A DNA stretch of 60,682 nucleotides from an uncultured Prevotellaceae bacterium (GTDB lineage: Bacteria > Bacteroidota > Bacteroidia > Bacteroidales > Muribaculaceae), in assembly GCA_900318645.1 (NCBI GenBank), contig ONLH01000016.1:1-60682 (forward strand). Reading direction: 5' to 3'. Below are positions 1 to 60,682 of the stretch, piece after piece. The stretch's first letter is position 1. Each line of letters begins with the position of its first letter. The position numbers were made by a program, and so were the translations under genes. The notes under the pieces were generated by a model. It made no database searches, had not been told where the DNA came from, and saw only the letters and a list, made by a program, of their open reading frames with translations.

Positions 1-2
1 CG

Positions 3-167
3 ATGAGCTTGCATGGTGTTTTCCATAAAAGTCGAGTCTTCGACCCGACCTGCCTCTACGAGGCAAAAGCCAAGCCCATGATACAGCAGAAATGCTTATC
101 CGACTCATATGTAGTGAATTATGCAGATGTTGAATATATTTACCGGACACTAATGATTTTTTATTAA
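3..167 (+). CDS. C-terminal fragment of an unknown protein
   Basis: An open frame enters from the left edge and stops with TAA at 165-167, giving about 54 residues. The composition looks protein-like (VFDPTCLYEAKAKPM, then SYVVNYADVEYIYRTL), but I recognise no family. The ATG at position 3 could be the true start or an internal methionine of a longer gene that begins outside the window. Two repeat-hairpin units follow directly downstream. I keep it because the frame stays open right to the window edge and no other gene covers this strand. It could also be chance, since the stretch is short. Confidence 0.3.
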   Translation: MSLHGVFHKSRVFDPTCLYEAKAKPMIQQKCLSDSYVVNYADVEYIYRTLMIFY

Positions 168-169
168 CA

Positions 170-191
170 ACCAGTGATAAGAGAAGACATC
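170..191 (+). repeat. Direct repeat copy 1 (ACCAGTGAT box)
   Basis: A 22-base element that matches 287-308 at 19 of 22 positions. It begins ACCAGTGAT and ends in CATC. A strong hairpin starts directly after it, as also happens after copy 2. Confidence 0.7.
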
Positions 192-266
192 GGCTCACCC
201 GATAAAAGGTGGGGACTATGTGGTCTACGACCACGCCCGCAGTCCCCACCTTTTGTCCTCTGAGCC
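192..266 (+). other. Large nested hairpin, possible structured RNA
   Basis: Three nested inverted repeats are visible. GGCTCA (192-197) pairs with TGAGCC (261-266). The 14-base arm 204-217 pairs perfectly with 241-254. Inside these, GTGGTC (220-225) pairs with GACCAC (229-234). The main arm ends in TTTT at 251-254, so it could terminate transcription leaving the upstream fragment, but the outer stem makes a small structured RNA equally plausible. Confidence 0.6.
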
Positions 267-286
267 AATATTATCCCAATACTAAT

Positions 287-308
287 ACCAGTGATTAGAC
301 AAGGCATC
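287..308 (+). repeat. Direct repeat copy 2 (ACCAGTGAT box)
   Basis: Second copy of the 22-base element at 170-191, with three mismatches. Its last bases form part of the left arm of the hairpin that follows. Confidence 0.7.
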
Positions 309-343
309 TGCACTCCAGCTGGTGGAATGCAGATGCAATTTTT
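304..343 (+). terminator. Hairpin with T-tract
   Basis: GCATCTGCA (304-312) pairs with TGCAGATGC (328-336), extended by TCC/GGA inside, and TTTTT follows at 339-343. This is a classic intrinsic terminator for plus-strand transcription. The plus-strand source would be the fragment at 3-167 or an RNA from the repeat region; the minus-strand gene that ends at 378 runs into it from the other side. Confidence 0.7.
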
Positions 344-377
344 AAAAAGTTGTTCTTGTTGCCTTGAAAACTAGCGG

Positions 378-3300
378 TTAGTCCTTGGGCTGGGCGGTGA
401 TGGTCTTGCCAGCGCTGTGGGCGCTCAGCTGCGGGGCATACTGACACTGAATGGTGGCAATGCCCGAGGTGAACTCACCGGGATTGGTCACCCACACGTC
501 ATAGCCGATAATGTGCGTGCCCTTTCTCAGGCCGTTGATGAACACGTTGGTCTGGGTGTCCTTGGTCTCCTGATAGAACCAGGTGTTGTCCTCGCTGCGA
601 TAGCCCGAGAGCTGGTCAACGGGCTCGAAGCAGGCGGCACGCTCGTCGGTCATGGTCACGAAGTTCATGTCCTTGTTGGTCTTGATGATGACGCGCACCT
701 TGACCTTGTCACCCACCTTGAAGGCGTCGGTCTTGTGCAGCGAGCCGTCCTGGACATACACATAATATTCTTTACTGATGGATACTTCCTCGATAGCCTT
801 CTCCTTGATTTCGGTCATCGGAGCCTTGAACTGACTGTAAACGGCGCCCCAAGCAGGCCCGCTAGCGGTGCGGTCGATGACGACGTTACCAGCAGTGGTG
901 GCGGATAGGGTTGTGCGGAAGTAGCCCAGCCACTCGGCCATCTTGTCGAGGTTGACGGGTTCGCCGGCAACGGTGATGGTGGGCAAGGTTGCACGTTCAA
1001 GCCAATGGCTGCCCGTGCTCAGGATGCTATAGACGGCATCGGCGGCGAGGCTGTAACTGCCCCAGTCGTTGCTCTGCTTCATCAGCAGCATCCACTTGCG
1101 CACCTGGTCAATCTCCTGCTGGCGTGGATCAATCTCGTTCATCGCCTGCAGGATAGTGCTGGTATAGGCCACCTTGTCAAACTCCCACCAGCCGTAGTCC
1201 GTCTGCAGGTTGTCCCAGTACATACCCAACTCGGGCTTCACGATGGCATATTGGCGTATGCTCTCGATGATGGCGTGGGCAGTGTTGCCATAGTCGTTAC
1301 GGTAGAGCGTCATGGCGTAGTAGGCCTTCTGCTTGATGGTGATGCCCTTGCCCCAGTTCTTGTCCATGTAAATGAGTATCTTGTCCATGAGGTTGGCGCT
1401 CGATGTGGTCTGCTTGATCTCGGGGAAGAGAGAGCGGATGTAGGCATACTCCGTGAACTTGCCTTCAGGCTCATTGCTGTTGCGCTGCTTGGCCTCGTTG
1501 TACAGGCGCACGGTCTCGGAGTCATAGTAGGAAAGGGCGCGTTTGACCATATCAGCCAGGCGGCTGTCATCGGGTAGATAACCCAATCGCTTGGTCTCGC
1601 CGATGAGTTCCAGCACGGCACCTGTGGTCCAAACGTTTGATCTGCACATCGGGTGGCGGAACCAGGTGAAACCGCCATCGCCCATCTGCAGGTTCTTCAA
1701 GGCGCTGATGATTTTCTCATACTCCTTAGCCATCAATTTCTCGTCAAACAATTCATTTAACTTTGACATTCTAAGCGTTTGACGGTCAGCATCGCGCACC
1801 CACGGCGACGCCAGCAGGGTGCCGATCTTCAGGTCTTGGTTCTTCTGCAACATCGACACGAGGGTGGAGTCCTCATTGTGCTTCTTCCAGTAGGTAATCG
1901 CCTCCTTGATTTGGGGCTGCTCCTTGGCGACACCCTGTGCCACTTGCAGGGCAAACAGGCTGTGTGCCGCTCTGGTGGCGACTTCATAGTTGTCGTCCCA
2001 GATGGTGGGCAGTGCCAGCACGCAGTACCAGATGGGATTGTCGCAGTATTCCAGCGTCACGCGCGCATCGGCAGGGAAGTCGGGCAGCGGCTGCTCAAAG
2101 TGTCCCTGTCCAGCCTCGACGTAGAAGGGCTCGGTCTCGATGACGGGCGAAATGGTCGTCAGCACAGGCACCATCACCTGCTCGCCGTCGCCGAAGGTGC
2201 TGTTGGCGGCCTTGATGCGGAAGCCCACCATGCCAATGGTGTCGGGCACCTGCCAGTCGATGGTCACCGCCTCACTGCCCATCGGGTCGAGCGTCAGGTT
2301 GAACTTGCGGGTGGCATGGACCTCATTGGTGCGCGGGTCAAAGAGTTCAATCACGGCATCACACGCTGCTGCCTCGTCGGTAGCGTTCTGCACGGTGGCG
2401 GCGAGTGTCGCCTTGTCACCCTGGCGCAGGAAGCGTGGCATGTTGGCCTTTACCATCAGCGGCTTCTGAGTCAACACCTCAGCCATCCAGGTGGAACCCA
2501 CCATCTTCTTGTCCCACGCCACGGCCTGGGCATTCCAGGTGGTGTTGAAGTTGGGCGCTTCAAACTCAAGCGAGACGACACCGTTTTGGTCGCTGGTGAG
2601 CATCGGCATCCACAGCGCAGTCTTCACATCGCTCTCGCGCAGGGTGACCTTGTCGAGATTTTGCTGATTCACTTTAGCATCTTTGGTAGCAGCTCCACGG
2701 ACCCTGATTTTTGACGCGACGCCAAATGCATTTTCACTGTCTGCGAGTTCCTCACTCTGAACGCTACCGGTGAAGAGTCTCTTGTCAACCTTTTGATAGC
2801 CGGTGACTACCACTTCTTCCAGCATGGCGCCCCTAGGCTCGAGCTCGATGACCATACCGTCATGGGCCTGGACCTCAACAGTCTCGTAGCCCACATAACT
2901 GATTTTGAGGGTAGCGCCGTCAGCGCAATTGAGTGAGAAGATTCCGTCAAAGTTAGTGGCACATCCTCCGTTCACTCCTATTACCTGGACACTAGCCCCG
3001 ATGATCGGCTCGCCGTTCTCGTCAACCACCGTACCGCTCACCGCGTTATCGCCTAAAGCCACAGTAGCATTTGTTGGGCGGCGGGCAGCCCCCAGCGATT
3101 GTGTTTTCATCATCATGCGTCCATGCCCCATAGTATAGCTGAACGGTCTTTGTGAGTAAGTGTACAATCTGGGCAGTTGGGCTTGAGCTTCTTTGGGAAT
3201 GGCCAGGTGATCCTGAGACCAGTTGATGTAACTCCTGTTGTTGTCGCCTAACCACATGGAATTGATGTAGAATGAAGGGTAGGACCCGAAGTAGGAATAT

Positions 3301-6239
3301 GGTGAATAGTTCCAGCCGTTCTCTGCAATGCTGGCGATGGCCTTGTCATACATGTCAAGCAGCATGGCACCGGGACGGGGATTGCCGTTCTGGTCGGTCA
3401 GTGTGAATGACCAACGCTCGATGTTGCCCGGCACGAGTTTGTCGCGGAACGAGGTGGCGGTAATCTTCAACGCCTCGGCTTGATACGGATTTGCCAGTTT
3501 CACTTCTTTTTCCCATTTCTTGGTGCCGTAGTAGGTAATGAACGATACGGTCACGTCTGCTCCTGCCTCCTTGGGCAAGGGAACGGTGAATTCGTTCATG
3601 CCGGCTTGGTAATTCAGCCAGCCCTCGCTGATGATATCCTTGGTGGTGCTGGCGACATAATAGATGTAAGCCTCTGGGGTGGACACGCCGACGGTGATGT
3701 GGCCCTTATTTTTCTTGTCCACACTCTTGCCGAACGGCGAAATCCACAGCGGGCGATCCTTGACGGGCGAGGTCTTGTCACCCTTGCGGTAGAGGATGAT
3801 GTCACGGCTCACGTCAACGTCTTGCTCGCCCTCCTCGGCGTCGAGGATGTGGATTTTGAGGGTGTATTCGCCCGAGGACAGACTGGTCAGGTCGATGGTC
3901 GGGTCGGCAGTGTTCAGGTTGCCTGTCAGCGCAGGTACCTTAGTGCCTTTCTTCATCACTTCCCACGTGCACCAGGTGTCGGGGTGTTCCTCGTCGGTGG
4001 TGTTATATTTCAACGGCAGTTTGATGGGCTGGTCGTTAAGATAGACGTTTTCGTTCTCGCTGCCCAACTCGATACCTCGGCGCGTGCCCACAATGAACGA
4101 GGCGCTCTCCTCATGAGTCTCGCCGGCATCGTTGGTCACGGTAGCGAGAACCATATAGTTATAGCGTGCCCAACAACGCTTGCCGGGTTTCAAGTCCTTG
4201 TTCTCCGTGAACAGGTCAGGGGCAAATTCGATGGTGAAGTTGCCTTGGGCGTCGGTCACAACGGTGGTATCCAACAGGTGTTTGCCATTATTGTTGCGCA
4301 TGCTCCACCACCACCATGACCACTGGTTCTGGATGAGTGACAGGCGTACCTCGCTATTGGCAATAGGCACGCCACTGTAGGCCATCGCTTTTCCGGTCAC
4401 CTTGACAGGCTGGCCGGCAACATAGCTGCGACGCGCATCGGGGAAGGTGACCTCAAACGTCGGCGTCTTGTACTCGCTCACGTTCACAGACCATCCATCG
4501 ATTCTGTCTTTGCCGTTCTCAAGACTGATGTGGAACCTGCCGTTCATACGGTCCTTGGGAATCACGAACGAACCCTCGATGCGTCCGTACTCGTCGCTAG
4601 TAACAATTAACGTGTCGATATCCTTGTAGTTAGAATCTTTAAAAAATACCTTGAATTCTTTGCCTTCCAAGGGGATGTTGCCTTTGCTAGTGGCAGTGGC
4701 GCGATAGACAATAATAGCCCAATGGACGGTCTCGCCGGGGCGGTAAACGCCTAAGTCGCTGTAGAATTGGGCTGTTGTCTGGTCACCTCTGGAGGTATTG
4801 AGTAGACGAAAATAGCACCCGGGACCAAATCGGTCATCACCCTTGATGGTGCGCAATTCTCTCTCAAACAAGCTGGAGAGATTGAGTGTTCCGTCACTGT
4901 CGGTTTTGCCAATTTTGCCGTTAAGCTCGTTGACAACGGTCACGTCGGGCAAGGGTTTGCCTGTGGTGATGTCCACAGCTGCGATAATGCCCACCTCATT
5001 GAAGATGCCATAGTCCCTATGGCTCACGGTGAAATTGCCGATGTCGGTGACGCGCAACAGTTGATGAGTATAGACGTCCTGATGCGGCTTCACGTCCTTA
5101 TCCAGCATGGGAAGGATGACGTAGTGGCCGTAAGGCAGCGGTGGCAATACTGTCTTGATGTCGGTTGCTTTGAACGGCACGTTCCCTTGAACAGCGACTG
5201 GCGTCTGCGAGACGAACTTCAACATGTCGGGCTCGATGCGATATGTATCCCGCAAGTTGTCAGGGGCGCGATACACATTCAGCCAATAGGTGTCCACGTT
5301 GTTGACATCGGCAGTTACGGTGATCATGTCATGCGAGGAGAGGACGTCGGGATAGGAAACATTAACACGCTTCTCCTCCAAGTCAAAGATCATGTTCTTG
5401 ATCTGAGCGGTGTAAATCGAGTTGGGGAAACGCTTCAGGTATTGCTTCAACTCAGCATATTTTTGTTTGTTGTCATCAAAACTGAGTTTTGAAAGCAGTA
5501 TGGCGCAGTACTCGCTGTTGCGGTAACGTTCGTAGGCGGCGCGCAGGTCCCCTTTGCCAGTGCGGAGCATGGCATACATGTTGGGGGCGTTATGACCATC
5601 GGTAGCGTTAAGCCAGCCGGTCTTGATGCGGTCAATGAGTTCATCGTTATCCCTCAACATTTCCAGGCTCTTCATCGACAGGAACTCAAATAGGGTCGGG
5701 ACATAGGTCGCCCCCAACTCGTTGTACTCGATGATGCCGGGCAGTGATGTCACCGCCACGGCTTTGAGGGCCTCGGGCTCGGCAAGGGATTTCTTGACCA
5801 ATTCGGCTATCTTTTTATTGAACTGGTTGCGGTCCCACTCGCTCACGTCGGCAGGAGTTTCCTCAACAGGATTGTTGCGGTTGCTCCAGCGGGCGTAGCG
5901 GTTACTGTAGCCTTGATAAACCAGCGCCTCAAAGTAGTAGAGCAACGCCTTGATGTGGGGCTGTTTCTCCTTAGCGATAGTGGACTCTAGCCGTTTGACG
6001 ATTACCGGCATGTTGTCTTTAGAAATACCGCTCTGGGCGATGCTATAACGCACTAGCGCATCCACAGTCAGTTCGCCGTCGCCTGACTTGAGCGCATTGT
6101 CAAGGTCGGCCAGTGCCTCCTTGCTCACCTCCTGCGGATAATTGAAGTCAATGATTCTATTGTCATCACCCAATGCGCTGAATGGGTATGCCATAGATAA
6201 TATGACAATCAATAAAAAATGAAGAATTTGCTGTTTCAT
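378..6239 (-). CDS. Alpha-2-macroglobulin-like protein with inserted SusC-type plug segment
   Basis: A 1953-residue exported protein of the bacterial alpha-2-macroglobulin type: large multi-domain envelope proteins thought to trap or inhibit proteases. It starts with a signal peptide (MKQQILHFLLIVILS, ending near SALGD). The frame is open 40 codons further upstream, but a -7 box (TACTTTTG, 6275-6282) lies inside that stretch, so the ATG at 6239 is the start. A macroglobulin MG2-type motif, YRPGETVHW, is near residue 500, and the A2M-type segment (TALWMPML, LEFEAPNFNTTW) is near 1200. Between about 1060 and 1150 lies a CarboxypepD_reg-like fold (SGTVVDENGEPIIGASV) ending in EEVVVTGYQ, normally seen at the N-terminus of SusC-like receptors. 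Where the thioester CxEQ is expected (near 1415) I read DDNYEVATRAA, so the thioester appears to be missing. Single gene with its own promoter. Confidence 0.88.
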   Translation of the reverse strand: MKQQILHFLLIVILSMAYPFSALGDDNRIIDFNYPQEVSKEALADLDNALKSGDGELTVDALVRYSIAQSGISKDNMPVIVKRLESTIAKEKQPHIKALLYYFEALVYQGYSNRYARWSNRNNPVEETPADVSEWDRNQFNKKIAELVKKSLAEPEALKAVAVTSLPGIIEYNELGATYVPTLFEFLSMKSLEMLRDNDELIDRIKTGWLNATDGHNAPNMYAMLRTGKGDLRAAYERYRNSEYCAILLSKLSFDDNKQKYAELKQYLKRFPNSIYTAQIKNMIFDLEEKRVNVSYPDVLSSHDMITVTADVNNVDTYWLNVYRAPDNLRDTYRIEPDMLKFVSQTPVAVQGNVPFKATDIKTVLPPLPYGHYVILPMLDKDVKPHQDVYTHQLLRVTDIGNFTVSHRDYGIFNEVGIIAAVDITTGKPLPDVTVVNELNGKIGKTDSDGTLNLSSLFERELRTIKGDDRFGPGCYFRLLNTSRGDQTTAQFYSDLGVYRPGETVHWAIIVYRATATSKGNIPLEGKEFKVFFKDSNYKDIDTLIVTSDEYGRIEGSFVIPKDRMNGRFHISLENGKDRIDGWSVNVSEYKTPTFEVTFPDARRSYVAGQPVKVTGKAMAYSGVPIANSEVRLSLIQNQWSWWWWSMRNNNGKHLLDTTVVTDAQGNFTIEFAPDLFTENKDLKPGKRCWARYNYMVLATVTNDAGETHEESASFIVGTRRGIELGSENENVYLNDQPIKLPLKYNTTDEEHPDTWCTWEVMKKGTKVPALTGNLNTADPTIDLTSLSSGEYTLKIHILDAEEGEQDVDVSRDIILYRKGDKTSPVKDRPLWISPFGKSVDKKNKGHITVGVSTPEAYIYYVASTTKDIISEGWLNYQAGMNEFTVPLPKEAGADVTVSFITYYGTKKWEKEVKLANPYQAEALKITATSFRDKLVPGNIERWSFTLTDQNGNPRPGAMLLDMYDKAIASIAENGWNYSPYSYFGSYPSFYINSMWLGDNNRSYINWSQDHLAIPKEAQAQLPRLYTYSQRPFSYTMGHGRMMMKTQSLGAARRPTNATVALGDNAVSGTVVDENGEPIIGASVQVIGVNGGCATNFDGIFSLNCADGATLKISYVGYETVEVQAHDGMVIELEPRGAMLEEVVVTGYQKVDKRLFTGSVQSEELADSENAFGVASKIRVRGAATKDAKVNQQNLDKVTLRESDVKTALWMPMLTSDQNGVVSLEFEAPNFNTTWNAQAVAWDKKMVGSTWMAEVLTQKPLMVKANMPRFLRQGDKATLAATVQNATDEAAACDAVIELFDPRTNEVHATRKFNLTLDPMGSEAVTIDWQVPDTIGMVGFRIKAANSTFGDGEQVMVPVLTTISPVIETEPFYVEAGQGHFEQPLPDFPADARVTLEYCDNPIWYCVLALPTIWDDNYEVATRAAHSLFALQVAQGVAKEQPQIKEAITYWKKHNEDSTLVSMLQKNQDLKIGTLLASPWVRDADRQTLRMSKLNELFDEKLMAKEYEKIISALKNLQMGDGGFTWFRHPMCRSNVWTTGAVLELIGETKRLGYLPDDSRLADMVKRALSYYDSETVRLYNEAKQRNSNEPEGKFTEYAYIRSLFPEIKQTTSSANLMDKILIYMDKNWGKGITIKQKAYYAMTLYRNDYGNTAHAIIESIRQYAIVKPELGMYWDNLQTDYGWWEFDKVAYTSTILQAMNEIDPRQQEIDQVRKWMLLMKQSNDWGSYSLAADAVYSILSTGSHWLERATLPTITVAGEPVNLDKMAEWLGYFRTTLSATTAGNVVIDRTASGPAWGAVYSQFKAPMTEIKEKAIEEVSISKEYYVYVQDGSLHKTDAFKVGDKVKVRVIIKTNKDMNFVTMTDERAACFEPVDQLSGYRSEDNTWFYQETKDTQTNVFINGLRKGTHIIGYDVWVTNPGEFTSGIATIQCQYAPQLSAHSAGKTITAQPKD

Positions 6240-6377
6240 AATAGTAAAATGTTTAGATTTGAAATAATAGACCCCAAAAGTAATATAAAAATGCACAAAT
6301 CCCTTACAAATCCCCATTAATTTGCAATAATTAACACATAAACCAGATGAATGACCCAAACGGATTGAGCGGACAGT

Positions 6378-6416
6378 AAAAAAAGCAGAGTTCGCAATAA
6401 CGTTATCGCGAACTCT
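6378..6416 (-). terminator. Intrinsic terminator after the M13 peptidase gene
   Basis: AGAGTTCGC (6387-6395) pairs perfectly with GCGAACTCT (6408-6416). Read on the minus strand, the stem is followed by a run of seven T. It ends transcription of the peptidase gene before the macroglobulin promoter region. Confidence 0.88.
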
Positions 6417-6440
6417 ACCGATGTGTATCAGTTGGTGTCT

Positions 6441-8465
6441 TTACCAGATGATGGCGCGGTCGGCGGGGTCGAGCCACAGTTTGTCACCGGGCTTGATGCC
6501 GAAGGCGTCAAAGAAGGTGTCGATGTTCCTTAATGTGGCGTTCACGCGGTAGCGGCCGATGGAGTGAGGATCACTCTTGGTCTGCTGGAAGATGGCTTCC
6601 TCGGTCATGTTGTCGGCCCAGATGCGGCCATAGCTCAGGTAGAAGCGCTGAGTGGGAGTGAAACCGTCCATCATCTTGTTCTCGCGGAACTGCTGCGTGG
6701 TGCGGAAGGCGTCGTATGCAATACGCAAACCACCCTGGTCGGCGATGTTCTCGCCCAGGGTCAAGTGACCGTTGGCGTGCTGGTCTTTCACAACGATAAT
6801 CTGGTCGAACTGTGCGGCAAGCTTCTCAGCGGCTTCGGTAAACTTCTGTGAATCCTCCTCGGTCCACCAGTCGGTCATATTGCCATACTGGTCAAACATA
6901 CGGCCCTGGTCGTCAAAGCCGTGGGTCATCTCGTGGCCAATTACCACGCCGATGGCACCGAAGTTGGTGGCGTCGTCGGCCTCTACATCAAAGAAGGGCG
7001 GTTGCAGGATAGCTGCAGGGAAGCAGATTTCGTTGGTCGTGGGGTTGTAGTAGGCATTGACGGTCTGCGGTGTCATGCCCCACTCGTCCTTGTCCACGGG
7101 CTTGCCCATCTTATCGAGGTTGCGACGGGTCTCATACATACTGGCAGCCTTGATGTTGTCATACAGACTCTTGCTGGGATCTACGGTCAGACCACTGTAG
7201 TCGCGCCACTTGTCAGGATAACCGATCTTGACAGTGAAGGCGTTGAGCTTGACCAGGGCATTGATCTTGGTCTGCTCGCTCATCCAGGTCAGCCCAGCAA
7301 TATGTGCGGCCAGCGACTTGCGGAGTTCGCTGATGAGCTTCAACATCTTCTCCTTGCTGCCGTGGGCAAAGTACTTGCTCACGTAAACCTCACCGACAGC
7401 CTCGCCCAGCAGTGAGTTGGGGAAGCCCAGAGCACGTTTCCAACGCGGTTTGCGCTCCTTCTGTCCACTGAGCATGCGGCCGTAGAAATCAAATGAAGTC
7501 TCGCCAAACTCATCACTCAGGTAGTTTGCCGAGCCCTTGATAAGCAGACCGGCCATGTAGTCGCGCATCTGCTGCTCCTTGAGGTTGGTCATCAGGTCGT
7601 TGGCGACAGCCATCACCTTGGGTTCGGTCAGGATAACCCAATCCACGTTAGGCGTACCCATCAGGTTGAAATACTCCTTCCAGTTGATGGCGGGGTAATC
7701 GGCCTGGAGTTGGTCCAGCGTGCGCACGTTGTAGAGCTTGGTGTAGTCACGAGCCTCGGCACGGTCCATCTTGGCCTGAGCAAACTTGTACTCGATATCA
7801 TAGATGGTCTTGCAGGCACGGTTAGCTTCCTTCTTGCTGTAGCCGGCAAGCATGAACATCTTCACGAGGTAATCCTTGTAAGCCTGTTGGATTTTCTTGC
7901 TGTCGGCGTCGGTGTTGAGGTAGTAGTCCCTGTCGGGCAGGCCACTGGTACCGGCGCTGAGCCACATCACGTTCATGTCACTGTTCTTGAGGTCGGTCTC
8001 CACACCGATGCCGAAGAACGGGTTGCTCAGTGTCAGATGCTGATCGGCGATAAAGCGCGTCAAATCGGCCTTCTTGAAGGCCTTGATCTTGGCCAAGTCG
8101 GCCATCAGCGGCTGTGCTCCCTCGCGGTTCAGGCGGTCGCTGTCCATTGCCATCTTGTACAAGTCGGCAACTTTCTGGTCCACGGTGCCAAATTTGTGAT
8201 TTTTCTTGCCCAGTTCCAGGAACATGTCGTGCAGACGGTTCTCGTTCTCCTCGGCCAGCACGTTAAACACGCCATAGCTGGAATACTCGGGATGCTTGCT
8301 CAGCGGGTTGGCTTTCATCCAGCCACCACCGGCATACTCATAGAAATCGTCCCCGGGCTTCACGCTCAGGTCCATGTCGGCACGGTTCACGCCGTGCGTC
8401 AATTGTGCCTGCACACCAGGCACAGCAGCCATCAATATGGCCATAGCTAATAACATTTTCTTCAT
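6441..8465 (-). CDS. pepO: M13 family zinc metallopeptidase (PepO/neprilysin-like)
   Basis: A 674-residue exported endopeptidase of the neprilysin family, which cleaves oligopeptides. Residues 1-20 are a signal peptide (MKKMLLAMAILMAAVPGVQA). The zinc site is seen as GHEMTHGFDD near residue 515 (HExxH), with the third ligand in GENIADQGG near 572 and the substrate-binding NAYYNP near 470. Length is normal for M13 enzymes of Bacteroidales. A -7 box (TATCTTTG, 8510-8517) lies about 45 bases upstream and a clear terminator follows, so the gene is monocistronic. It sits beside a protease-trap-like macroglobulin, but separate promoter and terminator argue against a shared operon. Confidence 0.95.
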   Translation of the reverse strand: MKKMLLAMAILMAAVPGVQAQLTHGVNRADMDLSVKPGDDFYEYAGGGWMKANPLSKHPEYSSYGVFNVLAEENENRLHDMFLELGKKNHKFGTVDQKVADLYKMAMDSDRLNREGAQPLMADLAKIKAFKKADLTRFIADQHLTLSNPFFGIGVETDLKNSDMNVMWLSAGTSGLPDRDYYLNTDADSKKIQQAYKDYLVKMFMLAGYSKKEANRACKTIYDIEYKFAQAKMDRAEARDYTKLYNVRTLDQLQADYPAINWKEYFNLMGTPNVDWVILTEPKVMAVANDLMTNLKEQQMRDYMAGLLIKGSANYLSDEFGETSFDFYGRMLSGQKERKPRWKRALGFPNSLLGEAVGEVYVSKYFAHGSKEKMLKLISELRKSLAAHIAGLTWMSEQTKINALVKLNAFTVKIGYPDKWRDYSGLTVDPSKSLYDNIKAASMYETRRNLDKMGKPVDKDEWGMTPQTVNAYYNPTTNEICFPAAILQPPFFDVEADDATNFGAIGVVIGHEMTHGFDDQGRMFDQYGNMTDWWTEEDSQKFTEAAEKLAAQFDQIIVVKDQHANGHLTLGENIADQGGLRIAYDAFRTTQQFRENKMMDGFTPTQRFYLSYGRIWADNMTEEAIFQQTKSDPHSIGRYRVNATLRNIDTFFDAFGIKPGDKLWLDPADRAIIW

Positions 8466-8626
8466 TATAAATAAACTATAGTTTAGGTTATATGTTAACT
8501 TCCAAACGGCAAAGATATAAAAAACAGTTATACGATGAATTTTAATTTTTATTTTTGTTTAATATCCCGTACGTGAACACGGTTCAATTACCGAGTCTGT
8601 TTTTGATCTTTGCAGAATACATTGTT

Positions 8627-10216
8627 TTAGAATGGCGGTGGGGTCTCGTTATTGTCGGGCATCCAAGCCTCGTTAGGAGACATCGGACCAGCTGGGTAGT
8701 CACCTGTTCCTGCCGGAGGAGCTGGAGCGGGACCGCCAGGAGTGATGTTCATCTTGGATTCAACGGTGGTTTCGCTATTTTGGATGTCTTGCTCACCCAG
8801 GTTCTCGAAACGTGCGAACTTGCTGACGAAGTGCAGGTTGATGGTGTCGGTGGCACCGCTACGGTGCTTGGCGACAATGAATTCGGCGAGACCTTTAATG
8901 TTGTGCCCCTCAGCATCCTCGCTGGAACGGGTGTAGTACTCGGGGCGGTGAATGAAGCACACGATGTCGGCATCCTGCTCGATAGCGCCCGATTCACGCA
9001 GGTCGCTCAGCTGCGGGCGTTTACCTGTCTTGTCATCTTCGGAGCGACGTGTCTCAACACTGCGGTTGAGCTGTGACAGGGCGATAATGGGGATGTCAAG
9101 CTCTTTGGCCAGTTGCTTGAGGTTACGCGAAATGGTACTCACCTCCTGCTCACGGCTGCCAAACTTCATACCTGTGGCGTTCATCAGCTGCAGGTAGTCA
9201 ATGATGATGATTTTCACATCGTGCTCACGAACGAGGCGACGCGCCTTGGTGCGAAGCTCAAAGATGGACAGCGATGGCGTGTCATCAATGAACAGTGGCG
9301 CTGTGCTCAGGCTACGGGTGCGCGTCATCAGGTTCTCCCACTCGGGTTGCGTGAGCTGTCCGCTCTTGATTTTTTCACCCTCGAGCGAGCAGACGTTACT
9401 GATAAGTCGGTTTACCAGTTGCAGGCTAGACATCTCAAGTGAGAATACGGCAACAGGATAGTTGTAATCCACTGCCATGTTCTTGGCCATCGACAGCACA
9501 AAGGCCGTCTTACCCATCGCGGGACGGGCGGCAATGATAATCAGGTCGCTGTTCTGCCATCCGCTGGTGAGGCGGTCCAGCATGTGGTAGCCAGATTCCA
9601 GTCCACTGAGTCCGCTCTCGCGGTTAGCGGCCTCCTCAATCTTCTTGATGGCATCCTGTACGGCGTTTTCAATGGGGATAACATCGCGCTTGAGGGTATT
9701 CTTACTGATTTCAAACAGTTTACCCTCGGCCTCTTGCATCAGGTCATAGACATCAATGGACTCGTCAAAAGCCAACTGCTGCACCTGGCTGCTGTAGCTG
9801 ATGAGTTCGCGGGCGAGGTACTTCTGGGCCACGATGCGGGCGTGGAACTCGGCATTGGCAGCACTCGACACGAGGCCCGTCAGTTCGCTGATACGGATGG
9901 CTCCACCCACTTCCTCCAATACCTTGTTGGACCGCAACTGGTCAGTAACGGTCAGCATGTCGATGGGTTTGCCGTTGGCGGCAAGCGTCTGGATAGCCTC
10001 ATAGATTTTCTGGTTGGCAGGGTTGTAGAAAGCCTCGGGCTTGAGAATTTCACACACATTATTATAAGCGTCCTTCTCGAGCATCAGGGCACCGAGCACA
10101 GCATCCTCCAGTGATGTGTCCTGGGGTGGCAGTTTGCCAAATTCGCTCACTATCTCGGGCTCATGCGTGGGGCGCGTGCGACGTCGCGCCTGTTTGCCGG
10201 TTTCAAATTCTTCCAT
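8627..10216 (-). CDS. dnaB: Replicative DNA helicase DnaB
   Basis: The 529-residue hexameric helicase that unwinds DNA at the replication fork. The N-terminal primase-interacting domain (about residues 20-120, PPQDTSLEDAVLGALML) is followed by the RecA-like domain with Walker A ARPAMGKT near 237 and Walker B IIIIDYLQLM near 338, then SQLNRSVETR and the arginine-finger region. The last 60 residues are Pro/Gly-rich (PGGPAPAPPAGTG) and probably disordered. No intein is present. A -7 box (TACCTTTG, 10260-10267) stands 44 bases before the start. The next gene upstream is divergent. Confidence 0.97.
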   Translation of the reverse strand: MEEFETGKQARRRTRPTHEPEIVSEFGKLPPQDTSLEDAVLGALMLEKDAYNNVCEILKPEAFYNPANQKIYEAIQTLAANGKPIDMLTVTDQLRSNKVLEEVGGAIRISELTGLVSSAANAEFHARIVAQKYLARELISYSSQVQQLAFDESIDVYDLMQEAEGKLFEISKNTLKRDVIPIENAVQDAIKKIEEAANRESGLSGLESGYHMLDRLTSGWQNSDLIIIAARPAMGKTAFVLSMAKNMAVDYNYPVAVFSLEMSSLQLVNRLISNVCSLEGEKIKSGQLTQPEWENLMTRTRSLSTAPLFIDDTPSLSIFELRTKARRLVREHDVKIIIIDYLQLMNATGMKFGSREQEVSTISRNLKQLAKELDIPIIALSQLNRSVETRRSEDDKTGKRPQLSDLRESGAIEQDADIVCFIHRPEYYTRSSEDAEGHNIKGLAEFIVAKHRSGATDTINLHFVSKFARFENLGEQDIQNSETTVESKMNITPGGPAPAPPAGTGDYPAGPMSPNEAWMPDNNETPPPF

Positions 10217-10405
10217 TATGGTTTTGTCGTGTTTGGTCAGTTGGTTTTATTTTGGATGGCAAAGGTAATGAAAATCCTTGAATTGAGCCATGAGGTTATT
10301 CACATTCTATTGACACGTTGTTGACATGACCATGAAAAGTAGTGTATCATAAGATGCCGGGATGAGTGCACCAAGCAAGACGAGTGTTGAAAATTTTTCT
10401 ACAAA

Positions 10406-10420
10406 GCGTAAAAAATACAT
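10406..10420 (+). promoter_or_regulatory. Candidate NrtR-type operator B
   Basis: GCGTAAAAAATACAT, a 15-base near-palindrome lying just upstream of the -33 box of the regulator gene. It shares spacing and core with three other sites at 10461, 11301 and 11357. Its start is 55 bases from that of the site at 10461. Confidence 0.6.
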
Positions 10421-10426
10421 AGAAAA

Positions 10427-10458
10427 TTTGGTGGTTATAAAAATTGGCATTATTTTTG
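10427..10458 (+). promoter_or_regulatory. Promoter of the Nudix regulator gene
   Basis: TTTG (10427-10430), a 20-base spacer, and TATTTTTG (10451-10458) match the Bacteroidetes housekeeping promoter. The predicted transcription start falls inside the palindrome at 10461-10475, so binding there would block initiation. Confidence 0.8.
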
Positions 10459-10460
10459 CA

Positions 10461-10475
10461 GTGTAAAAAATACAC
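10461..10475 (+). promoter_or_regulatory. Candidate NrtR-type operator A
   Basis: GTGTAAAAAATACAC is an inverted repeat (GTGTA/TACAC around five A) that overlaps the predicted transcription start of the downstream Nudix/winged-helix gene. Its position suggests autorepression. Confidence 0.7.
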
Positions 10476-10489
10476 AAAGGACGATAGCA

Positions 10490-11221
10490 ATGAAGTTTAA
10501 CAAGGAAACTGAGCTTTGGGAATCACCCTACTGGCACCCGGCGGTAACAACCGACGCGGTAGTCTTTGGCTTTGACGGAGTGGAGCTGAATGTTCTGCTC
10601 ATCCAGCGTGGCTTGGAGCCTTACAAGAACATGTGGGCTCTGCCTGGTGGCTTCATGCGTCCTGATGATATGACAGCACAGGCTTGCGCCTATCGTGAAT
10701 TGCGTGAGGAGACCGATGTGGATGATATCTATATTGAGGAGATGCAGACGTTTTCCCGTCATGATCGCGATCCGCGTGAGCGTGTTATCACGATTGCCTT
10801 CTTTGCCCTTGTGGTCCAAGACAAGTACCACATCAAGGGAGGCGATGATGCCTGCAATGCCAAGTGGTTCCCGGTCAAGGAACTGCCCGAATTGGCCTTT
10901 GACCATAAGGATATCGTAACGCTAGCCCTTGAACGACTACGCCAACGCATACATTTTGAACCCATTGGATTTCACTTGCTTGACAAGGAATTCACAATGC
11001 CCCAGTTACACAATATTTATAAAGCTATTTTAGACCCACCCGAGGATGACACTAAATTAAGTGATCGTAGGAATTTTCAAAAAAAGATGTTGAAGCTCGG
11101 GTACATCAGGGAGACCGGGAAAAAGGTGACAGGAAACCCTCACCGCTCTCCCAAGTTGTACACTTTTGACGAAGAAGCCTACCAGCAAGCCAAGAAGATA
11201 GGCATGCGCCTGGAGTTCTGA
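10490..11221 (+). CDS. NrtR-type regulator: Nudix domain plus winged helix
   Basis: A 243-residue cytoplasmic protein. Residues about 18-155 form a Nudix domain (WALPGGFMRPDD followed by YRELREETDV); an Asp stands where the Nudix box usually has its first Glu and the spacing is slightly off, which is common in members that bind rather than hydrolyse their nucleotide. Residues about 165-243 form a winged helix (FTMPQLHNIYKAIL, FQKKMLKLGYIRETG). This is the NrtR layout; known members repress NAD-synthesis genes and are released by ADP-ribose, and Bacteroides relatives control arabinose use. No NAD or arabinose genes lie nearby. Operator-like palindromes flank its own promoter and recur upstream of the next gene, so the likely targets are itself and the VWA gene. 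The effector cannot be read from the sequence. Confidence 0.9.
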   Translation: MKFNKETELWESPYWHPAVTTDAVVFGFDGVELNVLLIQRGLEPYKNMWALPGGFMRPDDMTAQACAYRELREETDVDDIYIEEMQTFSRHDRDPRERVITIAFFALVVQDKYHIKGGDDACNAKWFPVKELPELAFDHKDIVTLALERLRQRIHFEPIGFHLLDKEFTMPQLHNIYKAILDPPEDDTKLSDRRNFQKKMLKLGYIRETGKKVTGNPHRSPKLYTFDEEAYQQAKKIGMRLEF

Positions 11222-11300
11222 CTTGGCGGCAGGCGGCTGAATCGACCTTGATCCAACCTCTGGAATTACAGGGGCTGGAGACTTGACAGGAACGATTAAT

Positions 11301-11315
11301 GTGTTAATTTTACAC
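11301..11315 (+). promoter_or_regulatory. Candidate NrtR-type operator D
   Basis: GTGTTAATTTTACAC, a 15-base near-palindrome in the gap before the VWA gene. Its start is 56 bases from that of the site at 11357, matching the pair upstream of the regulator gene. Confidence 0.6.
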
Positions 11316-11356
11316 ATTGGTCTGTGTCAAGAATTTGCACCCCTAATGTTACCAAT

Positions 11357-11371
11357 GTGTAAATATTACAA
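11357..11371 (+). promoter_or_regulatory. Candidate NrtR-type operator C
   Basis: GTGTAAATATTACAA, containing the perfect palindrome TGTAATATTTACA in its core on the reverse strand. TTACACATTGG at 11310-11320 and CCAATGTGTAA at 11352-11362 are exact inverted copies, so sites C and D face each other. Confidence 0.65.
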
Positions 11372-11414
11372 TTTGGCAAGGTTGCAGGAATGAATGGTCC
11401 ATTAGAACCTGATA

Positions 11415-11422
11415 TATCTTTG
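11415..11422 (+). promoter_or_regulatory. -7 box of the VWA gene
   Basis: TATCTTTG matches TAnnTTTG; no good -33 box is present at the usual distance, which fits a regulated promoter. About 87 bases separate it from the start codon. The leader contains ACGATAGCAA, also present just before the start codon of the regulator gene. Confidence 0.65.
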
Positions 11423-11508
11423 CAGCGATAACGATAGCAAAACAAAGTATAACAAATACAGCGTGTTTTTATAAGTAGTAATTAACGGTTTGATAAAAGT
11501 TTGAAAAG

Positions 11509-12738
11509 ATGAAGAATCCATTTAAGAAAAACAAATGTGCGGCTCAGCAAGCCAACGAAGGATGCCCCATGGGGAATGGTATGAATCAGGAGACTCAGGC
11601 CAATGTTGCAAACGGCCTGAATCAGGAGACTCTGGCCAGCAACGGTCAGACAAAGGAGGGTTTGGACCCCAACAAGGCCCACGTCTATAACCTCATCATC
11701 GTCGATGAGAGCGGCTCGATGAGCGGTCTGGAGCAGGTGACCATCAGTGGCATTAATGAGACGATTGCCACTATCAGAAAGGCACAGGAGGATTATGCCG
11801 ATAAGCAGCAGCATTTCCTCACGCTGGTGTGCTTTGATGAACGTAGGGAAGGTATTCCTCCCGTTCGCACTCATATCGATGCCATGCCCATCGACAGCGT
11901 GCACGACTTCCATGATTACCGTCCCACTGGCTGTACGCCCCTGTTTGACGCCATGGGCCAGTCATTGACCAGACTGCACGGGCGCATCAAGGATGATGAG
12001 AACGCCTCAGCCGTGGTGACTGTCATCACCGACGGCTTGGAGAATGCTTCCCGCGAGTGGTCTGGAGAGGCCCTGCGCAAGCTCATTGAGCAACTCAAGG
12101 AAGAAGGTTGGGCCTTCTCCTACATGGGCTCGTGCCACGATGTGGTGGAGGTGACCATGAATCTGTCTATCGACCATGTCATGCAGTTTGACCACGATAA
12201 TCTGGGTGCATCCAACACGTGGCACCGCGACAATTCGTCCAAGCTTGCCTACTACGAGCGGTTGAATCGCGATTTTAATGTCCTTGATTCGCTTCCGGAC
12301 AAAATGTCTAAGCGTCGTGCCCATGCCCGTGCTTACTATGCCGACCGTATCACTCCCGAGTGGATTGACCATTTAGCCGACAACGAGGTCTTTGTCTTCG
12401 GCAGCAACCCTGATGGGAACCATGCCGGCGGTGCAGCCGCTTTTGCCGTGAAGAACTTCGGTGCCATCATCGGCCAGGGCGAGGGCATGCAGGGCCAGAG
12501 CTACGCCATCCCCACCACGGGCGATTACACCCTCTTTGCCCAGGCGGTGCGGCGCTTCGTGGAGTTTGCCGCCGAACATCCCGACAAGCGTTTCCTGGTT
12601 ACCCGCGTGGGTTGTGGCAATGCGAGGCACGACTTGCGTAGTGTGGCACGACTGTTTGTCGATACCATCAGGATCGAGAACATCTGCCTGCCTGAGAAGT
12701 TCTGGGAAGTCCTCGGACTCAAGCTGTTCCGCAAGTGA
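11509..12738 (+). CDS. VWA-domain protein with C-terminal FGSN-type domain
   Basis: A 409-residue protein without signal peptide, so probably cytoplasmic. Residues 1-55 are hydrophilic with short repeats (NQETQANVANG, NQETLASNG). Residues about 58-235 are a von Willebrand A domain with an intact metal site (DESGSMSG near 65, GCTPLFDAMG near 143, ITDGLENAS near 177). Residues about 290-405 form a second domain: VFVFGSNPDGNHAGGAA, then GQGEGMQGQSYAIPTT and VTRVGCGNA. I remember this pattern from a widespread family of unknown function also found in phages (A1S_2505-like); this name is from memory. Operator-like palindromes shared with the neighbouring Nudix regulator suggest joint control and a link to a nucleotide signal such as ADP-ribose; that is inference. 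Followed by its own terminator. Confidence 0.85.
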   Translation: MKNPFKKNKCAAQQANEGCPMGNGMNQETQANVANGLNQETLASNGQTKEGLDPNKAHVYNLIIVDESGSMSGLEQVTISGINETIATIRKAQEDYADKQQHFLTLVCFDERREGIPPVRTHIDAMPIDSVHDFHDYRPTGCTPLFDAMGQSLTRLHGRIKDDENASAVVTVITDGLENASREWSGEALRKLIEQLKEEGWAFSYMGSCHDVVEVTMNLSIDHVMQFDHDNLGASNTWHRDNSSKLAYYERLNRDFNVLDSLPDKMSKRRAHARAYYADRITPEWIDHLADNEVFVFGSNPDGNHAGGAAAFAVKNFGAIIGQGEGMQGQSYAIPTTGDYTLFAQAVRRFVEFAAEHPDKRFLVTRVGCGNARHDLRSVARLFVDTIRIENICLPEKFWEVLGLKLFRK

Positions 12739-12833
12739 GCCAGGAAGGACGCCCTCAAGGTTACCAATAGCAATGAATAACTGTTTTACCCCATCATATT
12801 AAGAAAACACACAACACTTGTTTACCCCATCTG

Positions 12834-12876
12834 GAGGGCTTGCCAAACGACCTTGGCAGGCCCTCTGTTTTTGTTT
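12834..12876 (+). terminator. Intrinsic terminator after the VWA gene
   Basis: GAGGGC (12834-12839) and TGCCAA pair with TTGGCA and GCCCTC (to 12865), followed by TGTTTTTGTTT. It separates the VWA gene from the glycosidase gene. Confidence 0.85.
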
Positions 12877-12985
12877 CTAGGCACATGCTGTGCAACTCGT
12901 GGTTTTTTTGCCCCGATTATCACCGATTTATTGAAGATTTCTTTTATCTTTGCGGGCAATGTTTGACAAATAAATAATAAGGACA

Positions 12986-15361
12986 ATGAAGCTTTACAGG
13001 ATGATAACTTTTGCCGTTGTTGCGATGCTGGCAATGACTGCACTGGCACAGCAGCAGGCAACCATGACGATTAGCGACGAGGAACGCCACCAGACCATCA
13101 CGGTGACGGCCGTGGGCGAGGACATCGTGCGTGTGGATGTGGTACCCAACGGGTGGAACGGCACACGTCTGCCATCGCTGGCCCTTGACAAAACCGCTAG
13201 AGCCGAGGTCAAGGTCGAAGAGTTGGAGGACATGAGCGTGATGCGCACCGGTAGTGGCATGAAGGTGATACTGGACAAGACGATGGGTAACATCACCGTG
13301 GGTAGCCGCAATGGTTATTACATCACCGACCCGTGTAACCGTGGCTCATCGACGTTGAGGTTGCTGCACCATGGCGGCGAGTCGTTCTACGGCGCCGGCG
13401 AGCGCGGCTACTCGTTCAATTTGGCTGGCGACACTCTTGTCAACTACAATAGCCAGAACTACGGCTACCAGATGGGCGAGAAACGCACCAAGCTGATGGG
13501 CATCACCATGCCGATGGTGATTTCGTCAAAGGGTTATGGCATCTTGTTTGACGACTTCTGCAAGTCCTCGCTCTACCTGGGCGAGCAGGGCATTGAATAT
13601 ACCTCTACTTCTCCGCAGCCCATTTCCTATTATGTTATCAATGGAAATGGGCGGGTCGAGAACGTGGTTAAGGATTTCACCTGGCTTGTGGGTCGGCAGG
13701 AGCTGCCCCCGCTGTGGACGCTGGGTTATATCACCTCGAAGTATGGCTATCATGACCAGCGCGAGAGCGAGGGCGTGGTCGATACCCTCAAGCGCGAGGG
13801 CTATCCGCTGGACGGCATCGTGTTCGACCTGTATTGGTATGGCAAAGAGGAAGATATGGGCCGTCTGGAATGGGACAAGCAGCAGTGGCCCGACCATCGC
13901 AAGATGCTGCGCGACTTCAAGGAAAAAGGAGTCAACGTAGTGACCATCTCACAGCCTTATGTACTGACCAATGGCCGCGCTATCGACAATTATCGCCTGC
14001 TGGATCCGCAGGGCCTGTTCTGCAAGACTGACGGTACCGACACGACCCACACGGTGACCATCTGGGTGGGCCAGGGTGGCATGTTCGACGTGTCCAACCC
14101 TGCCACTCGCCTGTGGCTGCGCAACCGTTACAAATCGCTCACCGACGAAGGCGTGACCGGCTGGTGGGGCGACCTGGGCGAGCCAGAGAAACATCCACTC
14201 GAAATCCGCCACTACAACGGCCTGACTGCCGAGCAATACCACAACTACTACGGCAACGAGTGGAGTAAGATCATTTATGACATGTTCAAAGAGGAGTACC
14301 CCGACCGTCGTCCGATGGTCATGATGCGCGCCGGCACCGCTGGCCTGCAGCGCTATTCGGTCTTCCCCTGGTCCACCGACGTGTCCCGCTCGTGGGGCGG
14401 CCTGCAGCCTCAGGTGACCATCATGCTCAATGCGGGCCTGAGTGGTCTGGGTTATATGTCGCACGACGTGGGCGGTTTTGCCGTCGATCCCAATAACAAG
14501 CGCGATGGCGAGCTCTACATCCGCTGGCTGCAACTAGGCCTTTTCTCGCCCATGCTGCGTACCCACTCGACCTATCATGCCGAGCCTTACCATTACACCG
14601 AGTTCGGTGACCTCACGCTGCGTATCATCAAGCAGCGCTACAAATGGTTGCCCTATAACTACACGCTAGCCTATGACAATGCTTGGAACGGACTGCCCAT
14701 GGTGCGCCCCTTGGGCTTCTATGAGGATGACAAGAACATCAGCCGCTATGACGGCATCTGGGACCAGTACCTGTGGGGGCGCGATGTGATGGTCGCTCCC
14801 GTGATGCAGCAAGGCGCCGTCAGCCGACAGATTACGTTCCCTGAGGGCACCTGGGTCGATATCAATCATCCCGAGAAACGCTATGCTGGCCACACGACGG
14901 TCAACTATGCCGCACCACTCGAAGTGCTGCCACTGTTTGCCCGTGCCGGAGCTTTTATCCCTTTGGCCAACTACGAGATGGATAATGTGGGCGACTATAA
15001 CCCCGACAAACTGGACATCGTCTATTACACTAGCGACTCGCCGTCATCCTATATTCTGTTTGATGACGACTTGCATTCTACCGCCACACTGGCACGCGAC
15101 AAGCACCGTGAGATTCAGTTTGTCGCCACGCCTCAAGGCAAGACGTGCTTTATCAATATCCAGGGCCGTGGCAATATCGAAGGTGATGCGCCCAGCAAGG
15201 AATACCGCCTCATCATCCCCGCTACCGCCAAGCCCGGCAAGGTCAAAATCAACGGCAAGAAGGCCCAGGGCGTGACCTACGACAAGCGCACCGCCACGCT
15301 GACGATCCCCGTCGCCATCCCCGACATCACCGCCACAACCATCATCGAACTCACCAAATAG
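12986..15361 (+). CDS. GH31 family alpha-glycosidase, exported
   Basis: A 791-residue glycoside hydrolase of family 31 (alpha-glucosidase/alpha-xylosidase type), with signal peptide MKLYRMITFAVVAMLAMTALAQ, so it acts in the periplasm or at the cell surface. The N-terminal beta-sandwich (ESFYGAGERGYSFNL near residue 130) precedes the catalytic barrel: GIVFDLYWYG near 278, the nucleophile Asp in GWWGDLGEPE near 393, and the acid/base Asp in PWSTDVSRSWGG near 463. The C-terminal part holds the distal sandwich domains. A -7 box (TATCTTTG, 12945-12952) is 33 bases upstream. No SusCD pair lies alongside, so it is a stand-alone enzyme. The exact sugar specificity is not readable. Confidence 0.95.
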   Translation: MKLYRMITFAVVAMLAMTALAQQQATMTISDEERHQTITVTAVGEDIVRVDVVPNGWNGTRLPSLALDKTARAEVKVEELEDMSVMRTGSGMKVILDKTMGNITVGSRNGYYITDPCNRGSSTLRLLHHGGESFYGAGERGYSFNLAGDTLVNYNSQNYGYQMGEKRTKLMGITMPMVISSKGYGILFDDFCKSSLYLGEQGIEYTSTSPQPISYYVINGNGRVENVVKDFTWLVGRQELPPLWTLGYITSKYGYHDQRESEGVVDTLKREGYPLDGIVFDLYWYGKEEDMGRLEWDKQQWPDHRKMLRDFKEKGVNVVTISQPYVLTNGRAIDNYRLLDPQGLFCKTDGTDTTHTVTIWVGQGGMFDVSNPATRLWLRNRYKSLTDEGVTGWWGDLGEPEKHPLEIRHYNGLTAEQYHNYYGNEWSKIIYDMFKEEYPDRRPMVMMRAGTAGLQRYSVFPWSTDVSRSWGGLQPQVTIMLNAGLSGLGYMSHDVGGFAVDPNNKRDGELYIRWLQLGLFSPMLRTHSTYHAEPYHYTEFGDLTLRIIKQRYKWLPYNYTLAYDNAWNGLPMVRPLGFYEDDKNISRYDGIWDQYLWGRDVMVAPVMQQGAVSRQITFPEGTWVDINHPEKRYAGHTTVNYAAPLEVLPLFARAGAFIPLANYEMDNVGDYNPDKLDIVYYTSDSPSSYILFDDDLHSTATLARDKHREIQFVATPQGKTCFINIQGRGNIEGDAPSKEYRLIIPATAKPGKVKINGKKAQGVTYDKRTATLTIPVAIPDITATTIIELTK

Positions 15362-15418
15362 AAGGTAAGTATAACAAATACTATTACCCTCTGGCGTATT
15401 AATAGTAACTTTGAGGCA

Positions 15419-16201
15419 ATGTTTGAAAAGGAAATAGAACAATATGACCAATTGGTGGCACAGTATCTAGAACGGATAGCTAAGCCGATGGGAAACCAGG
15501 AGTTCCGCAAACACTCCGAGATTCTCTTTTCATGCCATAGTTGCGGTATCGAAGGTTCATCGTTTTCGGTTGATGACACCCGTGCGCTGTTTGAACAAGG
15601 TTTGGGGTATTATCCCGTGGGCAAAACGCTGCTTGAATGTCAGGAAATGGCTGATCACTTCAAGGCTTATGAGTGGATGCACGACCATTTGGACCACCCC
15701 TTAGACGTGGAGCTGATGAAGACCGTTAACCGTCTTGTCACGCTCAATACCTTGTCCTATCGGGTGCCTGGTGCCATGCCTGGAGAGTTCACTACGGTGG
15801 ATATGGCGGCAGGTGACACCATCTTTGGAGATCATGAGAAATTGATAGCCCAGGTGCCGCGCCTGATGGAATCGACTGCACGGGCAATGGCCGATGGTGG
15901 CATCCATCCGATGGCGCTGGCAGCACGTTTCCATGGATTCTATGAGTATCTGCACCCTTTCCGTGACGGCAACGGTCGCACGGGGCGTTTGTTGTCCAAC
16001 TTCATCCTGCTGCAATACCACTTGCCCGAACTGATCATCCTCAAGGAAGATCGTCAGCAATATATTACTGCCTTAAGGGCAAAGCGTACAGAGGGAACCG
16101 ACGAGCATCTGATTGCCTTCTTCTTCCAGGCCGCTATCAAACAGATGCAGGCTGCCCTTGATCAGAAGAAAAACAACAGCCGCACCATGCTCTTCTTCTG
16201 A
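15419..16201 (+). CDS. Fic domain protein (probable AMP-transferase)
   Basis: A 260-residue Fic protein; such enzymes usually transfer AMP from ATP to a target protein hydroxyl. The catalytic loop HPFRDGNGRTGR is intact at about residues 179-190. An N-terminal inhibitory motif of the (S/T)xxxE(G/N) type is visible as SCGIEG near residues 41-46, so the enzyme is predicted to be self-inhibited by its own helix. No antitoxin-like small partner lies beside it, in keeping with a self-contained inhibitor. A -7 box (TAACTTTG, 15406-15413) ends only five bases before the ATG, so the transcript may be leaderless; the alternative is a start at the methionine of MGNQEF (codon 24). Target unknown. Confidence 0.92.
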   Translation: MFEKEIEQYDQLVAQYLERIAKPMGNQEFRKHSEILFSCHSCGIEGSSFSVDDTRALFEQGLGYYPVGKTLLECQEMADHFKAYEWMHDHLDHPLDVELMKTVNRLVTLNTLSYRVPGAMPGEFTTVDMAAGDTIFGDHEKLIAQVPRLMESTARAMADGGIHPMALAARFHGFYEYLHPFRDGNGRTGRLLSNFILLQYHLPELIILKEDRQQYITALRAKRTEGTDEHLIAFFFQAAIKQMQAALDQKKNNSRTMLFF

Positions 16202-16222
16202 AATGATTATCACAACATTACA

Positions 16223-16260
16223 ACAACAAGGGACAAACTAGTTAAGTTGTCCCTTGTTGT
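16223..16260. terminator. Perfect 14-bp hairpin between convergent genes
   Basis: ACAACAAGGGACAA (16223-16236) pairs exactly with TTGTCCCTTGTTGT (16247-16260). It lies between the Fic gene (plus) and the YbjQ gene (minus) and probably stops transcription from both. A degenerate second copy of the right arm follows at about 16268-16282. Confidence 0.75.
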
Positions 16261-16299
16261 CAATATGGTTGTCCTTGTTGTCTGAAAAAAAGGGTGGCG

Positions 16300-16617
16300 T
16301 CAGATGACCACGGCGGTGCCGCTGGTGGCGACCATGAGCATGGAGTTTCCTTGACCGATGGTCTCGTAGTCGATGTCGATGCCCACAACAGCGTTAGCAC
16401 CCATTTCCATGGCGCGTTGCATCATTTCATTCATCGCCGTGTCTTTAGCCTGGCGCAGCACCTTTTCGTAGCTGGCAGAGCGTCCGCCAAAAAAGTCTCT
16501 TAGGCTTGCGCCTATGTCTTTCAAGAAGTTAGCACCGATAATCGTTTCGCCGGTCACTACGCCCTTGTACTCGCGGATAGGGCAACCCTCAATTTGGGGA
16601 GTCGTTGTTAGTATCAT
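16300..16617 (-). CDS. YbjQ/UPF0145 family protein
   Basis: A 105-residue cytoplasmic protein of the YbjQ family, which forms small pentameric rings of unsettled function and is sometimes described as heavy-metal-binding. The start [17 protein letters not shown], the middle [13 protein letters not shown] and the end [12 protein letters not shown] are all typical. Full length for the family. It converges on the Fic gene with a shared hairpin between them. I see no metal-handling neighbour, so the role stays open. Confidence 0.93.
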
Positions 16618-17037
16618 ACGCTTTTGTCAATTTAAATTGTTAAAACATTTTAGTGTATATCCTGCAAATAATGTGCCAACCTGGAGTAGACTAAGGGGAT
16701 TTAAGATTCTACGGCCACGCCAAGGCGATTCACTATAACTTGCTGCTCCTGTAGTGCTGCTGATTTTTAACGGATTCCAATAGAAATAATGAGATCAAGG
16801 ATCTGCGAGAACTTGAAGCATTTTGATGTTTGATTATTAATAAGTCGGATGGAGCCATACTTGACAGTTGATCCTAAAATCCATGTGCTTGAAAAGCCAC
16901 TTAATCAGGGTAGAATTGCCGCGATAAAGTGGCTTTTGAGAATAATCTGCCTATTTCCCAGAAAAAACTGTCAAATCAGTGTAGTTTTTCAGCACCTCTT
17001 GCGTCTAATGAGTAAAAAACAATGAAATCAGAAAGTT
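16618..17037. other. Intergenic region with nested inverted repeats
   Basis: No convincing gene. TTGACAGTT (16861-16869) pairs with AACTGTCAA (16966-16974), and inside it AAAAGCCACTT (16892-16902) pairs exactly with AAGTGGCTTTT (16927-16937). The 114-base unit could be a structured RNA or a small insertion remnant. The rest, which includes the upstream region of the YbjQ gene, shows no clear TAnnTTTG box to my eye. Confidence 0.5.
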
Positions 17038-17598
17038 ATGGGACAAGATAGTCTTCATAGAACAGATAACGATTCTGTTGAGAATCAGGTGACAACAAGC
17101 AGCAAGCAGGAGTTGTGCACGCAAGTTGACCAGCAGTTTGACAAGATAGCAAAGCGTGCAAAGTGGGGACTCGTATTAGGCATGGCTATGATTACTGTAA
17201 ACTTATGGTTGTCCATCATTGGCACTCTTGAGCCCTATCAAGGCTACAAATTGATCCTCATTTCGGTCTTGGCCCTCATGATGATGATAAAGTCGGTTGC
17301 CGACCTCTTCAAAGTAGAAAAGTTGAAGAAATCCTCTTCCCGTAAAGAGCAGCTGGAGGGCGTTTTGCGCTCCAGGAAATACCAGTTGATGTCCAGATGG
17401 CTGCTGGTCACATTCCTTTTCCTGTACATCTTAATCGATGTCATCCATGATTGGTCCTTGGGTACGCTGATTATCGGAATTCTATTCCTCCTGATATTCT
17501 CGATTGTCTTCTTCTCGATTTATGATAAAATGCCGTCCTACGAGCGTTCCGAGAAATTGGAAGGGGACCTGCGCCAACTGATTGAGATGGAAAAATAA
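17038..17598 (+). CDS. Four-helix integral membrane protein, unknown function
   Basis: A 186-residue protein. The first 40 residues are polar (GQDSLHRTDNDSVENQV); four hydrophobic segments follow near residues 43-63 (WGLVLGMAMITVNLW), 70-92, 120-138 (WLLVTFLFLYILIDV) and 142-164. Between helices 2 and 3 lies a basic loop (KVEKLKKSSSRKEQ). I recognise no family. The start at 17038 is the only plausible ATG. The neighbour downstream is an outer-membrane barrel 81 bases away, which may or may not be co-transcribed. Confidence 0.65.
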   Translation: MGQDSLHRTDNDSVENQVTTSSKQELCTQVDQQFDKIAKRAKWGLVLGMAMITVNLWLSIIGTLEPYQGYKLILISVLALMMMIKSVADLFKVEKLKKSSSRKEQLEGVLRSRKYQLMSRWLLVTFLFLYILIDVIHDWSLGTLIIGILFLLIFSIVFFSIYDKMPSYERSEKLEGDLRQLIEMEK

Positions 17599-17679
17599 TG
17601 GGATGACGTTGCAACTTTTTATATGGTATCTACGTCTATTCTATAGGAACAAAAACTAACTAAACTCAGATAAGGTTTT

Positions 17680-20250
17680 ATGAAACGTACATTTTTAAAA
17701 AGATTGTTTTGCACCGCACTGGTTGCCCTGATGAGTCTTATCACGGTAGCCCAGGACTTCAGCGGTGACTGGAAAGGTAACATCGAGGTAGCCGCCTACA
17801 ACCTCAAAATCGGTGTGGTACTCCACATCGAGCAGAATGATAATGGCATCACCGCAACGATTGACGTGCCCGAGCAGAAAGCCTTTGGCTTGAAGTCTCA
17901 AGCCAAGATCAAGGGAGAAAAGTTGGAACTGACTTTCCCTGATATGGGTGCTTCCTATGAGGCCAAACTGATTGGCAACACACTCGATGGCACTTACAGC
18001 CAGATGGGCTTTTCGATGCCCTTGAAGCTGACCCGCGAGGTCCCTGCCGTTGCCGACAATGGTGACGAAGACTGGATCAACGACTCGCTGCTGAGCGTGT
18101 TTGACAACATCCAGCTGGAGGGCGTTGAAGTGACCGCCCAGCGCCAACTCATCAAGCAGGAAGTGGACCGCATCGGTTACAGTGTCGCCGACGATGCCGA
18201 CAGCAAGACCAACAACGTGCTGACCATGCTACGCAAGGTGCCCATGGTCAGTGTGGATGCCAGCGACGAAATCCGTGTCAATGGTCAGACGAACTTCAAG
18301 ATCTTCCGCAACGGCCGTCCCGATCCCTCGCTCTCACGCAATGCCAAGGACATCCTCAAGGCAATGCCCGCCAGCAGCGTCAAGCGCATCGAAGTCATCA
18401 CCGAGCCTGGCGCCAAGTATGATGCCGAGGGCACAACGATAATCCTCAACATCGTCATGGCCGACAATGCGACAATCAAGGGCGCTTCGGGCATGGCATC
18501 GGTCAGAGCTGACCACAGGGGTTCCTTGGGTGGTTCGTTGAACTTGACCACGCAGCTCGACAAGGTGGTGATGTCAGTTGACTATGGCATCCACTATGAT
18601 GGCAATAACGGCCAAGGTTACCGTTCATCCTCCCTCAGCACCTATAATGAGAGTGGTGCACAGCTGAGTAGCAACACAACCTTTGATGTTGACAAGATGA
18701 CGGTCCACTTCGGTGACGTGAGCGCCAGCTGGGAGCCTGATACCCTGAACCTCCTGTCCCTGTCATTGGGCGGTTTTGCCTACGATTACGGCGGCAAGGG
18801 TGTCACCAACAGCATCATGCGCGGTGCAGCCTCACAGCCACTCTACAGCTACGATCTTGCCAACAACACCAAGGCCGACAGCTACAGCTTTGACAGCCGT
18901 CTGGACTACCAGCGCCGCACGCGTCTCAAGGACGAGACCATCACGCTGAGCTATATGCTCTCGGCATGGCATAACAAGAATAAGGACAATTCAAAATACA
19001 CCAACATTGTCAATCTGCCTGTGCCCTACTACGGCATTGACCAGAACGGCAAGGAGAACTTCAACGAGCATACCGTCCAACTCGACTGGACGCGTCCCCT
19101 CACACCGAAGCACACCCTTGAGACCGGTGCCAAGTACATCTACCGCCTGAACCGCAGCCACAACATGCTGGACTACCTGGGTACCGACGATGATACCGAC
19201 ATGCGCTACAAGCATGTGACCCAGGTGGGTGCCGCCTACTTGAGCTATACTTTCAAAAGCGGTCCTTGGAGTGCCCGTGCCGGCCTGCGCTACGAGCACA
19301 GTTACCTGCGTGCCACCTATCCCGACGGCCAGCAAGTCCCCTATGAGGCCCATCTCAATGACTTTGTACCCAGCGCCAGCTTGCACTACAAATTCAATTT
19401 TGCCAACAGCCTCAAGTTCTCCTACGCTGCCAGCATCAATCGTCCGGGCATCAGCTACCTGAATCCTGCAGTGATTGAGAGCCCAACGAGTCGCTCCTTC
19501 GGTAACACCGACTTGGGTAGCGTCCACTACCATTCGGTAAGCTTGACCTACATGCACGTGGGTCCTAAGTTGACCTTCAACATCACGCCGCAGTTCCAGT
19601 TTAGCAACAACGGCATCGGTGCCGTGAAGTGGGCCGATGGTCTGGTACAGGTATCGACCTATGCCAACACGCTCAAGACCTACTCAACGACGGTGTCGGC
19701 ATTCGTGCAGTGGATGCTGAGCAAGAAGACCAATGTCATGCTCAACGGCTCTATCGGCTACAATTATTACAAGAGCAAAGAGCTCGGATTGAAGAATGAT
19801 CGCATGAGCGGTAACTTCTTTGCCAACGTCACCCAGTTCCTCCCCTGGAAACTGCAACTGTCGGGCTTCGCCGGCATGTGGGGCGGCGGCATCAATGACC
19901 TGTATGGCCGCATGGGCACCGTGTTCTTCCACGGCTTCAGCCTACAACGCTCCTTCCTCAAGGAGGATCGCCTGACTGTCCAACTGCAGGCTGTGGTACC
20001 CTTCAGCGGTAAGTACATGAGCATGAAGAACTATGTGACGCAGGGTGACGTGACGGGTTGGACCCGCTACGAGCAACAGGCACGCCGCTTCGGCATCAAC
20101 ATCAGTTATCGCTTCGGCTCACTCTCGACCCATGTCAAGAAGGCCGACAAGACCATCGAGAACGATGACCTCATCGGTAGCGGCAAGCAGTCAAGCAACA
20201 CTGGCGGCACTGGTGGCGGCGTCACCGGCGGCATGGGCGGCGGCAATTGA
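17680..20250 (+). CDS. TonB-dependent-receptor-like outer membrane barrel with lipocalin-like N-terminal domain
   Basis: An 856-residue outer membrane protein with signal peptide (MKRTFLKRLFCTALVALMS, ending before QDFSG). Residues about 25-120 form a small beta domain (DFSGDWKGNIEV, then GTYSQMGFSMPLKLTRE) that in Bacteroidetes is usually found in front of serine hydrolases. A plug domain spans about 145-270 (EGVEVTAQRQLIKQEVD, RIEVITEPGAKYDAEGT), followed by a 22-strand-type barrel to about 820. The tail is Gly-rich (NTGGTGGGVTGGMGGG), so the protein does not end in the usual terminal aromatic. Barrels of this type (outer membrane beta-barrel family 3) have mostly unknown substrates. No SusD partner follows. 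A terminator comes directly after. Confidence 0.88.
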   Translation: MKRTFLKRLFCTALVALMSLITVAQDFSGDWKGNIEVAAYNLKIGVVLHIEQNDNGITATIDVPEQKAFGLKSQAKIKGEKLELTFPDMGASYEAKLIGNTLDGTYSQMGFSMPLKLTREVPAVADNGDEDWINDSLLSVFDNIQLEGVEVTAQRQLIKQEVDRIGYSVADDADSKTNNVLTMLRKVPMVSVDASDEIRVNGQTNFKIFRNGRPDPSLSRNAKDILKAMPASSVKRIEVITEPGAKYDAEGTTIILNIVMADNATIKGASGMASVRADHRGSLGGSLNLTTQLDKVVMSVDYGIHYDGNNGQGYRSSSLSTYNESGAQLSSNTTFDVDKMTVHFGDVSASWEPDTLNLLSLSLGGFAYDYGGKGVTNSIMRGAASQPLYSYDLANNTKADSYSFDSRLDYQRRTRLKDETITLSYMLSAWHNKNKDNSKYTNIVNLPVPYYGIDQNGKENFNEHTVQLDWTRPLTPKHTLETGAKYIYRLNRSHNMLDYLGTDDDTDMRYKHVTQVGAAYLSYTFKSGPWSARAGLRYEHSYLRATYPDGQQVPYEAHLNDFVPSASLHYKFNFANSLKFSYAASINRPGISYLNPAVIESPTSRSFGNTDLGSVHYHSVSLTYMHVGPKLTFNITPQFQFSNNGIGAVKWADGLVQVSTYANTLKTYSTTVSAFVQWMLSKKTNVMLNGSIGYNYYKSKELGLKNDRMSGNFFANVTQFLPWKLQLSGFAGMWGGGINDLYGRMGTVFFHGFSLQRSFLKEDRLTVQLQAVVPFSGKYMSMKNYVTQGDVTGWTRYEQQARRFGINISYRFGSLSTHVKKADKTIENDDLIGSGKQSSNTGGTGGGVTGGMGGGN

Positions 20251-20279
20251 TAGAGCTTTCAATGAAATGATGAATAAAG

Positions 20280-20318
20280 TGGCTTGGGTGTACAAGGTGT
20301 CGCCCAAGCCATCTTTTG
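20280..20318 (+). terminator. Intrinsic terminator after the barrel gene
   Basis: TGGCTTGGG (20280-20288) pairs exactly with CCCAAGCCA (20303-20311), followed by TCTTTTGCT. Confidence 0.8.
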
Positions 20319-20372
20319 CTATAAAAGTGCAATAAAAGCAGATTCTTTTGCGTTGATAAATAGAAAGAGACC

Positions 20373-20906
20373 ATGATGATGAAAAAGATATATGCAATAT
20401 TTATGGCACTTGCTGTGCTTGTCGCCCTGGTAGCCTGTGAGGGTAATCACGAGGTTATTGAGACCGACTGGACGACACTCGAGACTGTGGAACTGAATAA
20501 ACAATACCGTAAGTTTATGGAAGGTGAATGGACCTATCAGTATGATGACTCCATCCACTTTATCGAACTGATCTACACCTTCAACAATGAAGACAGTACT
20601 TTCACGGGTTATTATAACGAATTGATCCGCACCAGTGTGTCTTCGGATGGTACCACGCAGCATGATGAGTGGCAGCTGTTGTGGCAGGGTTCTTTCTCAG
20701 GAAGGTGGGAACTATTGCACAGTGTGGAACTGGACCATGCCTATATCTACATGGACAAAATGGTATACAAGAATGTACACGGTGTTCTCGCCAAGTATGA
20801 CGTGCTGGCGGGAAGAGTGCTATTCTATGGCGCTGACAAACACACCCTGCGTGTGACAACGCCGCTCACCTTCCGCCGCATCGATATGCACCACCCGGAA
20901 GAGTAA
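20373..20906 (+). CDS. Small lipoprotein, unknown function
   Basis: A 177-residue protein with a lipoprotein signal (IYAIFMALAVLVALVAC) whose lipid-modified Cys is near residue 22, so it is anchored in the membrane. The mature part is a compact domain rich in aromatic residues and beta-strand patterns (FMEGEWTYQYDD, FTGYYNELIRT, GSFSGRWELLHSVEL), which looks like a lipocalin-type or NTF2-like small barrel; I cannot name it. Three consecutive ATG codons occur at the start, and the first is used here. The stop codon is followed at once by the heptamer repeat. Confidence 0.75.
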   Translation: MMMKKIYAIFMALAVLVALVACEGNHEVIETDWTTLETVELNKQYRKFMEGEWTYQYDDSIHFIELIYTFNNEDSTFTGYYNELIRTSVSSDGTTQHDEWQLLWQGSFSGRWELLHSVELDHAYIYMDKMVYKNVHGVLAKYDVLAGRVLFYGADKHTLRVTTPLTFRRIDMHHPEE

Positions 20907-20960
20907 GTTAGGAGTGAGGAGTTAGAAGTGAGGAGTTAGAAGTGAGGAGTTTGGAGTTTG
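20906..20960 (+). repeat. Heptamer repeat array between lipoprotein and four-helix-bundle genes
   Basis: About seven degenerate copies of the GTTAGGA/GTTAGAA/GTGAGGA unit, starting on the last base of the lipoprotein stop codon and ending just before the ATG at 20962. The oppositely oriented copy at 21319-21351 follows the next gene, so that gene is bracketed by inverted arrays. Confidence 0.85.
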
Positions 20961-20961
20961 T

Positions 20962-21327
20962 ATGGATAGTGCTGTAAAGAGTCAAAGTAAGAGATTTGCA
21001 ATTCGCATAGTGCGATTGTACCGTTATCTGTGTGACGAAAAGAATGAATGGGTGCTATCGAAGCAACTTTTGCGTAGTGGAACGAGTATAGGCGCCAATA
21101 TTGTTGAAGCGCAAGCAGCTGTTAGCAAAAAGGAGTTCCTGACTAAAATGTATATTTCCTTTAAGGAATGTCATGAGACTGAGTATTGGTTAGAATTGCT
21201 TCACGATACAGAATACCTTACCGATGAAGAATTTGAATCAATCAGCCAAGACAACACAGCCCTAAAGAAGATGCTCAGCAGCATTACGTTCACAACCTCA
21301 CAAAATCTAAAGAAAAACAACTCCTAA
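20962..21327 (+). CDS. Four helix bundle protein (S23-type, rRNA intervening-sequence family)
   Basis: A 121-residue protein of the four-helix-bundle family first seen inside 23S rRNA intervening sequences and common as a stand-alone gene in Bacteroidetes. The typical features are visible: FAIRIVRLYRYL, then LLRSGTSIGANIVEAQAAVS near residues 36-56, and MYISFKECHETEYWLELL. Function is unknown; members have been suggested to bind nucleic acid. The gene is bracketed by inverted heptamer arrays, and its last codon and stop (TCC TAA) lie within the right-hand array. This arrangement hints that the gene and repeats could travel as a unit, which is inference. Confidence 0.9.
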   Translation: MDSAVKSQSKRFAIRIVRLYRYLCDEKNEWVLSKQLLRSGTSIGANIVEAQAAVSKKEFLTKMYISFKECHETEYWLELLHDTEYLTDEEFESISQDNTALKKMLSSITFTTSQNLKKNNS

Positions 21328-21352
21328 CTTCTAACTTCTAACTCCTAACTTA
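21319..21352 (-). repeat. Heptamer repeat array, reverse orientation
   Basis: Four to five units reading AACTCCTAACTTCTAAC on the plus strand, the reverse complement of the array at 20906-20960. It supplies the stop codon of the four-helix-bundle gene and abuts the stop of the minus-strand gene at 21353. Confidence 0.85.
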
Positions 21353-22012
21353 TTAGTGTGGCATGAAGCGGGAGGGATCTTCCTTGTCTTCTACGTCAGG
21401 TGTTTCGGGTTTTTCTTCAGGTGCGGATGATGGAGAAGGATTGTCGCCATTGATTTTGTGACCTTTGTGTCCTTTTCCCTTGTGGGCATTCTCCAAGCGT
21501 TTAAATTCTTCGCGCACATGGCGGCGGCCGTCTTCAAAGGTGTCGTCAACAGCTTTCTCAATGGTCTCATTGAACTTGAACGGCAGCATCGACACGGCAG
21601 CCGAAATAAGTGACAGCCACGTCAAGATGCGTGACAGCTTGTAGCCGATGCCCATACCGATTACCGAGAAGCCCTCGCCCAGGTCATTGTCGGGCGTTAC
21701 CTCGGGGGCGTGTTCCAGGCTGATGTCATGAGAAGTGCCTGTGGCAGAATAGAACCACAACCACAACAGGATGCAGGCGATGGTGCCCAGCACCCACCAA
21801 CGGCGTTTCATACAGTTGAGTGCGACAGCGCCAAAGCAAGCGAGGAACGGCAGCAAAGCCAGCACAATATTGCTGATTGACAATGATTGTGAGATGGTGC
21901 CGGCAGTGAAGCCCAATCCGGTGACCTTGCCCATCAGTGAGATGTCTTGGAAGGGCAGGAATAGGTAGCAGATGAGTGCCAGCACAAGTAATATATTGGT
22001 AATCGGTCTCAT
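21353..22012 (-). CDS. Membrane protein with charged C-terminal tail, unknown function
   Basis: A 219-residue protein with four hydrophobic segments (ITNILLVLALICYLFLPF near residue 5; LSISNIVLALLPFLACFG near 45; WWVLGTIACILLWLWFY near 72; LSRILTWLSLISAAVS near 126). The last 65 residues are hydrophilic: a basic Gly/Lys/His stretch (NAHKGKGHKGHKING) and then an acidic, Pro-rich part (EEKPETPDVEDKEDP). I do not recognise the family. It stands alone on the minus strand, 247 bases after the rnc stop region. Confidence 0.65.
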   Translation of the reverse strand: MRPITNILLVLALICYLFLPFQDISLMGKVTGLGFTAGTISQSLSISNIVLALLPFLACFGAVALNCMKRRWWVLGTIACILLWLWFYSATGTSHDISLEHAPEVTPDNDLGEGFSVIGMGIGYKLSRILTWLSLISAAVSMLPFKFNETIEKAVDDTFEDGRRHVREEFKRLENAHKGKGHKGHKINGDNPSPSSAPEEKPETPDVEDKEDPSRFMPH

Positions 22013-22177
22013 GTAATTCAGTAGTTAATGGCGGCATTTTTGGCCGCAATAGGGTGCGAATTTACTAAAGATTGCCGAAACAGCCCTGAAATGAAACCAA
22101 ATTTTTCACTTTTTCACTTTTGTTAGCCTAGCAGCAGTTCGGAATTTGTTGTCTAGACAATAGGCCGAACCACCATA

Positions 22178-22258
22178 ATCCTAAGATCTGTCGCCTAAAA
22201 TCTCAGGTCTAACGCCTAAGGTCTAACGTCTAAGGTCTAAAGCCTAAAGCCTAACGCC
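22178..22258. repeat. TCTAA/CCTAA repeat array
   Basis: Around ten degenerate units of the form GTCTAACGCCTAAGGTCTAA. The array runs flush up to the stop codon of the ribonuclease III gene (minus strand), so it lies exactly at that gene's 3' end. Related arrays occur at 40940-40982 and 57191-57236. Confidence 0.75.
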
Positions 22259-23029
22259 TCATAACGCCGTAGCCAGGACTTGTTCGCAGAATTGCTGGTC
22301 TTGTTTGAGGCGTTCCAGGGCCTTTTTGGAGGCTGCTTGGTGGGCTTCCTTCTTGCTGTAGCCCACGGCATCGCTGGCAAACAGTCCGCCTAGGATGACA
22401 GCGGTGCGGAATACAGGATTCTTGTCGGCGTCACTATAGGTGTCAACCAGTTCATACTCGATGGTTACATGATACTTTTGAGTCCATTCGATGAGGCGTG
22501 ACTTGAAGTTCTGTTCGGTCTTGACCAGTTCGTTGAGGTCAAAGTGCCTTTTGATCAACCGGTTGATGATGAATGAGCGGCAGCGTTTATAGCCCTGATC
22601 CAGATAGACGGCGCCGACGAGGGCCTCTAGCGCATTGCCGCAGATGTAGCTGTTGTGGGAAGAGGATCGCATCATGGCATGCACGTGGCGGTCAAGGTTC
22701 AGCGAATTGCCGATGCGGTTCAGGCTCTCGCGTTGAACAATCTTGGCACGCGTCGAGGTCAAGAACCCCTCGTGCTTATTAGGAAATGTGGTGTAGAGGA
22801 AGTCGCCCACCACCGTGTCGAGCACGGCGTCACCGAGGTACTCCAGCCGCTCGTTGTTGGCCCAGCGTCCGTCGGGCCTCTTTACCGGCTTGGACCGGTG
22901 TACCATGGCCAGCTGGTAGAGCTTGATGTCACGGGGATAGTAACCAGTGATGCGGTGAATAAAAAGGTAAAGCTCCTTATCCTTGACGAAAAGGAGCTTT
23001 ATCAGTGATATGGCGTTGCTTAACAGCAT
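22259..23029 (-). CDS. rnc: Ribonuclease III
   Basis: The 256-residue double-stranded-RNA endonuclease that processes rRNA precursors and structured mRNAs. The catalytic signature NERLEYLGDAVLDTVVGD is at about residues 59-76, with the second acidic cluster in NALEALVGAVYLDQG near 132-146. The C-terminal double-stranded-RNA-binding domain (about 172-245) ends in GYSKKEAHQAASKKALERL. It follows fabF with an 18-base gap, in the acpP-fabF-rnc order standard for Bacteroidetes, so it is read from the acpP promoter. Confidence 0.97.
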   Translation of the reverse strand: MLLSNAISLIKLLFVKDKELYLFIHRITGYYPRDIKLYQLAMVHRSKPVKRPDGRWANNERLEYLGDAVLDTVVGDFLYTTFPNKHEGFLTSTRAKIVQRESLNRIGNSLNLDRHVHAMMRSSSHNSYICGNALEALVGAVYLDQGYKRCRSFIINRLIKRHFDLNELVKTEQNFKSRLIEWTQKYHVTIEYELVDTYSDADKNPVFRTAVILGGLFASDAVGYSKKEAHQAASKKALERLKQDQQFCEQVLATAL

Positions 23030-23047
23030 CGTTGCTGGCCCAGTAGA

Positions 23048-24331
<1,284 letters not shown>

Positions 24332-24358
24332 GTGGTAGTAGGAAATTTACAAAAAGAT

Positions 24359-24406
24359 GGATGCCATGATGAGCATCTCGACAACGAGCCTCAAGTCATG
24401 GTATCC
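24359..24406 (-). other. Intercistronic hairpin between acpP and fabF
   Basis: GGATGCCATGA (24359-24369) pairs with TCATGGTATCC (24396-24406) with one mismatch; CTCG/CGAG lies inside. No T-run follows on the minus strand at the end of the stem, so it is more likely an mRNA stability or attenuation element than a full terminator. acpP products are usually needed in great excess over FabF. Confidence 0.5.
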
Positions 24407-24422
24407 ACCTGTGTTGGTTTTC

Positions 24423-24665
24423 TTATTCGGCTGCCTTAGCGTCCTCGATGAACTTGATGGCGTCGCCTACGTTTTGGATGGTCTCAGACTTGTCATCGGG
24501 AATCTTGATGTCGAACTGCTTCTCAAATTCCATGATCAGCTCGACGGTATCAAGACTATCAGCACCCAGGTCCTGGCTAAAGGTAGCCTCGGGAGTTACC
24601 TCAGACTCGCTAACACCTAACTTGTCAACGATAATTTGTTTTACTCTTTCTTCAATTTCTGACAT
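24423..24665 (-). CDS. acpP: Acyl carrier protein
   Basis: The 80-residue carrier of growing acyl chains. The phosphopantetheine attachment site is the Ser of [16 protein letters not shown] near residue 38. The start [17 protein letters not shown] and strong acidity are typical. It is the first gene of acpP-fabF-rnc. A weak -7-like sequence (TTCCTTTG on the minus strand, 24726-24733) lies 60 bases upstream, departing from the consensus by one base. Confidence 0.97.
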
Positions 24666-25015
24666 AGTCGTAAAATTTTAGTAATAATGTTATGTAAAAA
24701 ATGTATGTTCACAATTTTGAGACTGCAAAGGAAATACTTTTTCTTCAAACAATAAAGAAAAATTTACTTAATTTGCGCCCAATTGGGTATTTTTAGCCTT
24801 TTTATAAATAATAGCCAATGCTTTTAAACAAATTTTTAAAGTTTTTACTTCAATGCTCTGTTAAAAAATGTAATATCTTCACGTTTTGAGCCTTTGTGTC
24901 TTTTCCACCTAAAACCTTCCCGGCACAAAAATCACCCATTGGACTAAGGTTGCCCTCCTGGGTTTAATCGCCAGGAATTTTTTTTAAACCCCAATCACCC
25001 CCTAACTTCTAACTC
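24666..25015. other. Intergenic region upstream of acpP
   Basis: AT-rich stretch without a gene. It holds the probable acpP promoter region (around 24726-24760) and, at its right end, the heptamer array that runs into the 3' end of rnz. I see no other element in it. Confidence 0.5.
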
Positions 25016-25035
25016 CTAACTCCTAACTTCTAACT
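25001..25035 (-). repeat. Heptamer repeat array supplying the rnz stop
   Basis: Five units of GTTAGGA/GTTAGAA on the minus strand. The last codons of rnz, CAG TTA GAA GTT AGG AGT TAG, are made of repeat sequence, so the protein ends QLEVRS. Confidence 0.85.
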
Positions 25036-25948
25036 GATTCAAGTCCACGACCAGGCCCTCATTGGCCAGGCGGGTGGCGGGGAAAATGCTACGCGCCTCG
25101 TCAAGCAGCGGCGTTTCGTCTAGGTAGCGTTTAGAGAAGTGTCCGATGATGAGCTGTTTCACGCCGGCATCGCGTGCTACGGTGGCCGCCTCGAGGGCGG
25201 TACTGTGATAACGCTTGTGGGCCTTGACACGCAGGCTCTCGTCATAGGTCGCCTCATGATATAACCAGTCCACGCCCTCGACATTCTTGATCACGCGGCG
25301 CGAGAACTTGGTGTCGCTGCAGTAAGCGTAGCTGATAGCCGGATCGGCAGCGGTGGTCAACTGGTCGTTGGGGACAATGGTACCCTCGGGGGTGATCCAG
25401 TCCTCGCCTTGTCTCAAGGCGTTCATTGCATAGTGGGGCACACCCAGCCGCTGCACCTCCTCACCGATAATGTGGCGCAGTTTAGGCTTTTCCTGGAAAC
25501 GGAATCCCACAGCAGGCACGCGGTGTACCAGCGGGAAAGTTGTGACGGTCATGGCGTCATCTTCCCATATGATCCGCTTGTGGGTGTCGATGATGTTAAA
25601 ACGCACTTCAAACGGGCGCTCGCGGCAAAAGAAGTCCAGCATCCCTGAGAACAGTTCTGCTCCGTCCTTGAAGGTGTGGATCGTCAGTGAGTTGGTGCGA
25701 TTGAGCAGTGCCATCGTCGAGACCAGTCCGGGAAGGCCGAAGCAGTGGTCTCCATGCAGGTGGCTGATGAAGATATGGTTAAGCCGCATCAATTTCAGCT
25801 TCATACGCCTCACCGACAGTTGTGCCCCCTCGCCACAGTCGATCATCATCAGGTTGTCGCGCACGTTCAGCACTTGGCATGACGGCTGATGCCGCGGTGT
25901 CATCGTCGCGCTTCCACATCCCAGTATGTTCAATTCCAGTCGTGTCAT
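25016..25948 (-). CDS. rnz: Ribonuclease Z
   Basis: A 310-residue metallo-beta-lactamase-fold endonuclease that cuts the 3' trailer from tRNA precursors. The zinc motif HLHGDHCFGLPG is near residues 63-74, followed by SYAYCSDTKFS, HEATYDES and GHFSKRY, all expected for RNase Z. The frame is open 26 codons further upstream, but a complete promoter (TTTG 25987-25990, 19-base spacer, TACTTTTG 25960-25967) lies inside it, so the ATG at 25948 is the start, with a leader of about five bases. The C-terminus is encoded by the heptamer repeat. Confidence 0.95.
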   Translation of the reverse strand: MTRLELNILGCGSATMTPRHQPSCQVLNVRDNLMMIDCGEGAQLSVRRMKLKLMRLNHIFISHLHGDHCFGLPGLVSTMALLNRTNSLTIHTFKDGAELFSGMLDFFCRERPFEVRFNIIDTHKRIIWEDDAMTVTTFPLVHRVPAVGFRFQEKPKLRHIIGEEVQRLGVPHYAMNALRQGEDWITPEGTIVPNDQLTTAADPAISYAYCSDTKFSRRVIKNVEGVDWLYHEATYDESLRVKAHKRYHSTALEAATVARDAGVKQLIIGHFSKRYLDETPLLDEARSIFPATRLANEGLVVDLNQLEVRS

Positions 25949-25959
25949 GATTTCATCTG

Positions 25960-25990
25960 CAAAAGTAATGATTTTCCCGTATGCTGCAAA
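25960..25990 (-). promoter_or_regulatory. Promoter of rnz with very short leader
   Basis: TTTG (25987-25990), 19 bases, TACTTTTG (25960-25967) on the minus strand: an excellent match. The -7 box ends 11 bases before the ATG at 25948, so the mRNA should begin only about five bases before the start codon. Confidence 0.8.
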
Positions 25991-26238
25991 ACAAAAATGT
26001 ACGCCTGTTTCCCAACACGCGTACACTTTAAACCTTAAAAATCTAATCCTATGAAAAAACTTGTTGCAAAATTACTGGTATTGACGATATTGCACAAATT
26101 TTTCGCTATAATAATTCTAAAAACCCTACGAAAAATTGTTAAAAACAATCCCTATCGGTTCCGATAGTCTAAATTTACCCGATCCTGGTAGGGAATGATC
26201 GCTGCTGTACAGTTAACAGTTACCGTCTGGAAAGTAAC

Positions 26239-26277
26239 CAAAAACAGGAGGCGGATAGCTTGTTGCCATCCGCCTCC
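26239..26277 (-). terminator. Intrinsic terminator after the Ser/Arg-rich protein gene
   Basis: GGAGGCGGAT (26247-26256) pairs exactly with ATCCGCCTCC (26268-26277). On the minus strand the stem is followed by TGTTTTTGG. Confidence 0.88.
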
Positions 26278-26311
26278 CAACATTGTGCGTATGATAGAAA
26301 TTATTACTCTT

Positions 26312-27835
26312 TTAGTATCCGATTGACAGGACAGTATAGTAGCGTCCCAGGTTGCTGTGCATCGACAGGGTAACCCATCCGGTGCTGTTGCCTCCATACC
26401 AGCTGATGCCTTCGCTGGTTCTTGCCACGGGCTGACCATATACCCTGCACAGGTTGCGGTAAACCCTGTCATAGCGGTGGCTGCTGTAGTGAGAGGCCTG
26501 GAATACAAACTGAGCGTTGACCAGTCTGTCGTAGCTATCGTAACTCAGCATGACGTCGTCCCAGATGAAGTTAACCAGAGGCACATTTCTCAGATAGATG
26601 ATGTGGTCGGCATATCCGTCGATTTCATAGCCGTTGAAGTACAGATAGTCAAGTGAAGTGTCAAAGAGCGTTCCGAAGGTGATGCCCAGGATCCTGTCGA
26701 TGATGGGAGCTCCAGCGTAGGGGTGCCATCCAGCAGGGATTACGGGGCGATACCATACCAGGGGAGCAGGACGATAGGGACGTGCGGGAGGGGGCAAGGG
26801 ACGACTCCAACTCCAGCTGTGGTTGGTATAGTTGTGGTGGAAGTCGTTGCGATAGTGGTGGTTGCCATAGTCGAAGTGGTTGTTGTTATCATAGCCATGA
26901 CGATTGTTGTCAGGTCTGCCACCACGATCGTGGCGATTGTTGCCATTGCCACCGCGGCCATTCTTGTCCTTTCCACCGCGATTGTCGTTGCCCATGTTGC
27001 CATTGTGGCCACCATCAGGTTTTCCACCGTTATGGCCGTTATCCACGTTACCGTTGCCCTTGTTGCCGCCATCGGGTCTGCCACCACGGTTGCCATTACC
27101 CTTATTGCCTCCGTCGGGCTTTCCACCGCGCTTGTCATTGTCGCCCTTAGTGGTGCCAATGGTAGTAGTGGTGATGCTGCGGTCGCTGGGAGCCGAACCG
27201 GTGCTCTTGTTAACAGTGATGCCCTTGTCAGGACGGCTGCTCAGTGAGGTCACGGTGCCGCTGCTGCCGGTGCTATTGCTAATGCCACTGCTGCCGCCAC
27301 GGGACACGGCGCCATTGCCGGTGCGCGAACCACTGCTAGAGCGGCTGGTTGTAGTCGTGGTAGTAGTCGGACGATTCACCTGGCTGTTGCTGCTAGGAGT
27401 GGCCACCGTACTGCGGCTCGTGGTTGAGCTGCTACGGTTCACCTGGCTGCTACTGCTTGGTGCAGCCACCGTACTGCGACTGCTGGAAGCGCTGCTGCGG
27501 CTCACCTGCGGAGTGACCGAGGTGCTGCGGCTCGTGCTTGAGCTGCTGCGGCTCACCTGCGGAGTGACCGAGGTACTGCGGCTTGTGCTTGAGCTGCTGC
27601 GGCTCACCTGCGGAGTGGCTGAAGTGCTACGGCTCACGCTGGAACTGGAGCTGCGGCTTACTGTCGGTGCCGTTGACTGGTTGCTGGAACGTGAGACAGC
27701 TGCCGTCTGGCTTCTGCTGCTGGTGCTGCCTCCTTGTGAACGACTGCGGCCCTGGGCCGAGGCGTCGGATGCGCTGAAGATCAGGCATCCCATGAGAGCG
27801 AAGCTCATCATGATCTTTGTAACAGAAGTTTTCAT
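26312..27835 (-). CDS. Secreted low-complexity Ser/Thr/Arg and Gly/Asn protein with a conserved-looking C-terminal domain
   Basis: A 507-residue exported protein. A signal peptide (MSFALMGCLIFSASDASA, ending near residue 27) is followed by about 190 residues of Ser/Arg/Thr repeats built on VSRSSSSTSRSTSVTPQ, of which two to three adjacent copies are nearly identical. Next comes a Gly/Asn/Asp/Lys stretch (GNKGNGNRGGRPDGG), then an Asn/His/Tyr part, and from about 355 a folded domain (WYRPVIPAGWHPYAGAP, YLYFNGYEIDGYADHIIYL, TGWVTLSMHSNLGRYY). The layout suggests a long flexible linker carrying a surface or periplasmic domain. Upstream, TGTTAAA (27906-27912) and GTCTAAA on the minus strand resemble the motif before two DUF805 genes. 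Function unknown. Confidence 0.8.
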   Translation of the reverse strand: MKTSVTKIMMSFALMGCLIFSASDASAQGRSRSQGGSTSSRSQTAAVSRSSNQSTAPTVSRSSSSSVSRSTSATPQVSRSSSSTSRSTSVTPQVSRSSSSTSRSTSVTPQVSRSSASSSRSTVAAPSSSSQVNRSSSTTSRSTVATPSSNSQVNRPTTTTTTTSRSSSGSRTGNGAVSRGGSSGISNSTGSSGTVTSLSSRPDKGITVNKSTGSAPSDRSITTTTIGTTKGDNDKRGGKPDGGNKGNGNRGGRPDGGNKGNGNVDNGHNGGKPDGGHNGNMGNDNRGGKDKNGRGGNGNNRHDRGGRPDNNRHGYDNNNHFDYGNHHYRNDFHHNYTNHSWSWSRPLPPPARPYRPAPLVWYRPVIPAGWHPYAGAPIIDRILGITFGTLFDTSLDYLYFNGYEIDGYADHIIYLRNVPLVNFIWDDVMLSYDSYDRLVNAQFVFQASHYSSHRYDRVYRNLCRVYGQPVARTSEGISWYGGNSTGWVTLSMHSNLGRYYTVLSIGY

Positions 27836-28134
27836 AATTGTATCGTTTTAAAAATTCAACAAAGTTTTTTTCGTTTGTCTTTTAGACGGCAAACCCCATT
27901 CCAAGTTTAACAGCTTTATGCGTGTTAGCCCCGTAGAATCGCCTTATAGGGCATAAAATTGCGACCAATCGCCGTTTTTCATAGATGAATCACAACCATC
28001 TGGAAATCCGGATAGACTAGCACATCATTATTATATATAACGTGAAACGGAAAGGATCACGATGTCCCAACCAATGGACTGGCAATCGCAGGGCGGCTCA
28101 TACCCCATTTGGAGAAACAAGAATTGCGTTTCGA

Positions 28135-28145
28135 GGGGGGGGGGG
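28135..28145. repeat. Homopolymeric G run (11 G)
   Basis: Eleven consecutive G in otherwise AT-rich intergenic DNA. Such runs slip during replication and are used for phase variation in some bacteria; they are also a common place for sequencing or assembly error. Confidence 0.8.
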
Positions 28146-28159
28146 AAGTATAAATTAAT

Positions 28160-28187
28160 AGCGGCATCTGCTCTCGCAGACACCGCT
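28160..28187. terminator. Hairpin of unclear target
   Basis: AGCGGCATCTGC pairs with GCAGACACCGCT around TCTC, with internal mismatches. On the plus strand it is followed by a weak T-rich stretch (CATGTTTTATTATT). No gene is recognised directly upstream of it. Confidence 0.45.
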
Positions 28188-28652
28188 AATTCTCATGTTT
28201 TATTATTGCTTGCGTTTATTTATGGGATATAGATTTCAAGGTCCTTTTAGAATTCACTTTAGAAAATCATTTAATCAACATTAACTACCATCAAAAGATT
28301 CTATTTTCTTCTTAATCTTAATTCTCGTCTTATATCCCATTTCTCTTTTTGTATCCTGCAACGTCACGTGGACGCTACAAGAAAAATATATTTGACAAAT
28401 GAGGATAAACACTATTTGCGATGCAAAAATACTGCTTTAGGCAGGCTTGAGATTATGAAAAACCTTGCTTTTGCTTGTAAAAATTGTTGTTTTTTTTACC
28501 TTAAATTTGTCAAAATTTAACCAATATCCTTCGCAATATATTGAAACACAATGTATTAAAAATTCAAGTTTTGTTTTTTCTTGAATTCCCTCAAAAATCC
28601 AATTCTTTTCTTGAAGCACACATCAAAAATAACTTTCATGTACTTCTTGAAA

Positions 28653-28683
28653 TTTCTAGTTCCTAAAAAAATGATTATCTTTG
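28653..28683 (+). promoter_or_regulatory. Promoter of pfkA
   Basis: TTTC (28653-28656), 19 bases, TATCTTTG (28676-28683), one base off the ideal -33 box. The start codon follows 31 bases after the -7 box. Confidence 0.75.
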
Positions 28684-28714
28684 CAGCCAGTTCGAAACCC
28701 AAAAAATAAGTATT

Positions 28715-29698
28715 ATGACAAGAATCAAGACTATCGGTCTGCTGACGTCAGGCGGCGATGCCCCTGGAATGAACGCCGCCATTCGTGCGGTGACGCGCTC
28801 AGCAATTTACAACGGATTTAAGGTAAAAGGCATCTATCACGGCTATAGGGGCCTTGTCGAAGATGAGATTGCAGATTTAGAGGCTCAAAGTGTATCCAAT
28901 ATCATGCACCATGGTGGCACGATTCTTAAGACTGCCCGCTGCCAGGAATTCAAGACGGTGGAGGGACGCAAGCAAGCTTGGGAGAATATCCAGAAGCATG
29001 GCATTGATGCTCTGGTAGTCATCGGTGGCGACGGTTCGTTGAGTGGAGCTTTGCAGTTTGCCAAGGAGTATGATTTTCCCATCGTGGGCCTGCCCGGCAC
29101 CATCGACAATGACCTGTCGGGAACAGACCACACCATCGGCTATGATACGGCACTGAACACCATCATGTGGTGTGTGGACCGCATCCGCGACACAGCGAGC
29201 AGCCACGAGCGTCTATTCTTTATCGAGGTGATGGGCCGTGAGTCGGGCTTCTTGGCGCTGAACGGTGCCATCGCTACTGGTGCCGAGGCTGCCATTATTC
29301 CTGAAATATCGACCGAGAAGGACCAACTTGTCGAACTCATCAAGAGAGGCTTCCGCAAGAGCAAGCGGTCATCAATTGTCCTGGTTGCCGAAAGTCCTGT
29401 GACCGGCGGTGCCATGGCCATCGCCGAAAGGGCACGCAAGAATTATCCCCAGATGAATGTGAGGGTGACCATTCTGGGACACTTGCAACGCGGTGGCAGT
29501 CCCACAGCCCAAGACCGTATCCTCGCCTCGCGCATGGGTGCTGCTGCCATCGAGGCGCTGATGGAGGGCCAACGTAACATCATGATCGGTGACGATGACG
29601 AGAAAATTGTCTATGTACCGTTCAGCAAGGCCATCCGCCGCGGTGACAAACAAATAGACCCCAGACTGGTTGAACTGCTCCAACAACTCTCTATTTAA
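28715..29698 (+). CDS. pfkA: ATP-dependent 6-phosphofructokinase
   Basis: A 327-residue glycolytic enzyme that phosphorylates fructose 6-phosphate to the 1,6-bisphosphate. The start [19 protein letters not shown] is diagnostic. [10 protein letters not shown] near residues 103-112 has Gly, not Asp, at the position that separates ATP users (GGDGS) from PPi users (GGDDS), and [12 protein letters not shown] near 126-137 holds the catalytic Asp. [13 protein letters not shown] near 252 binds substrate. Length matches the bacterial ATP-PFK of about 320 residues. The window also codes for a PPi-type enzyme (54204-55865), so glycolysis has two parallel entry reactions. Its 3' end meets a heptamer array that forms a terminator with the convergent DUF805 gene. 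Confidence 0.97.
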
Positions 29699-29772
29699 AG
29701 TTAGGAGTTAGAAGTTAGGAGTTAGAAGTTAGGAGTTAGAAGTTAGAAGTTAGGAGTTAGAAGTTAGGAGTG
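29699..29772 (+). repeat. Heptamer repeat array after pfkA
   Basis: Ten units of GTTAGGA/GTTAGAA starting directly after the pfkA stop codon. The last units form the left arm of the hairpin at 29759-29804; reversed units form the right arm. Confidence 0.9.
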
Positions 29773-29804
29773 AAATGGTCGTGGCCATCTCACTCCTAAC
29801 TTCT
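29759..29804. terminator. Bidirectional hairpin built from heptamer repeats
   Basis: AGAAGTTAGGAGTGA (29759-29773) pairs exactly with TCACTCCTAACTTCT (29790-29804), extended inside by ATGG/CCAT. It lies between the convergent pfkA and DUF805 genes and is the only visible transcription stop for either. Confidence 0.75.
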
Positions 29805-29823
29805 TATTTCTAAATCCTTACTC

Positions 29824-30441
29824 TTACTGGTATTTAGGAGAAGTGCCGTACTTGTTCTCATTCCAATGGCTGTCCTGGACAGCGAACACCAGGGTGATGA
29901 CGAACAGAATAAAGTAGCACACACCAGCCACAGCTGCCACCGCCATTGCCTGGGGCATTTCCTGAACCGCATCGGCAATGATCAACATCATAGCCATGTT
30001 ATCGCCCTCGCCCATCAAAGCCGACATGTGAGGAGCGAGCATGACGGCAAATGAGCCGTAAGCCACTAACGTGCAAACAAACATGGCGACAACCCACCAG
30101 CCGCTGTGATTCCTGTCGTGCAGGCGACGTGTCAACGCTGCGAATTGGGGAATCCATAACAGCAAACCTATGAATAGGCCGATATAGGTAAAGACAGGGG
30201 TCATCATATTACCCAGGAAACTGAACACCCACGACACGATGAAGGTAAAGAGGAAAAACCACCAGTACTCGCTGCGACGCGCACGGCCCCTGAAGTCAAA
30301 GAACTTCTGGAGACACGTCATCACCGCCTCGACGGGCTCCATCATGGGACGTGCCATCACACGGGGTTGATACTGCTGTGCGGGTTGCGGGCCCTGCTGC
30401 TGATTAAACACAGGAGGTTGCGGATTCTGATTCTGTTCCAT
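29824..30441 (-). CDS. DUF805 family membrane protein, paralogue 1
   Basis: A 205-residue inner membrane protein of the DUF805 (YhaH) family, function unknown. A polar Gln/Pro-rich head of about 50 residues (QNPQPPVFNQQQGPQPAQQ) precedes FDFRGRARRSEYWWFFLF, then four membrane helices with the family signature TRRLHDRNHSGWW between helices 2 and 3. It ends NENKYGTSPKYQ, a tail shared by all five paralogues. The last gene of the minus-strand cluster; no promoter is seen in the 92 bases before it, so it is probably read through from paralogue 2. Confidence 0.92.
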   Translation of the reverse strand: MEQNQNPQPPVFNQQQGPQPAQQYQPRVMARPMMEPVEAVMTCLQKFFDFRGRARRSEYWWFFLFTFIVSWVFSFLGNMMTPVFTYIGLFIGLLLWIPQFAALTRRLHDRNHSGWWVVAMFVCTLVAYGSFAVMLAPHMSALMGEGDNMAMMLIIADAVQEMPQAMAVAAVAGVCYFILFVITLVFAVQDSHWNENKYGTSPKYQ

Positions 30442-30517
30442 ATCTAATATATTAAATGTTATTACTCTATTTTAATGCGAATGACGCTAATGTGGCCAAT
30501 CTCACGAAAAACTATCT

Positions 30518-30538
30518 TTCAACTTCTCACTCCTCACT
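30518..30538 (-). repeat. Degenerate heptamer repeats at the stop of DUF805 paralogue 2
   Basis: On the minus strand the sequence reads CAG TGA GGAGTGAGAAGTT: the stop codon TGA is the first part of a GTGAGGA/GTGAGAA variant of the heptamer. Confidence 0.6.
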
Positions 30539-31187
30539 GATACTTGGGTGAGGGACCGTACTTGTTCTCGCCGCGATGGCTGTCCATGATCTCGAATACC
30601 AGTATCGTGATTCCGACAGCCAAGGAAGCCAGCATCAAAAGGCAAAGGATAGTTCCCAAGGCAGGGGAGTTCTGGAACGTATCGGCAATCACGTTAAACT
30701 GAGAAGCCGAACTAGCGCCTTCATCTATCCGTTCCCACATGGGTATCATGGCCATGATATAGGTTGCTGTATAAGCGATGCTAATGATCAACGATAAGAC
30801 AACCCACCAGCCACTGCGTCCTGTGTCGTGTAGGCGGCGCGTGGTGACGGCATAATGGGGAATCATCAGGAACAATATCGGTAAAAATATTATAACCGAT
30901 AAGGTAATGACATAGCTCGTTGCATTGAAGTCCTCACCTCCTGAGCCAAAGAGGACAGCTACCGAGATGAAAGAACCGAGAATGCTCCAGACAAAGATAA
31001 CAATACATACAAAGAGTACAAACCACCAGAACTCGCTGCGACGAGCACGTCCCTTGAAGTCAAAGTACTTCTTGAAGCACGTCTTCACGGCTTTCCCGAA
31101 GCTCATCATAGGGATATAGGCTTCATACTGCGGCCCCTGAGGCTGCTGATCAAACACGGGAGGTTGGGGATTTTGAGTCTGTTCCAT
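30534..31187 (-). CDS. DUF805 family membrane protein, paralogue 2
   Basis: A 217-residue DUF805 membrane protein. The head MEQTQNPQPPVFDQQPQGPQ is nearly the same as in paralogue 1, which marks these two as the most recent duplication. The core FDFKGRARRSEFWWFVLF and TTRRLHDTGRSGWWVVLS are intact, and it ends GENKYGPSPKYQ. Four hydrophobic segments. A -7 box (TATATTTG, 31214-31221 minus) stands 26 bases upstream, so paralogues 2 and 1 probably form one transcript. Its stop codon lies in degenerate heptamer repeats. Confidence 0.93.
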   Translation of the reverse strand: MEQTQNPQPPVFDQQPQGPQYEAYIPMMSFGKAVKTCFKKYFDFKGRARRSEFWWFVLFVCIVIFVWSILGSFISVAVLFGSGGEDFNATSYVITLSVIIFLPILFLMIPHYAVTTRRLHDTGRSGWWVVLSLIISIAYTATYIMAMIPMWERIDEGASSASQFNVIADTFQNSPALGTILCLLMLASLAVGITILVFEIMDSHRGENKYGPSPKYQ

Positions 31188-31255
31188 AATACTTGATTTT
31201 TATATCACGACTACAAATATAGCCATAATTGGGTGAATAATTTAATTTTTTCTTG

Positions 31256-31290
31256 AAAAAGGGCTCACTGGCCGTCTCCCGAGTGAGCCC
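31256..31290 (-). terminator. Intrinsic terminator after DUF805 paralogue 3
   Basis: GGGCTCACT (31261-31269) pairs exactly with AGTGAGCCC (31282-31290); on the minus strand TTTTT follows the stem. It separates paralogue 3 from the promoter of paralogue 2. Confidence 0.88.
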
Positions 31291-31299
31291 CGACTAAAT

Positions 31300-31968
31300 T
31301 TATGATTCTAAACAAACATTCGTTTCTTGCTGATATTTAGGTGAAGGACCGTACTTATTCTCAGTCTTGTGGCTGTCGAAAATAGAGAAGACAATCAAGA
31401 TGATGCTCATGGCATTGGTAGCAATAGTCAAGCCCACATCGGCCACTCCAGCGGCTGTAGATAACTCAAACGAGCGAGAGAATTCCTCCATGAAATCAAA
31501 GTCGATGGCATCCGAACCAAATAAAGCGAACGGTAGGGCCGCTGCAACAATCTCAAGGATGATCGAAGCTACCATCCACCATCCGCTACGACCTGTGTCG
31601 TGCAGACGGCGCACCTGTACCGAAACACTCGGCAACACCAAGAACAGTAACGGAATGCACAGGATGATGATCATTGTCGTCAAGCCTGCCGTTTCATTGC
31701 CGGAAACGTGCTGCACCGCCATGCCGACGGGCAATGCGAGCAGCAAGGTGCCAAACAACGCCCAAATCAGGCATGCTACTACGCTGAACAAGAAATACCA
31801 CCAGTACTCGCTGCGACGGGCACGGCCCTTGAAATCGAAGTACTTCCTGAAACAGATCCTCACCGATTCCCAGAACCCCATCATGGGCAGGGCCTGAGGC
31901 TCACCGGTGTGATATTGCATCATCGGCTCCTGATTCAATACAGGATTGTTTTGGTTGTTAGTTTCCAT
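31300..31968 (-). CDS. DUF805 family membrane protein, paralogue 3
   Basis: A 222-residue DUF805 membrane protein with a Met/Gln/Pro-rich head (METNNQNNPVLNQEPMMQ), the core FDFKGRARRSEYWWYFLF, QVRRLHDTGRSGWWMV, four helices, and the tail ENKYGPSPKYQ followed by ten extra residues. Upstream (32007-32037, minus) lies a 31-base motif, TGTAGTTTTT to GCGTCTAAC, shared with paralogue 4, in place of a normal TAnnTTTG box. A strong terminator follows, so it is its own transcript. Confidence 0.92.
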   Translation of the reverse strand: METNNQNNPVLNQEPMMQYHTGEPQALPMMGFWESVRICFRKYFDFKGRARRSEYWWYFLFSVVACLIWALFGTLLLALPVGMAVQHVSGNETAGLTTMIIILCIPLLFLVLPSVSVQVRRLHDTGRSGWWMVASIILEIVAAALPFALFGSDAIDFDFMEEFSRSFELSTAAGVADVGLTIATNAMSIILIVFSIFDSHKTENKYGPSPKYQQETNVCLES

Positions 31969-32006
31969 ATCGTTCAGTTTTTATGTTTTTGTTTTGTCTT
32001 TTGTCT

Positions 32007-32037
32007 GTTAGACGCAAGGCTCCTCCCAAAAACTACA
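32007..32037 (-). promoter_or_regulatory. Shared promoter-like motif upstream of DUF805 paralogue 3
   Basis: On the minus strand: TGTAGTTTTT, 12 bases, then TGCGTCTAAC. The same two blocks with the same spacing occur at 32903-32933. The layout resembles an ECF sigma factor promoter (CGTCTA as -10), but no known factor is assigned here. Confidence 0.5.
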
Positions 32038-32101
32038 AAAAACCAAACTTTTTTTCATTTTTTATCATCAGCCAGCAAAAAAGCAACCACCCAGCCCTTT
32101 T

Positions 32102-32174
32102 CCTCACGCTAAGTCGCTAAGTTTTTTGCGAGCAATCATATAAAAGCTTCGCGTCTTAGCGACTTAGCGTGAGG
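32102..32174. repeat. 20-bp perfect inverted repeat of CGCTAAG type
   Basis: CCTCACGCTAAGTCGCTAAG (32102-32121) pairs exactly with its reverse complement at 32155-32174 around a 33-base loop. The arms are made of CGCTAAG-like units; a related array is at 43474-43500. It lies between DUF805 paralogues 4 and 3, downstream of paralogue 4 on the minus strand. Confidence 0.85.
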
Positions 32175-32294
32175 TTCAGTGGAAGGCGTTTGGGCTGGAT
32201 GGTTGCCCAAAAAAGGCCCAAGAGGGACTTCCCCATGAGCCAGTATCAGGATGTTTTCTCTCAACTATTTACCCATTCACAAATGGCAAATCCA

Positions 32295-32861
32295 TCAATT
32301 AACCGATTTCATTTCATATTTGGGACTGGGACCATATTTGTTCTCTCCCTTCTCGCTGTCTAACAGGGAGAAGACGAAAATGATGATGCCGAGTATGACC
32401 GATGCGATTATCGGCAACCACACAAGAAGAGATTTCGCACTAAATAAAGCCCTAAACAGAGCCTCGTCATCGGTCCAGTCCGGTCCAAATGAAACACTGG
32501 CAGCCAAAGCGATTAAGCCGATAATAAAAAGGATCATGGCCGCGCCAAGCCACCAGCCACTTCGTCCGATGTCATGCAGACGCCTGAAACTTACCGTCAA
32601 ACTGGGGAAAAAGAAGACAATACTTGCTACCGTGTTGAGAAAGGAGAAGCCAACAGCAACATCGAGCAGTCCATCCATGAACGCGCAAGGAATACTTACC
32701 AGAATCTGGAAAAGTGTAAACCACCAGTACTCGCTGCGACGGGCGCGACCCGTGAAGTCAAAAAACTTCTGAAAACAGATTTTAATAGCCTCTCCAAAGC
32801 CCAAGATGGGACGGGCATAAGCGAACTGTGTCACAGGCTGATTTCCATTGTTAGTTTCCAT
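32295..32861 (-). CDS. DUF805 family membrane protein, paralogue 4
   Basis: A 188-residue DUF805 membrane protein, the shortest of the five: its polar head is only about 25 residues (METNNGNQPVTQFAYARP). The core FDFTGRARRSEYWWFTLF and SFRRLHDIGRSGWWLG are intact, with four helices and the tail GENKYGPSPKYEMKSVN. The motif at 32903-32933 is 42 bases upstream of the start. The 20-bp inverted repeat at 32102-32174 is downstream and may end its transcript. Confidence 0.92.
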   Translation of the reverse strand: METNNGNQPVTQFAYARPILGFGEAIKICFQKFFDFTGRARRSEYWWFTLFQILVSIPCAFMDGLLDVAVGFSFLNTVASIVFFFPSLTVSFRRLHDIGRSGWWLGAAMILFIIGLIALAASVSFGPDWTDDEALFRALFSAKSLLVWLPIIASVILGIIIFVFSLLDSEKGENKYGPSPKYEMKSVN

Positions 32862-32902
32862 AATACTTAAAGATTAATGATGAATAATTGTTGTTTTTGC
32901 CA

Positions 32903-32933
32903 GTTAGACGCACGCCACATTCAAAAAACTACA
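32903..32933 (-). promoter_or_regulatory. Shared promoter-like motif upstream of DUF805 paralogue 4
   Basis: On the minus strand: TGTAGTTTTT, 12 bases, TGCGTCTAAC, the same length and blocks as at 32007-32037; the spacer sequences differ, so the blocks look selected rather than copied. Confidence 0.5.
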
Positions 32934-33032
32934 CAAAAAATCAGTTTTTTTGCTTTCTACCGAAAAAAAGTGGACAATGCAAGATATCTAGCCAACTCAA
33001 ACCCCTAAAAATCAGTTATTTGTTAGTAAATG

Positions 33033-33707
33033 TCAAGGTTCTATCAGCTGGGGATACTTGGGAGAAGTGCCATAACGGTTCTCGCCCTTGTGGCTGTCGA
33101 GCAGGGTGAAGACCAGTACGGTCAACGACACCCCTAGATGCGCCAGATATATCAACAGCACAGGAACGAACACAGGCAAGGAGAAATCATATATGGCCTT
33201 GAGAACCTCAATGTTGCTGAAGTATATCGAGGATTCTCCTATACCGGTGAAGCTGAAAGCGACCGAGAGGGCCAACGAAGAAACACCACTCAAGACAACG
33301 TCCCAGAAAACCCACCAGCCGCTACGGCCCACATCGTGCAGCCGCCGTGTGAGCACCGATAAACAGGGAAACATCAAGATGAGCCCGACTCCGACGATGA
33401 GAATCATCATCAAGATGGCAACGACATATCCCACCAGTTCCAAACCCTGCGATGCACTGTCAAAAGCCTCCAGCATCAATAATGAGAATGCCAGCGGCAA
33501 CAGGATGACCAGGATGGTGAACAGGCAGAACCACCAGTACTCGCTGCGGCGAGAGCGCCCGTCAAAGATGGCATACTTCTCCCAACATTGCTTGACGGCG
33601 CGCTTGAAAGACATCGGGCGACGTGCATCCTCGGGCGACAACCGGTAAAACTGATGATCATCCGGGTCCTGGATGTAGGTCATATTATCTATCTGGATTG
33701 TTTTCAT
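33033..33707 (-). CDS. DUF805 family membrane protein, paralogue 5
   Basis: A 224-residue DUF805 membrane protein and the most divergent of the set. Instead of the Gln/Pro head it begins MKTIQIDNMTYIQDPDDHQF; the core reads FDGRSRRSEYWWFCLF and LTRRLHDVGRSGWWVFW, with four helices and the tail GENRYGTSPKYPQ. On the minus strand AGTCTAAAG (33712-33720) lies just ahead of the start, a weaker relative of the CGTCTAA block. First gene of the cluster by direction of transcription. An alternative start is the methionine of MTYIQDP, eight codons in. Confidence 0.9.
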   Translation of the reverse strand: MKTIQIDNMTYIQDPDDHQFYRLSPEDARRPMSFKRAVKQCWEKYAIFDGRSRRSEYWWFCLFTILVILLPLAFSLLMLEAFDSASQGLELVGYVVAILMMILIVGVGLILMFPCLSVLTRRLHDVGRSGWWVFWDVVLSGVSSLALSVAFSFTGIGESSIYFSNIEVLKAIYDFSLPVFVPVLLIYLAHLGVSLTVLVFTLLDSHKGENRYGTSPKYPQLIEP

Positions 33708-33978
33708 CGTTCTTTAGACTTTTTTCCAATATTAGCGCACCTCAACATGACGTAACGGGTCGGTTGTCGTGTGTTGCAAAGTTAAGGATTGGAAAACATA
33801 AGCTCAAAAGAATTTTGACCGAAATTGTCAGTTGCAATGAAAAAAAACCGAAAAGTGTCTAATTATTATACACTTTTGGCAACACGAGATGTTGCGAAAA
33901 AGCCAAAATACGATGTTTTTCACCTCCCCTCGGCAATCTTTTTGTAATTTTGCAGCCGCAAAATAAATAGAGAGACTG

Positions 33979-34878
33979 ATGAAAAAACAATTGAAGATAT
34001 GGCTGGAGTGCTTCAGGCTGCGGACATTGCCCGTATCGATGAGCGGTGTGATCATCGCCATCGGGCTCGCCAAGTGGCACCACCAGTTCCAATGGTTACC
34101 TGCGTTGCTGTGCCTGACGTTTGCCCTGCTGGCACAGATTGCGTCCAACACCGCCAACGAGTACTTTGACTTCAAGAAAGGTACCGACAAGCCGGGGCGC
34201 GTGGGACCTCGCCGCGGCGTGACCGAGGGCGATATCCGTCCCGAGACGTTGAGGAACGTCACCTTCGGCCTGCTGGCACTTGCCGGTGTGGTGGGCTGCT
34301 GCCTCATCCCCTACGGCGGGTGGTGGCTGCTGCCCGTGGGCATCGTCATCGCTCTGACAGCCCTGGCCTACAGCACTGGGCCTTATCCCTTGTCCTATCA
34401 CGGCCTGGGAGAGCTGACGGTGTTTATCTTCTTCGGCCTTGTGCCCGTCAACCTGACCTACTATGTAATGGCTTTGAGGTTTGACCCGTTGGTGTTGCTG
34501 TTCTCCATTGCCATCGGTCTGTTGGGTGTCAATGTGCTGCTGGTCAATAACTACCGTGATGTAGAGGATGACCGCGAGGCGGGCAAGAAGACCCAGACGG
34601 TCATGCGTGGACGTCCCGTTACCGCCTTTGCCTATCTGCTCAACGGCTACTTGGGCATGGCGATACTTGCCGTATTCTGGTTTATGATTGGCTACATGCG
34701 TCTGTTGCCCATGTGGACGCTGGTTATACCCGTTCTCTACCTGGTGATGCACACTGCCACATGGTACAAGTTGCGTCACCGCGACGGTGCAGCCCTTAAT
34801 CCCCTGCTGGGCGCAACGGCTCGCAATATGCTCATCTTCACGTTACTATTCACTATTGTATTTATCATCTACAGCTGA
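33979..34878 (+). CDS. menA: 1,4-dihydroxy-2-naphthoate prenyltransferase
   Basis: A 299-residue membrane enzyme of the UbiA family that attaches the prenyl chain to dihydroxynaphthoate in menaquinone synthesis. The two Asp-rich motifs that bind prenyl diphosphate with magnesium are visible: NEYFDFKKGTD near residues 60-70 and NNYRDVEDDREAGKKT near 191-206. Eight to nine hydrophobic helices. A -7 box (TAATTTTG, 33945-33952) lies 26 bases before the start. queA follows after only five bases, so the two are co-transcribed although their pathways differ. The prenyl donor may come from the polyprenyl synthase at 39970-40935. Confidence 0.95.
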   Translation: MKKQLKIWLECFRLRTLPVSMSGVIIAIGLAKWHHQFQWLPALLCLTFALLAQIASNTANEYFDFKKGTDKPGRVGPRRGVTEGDIRPETLRNVTFGLLALAGVVGCCLIPYGGWWLLPVGIVIALTALAYSTGPYPLSYHGLGELTVFIFFGLVPVNLTYYVMALRFDPLVLLFSIAIGLLGVNVLLVNNYRDVEDDREAGKKTQTVMRGRPVTAFAYLLNGYLGMAILAVFWFMIGYMRLLPMWTLVIPVLYLVMHTATWYKLRHRDGAALNPLLGATARNMLIFTLLFTIVFIIYS

Positions 34879-34883
34879 TTATC

Positions 34884-36128
34884 ATGGCTACCACGATTGA
34901 CGACATACGCGCCCTGCGCATCGCCGACTATGACTACGACCTGCCCGACGAACGCATTGCCAAGCATCCACTCGCTGAGCGCGAACAGTGCAAACTGATT
35001 TATTACAAAGGAGGAAAAATTGAGGAACGCCGATTCTGGGAAGTGCCGTCGCTGCTGCCCGAAGGCTCAACACTCATCTATAACAACACGCGCGTCATCA
35101 ATGCCCGCCTGCGCTTCCGCAAGGAAACAGGCTCGACGATAGAAATCTTCTGCCTCGAGCCGGTATTGCCACGCGACTATGAGCAGATCTTCCAGACCAC
35201 AGGCCACTGCGTGTGGCAGTGCCTTGTGGGTAACAGCAAACGTTGGAAACAGGGCTCGCTCACGCAGGCCGTCACCATCGAGGGCCGCGAGGTCACCCTT
35301 GCCGCCACACGTGGTGAGCAGCGTGGCAATGCCTGGGAAATCGCCTTTGACTGGGACGGTGGACAGAATGGGGAACAGATCACCTTTGCCGACGTGCTTG
35401 ATGCCATCGGCGAAATTCCCATTCCGCCTTACCTGAACCGTGGTACCGAGGCCAGCGACTCAACTGACTATCAGACTGTCTATAGCCACATTGACGGCAG
35501 CGTGGCCGCTCCGACGGCAGGCCTGCATTTCACCGACGAGGTGTTGGCCGAGTGTGACCGTCGAGGCATCACGCGCCGCGAGATTACCCTGCACGTGGGC
35601 GCAGGCACATTCCAGCCCGTCAAGAGTGAACACATCGGCGACCACCCGATGCACTACGAGTTCATCAGCGTGGAGCGCCAGGTCATAGAGGACATTCTCC
35701 ATGCTACGGGACCCATCATCGCTGTGGGCACGACCAGCGTACGCACCCTTGAGAGCCTCTACTACATCGGCCAGATTTTAGAGAGCAATTCTGAAGCCGA
35801 TGAGGAGGCGCTCACCGTCACCCAGTGGATGCCTTATACCACGCCGTGTGAGATCTCTACCGCTAGAGCGCTGCAGAACATCATCGATTACCTTGACCGA
35901 CATCATGCCGACACTTACATGGGAAGCACCCAGCTGATGATTGCTCCAGGCTTCGAATACCGCATCGTCAGTGGTATGATCACCAACTTCCACCAGCCCC
36001 AATCCACGTTGCTGTTGCTGGTGGCCGCCTTTGTCGGCAACAACCAGTGGCGCGGCATCTACGGCTACGCCATGGCCCACGACTTCCGCTTCCTCTCCTA
36101 CGGCGACGCCCAACTCCTCCTGCGCTGA
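34884..36128 (+). CDS. queA: S-adenosylmethionine:tRNA ribosyltransferase-isomerase
   Basis: A 414-residue enzyme that moves the ribosyl part of SAM onto preQ1 at tRNA position 34, giving epoxyqueuosine. PDERIAKHPLAEREQCKLI near residue 20, LIYNNTRVINARL near 66, PTAGLHFTDEVL near 211 and the C-terminal GMITNFHQPQSTLLLLVAAF are all family signatures. It contains the insert typical of Bacteroidetes QueA and has normal length for that group. It starts five bases after menA and is read from the menA promoter. No other queuosine genes are in the window. Confidence 0.97.
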   Translation: MATTIDDIRALRIADYDYDLPDERIAKHPLAEREQCKLIYYKGGKIEERRFWEVPSLLPEGSTLIYNNTRVINARLRFRKETGSTIEIFCLEPVLPRDYEQIFQTTGHCVWQCLVGNSKRWKQGSLTQAVTIEGREVTLAATRGEQRGNAWEIAFDWDGGQNGEQITFADVLDAIGEIPIPPYLNRGTEASDSTDYQTVYSHIDGSVAAPTAGLHFTDEVLAECDRRGITRREITLHVGAGTFQPVKSEHIGDHPMHYEFISVERQVIEDILHATGPIIAVGTTSVRTLESLYYIGQILESNSEADEEALTVTQWMPYTTPCEISTARALQNIIDYLDRHHADTYMGSTQLMIAPGFEYRIVSGMITNFHQPQSTLLLLVAAFVGNNQWRGIYGYAMAHDFRFLSYGDAQLLLR

Positions 36129-36243
36129 TGATGCTGTGTCATCAATCAGTTGGAGATTGTTATTTATTTAATGTTTAATTAGACGTTTGAGTACAATAGT
36201 CCTGATTTGTAGGCAGACAAGAGAAGAATTCGATAATTTTCAT

Positions 36244-36251
36244 TACTTTTG
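36244..36251 (+). promoter_or_regulatory. -7 box of the ATP-grasp gene
   Basis: TACTTTTG, 41 bases before the start codon. I see no TTTG at the right distance upstream. Confidence 0.6.
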
Positions 36252-36292
36252 TCGCCACAACTGACAGAGTCACGCAATGAGTTTATATCCTT

Positions 36293-37462
36293 ATGAATAA
36301 TAATGTCATCGTTATCGGTTCTGACCATCACAACACGCTGGGGGTTGTCGAGAGTCTGGGGATGGCTGGGATATCGCCCTATGTGATCATTGTATCCAAA
36401 AACATGGTATCACGCAGTTTTGTATTGAAAAGCAAGTACTGTAAGGACCGCGGTTTCTCAACCACCTATGACGACCTCATCAGCCTGCTGCACAAGAACT
36501 TTGACCATGGCGAAAACGAAAAACACATCGTCATTACTACCAATGACCAAACAGCTTCATTATTAGATAACCATCTTGACGAACTGTCATCCTTCCTACT
36601 GCTGTCCGGGACTGGCAAGCAAGGAGAATTGGAACATTGGATGGATAAACTCAACATGATTGAATTGGCAAAGGCCGTGGGTATGAATATCCCCGAGACA
36701 ATCACTGTCAAGAGAGGTGAAACCGTCGATGATTTTGTCTTTCCCTGCATCACCAAGTCGGTATCTACGTTGAAGGGGGCCAAAAGTAACTTGCGGATTT
36801 GCCGTGATGCCAACGAGCTGAACGCGTTCCTGTCCAGGCAGACCCAATATGACGAGATTCAGGTGCAGCAATTCATCGATAAGGATTTTGAGTATCAGTT
36901 TATTGGCTGCTCTATCGATGGTGGCCGTGAAATCATTATCCCTGGCAGAGCCCACATCGTTCGCCCCAACGGCTATGACAACAATTTCCACAAGGAATTT
37001 GTCAAGAACGATGATTCCTTTAACGAAGTACTGGACAAAGCCAAGGCCTTTATCCGCCAAACCCGTTATTCTGGCCTCTTCAGCATGGAGTTTCTCCGTG
37101 ACAAGGGCGGTACCGACTATTTCCTTGAGATGAACTTCCGCAACGACGGTGGCGCCATCTGTGTGACAGCCTCGGGCACTAACCTACCCTATCTATGGTA
37201 CTTAAGCCAGACTGACAACACTGCATTTCAAGCCCAACTTGACGCATCAACATTTACTCCGGTGGTCTATACTCCTATCTTTCATTATTTCTACTGCATG
37301 ACATCAGGAGAGGTATCATTCAAAGAATGGTTCAGAAACAACCGGCGAAGCAATCAATTTTCTACTTACTTCAGTGATGACACAGCCCCTTTCTGGCAGC
37401 ATCTGAAGAATGAAAGAAGATACTTACTAAGGGCTCTTGCCCATTATCTTTTCCGCCTCTAG
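36293..37462 (+). CDS. ATP-grasp ligase, probably in surface polysaccharide assembly
   Basis: A 389-residue cytoplasmic protein of the ATP-grasp fold. The N-terminal nucleotide-binding-like domain (VIVIGSDHHNTLGVVESLGMAG) is followed by the ATP-grasp part: FPCITKSVSTLKGAKSN near residue 150 for the ATP-binding Lys, VQQFIDKDFEYQFIG near 190, and the metal-binding YFLEMNFRNDGGAICV near 276. Such enzymes join an amine to a carboxylate, for instance adding amino acids to glycans. The C-terminal 80 residues contain aromatic stretches (HYFYCMTSG). The next gene is a Wzx-like flippase, which supports a role in glycan modification; the substrate is not readable. Confidence 0.85.
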   Translation: MNNNVIVIGSDHHNTLGVVESLGMAGISPYVIIVSKNMVSRSFVLKSKYCKDRGFSTTYDDLISLLHKNFDHGENEKHIVITTNDQTASLLDNHLDELSSFLLLSGTGKQGELEHWMDKLNMIELAKAVGMNIPETITVKRGETVDDFVFPCITKSVSTLKGAKSNLRICRDANELNAFLSRQTQYDEIQVQQFIDKDFEYQFIGCSIDGGREIIIPGRAHIVRPNGYDNNFHKEFVKNDDSFNEVLDKAKAFIRQTRYSGLFSMEFLRDKGGTDYFLEMNFRNDGGAICVTASGTNLPYLWYLSQTDNTAFQAQLDASTFTPVVYTPIFHYFYCMTSGEVSFKEWFRNNRRSNQFSTYFSDDTAPFWQHLKNERRYLLRALAHYLFRL

Positions 37463-37545
37463 CATTGCGGCGGTCACTCCCGCCAACCGCCATGCTTTGA
37501 TTCATCTTTCACCAAAACGCCATTACTTACAGTCCTAAAAACATG

Positions 37546-37585
37546 GTATTAATACTGAATATTTCAGTTTTTAGTATTAATTTTG
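37546..37585 (+). promoter_or_regulatory. Promoter with overlapping inverted repeat, flippase gene
   Basis: The -7 box TAATTTTG (37578-37585) overlaps AGTATTAAT (37573-37581), which is the exact reverse complement of ATTAATACT at 37548-37556. The left arm also lies in the perfect palindrome GTATTAATAC (37546-37555). A regulator binding both halves would cover the promoter. Confidence 0.5.
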
Positions 37586-37637
37586 CCGCGTTTTAAAAAG
37601 AAATCACGATAGCTGAATAGAAGAGAAACGAAAGAGC

Positions 37638-39170
37638 ATGGCAGAGTCAAGGGTACGTAATACCAATAGGAACATATTGGGTGGCATTGTCAACCGCATT
37701 GTCATGTTGCTCCTGCCGTTCATTGTAAGGACAGCTATCATCAAGATTTTTGGTGCAGAATACTTAGGACTGAATAGTCTTTTCTCGGCGATACTTAATG
37801 TATTATCGCTAGCCGAATTGGGATTTGGCAGCGCGATGGTATTCAGCATGTATAAGCCGATTGCCGAGAACAATGTTGAAGAAGTATCGGCGTTGCTGAA
37901 CCTGTACCGTAAGATATACCGCATCATCGGCTCGTTCATCCTGATTGTAGGTCTTGCTCTGTTACCCTTCCTTAATCACTTAATCAAGGGAACGCCGCCC
38001 GAGGGAATGAACATCCATGTCCTGTATGTGATATTCCTGTCGGGAACGGTACTGAGCTACTTCCTGTATGCCTACAAATCGTCCATCTTGACCGCCGCCC
38101 AGCACGGTTATGTGATGACCAATATCTCCTCGGTACTGGCTATCGTACAGGAGTTAATCAAGCTTGCCGTTGTGGTCATCTTCAAGGACTTCTATCTTTA
38201 TTGCCTAGTTGCCCTGCCGTTCACGGTAATCAACAACCTGATTATTAACTATGTCGTCAAGAGGGATTACCCCCAATACCAGTGTTATGGCAGTCTCGAC
38301 AAGGGGACGCTGACCGACATCAAGAAACGTGTTACGGGCCTGTTCATGTACAAGATCTGTTATGTGTTCCGTGACATGTTCGGATCAATTGTAGTATCTG
38401 CTTTTATCGGCCTTGCAGTGCTCGGTGAATACAACAACTACATGTACATCTACACTTCGGTGGCAGGAATACTGAATCTGCTGCGGACCAGCATGCAGGC
38501 CAGTATCGGCAACAGTATCGCCGTCGAGAGTGAGCGTAAAAACCATGACGACTTCAGGCGGTTCCATTGCCTGTACATCTTCCTGGCTACGTGGTGTGCC
38601 GTGAGCATGCTCAGCCTGTATCAGCCCTTCATCACCGTGTGGATCGGCAAAGAGTATCTGCTCGACAACCTGACGATGGTTGCCTTGTGCGTCGTGTTCT
38701 TCTGGGGCAACAATTGCGATATGTGCATGACCTACCGCCATGCTGCAGGCCTGTGGTGGCAAGACCGCTACCGCCCCGTTGTTGAGTCGATCGTGAACGT
38801 GGTCTTGTGTCTGGTTCTGGTCAAGCCGTTGGGTGTTCTAGGTGTTGTCTTGTCATCCTTCTTCTGCAAGTTCGTCATCAACTCAGTGTGGGCCTCATGG
38901 GTACTTTACAGGTTCTACTTCAAGAGCTTCAAACTGCAATCTTACCTGCAGCGCCTGATGTTCTACCTTGGAGTGTTTATCGTCACAGCAGGCATCGTTA
39001 CCGGCATCTGCAGCCTCCTGCCTCTCGACGGTGTATCACGACTGATTGCCTATGGGGTCGTCTGCCTCATCGTTCCACCGCTGATCATGTATCCCCTGTA
39101 CCGTATTCTGCCTGAGGCAAAATCGGCATTCCAATTTGTCAAAAACGTCATTAGAGTCGGCATCAAGTAA
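37638..39170 (+). CDS. Wzx-like polysaccharide flippase
   Basis: A 510-residue protein with about 12-14 hydrophobic helices, of the polysaccharide transporter (MOP) family that flips lipid-linked glycans across the inner membrane. The start RNTNRNILGGIVNRIVMLLLP and the early segment FGAEYLGLNSLFSAILN, LAELGFGSAMVFSMY are typical. It lies 175 bases after the ATP-grasp gene with its own promoter. No glycosyltransferases follow, so this is a small two-gene glycan module rather than a full capsule locus. The downstream 26 bases are a terminator hairpin. Confidence 0.92.
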   Translation: MAESRVRNTNRNILGGIVNRIVMLLLPFIVRTAIIKIFGAEYLGLNSLFSAILNVLSLAELGFGSAMVFSMYKPIAENNVEEVSALLNLYRKIYRIIGSFILIVGLALLPFLNHLIKGTPPEGMNIHVLYVIFLSGTVLSYFLYAYKSSILTAAQHGYVMTNISSVLAIVQELIKLAVVVIFKDFYLYCLVALPFTVINNLIINYVVKRDYPQYQCYGSLDKGTLTDIKKRVTGLFMYKICYVFRDMFGSIVVSAFIGLAVLGEYNNYMYIYTSVAGILNLLRTSMQASIGNSIAVESERKNHDDFRRFHCLYIFLATWCAVSMLSLYQPFITVWIGKEYLLDNLTMVALCVVFFWGNNCDMCMTYRHAAGLWWQDRYRPVVESIVNVVLCLVLVKPLGVLGVVLSSFFCKFVINSVWASWVLYRFYFKSFKLQSYLQRLMFYLGVFIVTAGIVTGICSLLPLDGVSRLIAYGVVCLIVPPLIMYPLYRILPEAKSAFQFVKNVIRVGIK

Positions 39171-39196
39171 TCAAGTCTTTCCCCATTGAGACTTGA
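39171..39196. terminator. Hairpin filling the gap between convergent genes
   Basis: TCAAGTCT (39171-39178) pairs exactly with AGACTTGA (39189-39196). The whole 26-base gap between the flippase stop and the tatD stop is this hairpin. Confidence 0.7.
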
Positions 39197-39967
39197 CTAT
39201 AATGCTAAACCGAAAAGGCGGGCCGCATTGCGGTCGGTGGCATTGCTGACGGCCTCTGGGGTCACACCCATGGCCTTGGCGATAAAGTCGTTGACGTGAG
39301 GGATGTAGGCGCTCTCGTTGCGCTTGCCGCGGTGGGGAACGGGCGTCAGATAAGGAGCATCGGTTTCCAGCAGCAAGCGGTCTAGACCGATGACAGGCAA
39401 CAAAGCTGACACGGTACTCTTCTTGAAAGTCACCACACCGTTAACACCGAAATAGAAATCTCCCCTACGGCGGACTCGCTCTACATCGGCCGGCGTTTCG
39501 GCAAAACAGTGGAACACTCCTTGGGGCACGGGGCAGTCCAAGTGGTCAATAACGTCAAGGATGTCGTCAAGGGCCTCTCGGCAATGGATGATAAACGGCA
39601 CCCCCAACTCATGGCACCAGTGCAACTGGATATCCAGCGCATGCTTCTGCTGTTCTCGCCAAGTCTTGTCCCAATACAGGTCAATGCCAATTTCTCCTAT
39701 AGCCACTATCGGATACTTGTCGAGCATGGGACGCATCCGGTTGAGCACATCGAGGTAATCGTCATGTACATCCTCGGGGTGCAATCCCAGCGTCATCGAA
39801 ACATAGTCAGGATACTGTTCATGCAGCGCCACAAGTCGCGGCACGCTCTCCAAGTTTTCGTTAGGCAGAATAATGTGTCGCACTCCAGCCTCGCGGGCAC
39901 GGGCTATCACCTGGTCGCGATCCTCGTCAAAGGCATCGCAATAGATATGAGAATGAGAGTCTATCAT
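39197..39967 (-). CDS. tatD: TatD family metal-dependent DNase
   Basis: A 256-residue TIM-barrel metal-dependent hydrolase; TatD proteins act as 3'-5' exonucleases in DNA repair. MIDSHSHIYCDAF gives the HxH metal site at residues 4-6, GEIGIDLYWDKTW near 93 the bridging Glu, and PFIIHCREALDD, GVFHCFAETP and LLETDAPYLTP the remaining ligands. Full length. It starts two bases after the stop of the polyprenyl synthase gene, so the two are translated from one mRNA. Confidence 0.96.
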   Translation of the reverse strand: MIDSHSHIYCDAFDEDRDQVIARAREAGVRHIILPNENLESVPRLVALHEQYPDYVSMTLGLHPEDVHDDYLDVLNRMRPMLDKYPIVAIGEIGIDLYWDKTWREQQKHALDIQLHWCHELGVPFIIHCREALDDILDVIDHLDCPVPQGVFHCFAETPADVERVRRRGDFYFGVNGVVTFKKSTVSALLPVIGLDRLLLETDAPYLTPVPHRGKRNESAYIPHVNDFIAKAMGVTPEAVSNATDRNAARLFGLAL

Positions 39968-39969
39968 GA

Positions 39970-40935
39970 TTAAAACTTGCGGCCAGCGAGTTTATTGGTG
40001 AGAGCGATGAAAGCGTCCTTGTCCTCGTCGCTCATTTGTACACGACTGAAGGCGGCAACAGCAAGATCATTATAGCGAGCAATGGCATCTTCGGCAAGCT
40101 GTCGCACACCCAGGCGCTCATAAAGAGCAGTAACGCCACATACCTTTTCATATCGAGTGGTATATGGGTCATTGAGCCAGTGACGCAACTCATCGGCATC
40201 ATCACCCTGAGCTTGCTGCATGGTACTGATGAGCAGGAAAGTCTTCTTGTTATTCATGATGTCGCCACCAATTTCCTTACCGAAAGTCTTTGGATCGCCC
40301 CACACGTCAAGCACATCGTCACGAAGTTGGAAAGCGAGTCCCATATTCACGCCTGCTTCATAGAGCAAGTCGGCCTGCTCAGGCTCGGCCTCAGCAACAA
40401 GGGCTCCAGCCTTGAGGGCACATCCCAGCAAAACCGACGTCTTGAGACGTATCATGTTAATATACTCATCGACAGTGACATCGTTGCGGCATTCATAGTC
40501 CATATCCCATTGCTGGCCTTCATAAATCTCAATGGCAGTCTTATTAAAGAGGTCCATTACCTGCCAATTGCGAGTACGGGCAATATACTGCGTGGCAATG
40601 GTCAACATCGTATCACCACTCAAGATTGCAGTATTGTCGTTCCAGCGGCAATGAACAGTGGGCTTTCCTCGACGCACGTCGGCATTATCCATCACGTCGT
40701 CATGCAGCAGTGTGAAGTTGTGGAACATCTCAATACCCAAAGCAGCATCAATGGCTTTGGCAGGATTACCACCCATCGCATCACAAGCCATGAGAGCCAA
40801 TACTGGACGTACTCGCTTGCCGCCCAGGGCCATGTGATAGGCTATGGGCTCATAGAGCTGGTTGGGCTGCTCGGGATAAGGTATCGCAGCGATTGCTTGA
40901 TTGACAGAGTCGAGATATTCTTGGAAAGGTTTCAT
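39970..40935 (-). CDS. Polyprenyl diphosphate synthase (short-chain, IspA/GGPPS-like)
   Basis: A 321-residue isoprenyl synthase that condenses isopentenyl diphosphate onto allylic primers. The first Asp-rich motif is LLHDDVMDNADVRRG near residues 78-92 and the second FQLRDDVLDVWGDP near 207-220, then GGDIMNNKKTFL. The spacing and residues fit farnesyl or geranylgeranyl diphosphate synthases; chain length cannot be set from reading alone. Products feed undecaprenyl and menaquinone synthesis, linking it to menA and ispH in this window. tatD follows after two bases. A TCTAA-type repeat lies directly upstream. Confidence 0.93.
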   Translation of the reverse strand: MKPFQEYLDSVNQAIAAIPYPEQPNQLYEPIAYHMALGGKRVRPVLALMACDAMGGNPAKAIDAALGIEMFHNFTLLHDDVMDNADVRRGKPTVHCRWNDNTAILSGDTMLTIATQYIARTRNWQVMDLFNKTAIEIYEGQQWDMDYECRNDVTVDEYINMIRLKTSVLLGCALKAGALVAEAEPEQADLLYEAGVNMGLAFQLRDDVLDVWGDPKTFGKEIGGDIMNNKKTFLLISTMQQAQGDDADELRHWLNDPYTTRYEKVCGVTALYERLGVRQLAEDAIARYNDLAVAAFSRVQMSDEDKDAFIALTNKLAGRKF

Positions 40936-40939
40936 ATTT

Positions 40940-40982
40940 TGTTAGATTTTAGATGCTAGATTTTAGACGTTAGACATCAGAC
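40940..40982. repeat. TTAGA/TCTAA-type repeat
   Basis: Degenerate units such as TTAGATTTTAGATGCTAGAT and TTAGACGTTAGACAT, filling most of the gap between the polyprenyl synthase start and the upstream lipoprotein gene. Related to the arrays at 22178-22258 and 57191-57236. Confidence 0.6.
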
Positions 40983-40993
40983 TTAATACAATA

Positions 40994-41650
40994 TTAATCC
41001 TTTTTGAGGGCGGCTTTATAGGCTGTCTCAAAGGTGTTGAAATCGGCAGGTGTATAGAGGTCTCGCAACTGGTTGATACGAGCATTGATATCGTTCATGT
41101 CAGCATTAGGCTGGTTGGCATCGGCAGCAAGAGCAGCACCCAAAGCCGCCGGACGCGAACACTGGACATAGACATTCATCTGTTCTTCAATCGAGAAACC
41201 ATCGACAATGCCCTGCAACGTGCTATCAAAGACCTCGACATGACGGTCATAACCCACCGTGTAGCATAGCCAATGGATGAGCGAGAGATAGTCAGCAGCA
41301 GAGTCGGTGTCAAACTCACGCCTCTTCAACAGTTCCACCATCGGTGGGCACTTGAGTTGAGCCAACTCTCGTGGCGAGAGCGAAATCACATGTGCAGCCT
41401 GGAAAAGCGAGTCGCGCCCATCGGCCATCAACACGGCGGCAAAGGCGCGGTTGGCAGCCTTGACCTGCCATGGCCACGTCAGGCTATCGCTGCGCAGGGC
41501 ATCAAATCGCTGTACCGTCTGATGCATCGCGGCAGTGTCGCCCCAAGCCTGCAGGAACTCCTGCCCCATGGCTTCGCCTCGCTTGCTCGCGTTGTCACAT
41601 GCCGTCAACACGACCATCAAGCACAATAATATCAGTGGTAATCGTTTCAT
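40994..41650 (-). CDS. Lipoprotein, unknown function
   Basis: A 218-residue protein with a lipoprotein signal (MKRLPLILLCLMVVLTAC; Cys 18). The mature part is helical and polar (DNASKRGEAMGQEFLQAW, DINARINQLRDLY) without motifs I can name. Its ATG overlaps the stop of the lipoprotein gene before it by four bases (ATGA type), so the two are translationally coupled and probably act together. Confidence 0.75.
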   Translation of the reverse strand: MKRLPLILLCLMVVLTACDNASKRGEAMGQEFLQAWGDTAAMHQTVQRFDALRSDSLTWPWQVKAANRAFAAVLMADGRDSLFQAAHVISLSPRELAQLKCPPMVELLKRREFDTDSAADYLSLIHWLCYTVGYDRHVEVFDSTLQGIVDGFSIEEQMNVYVQCSRPAALGAALAADANQPNADMNDINARINQLRDLYTPADFNTFETAYKAALKKD

Positions 41651-41961
41651 CGTTTCTCGTTGTCTTCAGGGAAAATGGATTGATACAATGCCCGATCTTT
41701 CTCCTTGAGATAGGAACGGAACGCCTCGTCAAAGGCACGCACCGCCGCCGAGTCACGCTTCAAGGCATAAACACTCTGCTTGGCCTTGGCGTCCATTACG
41801 GCTCGTTCCATCGACATCGTGTCGGTGTGATCTACCGCCACAAGTGCCGCAGCGGCCCTCATGCCGCTATCACGTGCCTCGGCATCGAGGGGCGATTTCT
41901 TCTCACCACACCCACCCAGCAGCATTAAGGCTATAAAAACTATCGGTAATAAATGTTTCAT
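41647..41961 (-). CDS. Small lipoprotein, unknown function
   Basis: A 104-residue protein with a lipoprotein signal (MKHLLPIVFIALMLLGGC; Cys 18) and a short helical mature part (DAEARDSGMRAAAALVAVD, AFDEAFRSYLKEKDRALY). It shares the look of the following lipoprotein (both small, helical, Ala-rich) and overlaps it by four bases. A -7 box (TATATTTG, 41983-41990 minus) is 21 bases upstream and serves this pair, possibly also the downstream polyprenyl synthase and tatD genes. Confidence 0.75.
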   Translation of the reverse strand: MKHLLPIVFIALMLLGGCGEKKSPLDAEARDSGMRAAAALVAVDHTDTMSMERAVMDAKAKQSVYALKRDSAAVRAFDEAFRSYLKEKDRALYQSIFPEDNEKR

Positions 41962-42108
41962 TTCTTACTGTATATTTTGCCGCAAATATATCAAAAAAAA
42001 GCCTCACATCAGCAACAATGCACAAGAAAAACACACTACCGTCCACGATTGTCAGAATATTGTTATATATTTGCCGAGGATTTGAGCTAATCATCCTAAA
42101 TAACAGAC

Positions 42109-43452
42109 ATGGAACAACAGGCAAACGAACTCACAGCGCAGCAAGCTATCAGCGGCAATCAAGTCAATGTGGTCATCCTCACCCGGATGGGCCATAACCA
42201 GACTAAAGACATTATCGACCTCGTCAATCACGTTTCACAGGGTTACAGTGATACTGTTTTCACTGTAGTCGGGAGTGTTGATCAACCTGGTCAACAGATG
42301 AAACAAGTGGACTCCATTGCCGAGGCCATCGCTCAATCCACGAGCCGATGGATGATGTTCTGCGACAGCGCTACACGCTTAGCCCCCGACGCGCTGCAAC
42401 GTCTTGTCACCAAAGCCGAAGATAATAGTGCCAATGCCGTTATCGCTGGGCTTGACAGACCCAACGAGGGTATTTTCACCTTGCAGGACAAACTGTTTGC
42501 CACCGAGGTGCTAAAGGGTATCGACGTGAGCGAGGACGACGTTCGAGCCGACGGATACATCACGCTGCAACGCATCATGATGAAGGCCCGCAATGTTGCC
42601 GGCCTGGGCGAGAGTATCCTAGCCAAGATAGACTTGAACAAAATGAGAAGCCTGCTGCAACCCGCTCATCGTGAGCTGCTGTATCGCATGACAACGCTGT
42701 ATGTCGAGATCCAACTGTGTGACCGCTGCAACCTGGACTGCGCCTACTGTTCCCATCTGTCGCCCGTTTCCAAGCCTGTGACCATTTCACTTGAGACCCT
42801 GGAGGCCGAGTGCCACCGCCTGGCCCGCGTGGGCGTTGACGAGGTGAACCTCATGGGCGGTGAGCCCCTGCTTCACCCCCAGGTGTGTGATGCCATCAAG
42901 CTGACACGCAGCATTTTACCCAATATCAAGCTAATCGTATCGACCAACGGCCTGCTGCTGCCGCGCATGAGTAAAGACTTCTGGCAATGTTGCCGCAAGA
43001 ACAAGGTGGTGTTGCGTATTACCCCCTACCCCAAGGCCAAAAACGGCACATGGAACTACTTCAAGTACGTTTGGCTCATCCGCAAGAATCGCGTCAGGAT
43101 GGAGTCCACGGGCTGGCGCTTCGGCTTCCGTCACCAGCTGCTGAGCGAGAAGGCCGAGTATGACGCCACGAGCAACTACCTGCGCTGCCAGCTGCATTGT
43201 ACCCAAGTGCGTGACGCCACGCTGTGGCCCTGTGCCTATGTTGCCTATGCCTTCAACCTCAATAACAAGTTCGGCACCAACTTCAAGACCGCCGCTGGCG
43301 ACAGCCTGCCCCTTGACGGCATCACAGCCACCGACCTGCGCCTGTGGCTGCTGCGCACCAAGCCCTTCTGCGCCCACTGCGGCATCAAGGACGCCCAACG
43401 CATCACCTGGCGCCGCTCCCAGTACACCCGCGACGAGTGGCTCAAGGAGTGA
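42109..43452 (+). CDS. Radical SAM protein with N-terminal glycosyltransferase-like domain
   Basis: A 447-residue protein. Residues about 18-190 look like a GT-A nucleotide-sugar-binding fold: VNVVILTRMGHNQTKDI, then SRWMMFCDSATRLAPDALQ near 76, where a DxD-like motif would sit. From about 195 it is a radical SAM enzyme: the iron-sulfur motif CNLDCAYC near residues 208-215 (preceded by CDR), and LMGGEPLLHP near 246. Further Cys in YLRCQLHC, LWPCAY and PFCAHCGIKDA near the C-terminus suggest an auxiliary cluster (SPASM/twitch type). A -7 box (TATATTTG, 42066-42073) is 35 bases before the ATG. No peptide precursor or cluster neighbour is evident; the substrate is unknown, possibly a glycan or a small peptide. 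Confidence 0.85.
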   Translation: MEQQANELTAQQAISGNQVNVVILTRMGHNQTKDIIDLVNHVSQGYSDTVFTVVGSVDQPGQQMKQVDSIAEAIAQSTSRWMMFCDSATRLAPDALQRLVTKAEDNSANAVIAGLDRPNEGIFTLQDKLFATEVLKGIDVSEDDVRADGYITLQRIMMKARNVAGLGESILAKIDLNKMRSLLQPAHRELLYRMTTLYVEIQLCDRCNLDCAYCSHLSPVSKPVTISLETLEAECHRLARVGVDEVNLMGGEPLLHPQVCDAIKLTRSILPNIKLIVSTNGLLLPRMSKDFWQCCRKNKVVLRITPYPKAKNGTWNYFKYVWLIRKNRVRMESTGWRFGFRHQLLSEKAEYDATSNYLRCQLHCTQVRDATLWPCAYVAYAFNLNNKFGTNFKTAAGDSLPLDGITATDLRLWLLRTKPFCAHCGIKDAQRITWRRSQYTRDEWLKE

Positions 43453-43473
43453 ACCCACATTGCATTCCCGTCG

Positions 43474-43500
43474 CTAAGGCACTAAGGCGCTAAGATTTTT
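43474..43500. repeat. CTAAG-type short repeat
   Basis: CGCTAAGGCACTAAGGCGCTAAG, three units of about eight bases, related to the arms of the inverted repeat at 32102-32174. It lies about 20 bases after the radical SAM stop codon. Confidence 0.6.
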
Positions 43501-43786
43501 AGATGGGCTAACGCATTCGCTAATCTGCAGGCGAAAGTCCACTCTGCCTCATGTCGTCAAAAAGCAAAACAGGCATTTTGAGCCCTGTTTTTAAAATTTG
43601 CTGATTTCCAGCATTATAGCGTTGTCCAACTATTACATAGTGGTGGGGCGGAAATGTTAACGAAATCTAAAAGCTATTTCTGAGTCCCCTGTGCAAAGGT
43701 ATAACACATGATCATCGTTGTCCATATCAAAAAGCTACATCGGCATCATTTGACAGTCCCTTCATGAGGGGCTGACACATACAATC

Positions 43787-43934
43787 AAACTACGAATTAC
43801 GCGAATTTAACGAAGACATCCGCGCACATCTTTTTACATTAATTATCACGAATTTTTCATGAATTAATTCATGGGGATTAATGTAAAAAACGATTGCGGA
43901 TGCCAATTTGTCTAATTTGCGGAATTCGTAGTTT
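43787..43934. repeat. 148-base nested inverted repeat (MITE-like)
   Basis: AAACTACGAATT (43787-43798) is the exact reverse complement of 43923-43934; CATCCGC (43817-43823) pairs with GCGGATG (43896-43902); and TTTTTACATTAAT (43831-43843) pairs with ATTAATGTAAAAA (43877-43889). The pairs are in nested order, so the whole unit can fold as one long interrupted hairpin. No coding frame inside. Confidence 0.75.
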
Positions 43935-44040
43935 TTGTTCAGGGATTTCAGAATGGTCAGTTGTTGATGATTCTCTGACGAAGAGTTTATATAAATCTGG
44001 TTGCGCCTCAGCCATTGGTGCAGTCATCATGGCATTCGGC

Positions 44041-44123
44041 TTACGCAAATTTTCTTCCCTTGGTGGATGTAGATGCCGAGCGTCGTCGGGACGTCTTTGC
44101 CCACAGGGTGGTCCATCATCATC
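44041..44123 (-). pseudogene. 3' remnant of a third copy of the secreted-protein gene family
   Basis: On the minus strand this segment reads HPVGKDVPTTLGIYIHQGKK, closely matching the tail QPVGKEVPTTPGIYIHNGKK of the two genes at 44291 and 46062. Nothing upstream continues the similarity, so only the 3' end survives. The hairpin element at 44179-44243 lies between it and the next intact copy. Confidence 0.7.
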
Positions 44124-44178
44124 AAACAACTTTTTAAAACAACTGAATCGTCTGAGGGCATCCGCTCCCTTGAATAGA

Positions 44179-44243
44179 ACACGAATGGCCATGAATGGGT
44201 CATAAATGATTTTTATTTATGGTCTATTCGTGGTCATTCGTGT
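44179..44243. repeat. Palindromic element, copy 1
   Basis: ACACGAAT (44179-44186) pairs with ATTCGTGT (44236-44243), with ATAAAT/ATTTAT at the centre. The element is repeated almost unchanged at 45946-46017, in both cases just beyond the 3' end of a member of the same gene family. Confidence 0.8.
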
Positions 44244-44290
44244 GATTCAATGATGGAGGGTCGCTCTAATCTGCTTTAGTGGCGAGCACC

Positions 44291-45790
44291 TTAGCGGACG
44301 ACGATTTTTTTGCCGTTGTGGATGTAGATGCCAGGTGTTGTCGGCACTTCTTTGCCCACCGGCTGACCCATCAGGTTGTAGTAGTTGCCGTCCGTTACCC
44401 TTGTCCTGCGGTCAGTCACTGCCTCGCCGACACCAGTTGAGGCCCCTGGGCGGTAGCGCCTTCCCTTGTAGATAATCTTGCCGTCTCTTATTACATGGCT
44501 CAGGCCGCACCATTCCTGATACTCAGCATCAGGGTCAGGCTTGCGGGTGAACGGTGTCAACAGGTCGCCCATGTCATAGCTGTCAAAGCCGATGCTCTCA
44601 ACAATATAGGCAGCAGTATCACCCTGAGCATCAATATAGGCGAGGCGGCTGCATTTGAACCCATCTATCTCGATAGGGTCAACCTTTATAAAATTATCAT
44701 CCGATAGAAATGGTTCGCGCTGGTAGTTTATGTAGTAGAAACGGTTCATCCATCCGCTAGGATAGGTGGCTAGCCAATACAACGCATTATTAATATTTGA
44801 ATTAATCATGTTGCGGTCTTGACTGACGGTAAGAGCCAAGGGCTCATTAACGTCATAAGTTACCAAGGTACCGTACTCCCTCAAGCCGGCAACAATGCTG
44901 TCGGTCTCCACGTCTAGTTCGTGGTTGAGGCCTTCATAGCGATACAAGGCTTTGTAACATCGGTTATACTGGTCTTTTTTGGGATGTAAACCTTTAAACT
45001 CGTAGGTATAGTATTGACAGACTGTGTCTCCATCATGGACTACCACACGCTCGTTGACCCACTTGACCCCTTCACGAAGGACAGCAAGATACCTGTCCTC
45101 CTGGTAATTCGGTGGATAGACGACTTCTCCATCTTCAACTACTTTATAAGTGTTGAAAATCTCTTCGAGCTCACCAGTTCCAATTGGCATGAAAAATCCC
45201 AACGTATAACTGTTATTTGAGCTTGTAACCAGGCCAAAACCTTCGAGAACCTGTAAACTATTACCCCAACCTTGGCCCCTGTAACGCTTGACAAAGTGTT
45301 GTCCCACTTGGATTGTATCGGCATAGAGTTCAACGGTTTCGTAGAAAGGCATATAGCGCCAGAAGGTGAAGGGATCATTGAAATCATATAGAACGAATTC
45401 ACCACCTCTAACACCGTTATCAATATAAATAGGAGCATCCCAATAGTACGGTGTACCGTCTGGAATGGTGCCATACACTATCTTGTTCTCCTCTCGCAGG
45501 CAGATGGGTATCGTATCGCTCTCGGGATTTATGGCATCACCGCTATACTTGTGCATCACCTTATACGTCTTCCCGTTGATCACGGTGTCGCCCTTGAGTT
45601 CAAGGGTATAATAGTTAATATTGTCTCCACGGGCTGGATTGGTTAAATACTCTTCAGAATAGCGATAGTTTGTGATGTAATATGCCCATTTCACACCCTC
45701 GCGAACAAACGGGACGTACTCGTACTCCTGTGCCACCGCCTGGGACATACCCAACAGGGCCAATAATGTGAATAGTAATGTTTTTTTCAT
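44291..45790 (-). CDS. Secreted protein with two repeated domains and a sorting-like C-terminal tail
   Basis: A 499-residue exported protein, signal peptide MKKTLLFTLLALLGMSQAVA. Two copies of one domain are visible: the first starts YVPFVREGVKWAYYIT near residue 25, the second YLAVLREGVKWVNERVVV near 233. The C-terminal 40 residues (NYYNLMGQPVGKEV, PGIYIHNGKKIVV) match the short tails found on many exported Bacteroidales proteins, which in some species act as type IX secretion signals. I recognise no catalytic motif. A -7 box (TAAATTTG, 45823-45830 minus) precedes it. It is a paralogue of the gene at 46062 and shares the same downstream palindromic element. Confidence 0.78.
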   Translation of the reverse strand: MKKTLLFTLLALLGMSQAVAQEYEYVPFVREGVKWAYYITNYRYSEEYLTNPARGDNINYYTLELKGDTVINGKTYKVMHKYSGDAINPESDTIPICLREENKIVYGTIPDGTPYYWDAPIYIDNGVRGGEFVLYDFNDPFTFWRYMPFYETVELYADTIQVGQHFVKRYRGQGWGNSLQVLEGFGLVTSSNNSYTLGFFMPIGTGELEEIFNTYKVVEDGEVVYPPNYQEDRYLAVLREGVKWVNERVVVHDGDTVCQYYTYEFKGLHPKKDQYNRCYKALYRYEGLNHELDVETDSIVAGLREYGTLVTYDVNEPLALTVSQDRNMINSNINNALYWLATYPSGWMNRFYYINYQREPFLSDDNFIKVDPIEIDGFKCSRLAYIDAQGDTAAYIVESIGFDSYDMGDLLTPFTRKPDPDAEYQEWCGLSHVIRDGKIIYKGRRYRPGASTGVGEAVTDRRTRVTDGNYYNLMGQPVGKEVPTTPGIYIHNGKKIVVR

Positions 45791-45945
45791 AATGTTATTA
45801 TTTTAGATTTTCTGTAATTTTGCAAATTTACATAATATATGCGGTATATCCATTACCCCCCTATTTTAACACTTTATTAACATTTCATTGATTCAACGGC
45901 AGGTTGACAATGATGTGAAGATATTTCAGATGGTTTAGGTTTTTT

Positions 45946-46017
45946 AATCACACGAATGGCCATGAATGGGTCGTAAATGATTTTATTTATGGTCCATTCG
46001 TGGGGATTCGTGTGATT
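45946..46017. repeat. Palindromic element, copy 2
   Basis: AATCACACGAAT (45946-45957) pairs exactly with ATTCGTGTGATT (46006-46017); the interior, including GTAAAT/ATTTAT, is also largely complementary. About 90% like copy 1 at 44179-44243 by eye. Confidence 0.85.
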
Positions 46018-46061
46018 GGATGGTGGTTGGGTTGCTCTAATCTGCTTTAGTGACGAGCACC

Positions 46062-46967
46062 TTAGCGGACCACGATCTTTTTGCCGTTGTGGATGTAGAT
46101 GCCAGGCGTCGTCGGGAGTTCCTTGCCCACGGGCTGGCCCATCAGGTTGTAGTAGATCCCGTCCGTCAAGCCGCCTGTCTTATCGGTCACCACTTCGTCG
46201 ATGCCTGTGAAGGCCCCGTGACGGTAGCGCATACCCTTGTAGATGATCTTGCCGTCCTTCACCACATGGCTCAGGCCGCACCATTCCTGGTTGTCGGCAT
46301 CGGGATCAGGCTGGCGGGTGAACGGCGTCAGCAGGTCGCCCATGTCACGGCTGTCAAAACCGATGCCTTCCACGATATAGGCCAACGGTTCGCCGTCGTC
46401 ACCGATGTAGGCGATACGATTGCATTCCACACCCTCTATCATGACAGGTTCTACCTCAATCAGATTCTCCTCTGTCAGTTCTTCAGCATTCTCTCCAGTA
46501 AAGCACCAATAGTATTCACACATAAGATAATAATTGATGTTCATTAAACTGGAGCGAAACTCATAGAGTTGCCTTGATCCTCCATCTAAGAATAAACCAA
46601 GGTCAAACATCTGCCTACCTTCAGAGCGCACTTTCTCGTAAGCATGATTTCTCATACATGTAATCATGCCCTGATAACGATCGCGTAAGCCCGCAATCAG
46701 GCTGTCCTGCTCAACATCTAACTGCCCGCCCAGGTAATAATAACATGCGTCGTGAAGATTATTCATCATGTCAGTATACACGCTGTCCTTGCCCGAGAAT
46801 TCATAGTTGTAGTAGTACTGGGTGGTATCACCATGGTTGACGATGACCTTCTCATTAACCCACGTAACGCCCTCGCGAATGAGAGGCAAGTAATCAGATT
46901 CCTGTGCCAATGCCTGGGTCATGCCCAGCAGGGCAAAAAGCAAATTAATAAATATAAATTTCTTCAT
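46062..46967 (-). CDS. Secreted protein with one repeated-type domain and sorting-like tail
   Basis: A 301-residue exported protein (signal near residues 1-21, LLFALLGMTQALAQ). It carries a single copy of the domain found twice in the neighbour at 44291 (YLPLIREGVTWVNEKVIV near residue 26, later LTPFTRQPDPDADNQEWCG) and nearly the same C-terminal tail (PGIYIHNGKKIVV). The two genes and the remnant at 44041 form a local duplication series. A -7 box (TAATTTTG, 47008-47015 minus) lies 40 bases upstream. Function unknown; the next gene upstream is a membrane-bound regulator. Confidence 0.78.
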   Translation of the reverse strand: MKKFIFINLLFALLGMTQALAQESDYLPLIREGVTWVNEKVIVNHGDTTQYYYNYEFSGKDSVYTDMMNNLHDACYYYLGGQLDVEQDSLIAGLRDRYQGMITCMRNHAYEKVRSEGRQMFDLGLFLDGGSRQLYEFRSSLMNINYYLMCEYYWCFTGENAEELTEENLIEVEPVMIEGVECNRIAYIGDDGEPLAYIVEGIGFDSRDMGDLLTPFTRQPDPDADNQEWCGLSHVVKDGKIIYKGMRYRHGAFTGIDEVVTDKTGGLTDGIYYNLMGQPVGKELPTTPGIYIHNGKKIVVR

Positions 46968-47141
46968 AATTCTTTAAAGGTTAATAAATAAATTGTTTTC
47001 AGTAGCGCAAAATTAGAACTAAAAACCCATACTACCAAGAAAACTCCATTATACATGAAGTTTATAAATTATTGATAATCAGCTATTTCAAAAATAATTC
47101 GTTATACGCTCTTATGGGATGCGTGATAGAATGGGATAAAA

Positions 47142-48809
47142 TCACTTGAAATGTGAAATATAGTCGTTTAAAGAGCCCTCAATATTCATTTTTTCGCAAA
47201 GACGTTTACGTATTGTGCCGACACTTGTTTGATTGGAATAGCCAAGGATAATAGCAATCTGCATACATGAAAAATCCATGGCTGAAAGTGCAATCAGCAG
47301 TAGATCCTTATCATTGAGTTGTGGATAGTTGTCTTTGGTCTTTGATATGATGCCATTATATTCCAAGTCAATGTATCCATAAAGCTTTTCCCATTCATCC
47401 TTGTTGTTTTTTTGGAACTTAATGACTTCTTTAATCTTTTTTGTTTGTTTAAGGTCGGGTTGGTGATAACATTCTTCCATCATGTCGCGTGTCAAGCTCA
47501 TGTAGGAATCAAGAAAAACCTTTAGTTTGCTTTCTCTGATATTGAGTTTGCTGAGGTTTTCTAGCGATAATCTCATTTCTGACAGTTGTGATTCAGAAGA
47601 ATCCAGAATTTGCTTGACCTGATATAGTTGTTTCTCATGGCTTTTCTTTCGCCTGATAAATATAAACAGGCTGACAGTTAGAATCAACATGATCATCAAA
47701 GCTAGTATCACATTCCAATTGGCAGTAATTTGTCGTGACAATTCTGATGATAGATGTGATTGGCGATCGATCCTATCTTCGGTAGTGATAATGCTTAACG
47801 GTGTGCTCAGTGACTGTAACGAATCCGCTATCCTTTTACTTTCACTCTTCATTAACAAATACACAGAAGTATCTTTACGAGCCAACGCTATATCGCCCTT
47901 GGCCTCAAGGAAGGAAATTCGATCAATGTTATCAATAATGGGATTGTTACCAATAAGACTCAAAAAAAGCTCTGCCGAGTCAGGTATCTGTAGACATGCA
48001 TAGGTTTGAGCGGCGTATAGACAGAACGGAATGTTTATCACAGGATTGTCCATTGACATTACTTTCATGATTAATCCTCTGGCATGATTATATCTGCCTC
48101 TGTTGACATCATTCTTAATCAAGTTCTGTATGGCTCCCACATAATTCTCTTTGTCATCGATTTGTTCGGCTAAAGTCAAGGCAATACTTAACACTGAATC
48201 AGCTTTGTGAGGGGCTTTCAGACAATAGAGACTACCTAAATTAATCATACAAACCAATTGATAATGATTGTTGTCAGTGGATTTGAAACATTCGAGAGCT
48301 TCCTCATATTTTTCAATATGCTTGCCATCCATCGTGTGTTGGTCGCGGTAGAGAGCGCCCATCCTCATCTTGACATATCCCAGGTTGAAATAGTCATCAG
48401 GGGAGGCGGTTGATTCGGCTTGCTTATAATAGAACATTGCACTGTCGGGGTAGCCGAGTTCTTCCATAACGGCACCTTTGTAAAGGTAGGCTCGGGTGAG
48501 TTTTTCGCGTTCTTTGGGGTGTTGTTTGTAGTATGAAAGGGCGCGATTGATGTCGCTGTCGCTGGTGGCGGGGATGTAGGCTTTATAGCGGGCTTGGGTG
48601 AGCAGCAGGTTGCCGTAGGCCTGGTCGTGCTCGGTGGTGAGGCTATCACGATTCACGGCTTCGATTATTGCCAAGGCGCTGTCGGGATAGTCATGCATCA
48701 GGCTATCGGCGGTGGTAAGGCGGCTGTCGTAGCGCGGCGCGTCACTGCAGCCCGGGACCACAGCCCCTAGCACCAGCATCACCAATATGACAACCAGCAG
48801 ATGTTTCAC
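47142..48809 (-). CDS. Membrane-anchored TPR protein with C-terminal LuxR-like winged helix
   Basis: A 555-residue protein of a layout common in Bacteroidetes: a lipoprotein-like signal (VKHLLVVILVMLVLGAVVPGC), tetratricopeptide-like helices from about residue 30 to 330 (KLTRAYLYKGAVMEELGYP), one membrane helix near 370 (VILALMIMLILTVSLFIFI), a coiled-coil linker, and a cytoplasmic DNA-binding-like end (LNDKDLLLIALSAM, SCMQIAIILGYSNQTSVGTIRKRL). Such proteins probably sense envelope signals and act on transcription. The frame is open further upstream, but a -7 box (TATCTTTG, 48815-48822) ends five bases before the GTG at 48809, which I take as the start, possibly leaderless. An ATG ten codons in is the alternative. 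Confidence 0.82.
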   Translation of the reverse strand: MKHLLVVILVMLVLGAVVPGCSDAPRYDSRLTTADSLMHDYPDSALAIIEAVNRDSLTTEHDQAYGNLLLTQARYKAYIPATSDSDINRALSYYKQHPKEREKLTRAYLYKGAVMEELGYPDSAMFYYKQAESTASPDDYFNLGYVKMRMGALYRDQHTMDGKHIEKYEEALECFKSTDNNHYQLVCMINLGSLYCLKAPHKADSVLSIALTLAEQIDDKENYVGAIQNLIKNDVNRGRYNHARGLIMKVMSMDNPVINIPFCLYAAQTYACLQIPDSAELFLSLIGNNPIIDNIDRISFLEAKGDIALARKDTSVYLLMKSESKRIADSLQSLSTPLSIITTEDRIDRQSHLSSELSRQITANWNVILALMIMLILTVSLFIFIRRKKSHEKQLYQVKQILDSSESQLSEMRLSLENLSKLNIRESKLKVFLDSYMSLTRDMMEECYHQPDLKQTKKIKEVIKFQKNNKDEWEKLYGYIDLEYNGIISKTKDNYPQLNDKDLLLIALSAMDFSCMQIAIILGYSNQTSVGTIRKRLCEKMNIEGSLNDYISHFK

Positions 48810-48872
48810 GCCTACAAAGATAGTATTTTTTTGGAGAAGGTGTTGCAAAACTTCACTTGACACAATTTTAAT

Positions 48873-49002
48873 CGGCCTGACGGCCGAGAAATTAAGCAAA
48901 ATTTGTATGAAAATTAATCAAAATAATTTTTTTATTATAATTTTATTTATAATTTTGAACATTTTGGCTTCACCGAGTTAAAGGTTCTCGGCCGGTAGGC
49001 CG
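48873..49002. repeat. Inverted repeat with 18-base GC-rich arms
   Basis: CGGCCTGACGGCCGAGAA (48873-48890) pairs with TTCTCGGCCGGTAGGCCG (48985-49002) with two mismatches. The 94 bases between the arms are extremely AT-rich. Confidence 0.75.
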
Positions 49003-49053
49003 AAAAATCAGAGGCGAATTGGGATATCAACGCCCACTGGCCCCCTCTAATCG

Positions 49054-49099
49054 CTCCCCCTCCTCCGCCCTTCGGGCACCCCCCCAGGCGGGGGAGGAG
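49054..49099. repeat. GC-rich hairpin element
   Basis: CTCCCCCTCCTCCGCC pairs with GGCGGGGGAGGAG around a CTTCGGGC-containing loop. It resembles dispersed extragenic palindromes; I cannot tell its function here. Confidence 0.6.
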
Positions 49100-49240
49100 T
49101 GTGAGTTGCTAATGCGCTGATTTACAAAACCTGCTTTTATAAAACTCCGATAATTATTGTACTTATTGAGAGCAATAATGAGCTCGATTCCCTGCTTTGA
49201 GAGGGTAAGTAAGGCTGAGTTTGAGAAATACTGAAATATA

Positions 49241-49272
49241 TTTGGCATTTCGTTTGAGTTGCAGTATCTTTG
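49241..49272 (+). promoter_or_regulatory. Promoter of cmk
   Basis: TTTG (49241-49244), 20 bases, TATCTTTG (49265-49272): a full match to the Bacteroidetes consensus, 31 bases before the ATG at 49304. Confidence 0.85.
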
Positions 49273-49303
49273 TCCCCAAAATCTTCAACATTAATTGGAA
49301 ATC

Positions 49304-50005
49304 ATGGCATTGAAAAAGATTACGATAGCGATTGACGGACACTCGTCGACCGGTAAGAGTACTATGGCCAAAGCATTGGCAAGGCGCATCGGCTATGCCT
49401 ACGTGGACACGGGTGCTATGTACAGGGCAGTGACGCTGTATGCACTACGCAACAAGCTCATTAAGGGCGAAACCGTTGACGAGAAGGCGCTCAAGGAACA
49501 CTTGAAACGTGGCGACATCATGATCACCTTCCGCCCCACCAAGGAGGGCAAGAGCGTGACGGTACTCAATGGCAAGAACGTGGAGCGCTACATCCGTTCG
49601 ATGCGCGTCAGCAACGTCGTGAGTATCATCGCAGCCATCGGATTTGTCCGCAAGGCTATGGTCAAGCAACAGCAGGCCATGGGTAAAGACAAGGGCGTGG
49701 TGATGGACGGCCGCGACATCGGCACCGTGGTATTCCCCGACGCCGAGATGAAGGTGTTTGCCACGGCAAGCGCCGAGGTGCGCGCCCAGCGCCGTTTTGA
49801 CGAGCTGCGAGCCAAGGGCGACACGACAACGACCTTTGAAGAGGTACTGGAGAACGTCACCGAGCGTGACCGCATCGACAGTACTCGCAAGGAGAGCCCC
49901 CTGCGCCAGGCCGAGGATGCCATGGTACTCGACAATTCCCACATGACCATCGAGGAACAGAACGAGTGGCTGTACAACCTTTACCTTTCTAGAGTTAGGA
50001 GTTAG
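49304..50005 (+). CDS. cmk: Cytidylate kinase
   Basis: A 233-residue kinase that converts CMP/dCMP to the diphosphate. The P-loop [17 protein letters not shown] is near residues 9-25, [14 protein letters not shown] near 34, and [16 protein letters not shown] near 132. The frame begins with a TTG three codons upstream, but the ATG at 49304 fits family N-termini. The final codons AGA GTT AGG AGT TAG are heptamer repeat sequence, so the protein ends RVRS. Strong promoter just upstream; ispH follows 51 bases later and is probably co-transcribed. Confidence 0.96.
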
Positions 50006-50025
50006 GAGTTAAAAGTTAGGAGTTG
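49991..50025 (+). repeat. Heptamer repeat array supplying the cmk stop
   Basis: Four to five GTTAGGA-type units; the first provide the last four codons and the stop of cmk. The array fills most of the gap before ispH. Confidence 0.85.
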
Positions 50026-50056
50026 GCATCCGCATTCTGACGGCTATAGGCAAAAA

Positions 50057-50938
50057 ATGGCGATCATCGAGATTGATAAGGGATCGGGGTTCTGTTTCGG
50101 GGTAACGACGGCGATCAGTAAGGCTGAAGAGGAGCTCAACAAGAGCGGGCACCTCTACTGCCTGGGTGACATCGTGCACAACACGGCCGAGGTGGACCGT
50201 CTGGCCAGTCAGGGCCTGGAGACCATCACCCATGAACAGCTGGAGCAGCTGCACGACGTGAAGGTGCTGCTGCGTGCCCACGGCGAGCCACCCGAGACCT
50301 ATGAAATCGCCCGTCGCAACCGCATCGAGATCATCGATGCCACCTGTCCTGTGGTCCTAAAGCTGCAGCAACGCATCAACGCCACCTACAACGGTGCCGA
50401 GGAAGGCAAGCCTGCACCTCAGATTGTCATCTATGGCAAGCGAGGCCATGCCGAAGTATTAGGTCTCGTCGGCCAAACCCAGGGCCGCGCCACCGTTATC
50501 GAGAACATCGAGGAGATTGACAAGATCGACTATAGCCGCGACATCTACCTCTACTCCCAGACGACCAAAAGTGTGCAGGAATTCCGGCACATCGTTGAGG
50601 AAATCAAGCGTCGTGTACAGCCGGGGGTGACCTTCCGCAGTTTTGACACCATCTGCCGCTCGGTGGCTAACCGCATTCCACAGATTCGCGAGTTTGCTGC
50701 CCAGCACGAACTGATTTTGTTCGTGAGCGGCGCGAAGAGCAGCAACGGACGCATCCTGTTCGCCGAATGCCTCGACGCCAACCCAGACTCGCATCTTGTC
50801 AGCAGTGAAGCGGACATTGACCCATCATGGCTCACGGGGAAGGAGCGCATCGGCATCTGCGGTGCCACTAGCACGCCACGCTGGTTGATGCAGCGCGTGA
50901 GCGATGCGGTTCGTGAGGAGTTAGGAGTTAGGAGTTAG
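50057..50938 (+). CDS. ispH: 4-hydroxy-3-methylbut-2-enyl diphosphate reductase
   Basis: A 293-residue iron-sulfur enzyme, the last step of the non-mevalonate pathway that makes isopentenyl and dimethylallyl diphosphate. The three cluster Cys are in GSGFCFGVTTAI (residue 13), IDATCPVVLKL near 97 and FDTICRSVANR near 197. Other signatures are GDIVHNTAEV near 36 and IYGKRGHAEVLG near 124. Its product feeds the polyprenyl synthase at 39970. The C-terminus EELGVRS is encoded by heptamer repeat, including the stop. Confidence 0.96.
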   Translation: MAIIEIDKGSGFCFGVTTAISKAEEELNKSGHLYCLGDIVHNTAEVDRLASQGLETITHEQLEQLHDVKVLLRAHGEPPETYEIARRNRIEIIDATCPVVLKLQQRINATYNGAEEGKPAPQIVIYGKRGHAEVLGLVGQTQGRATVIENIEEIDKIDYSRDIYLYSQTTKSVQEFRHIVEEIKRRVQPGVTFRSFDTICRSVANRIPQIREFAAQHELILFVSGAKSSNGRILFAECLDANPDSHLVSSEADIDPSWLTGKERIGICGATSTPRWLMQRVSDAVREELGVRS

Positions 50939-50957
50939 GAGTTAGAAGTTAGAAGTT
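50915..50957 (+). repeat. Heptamer repeat array supplying the ispH stop
   Basis: Five to six units of GTTAGGA/GTTAGAA; the frame GAG TTA GGA GTT AGG AGT TAG gives the ispH ending. The array runs to about 28 bases before the next start codon. Confidence 0.85.
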
Positions 50958-50984
50958 TAAGAAGAAGACATTTTATCAACAGAT

Positions 50985-52190
50985 ATGACCAAAAGAAACC
51001 TCATCATCACCATAATCCTGCTGTCGTTCATCGACCTGGTAGCGGCGGGCTGGTATATGTCACGCCGTATCGAGGCCAGCGGAAACAGCCAGAATTTCTT
51101 TGCCCAACGCGACTCTACTGAAGTCGTCATTGAGGCCGACACCGTAGTGACGACGTTCCAGGACGACTTGTTTGACGAGTTGCAACACAATACCTATTAC
51201 TTCATCGCCAACACGCCAAGCATCAGCGGTGACAACAGTTCTCGTTACACCAGCATCAAGCATGTGAAAGTGCGCTGGCCGCGCAAGGTGAACGGTGACA
51301 GTGAGTTTGAACAACTCAACAAGGAATTGATCAGCAAGGCCTTTGGCAACGCCCAGTCCCGAATGAAGGACGCGCGCTACCTGTACCTGAACAAGCCGAC
51401 GTTCAACAAGCCCATAGGTGATGACTACAAGACGCTGTCCAGCGCCCCCACCATCGTTCCCGTCTATGGCAACGTGAGCCAGGTCCTCGTCTATCCCTAC
51501 ATGACCTCACAACGTCTGCTGGTGATGGAGGTTGACAAGGTGGAGTATAACGGTCGCTCGACCAACGAGACTGACTACTTCATCCACTACGATCGCCAGC
51601 GCCAACGTGTGCTCTCACGCATCGATATCCTCATTGCAGATGTCGACAAAGAGAACAAACTGCTCAAGCTCATCAACAAGAAGATTGACGAAATGAACAA
51701 GGGTCGTGGCGATTCCAACCAGTTGCAGCACGCGCTCAACGTGCCTGCAGAGGTGTGCTGCAGCAAGAAAGGCGTTCTGTTCCAGTACAAGCAGGGCAGC
51801 ATCAGCAACGACGCCATCGCTGTGATGGTCAACTATGACGATGTGGAGCCCTTCATGACCGAAGACTTCAAGGAACTGCTGAGGAACAACGATGACTATA
51901 AGCTGTTTGACGAGAAGCTCAAGCCCGAGCCCATCAACCCGACTCAGAAAACGTCAAAACCCGACGAGACATCCGTCAAGAAGAGCAACAACACCTATAA
52001 GCCCAAGAAATCCTACAAGCAAAAGGGCGAATATAAACAGAGCAGCGAGTACAAGCAAAAAGACAAGAGTTACGGCAATAAGTACTACAAGAAGAAAAGA
52101 TACTCTAAGCCAAAACGAACCAAGCGGAGGCACTATAACGGGGCAAAGCGTAAATCTGGACGTTACGGTTACGCTGGTCGACGGCATTAG
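50985..52190 (+). CDS. Exported DUF3298-like protein with Lys/Tyr-rich tail
   Basis: A 401-residue protein with an N-terminal membrane anchor or signal (NLIITIILLSFIDLVAAGW). Residues about 70-310 resemble the DUF3298/RsiV-type extracellular domain (VKVRWPRKVNGDSEFEQLN, then GVLFQYKQGSISNDAIAVMV and DDVEPFMTEDFKELL). The last 85 residues are strongly basic and Tyr-rich (KPKKSYKQKGEYKQ, KRYSKPKRTKRRHYNG), suited to binding a polyanion such as cell wall or nucleic acid. The last 86 bases overlap the 3' end of the convergent MBL gene. Reached from the ispH side with a 46-base gap. Confidence 0.75.
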   Translation: MTKRNLIITIILLSFIDLVAAGWYMSRRIEASGNSQNFFAQRDSTEVVIEADTVVTTFQDDLFDELQHNTYYFIANTPSISGDNSSRYTSIKHVKVRWPRKVNGDSEFEQLNKELISKAFGNAQSRMKDARYLYLNKPTFNKPIGDDYKTLSSAPTIVPVYGNVSQVLVYPYMTSQRLLVMEVDKVEYNGRSTNETDYFIHYDRQRQRVLSRIDILIADVDKENKLLKLINKKIDEMNKGRGDSNQLQHALNVPAEVCCSKKGVLFQYKQGSISNDAIAVMVNYDDVEPFMTEDFKELLRNNDDYKLFDEKLKPEPINPTQKTSKPDETSVKKSNNTYKPKKSYKQKGEYKQSSEYKQKDKSYGNKYYKKKRYSKPKRTKRRHYNGAKRKSGRYGYAGRRH

Positions 52191-53133
52191 ATCCGTCACC
52201 GACGGTGAGCCCCTTGGCCTCTAATGCCCGTCTCATCGTTGACAAGGCGATTTCCTCGGTATTGTTGTCCTTGCTCAAGTGGCACAGGAAAACATAGCGC
52301 AGGTTCTCGTTGTAATGCTCGGCAACGAACTGGGCCGACACCACATTATCCAAGTGGCCCTTATCACCTTTCACGCGGTCTTTGAGCATCGCGGGATACT
52401 TGCCATTCTCCAGCATCTCCAGGTCATAGTTGCACTCAAGCATCAGGTAATTGGCGCGGCACATGTAGTGGGCTGCACGCTCGGTGATAATACCCATGTC
52501 GGTAGCAATGACAAAGCGCTCACCCTCATACTCAATGCTGAAGCCCACGCTCTTCACGTCATGACTTGTCTCAAAGGCGGTAATCTCCATGTCGAGCACA
52601 CGGAAAGGTATCTCCTTGAAGATGGGGACATGATGATCCCTAATGCGTCCCGAGATGCGGCACCGCTGCAACAACTGGTCCATTACACCCATCGTACAAT
52701 AGACACTGCAATGGCAGCGATTGACTGCCGGATACAGGCATCGCATGTGGTCCTGGTGGGCATGGGTCAGCAGCACGCCCTTGATCATGTCACGGCTGAT
52801 GCCGTTGCGTTCTAGCTCGTCAAAGGCCTGGTCAAGCGTGGGGACATCCTGCCGCTCGGGATTTTTCTTCTTGCGATGGTACTTGACAGGCTCCCTGATG
52901 CCCGCATCGATGAGGATGCCGCCTCGCGGAGTGCCCAGGTAAGCCATGTTACCGCTGCTCCCGCTGCTGAAACTCATGAAGCACAAGCCCTTCCCCACCC
53001 CATGGTACTGTGGTTTTACTTGAAGTGACATATCCATCACCTCACCGTGGGGCGTGTCATCACCGTCCACATCAAAGGCGATCTTCAACGGTTTGCCGTC
53101 ATTAGTATATCCTTTATATTTATGTCCTGCCAT
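52105..53133 (-). CDS. MBL-fold metallo-hydrolase (YycJ/WalJ-like)
   Basis: A 342-residue metallo-beta-lactamase-fold protein related to YycJ. After an unusual 45-residue head (HKYKGYTNDGKPLKIAFDV) comes LCFMSFSSGSSGNMAYLG, the family start, then the metal motif LTHAHQDHMRCLY near residue 125, and later ATDMGIITER and ECNYDLEML. The end, IYALPRYSASAWF, is plausible for the family and is encoded within the 86 bases that overlap the DUF3298-like gene on the other strand. It starts 18 bases after the stop of the methyltransferase gene and belongs to its operon. Confidence 0.9.
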   Translation of the reverse strand: MAGHKYKGYTNDGKPLKIAFDVDGDDTPHGEVMDMSLQVKPQYHGVGKGLCFMSFSSGSSGNMAYLGTPRGGILIDAGIREPVKYHRKKKNPERQDVPTLDQAFDELERNGISRDMIKGVLLTHAHQDHMRCLYPAVNRCHCSVYCTMGVMDQLLQRCRISGRIRDHHVPIFKEIPFRVLDMEITAFETSHDVKSVGFSIEYEGERFVIATDMGIITERAAHYMCRANYLMLECNYDLEMLENGKYPAMLKDRVKGDKGHLDNVVSAQFVAEHYNENLRYVFLCHLSKDNNTEEIALSTMRRALEAKGLTVGDGSNAVDQRNRNVQIYALPRYSASAWFVLA

Positions 53134-53151
53134 AATGCCGGATGATTTTTC

Positions 53152-53868
53152 TTATTGGTACAACAGGAAGATGGTGGGCACCTTGTGATAATCGTAGCTG
53201 GCGTGACGCCACTGTGACAGTGTGCGGGTAATGATACTCTGGCCCTCGCCAGTGATATCGCTGGCCACACACAATCGTAACGAGGCTGGCAGGTGCTGGA
53301 CCAGGTCTGCAATGAGTTGGTTGTTGCGGTAAGGTGCCTCAATAAAAATCTGGGTCTGGTGCTCACGCTCGATGCGTCGCGTCATCTCCTTGAGACGCGC
53401 CTGACGAGCTTGGGCATCAACAGGCAAGTAACCTTCAAAGGCAAACCGCTGGCCATTGAATCCTGATGCCATCAGACTCATCAGGATGCTTGACGGGCCC
53501 ACCAGTGGAAAGACCTTGTAGCCCCGATGCTGTGCTATAGCAACCAAGTCGGCACCAGGATCGGCAACAGCCGGGCATCCGGCATCGCTGATAACTCCCA
53601 CCGGCTCGCCAGCGCCAATAGGAGCCAACATTGCCTCAAGGGCAGCAGTATCCTTAAGGTCAGTGTGCTCGTTGAGTTCATAGAAGGTCAATGCATCTAT
53701 GTCAATGTCGCGGTCACACTTCTTGAGGAACCGACGCGCCGAGCGCAGGCTCTCGACCACAAAATGACGAATGCCGCGCACAACTTCCACGTTGTGTGCA
53801 GGAATTACCCTGTCCAGCGGACTATCGCTCAACTGGCTGGGTATCAAATATAAGCCAGCCTCTAACAT
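53152..53868 (-). CDS. RsmI-like SAM-dependent methyltransferase (tetrapyrrole-methylase fold)
   Basis: A 238-residue methyltransferase of the RsmI-related family; RsmI methylates the ribose of C1402 in 16S rRNA. The SAM-binding GVISDAGCPAVADPGADLV is near residues 92-110 and VFPLVGPSSILMSLMASGF near 120-138, with FAFEGYLPVDAQAR following. It is shorter than E. coli RsmI and looks like the second, divergent copy seen in many Bacteroidetes, so the exact target is uncertain. A -7 box (TATATTTG, 53902-53909 minus) lies 33 bases upstream; the MBL gene follows after 18 bases. Confidence 0.88.
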   Translation of the reverse strand: MLEAGLYLIPSQLSDSPLDRVIPAHNVEVVRGIRHFVVESLRSARRFLKKCDRDIDIDALTFYELNEHTDLKDTAALEAMLAPIGAGEPVGVISDAGCPAVADPGADLVAIAQHRGYKVFPLVGPSSILMSLMASGFNGQRFAFEGYLPVDAQARQARLKEMTRRIEREHQTQIFIEAPYRNNQLIADLVQHLPASLRLCVASDITGEGQSIITRTLSQWRHASYDYHKVPTIFLLYQ

Positions 53869-53909
53869 TTCCTGTTAAGTTATTGTTTCAATAATAAACT
53901 GCAAATATA

Positions 53910-54142
53910 ATCATTTTTTATAGACGCCGCCTCTTTAGATTCAATAAATCACTCACGAAAAATTGCACAGGCCTCAAATACCAATTTATATCCCGCAAAA
54001 CAGACTTGCGAATTGTTAGCAAATCCGCCCCATAGACGAAAAATCGTCATATTGAGGTCCAAAAGTGTCAAAAATTCTAAATTGGGCTGTAGAAATCAAA
54101 AAAATGTTAGGATTTTATGGTGTGGGGGCGACAAATTTGCAG
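53910..54142. other. Intergenic region before the PPi-phosphofructokinase gene
   Basis: No gene. The perfect inverted repeat GACGAAAAATCGTC is at 54035-54048, flanked at a distance by CCTCAA (53972) and TTGAGG (54052), so a small hairpin is possible. The rest is AT-rich and shows nothing else I can support. Confidence 0.45.
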
Positions 54143-54150
54143 TACTTTTG
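54143..54150 (+). promoter_or_regulatory. -7 box of the PPi-phosphofructokinase gene
   Basis: TACTTTTG, 53 bases before the ATG at 54204. Its presence inside the longer open frame decides the start in favour of 54204. Confidence 0.7.
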
Positions 54151-54203
54151 TGGCGGTAAAAAGATTGTTTATTCGTTTATACAAACCAAAAATTATAAGT
54201 ACA

Positions 54204-55865
54204 ATGACTGACAATAAAAGTTTAATGGAGCAGATGAGGCTTACCTATAGGCCTAAGTTACCCGTTACGCTTAGGTGCCCCGTGCGTGCGGTCGAGGGTG
54301 AACCCACACAGTCGGTGGCTGACCAAGAAGCCATCAAGGAGTTGTTCCCCTGCACCTATGGCATGCCTCAATTGACCTTTGAGCGCGACGATTCTGCCAT
54401 GCCGCCCGAGAAGCCCTTTAACGTGGGTGTTATCCTCAGCGGTGGCCAGGCTCCTGGCGGCCACAACGTGATCTGTGGCCTCTATGACGGCATTAAGGCG
54501 TTGAACAAGTATTGCCGCCTGTATGGTTTCCTGGGCGGTCCCAATGGCTTGGTTAAGCATCGCTACATCGAGATCACCGGCGACATGATTGAGCAATACC
54601 GCAATACGGGTGGCTTTGACCTCATCGGTTCAGGCCGTACCAAGCTCGACAAGCCCGAGCAGTTTGAGGCTGGTCTTCAGATCCTGCGCGAGCTCAAGAT
54701 CACAGCAGTGGTCATCATCGGTGGTGACGACAGCAACACCAACGCTGCCATCCTCGCTGAGTACTACAAGGCTCACGATGCTGGTGTGCAGGTCATCGGT
54801 GTTCCCAAGACCATCGACGGCGACCTCAAGAACGAACAGGTCGAGATTTCCTTCGGTTTCGATACCGCTACCAAGGTGTATAGCGAGCTGATCGGCAATG
54901 TGGCCCGCGATTGCAACTCTGCCAAGAAATACTGGCACTTCATGAAGCTGATGGGACGCTCTGCGTCACACATCGCCCTGGAGTGTGCCCTGCAGACGCG
55001 CCCCAACTACTGCATCATCAGCGAGGAGGTTGAGGCCCGTGAAATGACTCTGCATGATATTGCCGAGGAAATTGCCAATATCGTTATTAAGCGTCACAAT
55101 ATGGGCATGGACTATGGTACAGTCCTCGTTCCCGAGGGTATTGTTGAGTTTGTCCCCACAATGAAGAAACTCATTGCTGAGCTCAACGAAATGATGAGTG
55201 CCCATCCCGAGGTTTCAACCCTGCGGGATACGGCACAAAGCGACTTCGTGCGTGAACACCTCAGCGATGAGAACAGGGCCGTTTACGACTCTCTGCCCGA
55301 AGATGTAGCACGCCAGCTCACGCTTGACCGTGATGAGCATGGCAACGTCATGGTATCACAGATCGAGAGCGAGCGTCTGCTCAGCCGCATGGTAGCCCAC
55401 GAGCTTGACTTGCGTATCGAGGCCGGTGAGATTGAGCCCATCAAGTTCAAGACTCAGCATCACTTCTTCGGCTACGAGGGCCGTTGCTCATTCCCCTCGA
55501 ACTTTGATGCCGACTACTGCTACTCACTGGGTTACAACGCTTCACACCTCATCTTTGTGGGTGCTACCGGCTACATGTCAGCCATCACCCACCTGGGACG
55601 CAAGGCTCAGGATTGGGTAGCCTGTGGTGTACCCATCACTATGATGATGAACATGGAGCGTCGTTCAGGCAAGGACAAGCCCGTTATCCGCAAGGCAATG
55701 GTTGACCTTGAGGGCGCACCCTTCAAGCACTTTGTCGAGAACCGCGAACAGTGGGCCCTGGAGACCTGCTACATCTATCCGGGTCCCATCCAGTTCTTCG
55801 GTCCCGAGGAGCTTGTTGACAAGACGACCTACACGCTCTTCTTTGAGCAGTTCGGCAAGAAATAA
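54204..55865 (+). CDS. pfp: Diphosphate-dependent phosphofructokinase
   Basis: A 553-residue enzyme that phosphorylates fructose 6-phosphate with pyrophosphate, reversibly. GVILSGGQAPGGHNVICGL near residue 75 starts the fold. IIGGDDSNTNAAIL near 171-184 has the Asp pair typical of PPi users, and VPKTIDGDLKNEQ near 200 has the Lys-Thr-Ile-Asp-Gly-Asp block of this class. FKTQHHFFGYEGR near 415 belongs to the long-form insert. The frame is open 29 codons further upstream, but the -7 box lies within it, and MTDNKSLMEQM is a natural start. With the ATP enzyme at 28715 the cell can run this step reversibly as well as irreversibly. Confidence 0.96.
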   Translation: MTDNKSLMEQMRLTYRPKLPVTLRCPVRAVEGEPTQSVADQEAIKELFPCTYGMPQLTFERDDSAMPPEKPFNVGVILSGGQAPGGHNVICGLYDGIKALNKYCRLYGFLGGPNGLVKHRYIEITGDMIEQYRNTGGFDLIGSGRTKLDKPEQFEAGLQILRELKITAVVIIGGDDSNTNAAILAEYYKAHDAGVQVIGVPKTIDGDLKNEQVEISFGFDTATKVYSELIGNVARDCNSAKKYWHFMKLMGRSASHIALECALQTRPNYCIISEEVEAREMTLHDIAEEIANIVIKRHNMGMDYGTVLVPEGIVEFVPTMKKLIAELNEMMSAHPEVSTLRDTAQSDFVREHLSDENRAVYDSLPEDVARQLTLDRDEHGNVMVSQIESERLLSRMVAHELDLRIEAGEIEPIKFKTQHHFFGYEGRCSFPSNFDADYCYSLGYNASHLIFVGATGYMSAITHLGRKAQDWVACGVPITMMMNMERRSGKDKPVIRKAMVDLEGAPFKHFVENREQWALETCYIYPGPIQFFGPEELVDKTTYTLFFEQFGKK

Positions 55866-55985
55866 TTGCCAAGAATGGCCAATAGTCAAAAGCTAAAGGC
55901 CAGAACCCAAACAATGGCTTATCGTCCCAAGGGCACCCCGCCCTATAGACTTTAAGTATATAGTTTAACTTCTAAACAGCTTGCT

Positions 55986-56020
55986 CCCTGCCTTCGGCTA
56001 AACAGAAGGCGGGGATTTTT
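55986..56020 (+). terminator. Intrinsic terminator after the PPi-phosphofructokinase gene
   Basis: CCCTGCCTTC (55986-55995) pairs with GAAGGCGGGG (56005-56014, one G-T pair), followed by ATTTTT. Confidence 0.88.
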
Positions 56021-56074
56021 CATCACATGTCGGACAAGCGGCTAGCAAACGACATGAGATATGGAATGAGATTC

Positions 56075-56302
56075 TTAGTGTTGTGATGCTGTAAACTGCT
56101 CGGTATAGAGGGCAAAGAAATCCTTATTGAGGGCGATGCTGATTCTCATCAGCAGATCGGTAGCAATGCTATCGCGCATGAAGATATTATATATATTGGT
56201 ACGATTACAGCCCAACTGTTGTGACAGCCAGGAGACCGAATGGCCCTGTCTCAACAGTTCATTATGGATCTCTTTCCCGATATTAACGTATGTTTTTCCC
56301 AT
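56075..56302 (-). CDS. Small helix-turn-helix protein
   Basis: A 75-residue protein, almost entirely one Cro/XRE-like DNA-binding domain: GKEIHNELLRQGHSVSWLSQQLGCNRTNIYNIF, with recognition helix around CNRTNIYNIF, then ATDLLMRISIALNKDFF. The ATG at 56302 is preferred over the TTG one codon earlier. A -7 box (TAATTTTG, 56335-56342 minus) with CTTG at the -33 distance lies upstream. No toxin or phage gene adjoins, so it is an orphan regulator whose targets are unknown. Confidence 0.85.
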   Translation of the reverse strand: MGKTYVNIGKEIHNELLRQGHSVSWLSQQLGCNRTNIYNIFMRDSIATDLLMRISIALNKDFFALYTEQFTASQH

Positions 56303-56445
56303 CAATCTCTATCAACTAAGGAATTAATAAGCCGCAAAATTAACAAATATTTGGGGAAAACCAAGTGTTTATTTGGTTTTTTTACACAACCATAGCAATT
56401 AATCAGCTGCAAGACGTCTAAAATATCCCAAACAAGTTCATCTTC

Positions 56446-56476
56446 AAGTCCTGCAGAACCGACATTCGCAGGACTT
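56446..56476 (+). other. Hairpin upstream of the riboflavin synthase gene
   Basis: AAGTCCTGC (56446-56454) pairs exactly with GCAGGACTT (56468-56476) around a 13-base loop, about 70 bases before the start codon. I looked for the conserved parts of an FMN riboswitch and did not find them. Confidence 0.5.
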
Positions 56477-56545
56477 AGGCAATAAAGCGGGCAAGGGGCT
56501 CGTTATTATGTTGATTAAATCATTTTTCAGAACATTAATAGACAT

Positions 56546-57154
56546 ATGTTTTCAGGAATAGTAGAAGAAGCGGCGCGTGTCGTCGCATTGCGTAAGGACG
56601 GCGGCAACCTGCATATCACCTTGAAGTGCAGCTTTACCGACGAGTTAAAAATTGACCAAAGTGTGTCACACAACGGCGTGTGCCTCACGGTGGTGGAACT
56701 GCCCGGCGACGGAACCTATACCGTAACTGCCATACAGGAAACGCTCGACCGCAGCAACCTGGGCCTGCTCAAGGTGGGCGATGAGGTGAATGTGGAGCGC
56801 TCGATGCTCATCGAGGGACGACTGGACGGCCACATCGTGCAAGGCCACGTTGATCAGACGGCTATCTGCACCGACGTGAAGGAGGTGGACGGCAGCCACT
56901 ACTTCACCTTCAAGTATGAGGTTGCCCCCGAGATGGCACGTAAGGGATATGTTACCGTCGAAAAAGGCAGCGTGACTGTCAATGGCGTGTCGCTCACCGT
57001 GTGCAACAGCGAGCGCGACAGCTTCCAAGTCGCTATCATTCCCTATACCCGAGAGATCACCAACTTCCATTGCATTGAGGTGGGTACCGTGGTCAACCTG
57101 GAGTTCGACATCATTGGCAAGTACCTAGCCCGCCTGATGGAGTTTGCACTGTAA
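56546..57154 (+). CDS. ribE: Riboflavin synthase, alpha subunit
   Basis: A 202-residue enzyme that dismutates two lumazine molecules into riboflavin and the pyrimidine precursor. The protein shows the two-fold internal repeat: MFSGIVEEAARVVAL and VSHNGVCLTVVEL in the first half, GRLDGHIVQGHVDQTA and VTVNGVSLTVCN in the second. Full length for the family (about 200). No other riboflavin gene is close by. A phosphoesterase gene follows after a TCTAA-type repeat. No TAnnTTTG box is evident upstream. Confidence 0.97.
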   Translation: MFSGIVEEAARVVALRKDGGNLHITLKCSFTDELKIDQSVSHNGVCLTVVELPGDGTYTVTAIQETLDRSNLGLLKVGDEVNVERSMLIEGRLDGHIVQGHVDQTAICTDVKEVDGSHYFTFKYEVAPEMARKGYVTVEKGSVTVNGVSLTVCNSERDSFQVAIIPYTREITNFHCIEVGTVVNLEFDIIGKYLARLMEFAL

Positions 57155-57190
57155 TAGTATGCGACACGGCACGATTGCACGGGCCCACTA

Positions 57191-57236
57191 ATGTCTAACA
57201 GCCAAAATCTAAGGTCTAAAGTCTAAGGTCTAATGA
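57191..57236 (+). repeat. TCTAA-type repeat running into the next start codon
   Basis: Units such as TCTAAGGTCTAAAGTCTAAG and GGTCTAATG; the final unit overlaps the ATG of the phosphoesterase gene. Related to arrays at 22178-22258 and 40940-40982. Confidence 0.75.
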
Positions 57237-57727
57237 AAAAGATAGGCATCATCAGTGATACGCACGCGTGGTGGGACGACCGCTATGCCCAGCACTTTAC
57301 CGACTGTGATGAGATATGGCATGCAGGCGACATCGGCAGCGACGAACTCGCTGACCGCCTGGAAGGCATTGCGCCAGTGTTCCGTGCAGTGTACGGCAAC
57401 GTGGACGGGGCAAGCCTGCGCCGACGATTCAAAGAGATGGAGATCTTTGAGGTCGAGGGCGTTAAGGTGGTGATGACCCACATCGGCGGTTATCCGGGCA
57501 AGTATGCTCCTGGCATCCGACAGCGCTTGGAACTGTCACAGCCCAAACTGTTCGTGTGCGGTCACAGCCACATCCTCAAAGTGATGCCCGACCGTGCCCT
57601 GGGTTGCCTCGTTGTCAACCCCGGTGCTGCCGGCGTCCAAGGTTGGCAGGCAGTACGCACACTGGTCACCCTCACCCTAGACCAGGGCAACATCACGCAC
57701 GCCCAAGTCATTGAATTAGCAAAGTAA
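57233..57727 (+). CDS. YfcE/MJ0936-type metallophosphoesterase
   Basis: A 164-residue calcineurin-like phosphodiesterase. The metal ligands are read in KKIGIISDTHAWWDD (residues 2-16), WHAGDIGSDE near 33, YGNVDGAS near 58, MTHIGGYPG near 80 and VCGHSHILKV near 104. Such small enzymes hydrolyse phosphodiesters, often cyclic or short oligonucleotides; the true substrate is not known. The start codon is fused to the upstream repeat. A SPOR-domain lipoprotein gene follows after 17 bases. Confidence 0.93.
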   Translation: MKKIGIISDTHAWWDDRYAQHFTDCDEIWHAGDIGSDELADRLEGIAPVFRAVYGNVDGASLRRRFKEMEIFEVEGVKVVMTHIGGYPGKYAPGIRQRLELSQPKLFVCGHSHILKVMPDRALGCLVVNPGAAGVQGWQAVRTLVTLTLDQGNITHAQVIELAK

Positions 57728-57744
57728 AGCCCGGCTATGGCCAC

Positions 57745-58260
57745 ATGAACAATAAAACAGTAATGAAGACTACATTATATATATTGGCAGTATTGATGGT
57801 GGGGTTATTCTTGACAGCTTGCCACAGTAGCGAACAGAACTACCGCGAGGCCTACGAGAAGGCCATGGAACGGCGACAGACTGGCGTCGGGGCTGAGACC
57901 TACGCCAAAATTGAGGCAGAACGCCAACGCTACACCCACGTCATCAACGGCGACAGCGTCAGGATGGTCTATGTCAACGCCAATGTTGCCATCGACTCGA
58001 CTGACGTAGCCTATGACTACAACGTAGTGGTCGCTACCTTCACCCAAAAGATCAACGCCAAGAGCTACCGCGACCGCCTGCGTGAGGAATGCGGCCTGAA
58101 GGGCAGCTACGTCCTCTTCGGCGGCAAGGGAAGACAGTACTTCGTCGTGGCACAAGGCTTTGACAACAGTGGTGACGCCGCCGCCATGCTCCACGACCTC
58201 GACAAGAAAGTCTGCCTCAAGATTCTCGAGCCCCTACCCTGGATCCTGAAGAAGCTGTGA
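57745..58260 (+). CDS. SPOR-domain lipoprotein
   Basis: A 171-residue lipoprotein (LYILAVLMVGLFLTAC; lipid-modified Cys near residue 26). An Arg/Glu-rich helix (EAYEKAMERRQTGVGAETY) links to a SPOR-like domain in the last 85 residues (DYNVVVATFTQKINAKSY, YVLFGGKGRQYFVVAQGF). SPOR domains bind peptidoglycan lacking stem peptides at the septum, so a cell-wall or division role is likely. An in-frame ATG at 57763 gives a more typical 20-residue signal and may be the real start. It ends at a hairpin shared with efp. Confidence 0.88.
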   Translation: MNNKTVMKTTLYILAVLMVGLFLTACHSSEQNYREAYEKAMERRQTGVGAETYAKIEAERQRYTHVINGDSVRMVYVNANVAIDSTDVAYDYNVVVATFTQKINAKSYRDRLREECGLKGSYVLFGGKGRQYFVVAQGFDNSGDAAAMLHDLDKKVCLKILEPLPWILKKL

Positions 58261-58312
58261 CACACCTCCCCACCCCGTCACCTTGACGGCCAATCCGTAC
58301 AGACATGAAACA

Positions 58313-58346
58313 ACGAGGGACACTTGCATGACGCAGTGTCCCTCGT
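58313..58346. terminator. Perfect 12-bp hairpin between convergent genes
   Basis: ACGAGGGACACT (58313-58324) pairs exactly with AGTGTCCCTCGT (58335-58346). It lies between the SPOR lipoprotein gene and efp and can stop both; short T-rich sequence flanks it on each side. The core GAGGGACA resembles the hairpin at 16223-16260 (AAGGGACA). Confidence 0.75.
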
Positions 58347-58366
58347 GTTTGTTATGAGTTAAGTAA

Positions 58367-58930
58367 TTACCTCACGCGGCCCTGATAGCTGCCGTCACGG
58401 GTATCCACCTCAATGATCTCGTCGGTGTCGATGAACAGGGGCACGCGAACGGTGGCGCCGGTCTCGACGGTGGCGGGCTTCAAGGTATTGGTAGCGGTAT
58501 CACCTTTCACGCCGGGCTCGGTATAGGTAATCTTCAGCTGGGTCTTGATGGGCATCTCGGCGAAGAGAACGGTCTCGGTCGAAGCGTCGCTGACAACCTC
58601 AACGATATCACCTTCCTTCATGAAGTCGGCGCCAGTAATCAAGTCCTTGCTGATGGGAATCTGCTCAAAAGTCTCATTGTTCATGAACATAGCGTCCTGA
58701 CCATCCATGTAGAGGTACTGGTAGGGGCGACGCTCAACGCGCACGTCCTCGAGCTTCTCACCGATGTTGAAGCGACGCTCCAGCACGCGGCCGTCAACGA
58801 CGTTTTTCAACTTGGTGCGCATGAAGGTGTTACCCTTGCCGGGCTTTACATGAAGGAATTCGATGCAGAAATACAGATCGCCATCCAAGCGGATGCACGT
58901 TCCGTTCTTGATGTCTTGAGCATTAATCAT
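58367..58930 (-). CDS. efp: Elongation factor P
   Basis: A 187-residue translation factor that helps ribosomes stalled at consecutive prolines. [20 protein letters not shown] opens the KOW-like domain, and the tip loop reads [12 protein letters not shown] near residues 27-38, with Lys at the position modified in many bacteria. The end [13 protein letters not shown] is typical. No epmA or earP lies nearby, so any modification enzyme is elsewhere. Complete promoter upstream; rpmH is divergent. Confidence 0.97.
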
Positions 58931-58994
58931 AATTGTACTGTTGTTATGCTATTATTTTATGTAAAAATTGTTTGTTCTCAGTCGTTTGAGGGTG

Positions 58995-59025
58995 CAAAAG
59001 TAGTGATTTTGAGAAAAAAAACAAA
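58995..59025 (-). promoter_or_regulatory. Promoter of efp
   Basis: TTTG (59022-59025), 19 bases, TACTTTTG (58995-59002) on the minus strand: a full consensus match, divergent from the rpmH promoter at 59052-59083. Confidence 0.85.
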
Positions 59026-59051
59026 AACTTTTCTGCAAAAATGCGTTTTGA

Positions 59052-59083
59052 TTTGTGTAATTTGAAAAAAAGGACTAATTTTG
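59052..59083 (+). promoter_or_regulatory. Promoter of rpmH
   Basis: TTTG (59052-59055), 20 bases, TAATTTTG (59076-59083): a full match, 51 bases before the rpmH start. Confidence 0.85.
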
Positions 59084-59134
59084 CACCGCATTTTGCGAAA
59101 ATTTTTCGGAACAACTAAAAAACAGAGATAAGAA

Positions 59135-59287
59135 ATGAAAAGAACATTCCAACCCTCGAACCGTAAGAAAGCCAACAAGCATGGCTTCCGTCATCGCATG
59201 CGCACCGCCGACGGCCGCAAGGTTCTTGCCCGTCGCCGCGCCAAGGGTCGCTACAGCCTCACCGTTAGCGATACCGTTTACAAGTAA
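59135..59287 (+). CDS. rpmH: 50S ribosomal protein L34
   Basis: A 50-residue ribosomal protein, strongly basic: [20 protein letters not shown] at the start, then [14 protein letters not shown]34 is one of the last proteins added to the large subunit and is highly conserved. In many bacteria rpmH lies beside rnpA and dnaA near the replication origin; here neither is present, and efp is the divergent neighbour, an arrangement I associate with Bacteroidetes. Full promoter upstream and hairpins downstream make it a single-gene transcript. Confidence 0.98.
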
Positions 59288-59312
59288 TCCCCTGCAAAGG
59301 GCTGCCGCACAT

Positions 59313-59370
59313 TAGCGGCACTTCAAACGCATCAAGCCGTTATGGTCCGCAAGGATTGTAACGGCATTTG
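59313..59370 (+). terminator. Two hairpins after rpmH
   Basis: GCCGC/GCGGC (about 59314-59328) is followed by GCCGTTA (59336-59342) pairing with TAACGGC (59359-59365) and then ATTTGTTG. Together they probably end the rpmH transcript, and also lie just beyond the 3' end of the convergent acetyltransferase gene. Confidence 0.65.
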
Positions 59371-59377
59371 TTGCATT

Positions 59378-59932
59378 CTATAACTTCTTGATGACACGGC
59401 AGGGATTGCCCACGGCAACACAACCCGAGGGGACGTCACGAGTGACGACCGAACCGGCACCGATGGTCACATTATCGCCGATGGTCACACCCGCCAGAAT
59501 AGTCACCGAGCCCCCAATCCACACGTTGTCACCGATGGTCACCGGCAGAGCCCACTCACGCCGCGTGTTGCGTTCCACCGGGTCGGTGCTGTGGCATGCA
59601 GTATAAATGCCCACGTTGGGTCCGATGAAACAATCGTCGCCGATGGTCACCAGAGCCTCGTCCAGTACCGTAAAATTGAAGTTGGCAAAGAAGCGCTTAC
59701 CCACACTGATGTGCTTCCCGTAATCGCAGTAAAACGGTTGGTTGATCAAAATGTTATCATCGCCCACATGCCCAAACAACGACTTGAGCATAGCAGTGCG
59801 TTCTGCCCGCTTACTGGGCAGCAGCTCATTGTAACGATGGACGATGTCCTTACACTCGTTCAATTCCTTCAGCAGCTGCGCATCCACAGCACTATAAGGC
59901 AGCCCCGCCAACATTTTCTCTTTCTCAGTCAT
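59378..59932 (-). CDS. Maltose/galactoside O-acetyltransferase family protein
   Basis: A 184-residue left-handed beta-helix acetyltransferase that moves acetyl from acetyl-CoA to a sugar hydroxyl. TEKEKMLAGLPYSAVDAQL is the standard N-terminal domain, and the hexapeptide repeats run from about residue 70 on, with the catalytic His in YTACHSTDPVER near 110. The end GAGSVVTRDVPSGCVAVGNP is typical. An in-frame ATG five codons earlier (59947) exists, but the start used here fits the family. A -7 box (TAACTTTG, 59963-59970 minus) is upstream. Substrate uncertain (maltose, galactoside or other sugar). Confidence 0.93.
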   Translation of the reverse strand: MTEKEKMLAGLPYSAVDAQLLKELNECKDIVHRYNELLPSKRAERTAMLKSLFGHVGDDNILINQPFYCDYGKHISVGKRFFANFNFTVLDEALVTIGDDCFIGPNVGIYTACHSTDPVERNTRREWALPVTIGDNVWIGGSVTILAGVTIGDNVTIGAGSVVTRDVPSGCVAVGNPCRVIKKL

Positions 59933-60003
59933 AATGTAGTCTGTCACTTAGGTTCACAGCTGCAAAGTTACAACATTCTCCGCTAACCCCGAAAAAAGAA
60001 AAA

Positions 60004-60034
60004 ATCAGCACGACTCTCACGAGGGATGCTGACA
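60004..60034 (-). other. Hairpin near the element boundary
   Basis: TCAGCA and TGCTGA pair around an internal CTCTCACGAG; on the minus strand TTTTTTC follows. It resembles a terminator facing left, but no minus-strand gene lies to its right within the window. Confidence 0.4.
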
Positions 60035-60170
60035 ATCATGTTTAACCCTAAAAAACCTCCAAAAATTATGAGTTCGAACCTATATCTGCAATTACCGCTC
60101 AAGAGTGACGTGATAAGAAGTGTGCAAATACTACCGAAAACAGTCAAATTTTACCCAATTTTTGGGCGTT

Positions 60171-60210
60171 TATGTACACTTTTTATGCACACTTTTTATG
60201 CACACTTTTG
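60171..60210 (+). repeat. 13-base tandem repeats before the integrase gene
   Basis: ACTTTTTATGCAC occurs twice in full and once in part (ACTTTTGAG). The inverted form AGTGTGCA lies at 60118-60126. Repeats of this kind just upstream of an integrase gene could be recombinase arm-binding or att-related sites. Confidence 0.7.
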
Positions 60211-60216
60211 AGAATT

Positions 60217-60682
60217 ATGAGCATGATTATCAATGACAAGCAACAGAAGTACTATGGTGAAATCAAGGCAAGATTTTACCTGCGTAGACCTACAGCCTCT
60301 GGACCGCGAAAAATCTACTTAATTGTCTATATTGACGGCAAGCAGTATCGGTACTCAACCGGGGTAAGGGTTTATCCAAATCAGTGGAATTCCAAGAAGG
60401 AACTAGCAGTGGTTTCAAACACCTTGAGCAAGCAGGACAATCAAAATAACATGATTGCCAATGAAAGACTAGCCCGGTTCAGACGCTATTTTGCTGAATT
60501 TATTGAGTATCTATGTGAAAATGATGTCACGGATATTGTGGCTACGCTCAAACAATTCATTTATCAGGATGTGGCTAAAACGGACTTCGATCCGTACGCG
60601 ACTATTATGGACGCACTGTATCATTACCATAATTACGTCAAGCCATCAATTAAGGACAGCACAAAACGGCAGAGTGAATCCC
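60217..60682 (+). CDS. Tyrosine recombinase/integrase, N-terminal part
   Basis: The first 155 residues of a Bacteroidetes-type tyrosine recombinase, cut by the window edge. The arm-type DNA-binding domain is clear: RKIYLIVYIDGKQYRYSTGV near residues 31-50, then RVYPNQWNSKKEL, followed by the start of the SAM-like core-binding domain (FAEFIEYLCENDV, later TIMDALYHYHNYVKPSIKD). The catalytic part lies outside. It suggests that an integrative element or genomic island begins here and extends to the right. Codon use is slightly more AT-rich than in the neighbours. Confidence 0.88.
   Translation, partial: MSMIINDKQQKYYGEIKARFYLRRPTASGPRKIYLIVYIDGKQYRYSTGVRVYPNQWNSKKELAVVSNTLSKQDNQNNMIANERLARFRRYFAEFIEYLCENDVTDIVATLKQFIYQDVAKTDFDPYATIMDALYHYHNYVKPSIKDSTKRQSES

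Follow-up and report, generated by a model that had tools for sequence, protein, structure and literature searches.

The locus at positions 10406 to 12738 of the window, the whole stretch of 60,682 nucleotides that was analysed, is probably an NrtR-type regulatory unit that responds to ADP-ribose, in which the genes for an NrtR-type regulator and for a VWA-A1S_2505 fusion protein are each preceded by a pair of palindromic operators. Most likely, the NrtR-family regulator senses an ADP-ribose-class metabolite and controls ADP-ribose-processing proteins, in a manner akin to systems centred on ADP-ribosylglycohydrolase (ARG); the effector, the direction of control at this locus and the enzyme activity are those that we infer. 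The initial annotation had described the locus as a compact signalling or stress module, which was borne out, and as undescribed, which holds for the operator code and the VWA-A1S_2505 target but not for the combination of a Nudix regulator with a vWA protein, since such systems had already been predicted (PMC9503650). Apparently new are the operator code, the VWA-A1S_2505 protein as target and the partnership with DUF6717; the open-licence PMC literature yielded no account of the regulon, DUF6717 or the VWA-A1S_2505 fusion.

As had been proposed from the sequence, four palindromes occur as two pairs, each at the coordinate given for it. The first pair, 55 bp apart, precedes nrtR (distal operator GCGTAAAAAATACAT, 10406..10420, identified by motif search and symmetric arm score; proximal operator GTGTAAAAAATACAC, 10461..10475), and the second, 56 bp apart, precedes the VWA gene (distal operator GTGTTAATTTTACAC, 11301..11315; proximal operator GTGTAAATATTACAA, 11357..11371); no strand was assigned to any of them. 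The nrtR core promoter, TTTG-N20-TATTTTTG (10427..10458, + strand), was located by promoter pattern between both operators, so that the first pair brackets it as the initial annotation had stated; its elements are TTTG at 10427-10430, a 20 bp gap and TATTTTTG at 10451-10458, and the centre of the proximal operator lies 17 bp past the start of the -7 box. The general pattern TTTG-N19/20-TAnnTTTG is one that we take to be the Bacteroidota promoter consensus. The VWA-gene pair of the window does not bracket its promoter: a probable -7 box of the TAnnTTTG pattern (TATCTTTG, 11415..11422, + strand) lies downstream of both sites, whose centres are 107 bp (distal) and 51 bp (proximal) before it. Between the operator and this box is a conserved element, GGCAAGGTTGCAGGAAT (11375..11391, no strand assigned), containing the inverted repeat GCAA-GG-TTGC, and no TTTG was found 17-23 bp upstream of the box.

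When GTGTAAAAAATACAC was searched with up to 3 mismatches, 6 matches were obtained in the window against 1.33 expected, and 0 of 100 dinucleotide shuffles reached 6. Sites were also scored for symmetry against GTGTAA-N3-TTACAC over its 12 arm positions; an arm score of 11 was reached by 3 sites across 60.7 kb, all inside the two gaps before nrtR and the VWA gene. The site at 10406 has an arm score of 9 and, because 19 places in the window reach 9, means little alone. The whole-genome motif search that had been proposed as a check had a divided outcome: at up to 3 mismatches the palindrome gave 83 matches and the reversed control 101, so that single genome matches are no commoner than chance, while reading through the match list revealed no further pair spaced by about 55 bp. 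The weakness of the site at 10406 and this genome-wide count would fit palindromes that are chance AT-rich matches or the sites of another regulator, but such an origin is highly improbable, because they are conserved, keep a fixed spacing and a fixed position relative to the promoter, and co-occur with NrtR, as follows.

Comparisons were made within a genus that is probably Sodaliphilus (Muribaculaceae). A near full-length VWA-A1S_2505 match was present in 48 genomes, two of them cut by contig ends (G007, G061); the VWA-chosen set comprised the window and 40 loci (41 in total), with G007, G042, G044, G043, G041, G023 and G061 omitted. These loci were split by identity to the window protein into class 1 (the window and L039-L052) and class 2 (L053-L078). 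In all 15 class-1 loci, nrtR immediately precedes the VWA gene or a DUF6717-VWA unit. Two sites were found in the nrtR leader in 14 of the 15, only the proximal one reaching the threshold in L040. The target unit is preceded by two sites in all 15 loci when a score of at least 9 is required and C/G is tolerated at positions 2 and 14, the second target site scoring only 9 in L039 and L045. Without this tolerance, and with the starts of L050 and L051 mis-set, a proper target pair was recovered in 11 of 15. Among the class-2 loci, 21 show no regulator in the stretch examined, and in all of these the VWA gene is preceded by at least two palindromes; the remaining 5 of 5 have a site pair ahead of an nrtR-VWA operon. 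The initial annotation had given loss of the palindrome before orthologues as grounds for dropping its proposal; the palindromes are conserved there in both classes. The leader sequence ACGATAGCAA, which it had also put forward as shared, occurs in both window leaders, and among the 14 other class-1 loci in both leaders of L039 only and in one of L040; it was dropped as a conserved shared element.

Within the genus, exact GYGTAAWWWTTACRC was found at 80 places in 44 of 101 genomes, compared with 9 places in 9 genomes for the reversed control. Genomes with the exact site made up 42 of the 58 with a full-length NrtR and 2 of the 43 without (Fisher p 1.6e-12, same-genus genomes not being independent). 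The two genes also co-occur, in the analysis that had been proposed as a check: of the 48 genomes that carry the VWA fusion, 45 have NrtR, as do 13 of the 53 that lack it (p 2e-13, with the same non-independence of genomes). The full-length NrtR cut was placed between G043 (E 3.6e-53) and G065 (1.0e-51, partial), the lower-scoring matches being for the most part to Nudix proteins over some 130-180 residues, and G037 was counted among the 58 although cut by a contig end. The 3 VWA genomes lacking a full-length NrtR are G083 (97% complete), G012 (77%) and G061 (87%).

Site spacing was tabulated for the 41 VWA-chosen loci, in which 109 strong sites form 64 pairs within 150 bp, with a spacing of 53-58 bp in 40 and of 27-30 bp in 24. 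Addition of 40 further loci, selected for a site or a full-length NrtR, raised the number of sites to 163, part of them thus present by choice, with 55 pairs at 51-58 bp, 24 at 27-30 bp and none elsewhere; five resamplings gave 1-7 sites against the 163 observed. In a separate set of loci beyond those already listed, 15 of the 36 in named contigs have a pair and 21 do not; the 40 loci of this set include at least two further genus genomes and so are not all from outside the genus. The fixed spacing suggests cooperating dimers, in agreement with the two dimers, proposed to bridge by looping, that the initial annotation had drawn from the pairs in the window.

Both the nrtR promoters and those of class-2 VWA loci are bracketed by sites at fixed positions. 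The pattern TTTG-N19/20-TAnnTTTG is present before nrtR in 15 of 15 class-1 loci, and at class-2 VWA promoters the proximal centre follows the start of the -7 box by 17 bp in 25 of 26 loci, while 24 of 26 have the distal centre at -38 to -41. A different arrangement was found at class-1 targets, where a TAnnTTTG box is present in 14 of 15 loci, the proximal centre is at -50 or -51 from the box in all 14 with a box, and the distal centre is 95-107 bp ahead of it; in none of the 14 is the box preceded by a TTTG at a distance of 17-23 bp (a bare TTG was found in 3), and AAGGTTGCAG, present in 14 of 15 class-1 loci, lies between site and box, with GCAAGGTTGCAG in 12 of 15. Since the sites lie upstream of the promoter, control of the VWA gene in this closest lineage may be activation or looping. 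That the regulator activates the VWA or DUF6717-VWA promoter from the upstream pair while repressing its own gene, where the sites bracket the promoter, is a tentative reading on this geometry; against it, the class-1 start positions are merely predicted, the bracketing sites of 24 of 26 class-2 loci fit repression, and the Nudix regulators of ARG-centred systems are treated as negative regulators (PMC9503650).

The nrtR-like regulator (243 aa; 10490..11221, + strand) consists of a Nudix-like domain (residues 19-143) and an NrtR/AraR winged helix (about 157-236). Its Pfam matches to NUDIX (4.9e-20), NrtR_WHD (2.1e-18) and AraR_C (6.9e-13) are all above cut-off, which confirms the NrtR-type assignment of the initial annotation, and its predicted structure has a pLDDT of 83. 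Against the NCBIfam equivalog 'ADPR responsive transcriptional repressor' it scored 133.8 bits, far below the cut-off of 400, and was therefore not filed under that entry. The Nudix box is degenerate in the window regulator and intact-looking, as judged by eye, in class-2 relatives. The best solved relative is BtAraR (PDB 5bs6). In comparison with the SoNrtR pocket, Arg40 and Arg96 are kept and two contacts are changed (Asn43 to Leu42, Lys76 to Glu74); Arg96, invariant in a 20-sequence alignment, is equivalent to the SoNrtR ligand contact Arg98 and to Gly89 of BtAraR. The residues filling the nucleotide side of BtAraR (Gly89, Leu67, Phe36) are absent, the window regulator having Arg96, Glu74 and Leu42. 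Each residue that binds L-arabinose in BtAraR has an identical counterpart in the window regulator (Arg34 in Arg40, Arg86 in Arg93, His131 in His139); they hardly discriminate, because SoNrtR shares them in space with the exception of Arg34 (PMC4666351). The two changed contacts, the retained arabinose residues and the low equivalog score count against the ADP-ribose reading.

Gene neighbourhoods point to ADP-ribose as the theme of the regulon, because the sites and regulator family of the relatives accompany ARG, sirtuin (SIR2), NADAR and A1S_2505 genes. At least one of these was present in the same run (same strand, gaps <250 bp; gene names by BLAST to a few Pfam-checked representatives) at 27 of 33 further NrtR loci, which is not an unbiased rate because the loci were chosen for a site or a full-length NrtR; the other 6 have no ADP-ribose gene in the run. 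Pfam confirmed representatives of these neighbour genes. Among seven site-bearing loci without NrtR, three show no ADP-ribose gene (L111, L115, L117). A VWA-only match is placed beside the L111 site pair. NrtR control over ADP-ribosylglycohydrolase genes has reportedly been found before. The claim that the VWA gene is the sole target stands for this genome and not for the relatives, where the sites accompany the genes named above; at the window locus itself, Pfam and neighbourhood comparison revealed none of the ARG, sirtuin and NADAR genes.

The regulator could instead be of the arabinose/xylose type, with the VWA gene incidental in a carbohydrate regulon: it matches AraR_C, BtAraR is its best solved relative, it retains the three residues that hydrogen-bond arabinose, and a GH31 glycosidase gene follows the VWA gene, a GH31-group gene being present in 14 of 15 class-1 loci. 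This is very unlikely, given the retention of Arg96 where BtAraR has Gly89, the ADP-ribose-related genes at most of the further NrtR loci, the absence of a strong site before the window GH31 gene, and the absence of any arabinose gene among the neighbours and site-bearing loci submitted to Pfam. Arabinose was accordingly rejected as the main reading for want of arabinose targets and because Arg96 is retained, the kept arabinose residues notwithstanding.

The target encodes a 409 aa VWA-A1S_2505 fusion protein (11509..12738, + strand), which was found to have the VWA fold. The metal-site motif of the VWA domain (11674..12273, + strand) is intact, and its MIDAS residues D66, S68, S70, T143 and D175 (DxSxS, T, D) are invariant in 41 VWA sequences. 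The C-terminal domain (12388..12702, + strand; FGSN...GGAA...GCG) matches NCBIfam A1S_2505 (NF049995) at 1.2e-34 and 118.9 bits, against a cut-off of 45. It is the FGSN/GCGNA-type domain of the initial annotation, where its presence was correctly seen and its function given as unknown; the domain already had a name, and a macrodomain model was in print in 2020, the accessible text of PMC6978653 describing an I-TASSER model of the Acinetobacter protein on the human macrodomain protein C6orf130 with a TM-score of 0.925.

Profile comparisons suggest that the A1S_2505 domain is macro-like and probably ADP-ribose-handling. The term macro-like only is used because the window VWA protein has no match to Pfam Macro (PF01661). 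Against DarG-type macrodomains (10 sequences, the DarG label being checked for 2) the A1S_2505 profile scored 37.9, compared with a maximum of 25.5 in 200 shuffles, over a span of 64 columns only that includes the GCG loop and the next helix. With MacroD and DarG sequences combined, P was 1.2e-4 across 103 columns; a MacroD-type profile was not significant (P 0.079 and 0.44), and a PDB search with the A1S_2505 profile returned nothing convincing (best E 0.13; macrodomain protein 5e3b, E 0.9). An unrelated alpha/beta domain that is merely co-regulated would agree with the missing Pfam Macro match and solved relative by sequence, and with whole-protein fold searches whose listed matches cover mainly the VWA half; the missing macro match in those searches carries no weight for that reason. 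That alternative is unlikely, because the DarG-type match is well above the shuffles, A1S_2505 occurs fused to ARG and standalone copies are found in NrtR-SIR2 gene runs; its odds are further reduced by the C6orf130 model in the accessible part of PMC6978653.

On the ADP-ribose reading, two regulator dimers would bind each site pair cooperatively. At nrtR, where one site would lie upstream of the -33 element and the other near the start point, bound dimers would block RNA polymerase and cause autorepression, and rising free ADP-ribose or a close derivative would release the regulator. The macro-like domain of the induced protein may bind or hydrolyse ADP-ribose or ADP-ribosylated substrates, and the metal-site VWA domain may hold the client protein. 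A joint reading, possible but doubtful when taken as a whole, would have Muribaculaceae and relatives carry a dedicated ADP-ribose regulon with a single operator code, in which two palindromes are spaced by 51-58 bp and often enclose a third; its members would include ADP-ribosylglycohydrolases, sirtuins, NADARs and macro-like proteins of the A1S_2505 family, the main target in the window's lineage would be a fused VWA-macro protein, a de-ADP-ribosylating enzyme with its own client-binding domain, often accompanied by DUF6717, and the regulator would repress nrtR from bracketing sites and activate the VWA target from upstream sites.

With described NrtR regulators the locus shares the Nudix-like domain and NrtR winged helix, palindromic operators, probable autoregulation and the equivalent of SoNrtR Arg98; it differs in its VWA-A1S_2505 target, in sites paired 53-58 bp apart, in the degenerate Nudix box and in scoring below the NCBIfam equivalog cut-off. 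The AraR/XylR branch of Bacteroidetes shares the domain order and the arabinose hydrogen-bonding residues and contains the best solved relative, and its AraR operons are preceded by tandem sites separated by 3 bp or 42 nt (PMC4666351); the window differs in having no arabinose genes found and Arg96 for BtAraR Gly89. DarG, a DNA ADP-ribosyl glycohydrolase antitoxin, is distantly similar in its macrodomain profile, whereas the window locus has no identified toxin partner and the A1S_2505 activity is predicted. The A. baumannii A1S_2505 protein, by name the founding member of the NCBIfam domain, has the FGSN motif in its printed sequence; the accessible text of PMC6978653 presents it as a small-RNA target whose deletion had no effect on colistin resistance and describes no VWA fusion or NrtR regulator, and in the accessible part of PMC3516566 it appears only as a transposon-table entry.

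ARG-centred systems combining Nudix or WYL regulators, phosphatases, vWA chaperones and ARG were predicted in 2022 and proposed as a defence that reverses ADP-ribosylation (PMC9503650, section 3.8). Shared with them are the Nudix regulator and vWA protein, ARG and NADAR in relatives of the window, and WYL-type genes near some related loci; in contrast, no ARG was identified at the window locus and its vWA is fused to A1S_2505, and section 3.8 neither names Bacteroidota among its lineages nor describes operators. A role in defence against phage or foreign ADP-ribosylation rather than in NAD housekeeping, which bears on role and not on the regulon, is a real possibility although the less probable one. 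It is favoured by that proposal, by WYL-type genes that lie past the VWA gene, on the opposite strand, in 4 of 26 class-2 loci (Pfam run on one), and by A1S_2505-like sequences in 422 of 50,697 phage records, near a DprA-like gene in both records examined and with DUF4326 in one. No PADLOC model matches the VWA protein, however, the regulator matches a candidate model only, over its Nudix part, and the flanking helicase-like gene (15 of 15 class-1 loci) and the GH31 group make the locus look stable, not mobile.

Because relatives of the switch adjoin known ADP-ribose enzymes, a role is suggested for the unstudied VWA-A1S_2505 protein. A1S_2505, hitherto modelled as a macrodomain in one Acinetobacter protein, and DUF6717 are tied to ADP-ribose metabolism through an operator-defined regulon, and their activities become testable. 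The operator pair offers a sequence signature for ADP-ribose-responsive genes in uncultured gut Bacteroidales, and the shift in operator position between lineages a simple test case for how a regulator family may change its mode of control. A1S_2505 is named by NCBI merely as a phage non-structural protein; one phage record with an A1S_2505-like sequence was annotated as macro by HHpred, and fold matches in a viral library, to phage proteins 115-220 aa long and 29-36% identical, may be candidate A1S_2505 proteins.

The module formed by the NrtR-type regulator gene nrtR (window 10490-11221) and the gene for a VWA-A1S_2505 fusion protein (window 11509-12738) is real and most probably acts in ADP-ribose metabolism. 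The four 15-bp palindromes claimed by the initial annotation, at 10406, 10461, 11301, and 11357, were all present; six matches with at most three mismatches were observed in the window against 1.33 expected, and none of 100 shuffles reached six. At a symmetric arm score (12 arm positions) of at least 11, three sites were found in the whole window, all inside the two intergenic gaps; the palindrome at 10406 is weak when taken alone. The genome from which the window derives (GCA_900318645.1; 3.6 Mb, 75 contigs, 91% complete, the window being contig C32) contained 83 matches with at most three mismatches to the pattern versus 101 to the reversed control, and for this reason single sites were regarded as untrustworthy and pairs as trustworthy. 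In the motif search of related genomes proposed in the initial annotation, which covered 101 genomes of the genus, probably Sodaliphilus (Muribaculaceae), exact GYGTAAWWWTTACRC occurred at 80 places in 44 genomes and the reversed control in 9. Of the 58 genomes with a full-length NrtR, 42 contained exact GYGTAAWWWTTACRC, versus 2 of the 43 lacking one. The co-occurrence of the two genes, for which an analysis had likewise been proposed, was evident as an association across the 101 genomes, with a full-length NrtR in 45/48 genomes that have the VWA fusion versus 13/53 that do not. The p values for co-occurrence, about 1e-12, were computed ignoring shared ancestry and are a rough guide only.

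A near full-length match to the VWA-A1S_2505 protein was obtained in 48 of the 101 genomes, from which 40 loci were fetched besides the window; these 41 were divided by identity to the window VWA protein into class 1 (the 15 closest loci, window included) and class 2 (26 loci, VWA proteins 47-57% identical). Class 1 regulators are 84-92% identical, and nrtR lies directly upstream of the target unit (VWA or DUF6717-VWA) in 15/15 loci, with a DUF6717 gene between nrtR and VWA in eight of them, one of which (L048) has a shorter frame. Two sites precede nrtR in 14/15 class 1 loci and the target unit in 15/15 (score at least 9). Within class 2, a second NrtR (52-54% identical) stands in front of VWA in 5/26 loci and is itself preceded by the site pair, no regulator was found in the other 21 within the fetched stretch (up to about 4 kb each side), and DUF6717 lies downstream of VWA in eight of the 26. 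At least two sites precede VWA in all 21 loci without a regulator in the fetched stretch, which is the strongest support for conservation of the palindrome upstream of orthologues, a test named beforehand in the initial annotation.

The 41 loci selected solely for carrying the VWA gene contained 109 strong sites, which formed 64 pairs within 150 bp, 40 at 53-58 bp and 24 at 27-30 bp, the shorter spacings arising from a third site placed between the outer two. After addition of 40 further loci, fetched for holding a site or a full-length NrtR, 163 sites were counted, whereas five Markov resamplings yielded 1 to 7; 55 pairs were spaced by 51-58 bp and 24 by 27-30 bp, and no other distance occurred. 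Weaker pairs before class 1 DUF6717 also show a spacing of 45-46 bp, about one helical turn shorter. The class 1 nrtR promoters have the form TTTG-N19/20-TAnnTTTG in 15/15 loci. In class 2, the centre of the proximal site falls 17 bp past the -7 box start in 25/26 loci and that of the distal site 38-41 bp before it in 24/26, the exceptions being L065, which lacks such a -7 box, and L073, where the distal site falls outside the scanned stretch; one predicted operator is therefore near the start point and the other just upstream of the -33 element. Such bracketing of the promoter by predicted operators is a repressor arrangement. In the class 1 target promoters, both sites lie upstream of the -7 box in the 14 loci having the box (L044 lacks it), with the proximal centre 50-51 bp and the distal centre 95-107 bp before it, and no TTTG was found 17-23 bp upstream of the box. 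The element AAGGTTGCAG (window 11375-11391), which contains an internal inverted repeat, is kept in 14/15 class 1 target promoters and could be where a second regulator binds or an activator makes contact.

No complete VWA-A1S_2505 fusion was detected outside the window's own genome in 296 sampled genomes of the phylum (E 1e-30), and none of 47 plasmid records with a match covered 80% of the VWA protein. In named genome contigs, the only scan reaching phyla beyond the window's own, the best 80 of 398 relatives were, by title, nearly all from Bacteroidales or its families, with one from Lachnospiraceae. Forty of these 80 were loci already examined and four of the other 40 had too little upstream DNA; two sites within 60 bp were present in 15 of the 36 newly seen loci, and the regulon therefore seems to extend past the loci first examined, yet is not universal.

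Genes for ADP-ribosylglycohydrolase (ARG), sirtuin (SIR2), NADAR, or A1S_2505 were found in the nrtR gene run at 27 of 33 further NrtR loci and were absent from it at six. Pfam matches on representatives were ADP_ribosyl_GH (5.6e-37 to 4.5e-104), SIR2 (2.7e-42), and NADAR (3.1e-53), one protein combined a cytidylyltransferase-like domain with NADAR, and A1S_2505 is fused to several ARG proteins. A WYL/WCX-type gene lies beyond VWA on the opposite strand in L053, L058, L059, and L064 (Pfam on L058 only), all class 2 loci without an adjacent NrtR. ARG-centred systems whose regulator is of either Nudix or WYL type, and which include vWA proteins, have been described (PMC9503650, section 3.8). The nearest published ideas are these systems, from 2022, and a macrodomain model of A1S_2505 printed in 2020 (PMC6978653); searches of open-licence PMC articles returned no description of the operator code, of DUF6717 as a partner, or of the VWA-A1S_2505 fusion as a regulatory target. 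At L112:2420-3541, A1S_2505 is fused to DUF1810 behind a strong upstream palindrome, from which DUF1810 may belong to the same pathway. A Fic-domain protein (9.1e-15), possibly nucleotide-transferring, is encoded near the locus at window 15419-16201, with no site of score at least 11 before its gene.

The regulator pocket was compared by alignment to PDB chains using the residues named in PMC4666351 ('L-arabinose binding site'). Arg41 and Arg98 of SoNrtR correspond to Arg40 and Arg96 in the window regulator, and Asn43 and Lys76 to Leu42 and Glu74. BtAraR, a solved relative, has Gly89 at the SoNrtR Arg98 position, whereas the window regulator has Arg96, which is invariant in 20 aligned sequences; the window regulator also retains BtAraR Arg34, Arg86, and His131. 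The pocket therefore appears compatible with an ADP-ribose-type ligand but does not prove one, and the neighbouring genes argue more strongly for such a ligand. The Nudix part of the regulator matches the PADLOC candidate model PDC-S07 (1.9e-9), which probably reflects the Nudix domain alone. A shorter Nudix relative of the regulator, whose match takes in little of the winged helix (residues 13-184 matched, 50% identical), is encoded in the same genome at C46:12664-13164, with counterparts at comparable positions across many other genomes of the genus.

The structure model of the VWA protein is of good quality from residue 49 onward (mean pLDDT 87); the protein's N-terminal half is a VWA domain whose metal-site residues are all invariant in 41 sequences, and its C-terminal half is NCBIfam A1S_2505. 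Profile comparison of A1S_2505 (26 sequences) with DarG-type macrodomains (10 sequences, the label checked with NCBIfam and PADLOC for two) gave a score of 37.9 (P 1.6e-5, probability 79%) over 64 columns; 200 column shuffles averaged 13.4 and peaked at 25.5, the reversed profile scored 9.7, and two unrelated profiles reached 9.9 and 14.4. As a yardstick, the classical macro set matched the DarG set with P 4e-6; the match of A1S_2505 to MacroD-type sets alone was not significant. Among 50,697 phage records, 422 contain A1S_2505-like sequences; one of these sequences bears a macro annotation derived from HHpred, and another an ADP-ribosylglycohydrolase annotation, with DUF4326 and a DprA-like gene nearby. 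The window's own genome encodes a second A1S_2505 protein of 293 aa (contig C25, L243:1534-2412), situated behind a 391-aa protein with a TIR-like start (by eye). In a class 1 genome, a 360-aa protein (L235:1411-2490) begins with a Macro match over cut-off (1.3e-12) and ends, judged by eye, in a TIR-like stretch.
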